NCBI GenBank assembly: GCA_022709995.1
Contig: JAKLHU010000009.1
Coordinates: 1-14,130 of the forward strand
Origin: Verrucomicrobiota bacterium
Lineage (GTDB): Bacteria; Verrucomicrobiota; Lentisphaeria; Oligosphaerales; Oligosphaeraceae
Reading direction: 5' to 3'
Length of the DNA stretch: 14,130 bases
Each line of letters begins with the position of its first letter. Positions within the stretch are counted from its first letter, which is position 1. Position numbers and translations under genes: made by a program. Positions 1-14,130 of the stretch are shown piece after piece. The notes beneath the pieces are model-generated. The model saw nothing but the letters and a program-made list of their open reading frames with translations. It did not search any database and was not told the origin of the DNA.

Positions 1-137
1 GGCCTGGGGCGCCTACTGGGCGTGTGGGTGGATGGGAGCGCCCCAGAGGCCTGGGGCGCCTACTGGGCGTGTGGGTGATGGGAGCGCCCCAGAGGCCTGG
101 GGCGCCTACTGGGCGTGTGGGTGGATGAGAGCGCCCC
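1..137. repeat. Tandem 46-47 bp hairpin repeat, three copies, open at left edge
   Basis: Three head-to-tail copies lie at 1-47, 48-93 and 94-137. The second lacks one G of the GGTGG run. The third has one G-to-A change and diverges at its end. Each complete unit has a 9-bp perfect inverted repeat, CTGGGGCGC at its start and GCGCCCCAG at its end (4-12 and 38-46 in the first copy), so each could fold as a long-loop hairpin in DNA or RNA. The array starts at base 1, so it probably continues outside the window. The repeats have no unique spacers between them. They lie just past the stop codon of the minus-strand eboE-like gene and would be in its 3' untranslated region. Function is unknown; a repetitive extragenic palindrome type of element is one possibility. 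Confidence 0.9.
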
Positions 138-138
138 C

Positions 139-162
139 GAGTCGGCGCCCCGAGTAGGCGCC
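139..162. repeat. Imperfect direct repeat overlapping the eboE stop codon
   Basis: GAGTCGGCGCC (139-149) is followed 13 bp later by GAGTAGGCGCC (152-162). AGTAGGCGCC (153-162) is also the exact reverse complement of GGCGCCTACT inside each tandem unit to the left (for example 8-17 and 101-110). The eboE transcript could therefore pair its stop-codon region with any repeat copy, forming alternative stem-loops. No U-run follows, so this is not a standard intrinsic terminator, although a structured 3' end is possible. Confidence 0.6.
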
Positions 163-1328
163 TATTGGATGGGCATCAACGCCGCCTGGGCGAATTGGGC
201 TTCCTTGACCAGGCAGTCGGCCAGGGACGCACTTTGAAGAAATCCCGGGAGGACGTTGTAGGAATACGTCTCGATTTCGAGGGTCGGGCAGAGCGATGGC
301 GTTTTGCGGACGGCGGCGAGGACGGCCTTCAACTCCGCGTTGGCGGATAGAAGTCCGCCCGTCAGATTGTCGAGAAAGATCGGCACGTGGAAATGGCATC
401 GCCACTCGCCATCCTGGCCGAACTGATTGGCCGCGTCAGCCGGGAGCGGGAGGTCTTCCCAGGTCTGGGTGACGGCGTGGTTGCGGATGACCCTGGTCTG
501 GTGCAGATACACCCGGTCTTGAAAATTCCGGCATAGGAACTGTTGTGCGGCAAGGGACGGCGCTCGGATGGCGGCGCTCAGCTGGATTTTGGCGATGGGG
601 ATGTCCTGGTCGAGCAGCAGTTGCAGTCCGGCGCCAGGTTGGCGGCCGAGCAGTTCCTGGTGGCAGGTGTCGTAGCAGACGCCCAGAAATCCGGCATGCT
701 CATGAGAACGCAGCCGCCGATGGTAGAAGTTGGCGAATTCCGCCGGGTCTTCCCAGAGGCAGTCCGGTTCCATTTCGAATCCCAAGCGGATAGTTTTGCC
801 GGTTTGCCGGTGGATTCCAGCCAGGTGATCCGCCACGGCAAGGATGTTGGCGAGCATGGGTTTTTCGCCGGCGGCCGGGAAATGGCGGCGATAGCCGGCC
901 GGCAGGGTCGAGATGCTGCCCATCGTGTCCGGCGGCAGCAGGCTGGCCAGCAGATCGGCCACCGCCATCGTGTAATCGCGCCGTTCCGGACAAGTCCAGT
1001 CGGGATGATAGACATTGGTTTTGACGGGCTCGTCGTGGAATCGGCCGTAGGGGAAGGCATTGGCCGTCACGGCGCCGAAGCCGGCGGCACGCAGCTGGGA
1101 CGCCCACGCCGCCCTGGCGTCATCGTCGCGGTGCAGCGCCGCCGCGGTGGCGGCGTCCAGCCACAATCCGACCGGGAACAGCCGGTGCGCAAAGCCGGGC
1201 AGGCGGTTTTTCACTTCCGTCAGGCAGCCGCATAAAGCCGTCAGCTTGGCCTGGGGGGTCGTTCCGGGGAACACATTCATGCAATGGCAAAGGACAGGCT
1301 GCCCGGGAAGGGCTGGGGTCGTGGTCAT
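162..1328 (-). CDS. eboE: EboE-like protein, xylose isomerase-type TIM barrel
   Basis: The 388-residue protein resembles EboE, the sugar phosphate isomerase/epimerase-fold member of the ebo cluster, which has been linked to export or trafficking of secondary metabolites. Recognised segments are MNVFPG (17-22), NAFPYGRFH (90-98), VYHPDW (106-111), GSISTLP (137-143), EMEPD (185-189), CYDTCHQ (218-224), CHFHVPIF (311-318) and EIETYSYNVLP (351-361). The Glu, Asp/His, His and Glu of these segments fall where xylose-isomerase-like barrels hold their metal. The ATG is preceded by AGGA at 1338-1341 with a 9-nt spacer, and lies 2 bp after the dnaB stop, so cotranscription with dnaB is likely. A downstream start at 1280 (MNVFPG) is possible but has less support. 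None of the usual partners (EboA-D, EboF) is in the window. The substrate is not known. Family assignment is good; the role here is open. Confidence 0.85.
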   Translation of the reverse strand: MTTTPALPGQPVLCHCMNVFPGTTPQAKLTALCGCLTEVKNRLPGFAHRLFPVGLWLDAATAAALHRDDDARAAWASQLRAAGFGAVTANAFPYGRFHDEPVKTNVYHPDWTCPERRDYTMAVADLLASLLPPDTMGSISTLPAGYRRHFPAAGEKPMLANILAVADHLAGIHRQTGKTIRLGFEMEPDCLWEDPAEFANFYHRRLRSHEHAGFLGVCYDTCHQELLGRQPGAGLQLLLDQDIPIAKIQLSAAIRAPSLAAQQFLCRNFQDRVYLHQTRVIRNHAVTQTWEDLPLPADAANQFGQDGEWRCHFHVPIFLDNLTGGLLSANAELKAVLAAVRKTPSLCPTLEIETYSYNVLPGFLQSASLADCLVKEAQFAQAALMPIQ

Positions 1329-1330
1329 GG

Positions 1331-2767
1331 TTACACGTCCTGAGGCACGTACTGGTCGGTACTGACGGCATTTTCAAAACGGGTGTAGCGCGGCAGGAAA
1401 ATCATATCGACGGTTCCGGTGGCGCCATTGCGGTTTTTGGCGATGATCAGCTCCGCCGGGATGCCATTGGTGTCATCTTCCTTTTGCTCATACTGCACGC
1501 CGCGGTCGCGGTGGAGGATGGCGACGACGTCGGCGTCCTGCTCGATGGCGCCGGATTCGCGCAGATGGCTGAGCTTGGGTTTTTCGCCTTGTTCGGCCTG
1601 CCGGTTCAGCTGGGCCAGAACCACGACCGGGATGTTCAGCTCTTTGGCCATGGCCTTCAGGGCGCCGGAAATCATGGCGACTTCGTTTTCACGGCTGGCA
1701 TTGCGGCCGACGTGGCCTCGGATCAGTTGCAGGTAGTCGATGAAAATGACCTTGACGCCGTGCTTGCTGTGCATGCGGCGGGCCTTGGCCCGCAGTTCGA
1801 GAATGTCAATGGCGCCGGTGTCATCAATGACAATGTGCGAATTGCTGATCTGGTCGCAGGCGCTCCCGACGTCCAGCTGCCAGCGCTGTGACGACAGGGT
1901 GCGGTTTTTGAATTCGCTCATGCTGACCCGTGCCGCGCTGCAGATAAGGCGCAGAACGAGTTGCTGGGCAGGCATTTCCAAACTAAAGAAGCCGACAGGC
2001 GTCGCGGCGGTGCCCATGGCGATGTTGGCCGCCATGTTGAGGGCCAGGGCCGTCTTGCCGATGGATGGCCTGGCCGCCAGCACGAACAATTCGCCGGGCC
2101 TGAGACCGGTGATCATCCGGTCCATGTCAAAGCCGGTGCGCAGGCCAAGTGCGTCGGTGTTGCCTTGCAGCAGCAGTTCGAGGTAGATGACGGCTTCCTG
2201 CACCAGCGGCTTGATATGGAGAAGGTCTTTGGCTTCGTTCATCCCGGCGACATCGAAAATCTGCTGTTCGACGGTGTCCAGGAGGGTTTGGACATCATCA
2301 TCCGTGTCGTAGCAGCGCATGATGGTGTCGGTACAGGCGGCGATGATACGCCGGAGAATGGCGTTTTGACGGACGATGTCAATGTAGTGGTCGATATTGG
2401 CGGCTGTCGGCACGGAGTCCATCAGCTGGGTGATGTAGCTGCGGCCGCCGATTTCTTCCAGCCTGCCGCCGCGTTCAAGGTGGTCGGCGAGGATGACCGG
2501 ATCGAGACTGGCTTCGCCTTTGCCGGCGCTCAGTTCCAGCATGGCGTTGAAGAGTGTCTGGTGGGCGCCCCGGTAGAAGGCGCCTTCCATGCGCAATTGT
2601 CCGAAGGCGGTGGCGGAGGCGTTCGGATCAATCATCATGCCGCCCAGGACGGCGACTTCGGCCTCGAGATTGTGTGGTTTGGGACGGTCGAGATTGAGGA
2701 GGGCAACCGTGGCGGACGGCGACTTTGCCGATGCGGCTGACGAGGAGGATGAGGACGGGGAAGTCAT
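1331..2767 (-). CDS. dnaB: Replicative DNA helicase DnaB
   Basis: This is the hexameric 5'-3' helicase that unwinds DNA at the replication fork. The 478-residue length is normal. The N-terminal DnaB domain starts near residue 30 (PHNLEAEVAVLGGMM) and runs to about 130. The RecA-like ATPase domain carries Walker A ARPSIGKTA (232-240), catalytic Glu264 in FFSLEM, Walker B VIFIDYLQL (340-348), the LAQLNR segment (384-389), HLRESGAIEQDAD (401-413) and the arginine-finger region KNRNG (444-448). No intein interrupts it. Before the conserved domain there is a Ser/Ala-rich low-complexity tail of about 20 residues. The ATG has GGAGA at 2777-2781, 9 nt upstream. The gene is followed after 2 bp by the eboE-like gene and preceded, 186 bp away, by a D-aminopeptidase gene on the same strand. 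All key motifs are intact. Confidence 0.98.
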   Translation of the reverse strand: MTSPSSSSSSAASAKSPSATVALLNLDRPKPHNLEAEVAVLGGMMIDPNASATAFGQLRMEGAFYRGAHQTLFNAMLELSAGKGEASLDPVILADHLERGGRLEEIGGRSYITQLMDSVPTAANIDHYIDIVRQNAILRRIIAACTDTIMRCYDTDDDVQTLLDTVEQQIFDVAGMNEAKDLLHIKPLVQEAVIYLELLLQGNTDALGLRTGFDMDRMITGLRPGELFVLAARPSIGKTALALNMAANIAMGTAATPVGFFSLEMPAQQLVLRLICSAARVSMSEFKNRTLSSQRWQLDVGSACDQISNSHIVIDDTGAIDILELRAKARRMHSKHGVKVIFIDYLQLIRGHVGRNASRENEVAMISGALKAMAKELNIPVVVLAQLNRQAEQGEKPKLSHLRESGAIEQDADVVAILHRDRGVQYEQKEDDTNGIPAELIIAKNRNGATGTVDMIFLPRYTRFENAVSTDQYVPQDV

Positions 2768-2953
2768 GGCGGAAAGTCTCCAGAGGGAAAATGGTTTCGC
2801 GGTTGGCCGTCACTAATGTCCACGGCGGGGATGGTTGCGGAGGGGGGCGCAGCGAGCCCCGTATCCGGCCGGGGAAGGCGCCGGGTCGCGGCTGGAGCGG
2901 TTGTGACTGGCGGTGCTGGGCTGGGGCAGGGGGGCGTCGCCGTCGGCCGTGAA

Positions 2954-3733
2954 TCAGGCAAAGAAAGCCTGTTCGGCGGTCGGAGCGGTTTTTTCATAGG
3001 TCCGTCCGTCGATGATGGTCAGGTCTGGGCGTCCGGCGGCGGCCGGCACCTGTTGTCTTTCGACCATTTCGCGTCGGATCGTCACCGGCCGGGTGACCGC
3101 CAGCGGTCTGATGTTTTTCAGGTCGCGGATGGCGGCGATGGTTGCTTCGCGGATCACGTCGTGGGCGGCTTTGCGGGGGAGGAGCATGGCGCCCTGGCAG
3201 CTGCAGGCCTTTTTCACTTCGCCGGTATGCACTCCTGGGATCCATTCGCGGGCTTCCCGGCAGAGGAAATCATCGCCCGTGACCAAGATGGTCGGGACGC
3301 CGTAGTCGGCGGCGATGGCGGCGTCGATGCCGGTTTCGCCGACAGGCCGGCCGTTGAGCCACATGTTTTGCACGGTGGCGGAGGAGTAGGTATGCTCCAG
3401 CAGGGCGCCGGGGGTGCCGGCCATGGCATGGTAGCCCAGCAGGATGAGGGCATCGCTGCCGACCAGGCCCCACATGCGCACGGGCCCGGTCTGCCCTTGG
3501 ACAATTTGCACGCGCTGGTCGACCTGGTCCCAGAGGAAATGGTTGCCGGCGCCGTGGCCGTCACGGGCGATGACTTCCTTGGCGCCCGCTTCGAAGCAGG
3601 CACTGGCGCAGACGTTCATCTCCTCGGTGTAATAGCGGCGGGCCGTCTGATAATGGGCGCCAGAGGCGGTGACGAATTCGGAACCGCTGATGCCGCTGAT
3701 GCCTTCCATATCGACAAAAAGGTATATTTTCAT
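2954..3733 (-). CDS. dppA: M55 family D-aminopeptidase (DppA-like)
   Basis: The product (259 residues) is a zinc D-aminopeptidase of peptidase family M55, the fold of Bacillus subtilis DppA, which releases N-terminal D-amino acids from short peptides and may help recycle wall peptides. The ligand set is visible: Asp8 and Glu10 in FVDMEG, His60 in RDGHG, His102 in LGYHAM, and Glu133 in VGETG. His114 in LLEHTY matches the proposed catalytic histidine. The frame is open up to 3871, but the family begins exactly at MKIYLFVDMEG, and a strong promoter-like -10 box lies inside the apparent extension, so the ATG at 3733 is chosen. The ribosome binding site is weak (CTGGAAA). No dipeptide transporter genes are adjacent, so unlike the Bacillus dpp operon it stands alone. 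Cytoplasmic; no signal peptide is seen. Confidence 0.93.
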   Translation of the reverse strand: MKIYLFVDMEGISGISGSEFVTASGAHYQTARRYYTEEMNVCASACFEAGAKEVIARDGHGAGNHFLWDQVDQRVQIVQGQTGPVRMWGLVGSDALILLGYHAMAGTPGALLEHTYSSATVQNMWLNGRPVGETGIDAAIAADYGVPTILVTGDDFLCREAREWIPGVHTGEVKKACSCQGAMLLPRKAAHDVIREATIAAIRDLKNIRPLAVTRPVTIRREMVERQQVPAAAGRPDLTIIDGRTYEKTAPTAEQAFFA

Positions 3734-3794
3734 GGTGGTTTCCAGTCGTCGGGGGCGTTTTTGGGGGTCGGGCCGGAAAAAGGCGGTCGCATTC

Positions 3795-3822
3795 TTGCAA
3801 ACGCCGATTGATTGTCTATTAT
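3795..3822 (+). promoter_or_regulatory. Sigma70-like promoter for the CPBP protease gene
   Basis: TTGCAA (3795-3800) is followed after 16 bp by TATTAT (3817-3822), which shares bases 3819-3822 with the dppA -10 box. Transcription would start near 3829-3830. This supports the ATG at 3870 over the TTG at 3840 as the downstream start codon. Confidence 0.45.
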
Positions 3823-3846
3823 AGCATGAAGGCAGGGGATTGTCGA
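3819..3846 (-). promoter_or_regulatory. Sigma70-like promoter for dppA
   Basis: On the minus strand TCGACA (3841-3846) is followed after 16 bp by a perfect TATAAT (3819-3824). It points toward dppA, giving a leader of roughly 80 nt. The -10 box overlaps that of a plus-strand promoter for the divergent gene, so the two should compete for polymerase. Confidence 0.55.
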
Positions 3847-3869
3847 ACGGTGCGGTCGTGAAAGGAATC

Positions 3870-4673
3870 ATGAAGGAGTGTTTTCAGGCAGTGGCACGGG
3901 TGCTGCTTCGGCCGTTTCGAGGAGCGGCGCCGGTGGTCTTGGCGGAGGAAAGGGAGCTGGCGGGGGTCTACCAGCTGGCGCTGTTTCTGGCATTGTCCGG
4001 GCTGCTGTTCGGGCAGGCCGCCGGCCGGATGCTCAGTGCCTTGTTGGCGGAGGGGCAGTGGCCGGCAGTACGCTTTGGCATTGGGCTGCTGCCGTTTCAA
4101 GTTGCGGCGTTTGTCGGCGCCATGGCCGGCCTGTATCCGTTTTGGCGCCGGTACGGCTGGCGCCAGCTGCTGGCCTTGCCCCGGGACGCTGATGATGGCG
4201 GCGATGGCGGCGTCGCCCGGGGAGTTGCCAGTGGCGTGCGAGCACTCCTTCTGTTGTATCCGGTTCTGTTGGCCGTCAACGCCGCCAGCTCCTGGGCGTG
4301 TCACCGGCTTGGCATTCCGACGCCGCCGCAGTCTCTGCAGGTTTATGCCGAGCAGTCGCCGGGAATGGCGTTCTGGCTGCTGGCGGCAGTCAGCGTGGTG
4401 ATTTTGGCGCCGGTCACCGAGGAGATTCTTTTTCGGCTGGTCGTCTATCGTGCCCTGATTGGCGTCTGGCCGCGGCAAGCCGTGATTGTGACTTCGGCCG
4501 TGTTTGCGGCGGTGCATGTCACGCCGCAGTATGTCCCAGGTCTTTTCCTGGTCGGCATGGTGTTGCAAAAGGCTTTCTGCCAAGGCGGGTTGCGTCACGC
4601 CATTATCTTGCACTGCCTGTACAATCTGGTGTCGCTGCTGATATATTTGTCCGTTCACGCCTTGGGGTGGTGA
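3870..4673 (+). CDS. CPBP family intramembrane glutamic endopeptidase
   Basis: The 267-residue polytopic membrane protein carries the three signatures of the CPBP (Abi/CAAX protease) family: EEILFR (Glu184-Glu185 to Arg189), FAAVH (Phe212 to His216) and HCLYN (His248 to Asn252). Hydrophobic segments lie near 33-50, 69-90, 122-142, 167-182, 203-215, 221-234 and 244-262. Such proteins cleave within membranes; in bacteria various members act in maturation of peptides, bacteriocin self-immunity or signalling, and the substrate here cannot be told. The ATG at 3870 has AAAGGA close upstream with a short spacer. In-frame GTG at 3858 and TTG at 3840 would add 4 and 10 residues. The gene is divergent from dppA through overlapping promoters and converges on ung with 16 bp between stops. 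No bacteriocin precursor gene is nearby. Confidence 0.88.
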   Translation: MKECFQAVARVLLRPFRGAAPVVLAEERELAGVYQLALFLALSGLLFGQAAGRMLSALLAEGQWPAVRFGIGLLPFQVAAFVGAMAGLYPFWRRYGWRQLLALPRDADDGGDGGVARGVASGVRALLLLYPVLLAVNAASSWACHRLGIPTPPQSLQVYAEQSPGMAFWLLAAVSVVILAPVTEEILFRLVVYRALIGVWPRQAVIVTSAVFAAVHVTPQYVPGLFLVGMVLQKAFCQGGLRHAIILHCLYNLVSLLIYLSVHALGW

Positions 4674-4689
4674 CGGTACGGGGCGGGAT

Positions 4690-5391
4690 TCAGCGGTTGC
4701 CGTCGAGAGCCCAGTCGATGGGCTCGGCTGCCCGTTCAGCCAGGAGCTGGTTGGTGCGCGTAAAGAGTCGCGAGCCCAGGAAGCCCCGATAGGCCGAGAG
4801 CGGCGACGGATGTGCGCACTGGATGACGACATGCCGGGCGTCATCGATGAGCCTGGCTTTGTCTCTGGCGGCGTTGCCGAGCAGGATGAAGGCCAGGGTG
4901 CGGTCCTGGCGGCTCGACAAGGCTCTGATGACGGCGTCGGTGACTTTTTCCCAGCCGCAGTCGCGGTGCGAGCCGGGCTGGTGGGCGCGGACGGTCAGGA
5001 CGGTGTTGAGCAGGAGGACGCCGTGCCGGGCCCAGGCCGCCAGCGAGGGACTGGCTGGCATAGGCCGGCCGAGGTCCGAGGAGTATTCCTTCAGGATGTT
5101 GCGCAGCGAAGGCGGCGCCGGCACGTCGTCGGGCACGGAAAAGGCCAGTCCGCAGGCCTGGCCGTCATCATGGTAGGGGTCTTGGCCGAGCCAGACGGCC
5201 TTGACCTCGGCGAAGGGGGTCAGGGCCAGGGCCCGGTAGATGTCCGGCCGGGGCGGAAAAACGACTTGGCCGGCGGCGTCTTCGCGCTGCAGGAAAGCCC
5301 TGATTTCGGCCAGCGCGGGCGCCGGCAGAAATGGCCGCAGGGCCAGTCGCCAGTCGGGAGGGAGTGCCGTCATGGTCGTCATGGTCGTCAT
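4690..5391 (-). CDS. ung: Uracil-DNA glycosylase, family 1
   Basis: This enzyme removes uracil from DNA to start base excision repair. With the start at 5391 it has 233 residues, a normal UNG length. The catalytic segment GQDPYH (69-74, water-activating Asp71) is followed by DDGQACGLAFSV. Asn129 lies in GVLLLNTVLTVR, and the minor-groove loop HPSPLSAYRGFLGSRLF starts at His194. The frame continues upstream to a TTG at 5457, but those residues are Arg/Pro-rich and unlike the family. Three in-frame ATGs (5391, 5382, 5373) come from a 9-bp tandem repeat, giving N-terminus MTTMTTMTALPPDW, and none has a clear ribosome binding site, so the exact start is uncertain. It lies 73 bp downstream of the glycoside hydrolase gene on the same strand and may be cotranscribed with it. 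Confidence 0.95.
   Translation of the reverse strand: MTTMTTMTALPPDWRLALRPFLPAPALAEIRAFLQREDAAGQVVFPPRPDIYRALALTPFAEVKAVWLGQDPYHDDGQACGLAFSVPDDVPAPPSLRNILKEYSSDLGRPMPASPSLAAWARHGVLLLNTVLTVRAHQPGSHRDCGWEKVTDAVIRALSSRQDRTLAFILLGNAARDKARLIDDARHVVIQCAHPSPLSAYRGFLGSRLFTRTNQLLAERAAEPIDWALDGNR
5371..5391. repeat. 9-bp tandem repeat at the ung start
   Basis: CATGGTCGT occurs at 5371-5379 and again at 5380-5388, followed by CAT. Read on the minus strand it encodes Met-Thr-Thr twice and places three in-frame ATG codons at the ung start. Gain or loss of a unit would change the N-terminus by three residues without a frameshift. Confidence 0.8.
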
Positions 5392-5464
5392 GGTTGGGCG
5401 GGCGGCGAGGGGCCGCCGGCAAGTCCAGCCAGCCGGGCGGCGAGGCGGCGCTCGCAATCCTTGC

Positions 5465-7456
5465 TCAAGAGTATTCCACGGCCACGATTTGGGCCATGTT
5501 CAGGGTTGGAATGGTGAACGCGATGCGGTTGCCGGCGCAGGTGAACGGCAGCAGCGTTCCCTCCGGAACCAGCCGGACTGTTGTGGGCGGCTGGCGGACG
5601 GCGAAGGTGACTTGGACATCCGCCAGAGGGATGATGTCTTCGATGACTTCGACGTTGCCGCGTTTGACCGGAGCGGCGTAGAGCAGATGCAGAAGATGAC
5701 GGTTTTCCTGTTTCTGCCAGGTGATGTTGGCACGTCCACAGGACGGCAGCGAACAGGTCAGCAGCCGTTCGGGATAGAGCCGGTCGAGGCAGTTCAGGAC
5801 AAAGTCGCGGTGCAGGCGCATGCCTTGCTCGTGGTAGATGCCGAAGAGGGGATGGGAGAGGTAGATGATGTTGCCGTGCTGGATGGCGGCCGGCCATTCC
5901 GCCTTCGCGCCCGCCGGGCTGTTGCGGTGGGAGCAGAAGTGGGCGTAGGTGCGGTTGAAGACGGGCGCCCAGGTGGACGCGAGGGTCTGCGCCTGGTCCG
6001 GGCGGCAGGTCATGCCGCCGCGATAGGTCAGGAAAGGCGACGTGACCAGGTTGTTGGACACCTCCGGGCCGGCTTCGATGAATTCCACGTCCCAGGGCGA
6101 CCGGCCCAGGCATTCGGCCCCCAGGTCGAGAGCAAAGCGCTCGCCGTTCATGTCCAGGCCGCTTTCATAGGACGCCAGGATGCTGCCGCCTTGGGCGAGA
6201 AAACGGCTGAGCTTGTCGCGGAGACCGGGGTCAAGCCGGGCCTGGTCCGGCAGGATGATCAGCCGGTAGGGGGACAAGTCCATGGTCTCGTCAATGATGA
6301 CATGGGGTATTTGCCTTTCCATCAGCATCTTGGTGGCGCCGAAGACAGCGCGGTCGTGGTCGTCGCCGAAAAGCATTTCCATGGTGGCCAGAATGGCGAC
6401 GTCGGCTGCGGGGCGGGCGTTCTTCAACCAGGGTTCGCGTGTTTCCAGATACTCATAGGCATGGCCGATGATCCGGTACGTCTCGGGGTCCATGCGGCCG
6501 GAGGGATGGAGTTGGTCGCCGACGGAGGCGAGGCATCCCAGGCTGGCGATCTGGGCGCATTCGTAGCGGAGGGCGTCCGGGTGCTTGAAGCCGCCGAATT
6601 CGCCCCAGGCCGTATGGAATTTGCCGGTCATGCCGACGACTTGTCCGGGTTGCAGCTGGGTGAAATAGCGCGCATTCATGGGGAAGAAGTCATAGCCCCA
6701 GCCGCCGCTGGGCAGGGATTCGATTTCGAGATGGCTGTCATACGCGAACAGGTCGTGGCGGCCTTTTTTGCTGGAGCCGTTGTGGAAGACGGTGGTTTTC
6801 GGGTTGATGCCCCAGATGAGGTCGGTGGTAGCTTTCAGGTAGCGCTTGTAGGTCAGGGCGGCGAATTGCTTCTGATCGTCAGGTGAAGCGGGGTTGAGGC
6901 CAAGTTCGCGCATGGAGGCTTGGCAGCGTTCGCAGCTGCAGGGCAATTCGCGGGTGATGTCGAACCAGATGCCCTCCGGGTGATAGCGTTGGAGGACTTC
7001 GGCCGTCACGTCCAGGACTTGCTGGAGGTAGGGCGAGTTGAGGCAGAGGTTCCGCCATCCCGGGGGGCGGGTGCTGTGCGGGTGTCCTTCGCCGGGGCCG
7101 CCGAGGATTTTGCCGTCCGGGGAACGGATGCACCAGTCGGGGTGTTCGCGGGAAGCCTTGTCATTCCAGCCGACGGTGATGTAGACTTCGGCGTTGACGC
7201 CTTCCTCGCGGCAGACCTTGAGCATGCCCCCGACCAGGTCGGTTTTCAGGTTGGGGTGCGTCAGGCCATGCACGGCGTTGGGATAGTAGCACCAGCCATG
7301 GTGGCAGCAGGCGAAGAAATTGATGGACTGGACGCGTCCGCGGCGCAACTGTTCGGCGAACTGTTTTTCGCTGAACTGGCCGCCGATATCAAGGCAGTGT
7401 TCCGAGGTGTGGAAGTCAAGGTGAATCTGGCGGTTGGGCAGATTGGTCGCGAACAT
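5465..7456 (-). CDS. GHL6-type glycoside hydrolase with a beta-galactosidase trimerisation-like domain
   Basis: The 663-residue protein fits the hypothetical glycosyl hydrolase 6 (GHL6) architecture. An N-terminal TIM barrel (about 1-345) opens with RQIHLDFHTSEH (9-20), then FFACCHHGWCYY (47-58), HPDW (105-108), GIWFDI (162-167) and the ESLPSGGWGYDFFP block (246-259). A flavodoxin/amidotransferase-like domain similar to the trimerisation domain of GH42 beta-galactosidases follows (about 350-560), then a short beta-rich C-terminal domain. Asp166 and Glu244 or Glu246 are plausible active-site acids, by position only. There is no signal peptide, so it would act in the cytoplasm on imported sugars. 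The ATG is well supported by GGAG at 7465-7468 with an 8-nt spacer. Related proteins are variously annotated as fucosidase-, amylase- or beta-galactosidase-like; the substrate is unknown. Confidence 0.82.
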   Translation of the reverse strand: MFATNLPNRQIHLDFHTSEHCLDIGGQFSEKQFAEQLRRGRVQSINFFACCHHGWCYYPNAVHGLTHPNLKTDLVGGMLKVCREEGVNAEVYITVGWNDKASREHPDWCIRSPDGKILGGPGEGHPHSTRPPGWRNLCLNSPYLQQVLDVTAEVLQRYHPEGIWFDITRELPCSCERCQASMRELGLNPASPDDQKQFAALTYKRYLKATTDLIWGINPKTTVFHNGSSKKGRHDLFAYDSHLEIESLPSGGWGYDFFPMNARYFTQLQPGQVVGMTGKFHTAWGEFGGFKHPDALRYECAQIASLGCLASVGDQLHPSGRMDPETYRIIGHAYEYLETREPWLKNARPAADVAILATMEMLFGDDHDRAVFGATKMLMERQIPHVIIDETMDLSPYRLIILPDQARLDPGLRDKLSRFLAQGGSILASYESGLDMNGERFALDLGAECLGRSPWDVEFIEAGPEVSNNLVTSPFLTYRGGMTCRPDQAQTLASTWAPVFNRTYAHFCSHRNSPAGAKAEWPAAIQHGNIIYLSHPLFGIYHEQGMRLHRDFVLNCLDRLYPERLLTCSLPSCGRANITWQKQENRHLLHLLYAAPVKRGNVEVIEDIIPLADVQVTFAVRQPPTTVRLVPEGTLLPFTCAGNRIAFTIPTLNMAQIVAVEYS

Positions 7457-7604
7457 GCGGCGTTCTCCAATATAATAATGATTTAAGACGGCCGGCTCCC
7501 GGGGGGTCGGCGGCGGACGCGCGTCTGGCCTCGGGGAGAGGTGACTAATATACTCCGCGTCGACGGCGAGCGGAAGCCCGGGCGGCGGTTTCCCGGAAAA
7601 AGAC

Positions 7605-7728
7605 GTAATCGGTCACCCATCAATAATGGCGGTCCTAGTGGACAGGCGCGCCAAGGTGGCGCCTCAGGCCCTGAGGCGCTCAAGCGTTGACTCCTCTATC
7701 GCTCAATTCTCAATGGGTGACCGATTAC
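7605..7728. mobile_element. 124-bp MITE with 16-bp terminal inverted repeats, IS66-like ends
   Basis: The left end GTAATCGGTCACCCAT (7605-7620) is matched by its exact reverse complement ATGGGTGACCGATTAC (7713-7728). Immediately outside both ends is the same 8-bp direct repeat AAAAAGAC (7597-7604 and 7729-7736), the expected target-site duplication. No transposase fits in 124 bp, so the element is non-autonomous. IS66 family elements are known for terminal repeats starting GTAA and 8-bp duplications, so a related IS66 transposase elsewhere in the genome is the likely mover (inference). The two ends differ inside the 16-bp repeats, as in an internal deletion derivative of a larger element. Perfect repeats and duplication suggest recent insertion into the shared upstream region of two divergent genes. 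Confidence 0.88.
7659..7679. repeat. Perfect palindrome inside the MITE
   Basis: GCGCCTCAGG (7659-7668) and CCTGAGGCGC (7670-7679) are exact reverse complements around one central base, close to the middle of the MITE. It could extrude as a cruciform or form an RNA hairpin with a few central bases unpaired. Confidence 0.8.
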
Positions 7729-7803
7729 AAAAAGACAGCTTGCCGGAGGCCAGGGGCGCTGGCGGCGGTTGGCGGCGGTTGAACAATTTGCTGGGCGGGG
7801 TGT

Positions 7804-7831
7804 CTGACAAAGCATGGCACTGTGGTATATT
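7804..7831 (+). promoter_or_regulatory. Extended -10 sigma70-like promoter for the C39-like protease gene
   Basis: CTGACA (7804-7809, five of six matches to TTGACA) is followed after 16 bp by TATATT (7826-7831), with an extended -10 TGG directly before it (7823-7825). Transcription would begin near 7838, giving a leader of about 70 nt before the ATG at 7909. This argues against a GTG start at 7837. The promoter lies 68 bp right of the MITE duplication and appears to be native sequence. Confidence 0.6.
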
Positions 7832-7908
7832 AGGCCGTGGTCCGGGTGGTTTCCGGTCCTGCCGCGTCGGCCAGTCGACACGTGATACAAAGTTATTCGG
7901 GAACTGGC

Positions 7909-9210
7909 ATGCATAAAGTGACAATGGCTTTACTGCTGGTGGTGATGGCTGTCTTGCGCGGCCAGTCGCTGGACAGCTTTCTGGAGGAGCGCGGGCGTCG
8001 TTTGTGGGACACGACCGGGCGCATGGTTCTCGAGTCTTTTCCGGGCACCCTGGGCTGGAGTGCCGCCGACTTTACGCAAATGCGGTACTCGGCGGACAGC
8101 GTTGGCCGGAAGCTGACGTTTGCCGGCATCCCCTTGCCCGAGGTCATCTTCTATTATGACGACAAGGCGGTGGACAAGCTATCCCGGAAGCTGGTCTCCC
8201 TGCAAGTATCGGTGTTCAACCGCGGCGATTGCGGCGCCTGGGACAAGAAGCGTTTCCAGGCGGCGCAGACGGCCGTGGAGAAGCGTCTCTGGGAGTTGAC
8301 GCGCGACCGCAATCCCAGCCGGAGTCGCCGTTTTCTCGACCAGGCGCGCATTGAGCAAGCCACTTGGCGGGCGCCCGGCTATGACGCGTCCCTGCGCTGG
8401 AGTGGCCGCGGGGACGAGAACGAATACATCACCCTGCTGTTTGCGGAGCGCGGTTCCACCGGCAAGCTCGGCGAGGAAATCCGCGCCAGCCTGAACCGCG
8501 GCGAGCTTCGCGACCGCAAAATAAAGGACCGCGACGGCGCCATTCGCCTGGAAATCCCGCCGGTGACCCAGGGCGGCAAGGGCTATTGCGTCGGCGCCAC
8601 CTTGGAACGTGTGTTGAAATACTTCGGCTCGGAGGTCGACCAGCACATGATTGCCCAAATCGCGGAGTCGGACGCGAAGGCCGGCACCAGCATGGACGTC
8701 GCGCTGCAGGCCTTGAAGAATGCCGACCGCAAACTGTACGTGCGGATCCAGGATGTTTATGTCGACGACAGCTTTGCCACGTTGGCCGGATTGAACAATC
8801 TGTTTGAAAAATACAACCGGCTGGCCCGGCAGAAGCGTCTGCCGGAGGTGGATGGCTCCTTGCGGCCGCGCGGCGGGGTGGTTGACCCGTCCGACCAGCT
8901 TGCCCGTATGGATCCGTCGGTGTTCATCGCCAGCCGGCAGAAGCGCGATCGAGGCGCCAAGTGGTTCATGCAGGAAATCCGCAACAACATTGACCGGTCC
9001 TATCCGTTGTGCTGGTCGCTGATCGTGTTCCCCCAGGACACCCAGCAAGGCCAATTTGGCTTTCACATGCGCCTCATCAATGGCTATAACGTGAAGAATA
9101 ACACGATTGTCTATACGGACACCTGGGGGCCGGAGTCGGCGGCAAAAACCATGCCTCTGGACGAGGCCTGGGCCAAGACCACGCATCTGATTCTGGTCTC
9201 ACCGCGTTGA
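7909..9210 (+). CDS. Secreted C39-like (papain-fold) cysteine protease
   Basis: The 433-residue protein begins with a signal-peptide-like segment (MHKVTMALLLVVMAVLRGQS, residues 1-20), so it should be exported. Residues 21-215 are a charged region with no recognised domain. The C-terminal half carries a C39-like catalytic set: Gln221 (oxyanion) and Cys227 in TQGGKGYCVGATLERVLKY, His386 in FGFHMRLINGYN, and Asp404 in YTDTWG. C39-like domains are common in extracytoplasmic proteins of PVC bacteria, and many are not ABC-transporter leader peptidases; no ABC domain is present here. Substrate and exact role are unknown. The ATG at 7909 is chosen because the signal peptide starts there; the ribosome binding site is weak (CGGGA). 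A GTG at 7837 would hide the signal peptide and coincide with the transcription start. Confidence 0.82.
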   Translation: MHKVTMALLLVVMAVLRGQSLDSFLEERGRRLWDTTGRMVLESFPGTLGWSAADFTQMRYSADSVGRKLTFAGIPLPEVIFYYDDKAVDKLSRKLVSLQVSVFNRGDCGAWDKKRFQAAQTAVEKRLWELTRDRNPSRSRRFLDQARIEQATWRAPGYDASLRWSGRGDENEYITLLFAERGSTGKLGEEIRASLNRGELRDRKIKDRDGAIRLEIPPVTQGGKGYCVGATLERVLKYFGSEVDQHMIAQIAESDAKAGTSMDVALQALKNADRKLYVRIQDVYVDDSFATLAGLNNLFEKYNRLARQKRLPEVDGSLRPRGGVVDPSDQLARMDPSVFIASRQKRDRGAKWFMQEIRNNIDRSYPLCWSLIVFPQDTQQGQFGFHMRLINGYNVKNNTIVYTDTWGPESAAKTMPLDEAWAKTTHLILVSPR

Positions 9211-9230
9211 GTCGCCGAGACCGCGCCGGC

Positions 9231-9246
9231 GCCCCATCGCCCCATC
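9231..9246. repeat. Two tandem 8-bp units
   Basis: GCCCCATC occurs twice in tandem just past the protease stop codon. It is short and may be chance in GC-rich DNA. Confidence 0.5.
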
Positions 9247-9303
9247 GCCCAACTGGCGGCCGGTCGTTGAACGCGCCTGGCGCCCCTGAACAATAGGGTC
9301 ATC

Positions 9304-9329
9304 GGCCGCCGCGCGGCGGCCAGCTGGCC
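9304..9329. repeat. Two overlapping perfect palindromes upstream of the alcohol dehydrogenase
   Basis: GGCCGCCGCGCGGCGGCC (9304-9321) is an 18-bp perfect palindrome, and GGCCAGCTGGCC (9318-9329) is a 12-bp perfect palindrome sharing its last four bases. They lie in the 210-bp gap between the protease and dehydrogenase genes. No T-run follows, so a classic terminator is not supported. They could be an operator or part of a transcript hairpin. Confidence 0.6.
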
Positions 9330-9420
9330 CGGGAAAGTCTTTCCAAAGCAGTTTATTGAAAAATAGCCATGCCTCAAACCGTGGGAAAGATGCTTCGGCA
9401 TCGAAAAAGGGAGCTTCCGC

Positions 9421-10584
9421 ATGAACGAATTCACGTACTACATTCCGACCAAGATCATGTTCGGTCCCGGCACCCTCAGCGCCTTGAGCAGTGTCCGCCT
9501 GCCCGGCCGCAATGCCTTGATTGTGATTACGGCCGGAAAGTCCGTGCGGGCCAACGGCTACTTGGAGCGGGTGCAGAATCTTCTCGCCGTCAATGGCTGC
9601 CGCCACGTGGTTTATGACCGCATTCTGCCCAATCCGATTCATGCCCATGTCATGGAGGGGGCGGCTCTGGCCCGCCAGCATGAATGCGACTTCGTCATTG
9701 GTTTGGGCGGCGGCAGCCCCATTGATTCGGCGAAGGCGATTGCCGTCATGGCGACCAATTCGGGCGATTACTGGGACTATGTCGCCGGCGGCACCGGCAA
9801 GGGGCAGCCGCTGGAGCGGGCGCCTCTGCCCGTGGTTGCCATCACCACGACTGCCGGCACCGGCACCGAGGCCGACCCCTGGACCGTCATCACGCACGAG
9901 GAACGCCAGGAAAAAATCGGCTTCGGCAATGAAAACACCTTCCCGGTGCTTTCCATCGTCGACCCCGAGCTGATGCTGACCGTGCCGCCCCTGCTGACGG
10001 CCTACCAGGGCTTTGACGCCTTCTTCCACGCGGCGGAAGGCTATCTGGCCAATATCGCCACGCCCATCAGCGATGCCTTTGCCCTGCAGAGCCTCCGGCT
10101 GCTCGCCAAATCGCTGTCAACGGCCGTCGCGGACGGCCAGAATCTCGCGGCTCGGACCGACGTGGCCCTGGCCAACACCCTCTCCGGCATGGTGGAATCG
10201 ACCTCGTGCTGCACGTCCGAGCATTCCCTGGCTCATGCCCTGAGCGCGTGCCATCCCGAGATGGCGCACGGGGCCGCCCTGCTGGCCATCTCCGAGGCGT
10301 ATTTTAACTTTTTCGCGGACAAGGTCCCGGAGCGTTTCCGCGCCATGGCCCAGGCGCTCGGCCGGGATGGGCGGGAACCGCAGGAATTCATCGCGGCCAT
10401 GATCCATATGCAACGCCAGTGCGGCGTGCATGGCATCCGCATGTCCGAGTTCGGCATCACGCGGGCCGAATTGCCGGCGCTGGTCGACAACGCCTTTGCC
10501 ACCATGGGCGGGCTGTTTGTGCTGGATCGCTATACGCTCAGCCGCGACGACGCGCTGGGAATTTTGACGGCAGCCTACCGTTGA
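9421..10584 (+). CDS. Iron-containing (group III) alcohol dehydrogenase
   Basis: The 387-residue protein is a complete group III alcohol dehydrogenase, an NAD(P)-dependent cytoplasmic enzyme interconverting alcohols and aldehydes. The N-terminal Rossmann-like domain carries GLGGGSPID (94-102), the coenzyme-binding signature, and TTTAGTGTEAD (142-152). The metal site is formed by Asp199 and His203 in GFDAFFHAAEGY, His268 in EHSLAHAL and His283 in MAHGAALL. His268 to His283 is 15 residues apart, one more than in FucO of Escherichia coli, and the usual Pro before the last His is Ala. The ATG has AAGGGAG at 9407-9413 with a 7-nt spacer. Relatives include fermentative alcohol, 1,3-propanediol and lactaldehyde dehydrogenases, so the substrate cannot be fixed. 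No glycyl-radical enzyme or microcompartment genes are nearby. Confidence 0.93.
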   Translation: MNEFTYYIPTKIMFGPGTLSALSSVRLPGRNALIVITAGKSVRANGYLERVQNLLAVNGCRHVVYDRILPNPIHAHVMEGAALARQHECDFVIGLGGGSPIDSAKAIAVMATNSGDYWDYVAGGTGKGQPLERAPLPVVAITTTAGTGTEADPWTVITHEERQEKIGFGNENTFPVLSIVDPELMLTVPPLLTAYQGFDAFFHAAEGYLANIATPISDAFALQSLRLLAKSLSTAVADGQNLAARTDVALANTLSGMVESTSCCTSEHSLAHALSACHPEMAHGAALLAISEAYFNFFADKVPERFRAMAQALGRDGREPQEFIAAMIHMQRQCGVHGIRMSEFGITRAELPALVDNAFATMGGLFVLDRYTLSRDDALGILTAAYR

Positions 10585-10585
10585 G

Positions 10586-10654
10586 GCCGGCCCGAAAGGC
10601 CCAACCGCGCCCCTGGCAGCTTTTTCCGGTCATGACCGCCTTGGGCCTGCCGGC
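10586..10654 (+). terminator. Possible stem-loop downstream of the alcohol dehydrogenase
   Basis: GCCGGC (10586-10591) and GGCCCAA (10598-10604) can pair with TTGGGCC (10641-10647) and GCCGGC (10649-10654), with an asymmetric bulge between the two stem parts. The loop contains a 12-bp palindrome, CGGTCATGACCG (10627-10638). No T-run follows the stem, so termination by an intrinsic mechanism is doubtful. Confidence 0.25.
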
Positions 10655-10727
10655 GACGACCCCTCGTGCGAATGCTCTGGGGGGAGCCGTCGGCGTTGGG
10701 CGTGGGCGGGGACGGCTACGCCCTCCC

Positions 10728-10749
10728 CGCGCGGGACAAATTTGGTGGA
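10728..10749. repeat. Diverged core copy left of the 61-bp array
   Basis: CGCGCGGGACAAATTTGGTGG (split as CGCGCGG then GACAAATTTGGTGG, the latter at 10735-10748) resembles the array core CGCGCGGCAAATTT. The second part recurs at 10976-10989 with one change. Confidence 0.5.
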
Positions 10750-10778
10750 TGGAAAATCACCCGCCACAAAGCGCAGAA

Positions 10779-10932
10779 TGGTGCGACCCTTGCGCGCGCG
10801 GCAAATTTCAACGGCGGGGGGATGTATCTGACTATCACCTGGTGCGACCCTCGCGCGCGCGGCAAATTTCAACGGCGGGGGGATGTATCTGACTATCACC
10901 TGGTGCGACCCTCTCGCGCGCGGCAAACGGCG
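10779..10932. repeat. 61-bp tandem repeat array
   Basis: Unit 1 (10779-10839) and unit 2 (10840-10900) are identical except for one base (T at 10791, C at 10852). Unit 3 (10901-10932) matches the first 27 bases with one change, lacks a 6-bp block TTTCAA, matches CGGCG, then diverges. The unit starts TGGTGCGACCC, contains an alternating CG run, then GGCAAATTTCAACGGCG, and ends CTATCACC, which forms a small palindrome CACCTGGTG across each junction. There are no unique spacers. It shares no sequence with the array at the left edge. Confidence 0.9.
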
Positions 10933-10956
10933 TCCTCTTCCTTCTTCATCACATAA

Positions 10957-10989
10957 GCGACCCTCGCGCGCGCGTGACAAATATGGTGG
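10957..10989. repeat. Diverged core copy right of the 61-bp array
   Basis: GCGACCCTCGCGCGCGCG (10957-10974) matches the start of the 61-bp unit and is followed by GACAAATATGGTGG (10976-10989), nearly the same as the sequence at 10735-10748. The array is thus bounded by two outer copies that resemble each other more than the inner units. Confidence 0.6.
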
Positions 10990-11325
10990 GGGCCCCCTTT
11001 TGGGTGGGTGGGCTTGATTTCTGGAACCCGCCGAAAAAGTTGCCTCCAAAACGGTTTTTTTCAAACAGTTTTTGACAGAATCATAGTGATTTTGTGCCGC
11101 CGCGGTATTGTGGATGCTGGCGGATGTGGCGTTTTCCACGTCATCTGCTTCTCATTCCCGAATTTCTTCATCACGCTTACCCTGCGCCGCCCGTCGTCAA
11201 TCAGGACGACGGCATTTTCGCCGAGAGGGCGGTTGGTGTGTGCCGTTCCGGGGTTCCCCAGGTGTTTTTCGGACGAGGTCTGCGCCGGGGCGATGCATTA
11301 CGGTACGTGTCGCCATGCTGGTTCA

Positions 11326-13038
11326 TTATGGCTGGCGGTGGTTTTTGAGCCACGCCTCGGTCATGGGGGCGACGGCGGCGGTCGAGCGGACGGGGTCGGT
11401 GTGGTAGATGGCGGCGACTTCATCCAGGGCGATGCTGACTTCCGGCGTCGGTTCGCCGTTGTTGGCGGCGAGGAGGGCGTCGATGCGGGCGCGGAGGACG
11501 AGCAGGCGCCAGCGCCAGGCCTGGCGGGCCCAGTCCGGCAGGCCGGCGTCCAGGCTGCTGGCCGCGCGCCAGGCGTCTTCGGCGCCGCGGCCGTCCGGGA
11601 CTCCGGCGGGATTGAAATAGATGTCAGTGGAGCGGGCTTTTTGGTACCCTGGCCGGGGCGTCAGGGACCAGTGCAGGGTGGATTTGCCGCAGTGGTTGCG
11701 TTCCAATTGGCGGAGGAGGGCGATGAATTCCTCGGTGCTTGGGCAGCCGTATTCGTAGCGGCAGTATTCGCGCATAATGTCTTCCCAGGCGTTGTTGCCG
11801 TTCCAGTAGAAGGCCGCGTAGGCGACTTTGTTGATGTCTTCGAAGATGCCTTCGGAATAGATCATGCCGCCGGCGGAGATGGTGCAGTTCTGTCCCCACA
11901 GGCGGGCGAACCGTTCCAGGAGCGGGCTGGCGCCCATGCCGCCCCAGGGGAATCGGCCCCACATGCTGATTTCCGGGAAATTGATCAGGGCCTTGCCGGG
12001 AAAGCGGCCGCGGCGGCGCGGGAAGACGGGGAATTCGGCGTGCGAGTCGGCCAGGATGATGTCGAACCAGTCGCTCTTGCCGGTGTTGATGTAATCGTCG
12101 AGGCCCTGCCATTCCGGTTCGCCGTGGTAGTCGAACAGCCAGGTGCTGAAGCTGATTTGGCAGCCCGGGAAATGCCGGCGGTAGAGCGGGGCGACGCGTT
12201 CGCCGGTTTTCAGCATGCCGTTGCATCCCCAGGGAGCGCATTGCGGGCAGGCGCAGCCGCCCTGGTCGTAGGACCACAGGGAGGATATCTTGGGCTCCAG
12301 GTCGGCAAACCAGGCGATGGTGTCGAGGTGATTTTTGAGGATGAGATTCAAGCCCTCCTGGGTGGACGGGCAGACTTCGCAGCCATAGAAGCTGCGTTTG
12401 GGATGGGTGGCGCGCAGGTGCTCCGGGGTGTTGGCGTAGCCCTCGTTCATCAAAGTCAGCACGGCCGGTTCCATGCCGACGGCCTTGCCGGTCTGATATA
12501 GCTCGTGCAGGCGTGCGATGAACGGCGCCAGGGCGGGATCGTCGGCGCTTTCGAAGTGATGCTTGTCCGCCCACAGGGCGAGATAATTGTAGCCATAGAG
12601 CGCCAGGTCCTCGATGTATTTGGCGACCTTTTCCACCGGGGCGACGTGGTAGAAGTTGTAGAAGTGGCTGGCGAAATAGGCGATGCGGACCGGTTTGGCC
12701 GGGGCGGTGGCGCCGCGCCAGGGGCCGATGGCGAAGTCGCCGCCGCGGAAAGTGCCGGTGCGGAGGAGTTTGCCGAGGCCATAGAGCAGGGCGGGGGCGC
12801 TGGCGCCGGCCAGGCGGATGTTTTTTTCCAGAGTCTCGGCAATGGCAAAACCCTCGGCCGGCAGGGCCGGGTCCAGGGCCAGGACCAGGGCGTTGCCCGC
12901 CGCCGGATCGAGGTCGGCGGCGTCAGAAGCAACCGTCCAGGGCGCGCCGCCGCGGTCGGCCAGGCGCTGGTTGAAAATGCGGACGGCGTTGAGCAGGAAG
13001 TCGTTGGGGGGGCTGGCCAAGATGATTTTACCGGGCAT
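11326..13038 (-). CDS. Putative glycoside hydrolase-like TIM-barrel protein with GH20/GH67-type N-terminal domain
   Basis: The 570-residue protein has an N-terminal alpha/beta region (about 1-115) resembling the non-catalytic N-terminal domains of GH20 and GH67 enzymes, including IRLAGASAPALLYGLGKLL. A TIM barrel (about 115-430) follows, starting PVRIAYFASHFYNFYH, and then a helical C-terminal part. A Cys-rich block YDQGGCACPQCAPWG (257-271), with GCEVCP at 218-223, suggests a structural metal or disulfide cluster; the family and substrate are not known to me. No signal peptide is seen. The ATG at 13038 is preferred for its AAGAGAG ribosome site about 8 nt upstream. A GTG at 13074 overlaps the stop of the upstream glycosyltransferase as GTGA and would add 12 residues; translational coupling at that site cannot be excluded. 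The two genes are very likely one operon. Confidence 0.65.
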   Translation of the reverse strand: MPGKIILASPPNDFLLNAVRIFNQRLADRGGAPWTVASDAADLDPAAGNALVLALDPALPAEGFAIAETLEKNIRLAGASAPALLYGLGKLLRTGTFRGGDFAIGPWRGATAPAKPVRIAYFASHFYNFYHVAPVEKVAKYIEDLALYGYNYLALWADKHHFESADDPALAPFIARLHELYQTGKAVGMEPAVLTLMNEGYANTPEHLRATHPKRSFYGCEVCPSTQEGLNLILKNHLDTIAWFADLEPKISSLWSYDQGGCACPQCAPWGCNGMLKTGERVAPLYRRHFPGCQISFSTWLFDYHGEPEWQGLDDYINTGKSDWFDIILADSHAEFPVFPRRRGRFPGKALINFPEISMWGRFPWGGMGASPLLERFARLWGQNCTISAGGMIYSEGIFEDINKVAYAAFYWNGNNAWEDIMREYCRYEYGCPSTEEFIALLRQLERNHCGKSTLHWSLTPRPGYQKARSTDIYFNPAGVPDGRGAEDAWRAASSLDAGLPDWARQAWRWRLLVLRARIDALLAANNGEPTPEVSIALDEVAAIYHTDPVRSTAAVAPMTEAWLKNHRQP

Positions 13039-13070
13039 GATGGTGACTCTCTTCGGGGTTGGGGTGACGC

Positions 13071-14130
13071 TCACGTTGCCGTCGGCGAGCTATGGCTTTG
13101 GCGCAGTTCTTCGTACCAATTGAGGAAGGCCGCGGTTTGCCGTTCCAGGCTGAATTCCTGTCCGCGCCGGGCGGCGGCGGCACGGCGGCGGAGTTGGTTC
13201 TCCCTGCAGTCGCTGAGCAGGTGGATGATTTTGGCGGCCAGTTCCGGCGGGTTGCCGGGGGGGCAGAGGCAGCCGGTCACGGCGTCGATGATTTGTTCCG
13301 GGATGCCGCCGACGGCGGTGGCGGCCACGGGGGTGCCGCAGGCCATGGCCTCGGTGATGGTTTTGCCGAAGGCCTCGGCGCGGGCCGTATGCACGAAGAC
13401 GTCGGCGGCACGGTAGTAGCTCGCCAGCCGGCTGGGGTTGGAAATAAATGGCACGCAACGTATATTGAGCTGGCGGAGTGCGGCGGCGGGGGTTTTGATG
13501 CCGACGCCGACGAACAGCAGGTCCGGCAGGCGTTCGGCGACCAGGCGGATGGCCTCCTGCAAGGTTTGCGGGTCTTTGAAGACGCTGTGGCTGGCGGCGG
13601 CGGCGAACATGGCGATGGGAGTTGCCGTTGGCAGGCCCAGTTCGCGCCGGGCGGCATCCTGGTCGCCGGGCTTGAACACACTGGTATCGATGCCATTCGG
13701 GATGACTCTGTAATCGACGGCTGTCAGCATGGATTGCCGGGCCTGGTCTAGTAGCCACTGCGAGGGCGCGGTCACATGGAAGCGGGTGGCGGCATAGATG
13801 CCGGCTTTTTGACGCCAGTTGTCGGCGGTGGCGTCGCGTCGGCAGCGCGGGTAGACATCCAGTCGCGGGCATTGGCCGCAGCCATTTTTCCAGCGGTCGC
13901 AGTCCATGAAGTAGGCGCAATGTCCGGCGAGCATCCAGGTGTCGCGCAGGTTGAGGATCAGCGGCGCCTGCCGGGCCAGTTCGGGCAGGATACGCAAGTC
14001 AAAATACCAGCCGTGGAGGTTGTGGCAGTGGATGACATCGGGGGGGGCCGGGCACCGGTTGACGATTTGCCGGCAGCCGGGAAAGTCCATTTCATCGCGG
14101 CCGGCCCGCCAGTCGGCCAGTCGGGCCGGC
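13071..14130 (-). CDS. GT4 family glycosyltransferase, 5' end beyond window
   Basis: The visible part (about 352 residues) is a GT4 (group 1, GT-B fold) glycosyltransferase using an activated sugar donor, probably for a surface polysaccharide or glycan. N-terminal domain motifs include DVIHCHNLHGWYFDLR, LRDTWMLAGHC and a Cys-rich stretch (GHCAYFMDCDRW, NGCGQCP) typical of one GT4 subgroup. The C-terminal Rossmann domain starts after IPNGID and contains the donor-binding EX7E motif EAFGKTITE and GTPVAATAVGGIPE. An ATG occurs at 14090, but the frame stays open to the window edge and its upstream residues (RLADWRAGRDE) read as normal family sequence, so the gene is truncated by the window and 14090 is probably internal. 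Its stop overlaps a possible GTG start of the next gene. Confidence 0.92.
   Translation of the reverse strand, partial: PARLADWRAGRDEMDFPGCRQIVNRCPAPPDVIHCHNLHGWYFDLRILPELARQAPLILNLRDTWMLAGHCAYFMDCDRWKNGCGQCPRLDVYPRCRRDATADNWRQKAGIYAATRFHVTAPSQWLLDQARQSMLTAVDYRVIPNGIDTSVFKPGDQDAARRELGLPTATPIAMFAAAASHSVFKDPQTLQEAIRLVAERLPDLLFVGVGIKTPAAALRQLNIRCVPFISNPSRLASYYRAADVFVHTARAEAFGKTITEAMACGTPVAATAVGGIPEQIIDAVTGCLCPPGNPPELAAKIIHLLSDCRENQLRRRAAAARRGQEFSLERQTAAFLNWYEELRQSHSSPTAT

What the first reader, a model, noticed from the sequence alone, without database searches (positions are those of the whole stretch)
7597..7736. Recently inserted 124-bp MITE with IS66-like ends between two divergent genes
The 16-bp terminal inverted repeats are perfect and flanked by a perfect 8-bp duplication AAAAAGAC. 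That is strong direct evidence of transposition by an element too short to encode its own transposase. GTAA termini plus 8-bp duplication point to an IS66-type transposase acting in trans (family knowledge plus inference). A central palindrome adds a hairpin. It sits in the shared upstream region of a glycoside hydrolase and a secreted protease gene and could alter their expression. The pre-insertion site can be rebuilt by deleting one duplication and the element.
Basis: partly seen in the sequence, partly recalled or inferred. Interest (0 to 1): 0.75.

Follow-up and report, generated by a model that had tools for sequence, protein, structure and literature searches.

The report
IS66-type MITE with REP-like core
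A 124-base non-coding transposon, one of dozens in this Lentisphaerota genome, inserted between two genes after the lineage split from two sequenced relatives; its ends match a full IS66-type transposon in one of them, and its middle is a hairpin that the same genome also carries at many other places.

Summary
It is a MITE. Fetched parts of this genome gave 47 full-length copies; 18 have identical 8-bp flanks and 29 have at least 7/8 (mismatched flank pairs: 0 of 2,162 at 8/8, 0.3% at 7/8). Both same-genus relatives hold the orthologous empty site with a single AAAAAG. The IS66 assignment is well supported: sister genome G001 holds a 2,566-bp element with the same TIR (one base different), an 8-bp duplication, and an IS66 transposase plus a DUF6788 gene; its terminal 35 bp match the MITE at 91%. 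The window's own genome (64% complete) has no detectable IS66 transposase, so the transposase acting there is inferred. Elements with such ends, of several sizes, occur in other Oligosphaeraceae. The effect on neighbouring genes is untested; the element lies upstream of both putative promoters.

The parts
7605..7728 (+). 124-bp MITE
7597..7604 (.). target-site duplication, left copy (AAAAAGAC)
   Evidence: single AAAAAG at the empty site in G001 and G002
7729..7736 (.). target-site duplication, right copy (AAAAAGAC)
7605..7620 (+). left terminal inverted repeat, 16 bp perfect
7713..7728 (-). right terminal inverted repeat, 16 bp perfect
7694..7728 (-). 35-bp right end shared at 91% with the transposase-upstream end of the IS66-type element in G001
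   Evidence: G001:C5:24356-24390
7658..7680 (.). REP-like hairpin core (10-nt perfect arms); this copy has GGTG where most non-MITE copies have the GTAG tag
5465..7456 (-). neighbouring gene, glycosyl-hydrolase-like (GHL6)
7837..9210 (+). neighbouring ORF, weak C39-like peptidase match; start more likely the conserved ATG near 7910
7804..7831 (+). promoter-like site of the + gene, downstream of the insertion
   Evidence: conserved in G001 and G002, (promoter role inferred)
7545..7553 (-). conserved GTATATTAG box, candidate -10 of the - gene, about 50 bp from the insertion
   Evidence: promoter role inferred

Best explanation
A non-autonomous IS66-type element (MITE). An IS66-family DDE transposase of the subgroup that travels with a DUF6788 gene binds the TIR and the adjoining 20-35 bp and moves the 124-bp unit into new sites, making an 8-bp duplication. 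Shown: many dispersed copies, TIRs, 8-bp duplications, empty orthologous sites for the window copy, and an autonomous-looking element with nearly the same ends and an 8-bp duplication in a same-genus genome. Inferred: that its transposase, or a close relative, is what moved the window copy, and that it binds these ends.
For: Copies with 8-bp duplications: (18 of 47 at 8/8, 29 of 47 at 7/8 or better). Three copies identical over 124 bp at three sites with different duplications. Empty sites in G001 and G002. G001 element L096:3826-6391: TIR GTAATCGGTCACCGATTGATAA at both ends, duplication TTTTTCGC twice, PF03050 at 84.9 bits against a cut-off of 23.1, DUF6788 at 60.6 bits. The two nearest relatives of that transposase among the genomes searched also sit next to DUF6788 genes between GTAAT-type repeats: G012 (49% identical), perfect 24-bp GTAATGCCTCACCGATTGATATTG, and a second G001 element (39%), perfect 22-bp GTAATGCGTCAGTGAAGCTGGG. 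TIR-bounded elements with 8/8 duplications in relatives, including O. ethanolica and MAG STF2_230.
Against: No PF03050 protein in the window's genome (64% complete, 692 contigs), and no hit of the G001 transposase in the G000 stretches held. In O. ethanolica (100 TIR sites in a 5.73-Mb contig) none of the 9 IS66 matches lies beside such a TIR (positions compared by eye; in the three of those loci scanned with up to 3 mismatches the ends look like GTAAGCGTTCGCCCA), so another transposase could be responsible there. Of 47 copies, 14 have only 0-4 of 8 matching flank bases. The MITE interior is not a deletion product of the G001 element: only the terminal 35 bp aligned. The second G001 element shows no flanking duplication.
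Confidence: 0.88

Rival explanations
1. The TIRs are recognised by a transposase of another family, for example the DUF6788-linked DDE_Tnp_1-like transposase present in this genome, and the likeness to IS66 ends is secondary.
For: The window's genome has a DUF6788 gene overlapping an ORF with sub-threshold DDE_Tnp_1 matches, 248 bp from a MITE copy (L095), and no IS66 transposase.
Against: No TIR of this type was found to bracket that ORF: the only such inverted repeat in L095:1-2800 bounds the MITE itself. The IS66-type element in G001 carries these ends and an 8-bp duplication.
Confidence: 0.08
2. The 124-bp unit is a conserved regulatory or RNA element that spreads by recombination, not by transposition.
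For: The hairpin is the best-conserved of the eight segments compared (mean major-allele frequency 0.964); the RNA fold is stronger than shuffles (z -6.2), though the inverted ends explain much of that.
Against: 8-bp duplications at 18 of 47 copies and an empty site in both same-genus relatives; no Rfam match in 7400-7950.
Confidence: 0.02
3. The central hairpin is simply part of the MITE, and the non-MITE hairpins are debris of old MITE copies or parts of other repeats that share a piece with it.
For: A G001 MITE copy carries the hairpin with GGTG while G001 and G002 show no free hairpins, so the MITE-borne form may be the older. Some sites are half MITE, half other sequence (L294). Several non-MITE flank classes are themselves multi-copy repeats. 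Single-linkage clustering on either flank joined 95 of 104 hairpins into one group.
Against: With left and right flanks clustered apart, 22 left and 15 right classes hold no hairpin in a MITE match and no TIR-like sequence (33 and 34 hairpins). Outside MITEs GTAG is present in 32 of 38 hairpins and both variable stem pairs are Watson-Crick in 35 of 38, with three recurring arm alleles; in MITE matches the figures are 22 of 66 and 52 of 66, nearly all one allele.
Confidence: 0.35

Closest known systems
IS66 family insertion sequences (subgroup without tnpA/tnpB, such as ISBst12; subgroup recalled)
   Same: GTAA-type ends, 8-bp duplication, PF03050 transposase in the G001 partner
   Different: The MITE has no gene of its own; the partner carries a DUF6788 gene beside the transposase where classic IS66 has tnpA and tnpB (classic gene set seen in passages of PMC12888890)
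Bacterial MITEs with a parental IS, such as MITECca01 of Cardinium (169 copies, IS982-family parent; abstract and passages of PMC9769881) and MITEPsy1 (passages of PMC3189936)
   Same: Short non-coding unit with TIRs and several to many copies; a parental IS with matching ends is proposed
   Different: IS66 rather than IS982 or IS5; candidate parent seen in a sister genome, not in the same genome; 8-bp duplication; REP-like core
GTAG-tagged REPs (PMC3733652: passages and section 7; PMC2817692: passages)
   Same: GTAG at the foot of a 9-10 bp palindrome, many copies, compensated variants, singles and tandem groups; the paper reports GTGG replacing GTAG in most GTAG-20 elements of O. terrae (Verrucomicrobia), and REPs lying inside longer palindromes in A. 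variabilis
   Different: No Y1 transposase found in this genome; 66 of the 104 hairpins held here lie in MITE matches (stretches chosen partly for MITE hits)

Membership tests
MITE | short, non-coding, bounded by TIRs | tested here: met
   124 bp, 16-bp perfect TIRs; a 96-aa ORF that runs through it into the flank was not tested further
MITE | target-site duplication of fixed length | tested here: met
   8 bp; 18 of 47 copies 8/8, 29 of 47 at least 7/8, 14 of 47 only 0-4/8
MITE | multiple dispersed copies | tested here: met
   47 full-length copies in 81 held stretches of 340,373 bases of a 2.93-Mb genome
MITE | empty orthologous site | tested here: met
   window copy: G001 and G002 both empty; other copies not tested
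MITE | autonomous partner in the same genome | tested here: not met
   no PF03050 match in G000, but that genome is 64% complete, so the absence is weak; candidate partner in same-genus G001
IS66 derivative | ends begin GTAA, 8-bp duplication (rule recalled; GTAA ends of IS66 also seen in PMC12888890) | tested here: met
IS66 derivative | ends shared with an element encoding an IS66 transposase | tested here: met
   L096:3826-6391; 35-bp end at 91% identity
IS66 (classic) | tnpA and tnpB beside the transposase | tested here: not met
   the G001 element's upstream ORF is DUF6788; smaller ORFs of the element were not scanned
IS66 derivative | transposase active on these ends | not testable with these tools
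   needs a transposition assay
REP (core hairpin) | GTAG at the foot of a 20-40 nt palindrome, many copies | tested here: met
   88 matches in G000 (at least three hairpins counted on both strands) against 0 control; GTAG in 32 of 38 non-MITE hairpins but 22 of 66 in MITE matches. The window copy itself has GGTG
REP (core hairpin) | RAYT gene in the genome, flanked by the REP | tested here: inconclusive
   no Y1 transposase in G000, genome 64% complete
REP (core hairpin) | mostly extragenic | not tested
   no gene annotation of the fetched stretches

The most novel reading that the evidence does not exclude
The 124-bp element is a composite of two unrelated kinds of mobile repeat: IS66-type ends, moved by a DDE transposase, around a REP-like hairpin that this species also spreads on its own. 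The MITE would thus serve as a vehicle for the REP (or the REP population arose from the MITE), and its amplification would seed REP sites over the genome.
Probability: 0.45. Interest if true: 0.6.

Novelty: new member of a known kind. Interest (0 to 1): 0.42.

Why it matters
It gives a clean IS66-type MITE family with duplications, an empty site and a candidate partner, in a phylum (Lentisphaerota) where I found nothing in print: one search returned no paper, another returned 6 whose titles point elsewhere (listing only). Related lineages, including the cultured Oligosphaera ethanolica, carry elements of other sizes with the same ends, so MITE birth and the matching of transposase and ends could be studied there. 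If the composite reading holds, it offers a route by which REP-like hairpins multiply without their own transposase.

Tried and rejected
Conserved regulatory or RNA element instead of an insertion: rejected by the empty site and the duplications; no Rfam match either. IS66 proteins of O. ethanolica (G008) as local partner: not beside these TIRs (searches compared by eye); the weak IS66 match near 1,941,827 (30.4 bits) has 14-nt inverted repeats of another sequence around it. DDE_Tnp_1-like/DUF6788 ORFs of G000 as owner of the ends: no bracketing TIR found. Single CCGA-type ends of G001 as MITEs of the G001 element: 2 of 14 stretches gave a weak second end with 3/8 flanks and 12 gave none; one search found no second end with a duplication in 12 of 12. 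Hairpin clustering on either flank merged 95 of 104 because of mosaic sites; left and right flanks were then clustered apart. The tandem-repeat scan of L104 gave nothing, though the tail of the ~250-bp variant is partly repeated there by eye. Promoter scan: no terminator-like site.

Rows dropped: one search kept hits of at least 80 bits (50 rows); one search used 35 of those 50; one search kept only copies matching model positions 4 or less to 120 or more, over 80 bits and inside the stretch, so truncated copies and ~250-bp variants are not in the 47. One search counted 100 hairpins, searches counted 104 (different edge limits). Stretches were picked because they held MITE, TIR or hairpin hits, so densities cannot be scaled to the genome. 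Literature searches not otherwise cited: (5 papers; 12, 10 listed), listings only except PMC3733652 and PMC2817692; (22 papers, 8 listed), listing only.

Full report
What is there. The sequence reads exactly as reported: AAAAAGAC, a 124-bp element with perfect 16-bp inverted ends, AAAAAGAC, with a central palindrome of 10-nt arms.

Copies. A search of the window's own genome (G000, 2.93 Mb, 692 contigs, 64% complete) gave 51 matches, with 40 of 125 first-look candidates scored. The 15-bp end pattern occurs 131 times with up to 2 mismatches, against 4 for the reversed pattern. From 81 fetched stretches I recovered 47 full-length copies: 18 have identical 8-bp flanks, 11 have 7/8, 4 have 6/8 and 14 have 0-4/8. 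Among 2,162 mismatched flank pairs none reached 8/8 and a fraction of 0.0032 reached 7/8. Three copies are identical over all 124 bases at three different sites, with duplications GGGATTTT, GGGAACTG and GTAGCGGG. This is transposition, partly recent; the window copy is about 4% from the consensus.

Empty site. The window's flanks (L009) align to both same-genus relatives at 83-88%. Aligned in detail, both lack the element and have one AAAAAG at the point of insertion (AAAAAGAT in G002, AAAAAGGC in G001). The insertion is therefore younger than the split of these lineages. Only this copy was tested for an empty site.

Who they are. End sites with up to 1 mismatch: G008 100, control 1; G001 35, G002 64, G017 111, G018 1, G023 229, control 0 in each. 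Counting the window's own genome, 7 of 59 searched genomes match the 124-bp sequence at E 0.001. Paired ends in fetched stretches show sizes near 124, 298, 430-480 and others, many with 8/8 duplications.

The transposase. G000 has no PF03050 match, and 10 of 29 family genomes do. In same-genus G001 one of them lies inside a 2,566-bp element, L096:3826-6391, with ends GTAATCGGTCACCGATTGATAA on both sides and the duplication TTTTTCGC. It encodes a 591-aa IS66 transposase and, upstream, a 140-aa DUF6788 protein. Its terminal 35 bp match the MITE at 91%. Two relatives of this transposase also stand next to DUF6788 genes between GTAAT-type repeats: one in G012 (49% identical; perfect 24-bp GTAATGCCTCACCGATTGATATTG, the second at the contig end, so its duplication cannot be checked) and a second one in G001 (39%; perfect 22-bp GTAATGCGTCAGTGAAGCTGGG, no flanking duplication). 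The G001 transposase matched 3 of 29 family genomes and 7 of 47 genomes of the order, five of the seven weakly; 21 database proteins match at 1e-20 or better, 7,993 candidates being scored. The MITE is not a plain deletion derivative of the G001 element, since only its terminal 35 bp aligned. Other end sites of G000 share more with that element (62 bp at 79% in L260, 83 bp at 75% at a contig edge in L246), which may be remnants of such elements.

The core. The hairpin is the best-conserved of eight segments of the family (mean major-allele frequency 0.964). The pattern GTAGGCGCCYCMGGCCCKGRGGCGCC (up to 2 mismatches) has 88 matches in G000, at least three hairpins being counted on both strands, none for the reversed control, one in G001 (inside the near-full MITE copy that one search lists) and none in 27 other family genomes. 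Of 104 hairpins in held stretches 66 lie in MITE matches and 38 outside. Outside, GTAG is present in 32 of 38, and the two variable stem pairs are both Watson-Crick in 35 of 38 (18, 8, 8 and 1 of four arm alleles); in MITE matches GTAG is present in 22 of 66 and both pairs hold in 52 of 66, 50 of them one allele (an earlier count with other edge limits gave 62 and 38). Clustered by flank, 22 left and 15 right classes contain no hairpin in a MITE match and no TIR-like sequence. These are features of a GTAG-tagged REP as described in PMC3733652 (passages and section 7), which also mentions REPs lying inside longer palindromes. Against this: no Y1 transposase was found in G000; the G001 MITE copy has the hairpin with GGTG, so the MITE-borne form may be the older; several flank classes are themselves repeats; the window copy has GGTG, not GTAG; and single-linkage clustering on either flank merged 95 of 104 hairpins. 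Which came first is open.

Neighbours. The element lies between a GHL6-type glycosyl hydrolase gene (-) and an ORF with a weak C39-like peptidase match (27.2 bits, cut-off 24); secretion was not tested. A sigma-70-like site at 7804-7831 (1 found, 0.2 expected) and a mirrored box at 7545-7553 are conserved in both relatives. The element is upstream of both, so it would not be in a transcript started there. An effect on expression is possible and untested.

Literature. 'IS66' with 'MITE' and 'miniature inverted-repeat transposable' gave 8 papers, of which I read passages of three; a search with four terms gave 3, two of them among the 8. The passages I read describe no IS66-derived MITE family; the other papers I saw only as listings. 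'Oligosphaera' with 'miniature inverted-repeat' gave none. REP with MITE: 16 papers, 15 listed; I read passages of PMC3733652, PMC2817692 and PMC3189936.

Verdict. A genuine, well-supported IS66-type MITE: a new family of a known kind. The REP-like core is the one surprising feature.

Noticed in passing
window 1-141 (hairpins at 35-63 and 81-109, - strand): 46-bp tandem repeat, 3 copies, whose unit contains a GTAG-tagged hairpin like the MITE core (GTAGGCGCCCCAG-GCCT-CTGGGGCGC, read by eye): free REP-like hairpins in the same window.
   Followed up: partly
window 10779-10927: 61-bp tandem repeat, 2.4 copies, 97% matching.
   Followed up: no
window 7545-7553 and 7825-7833: Mirror-image boxes CTAATATAC / GTATATTAG, both conserved in G001 and G002, possibly the -10 boxes of the two divergent genes.
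   Followed up: partly
L052:3841-4090, L082:804-1050, L092:3515-3765, L039 near 4000-4250 (-): About 250-bp variant: MITE positions 1-114 joined to a further ~137-bp tail that ends in a partial TIR; the near-full G001 copy is of this type, with its tail partly repeated.
   Followed up: partly
L095:542-2356; L012:2071-2472: DUF6788 genes overlapping an ORF with sub-threshold DDE_Tnp_1 matches (G000) and 272 bp from a MITE (G008): DUF6788 may accompany more than one kind of transposase.
   Followed up: partly
L150:924-1161: 238-bp element with these ends and an 8/8 duplication in a MAG labelled Kiritimatiellae, sample Sandtown_F1, while a Lentisphaeria MAG with many such ends is from Sandtown_F2: transfer or mis-binning.
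   Followed up: no
L316-L328 (G001): Single GTAATCGGTCACCGA ends for which no second end with a duplication was found.
   Followed up: partly
L246:18-100 and L260 from 2245 (G000): End sites sharing 83 bp (75%) and 62 bp (79%) with the ends of the G001 IS66-type element, longer than the MITE does; the first is at a contig edge, so a longer element may be broken there by the assembly.
   Followed up: partly
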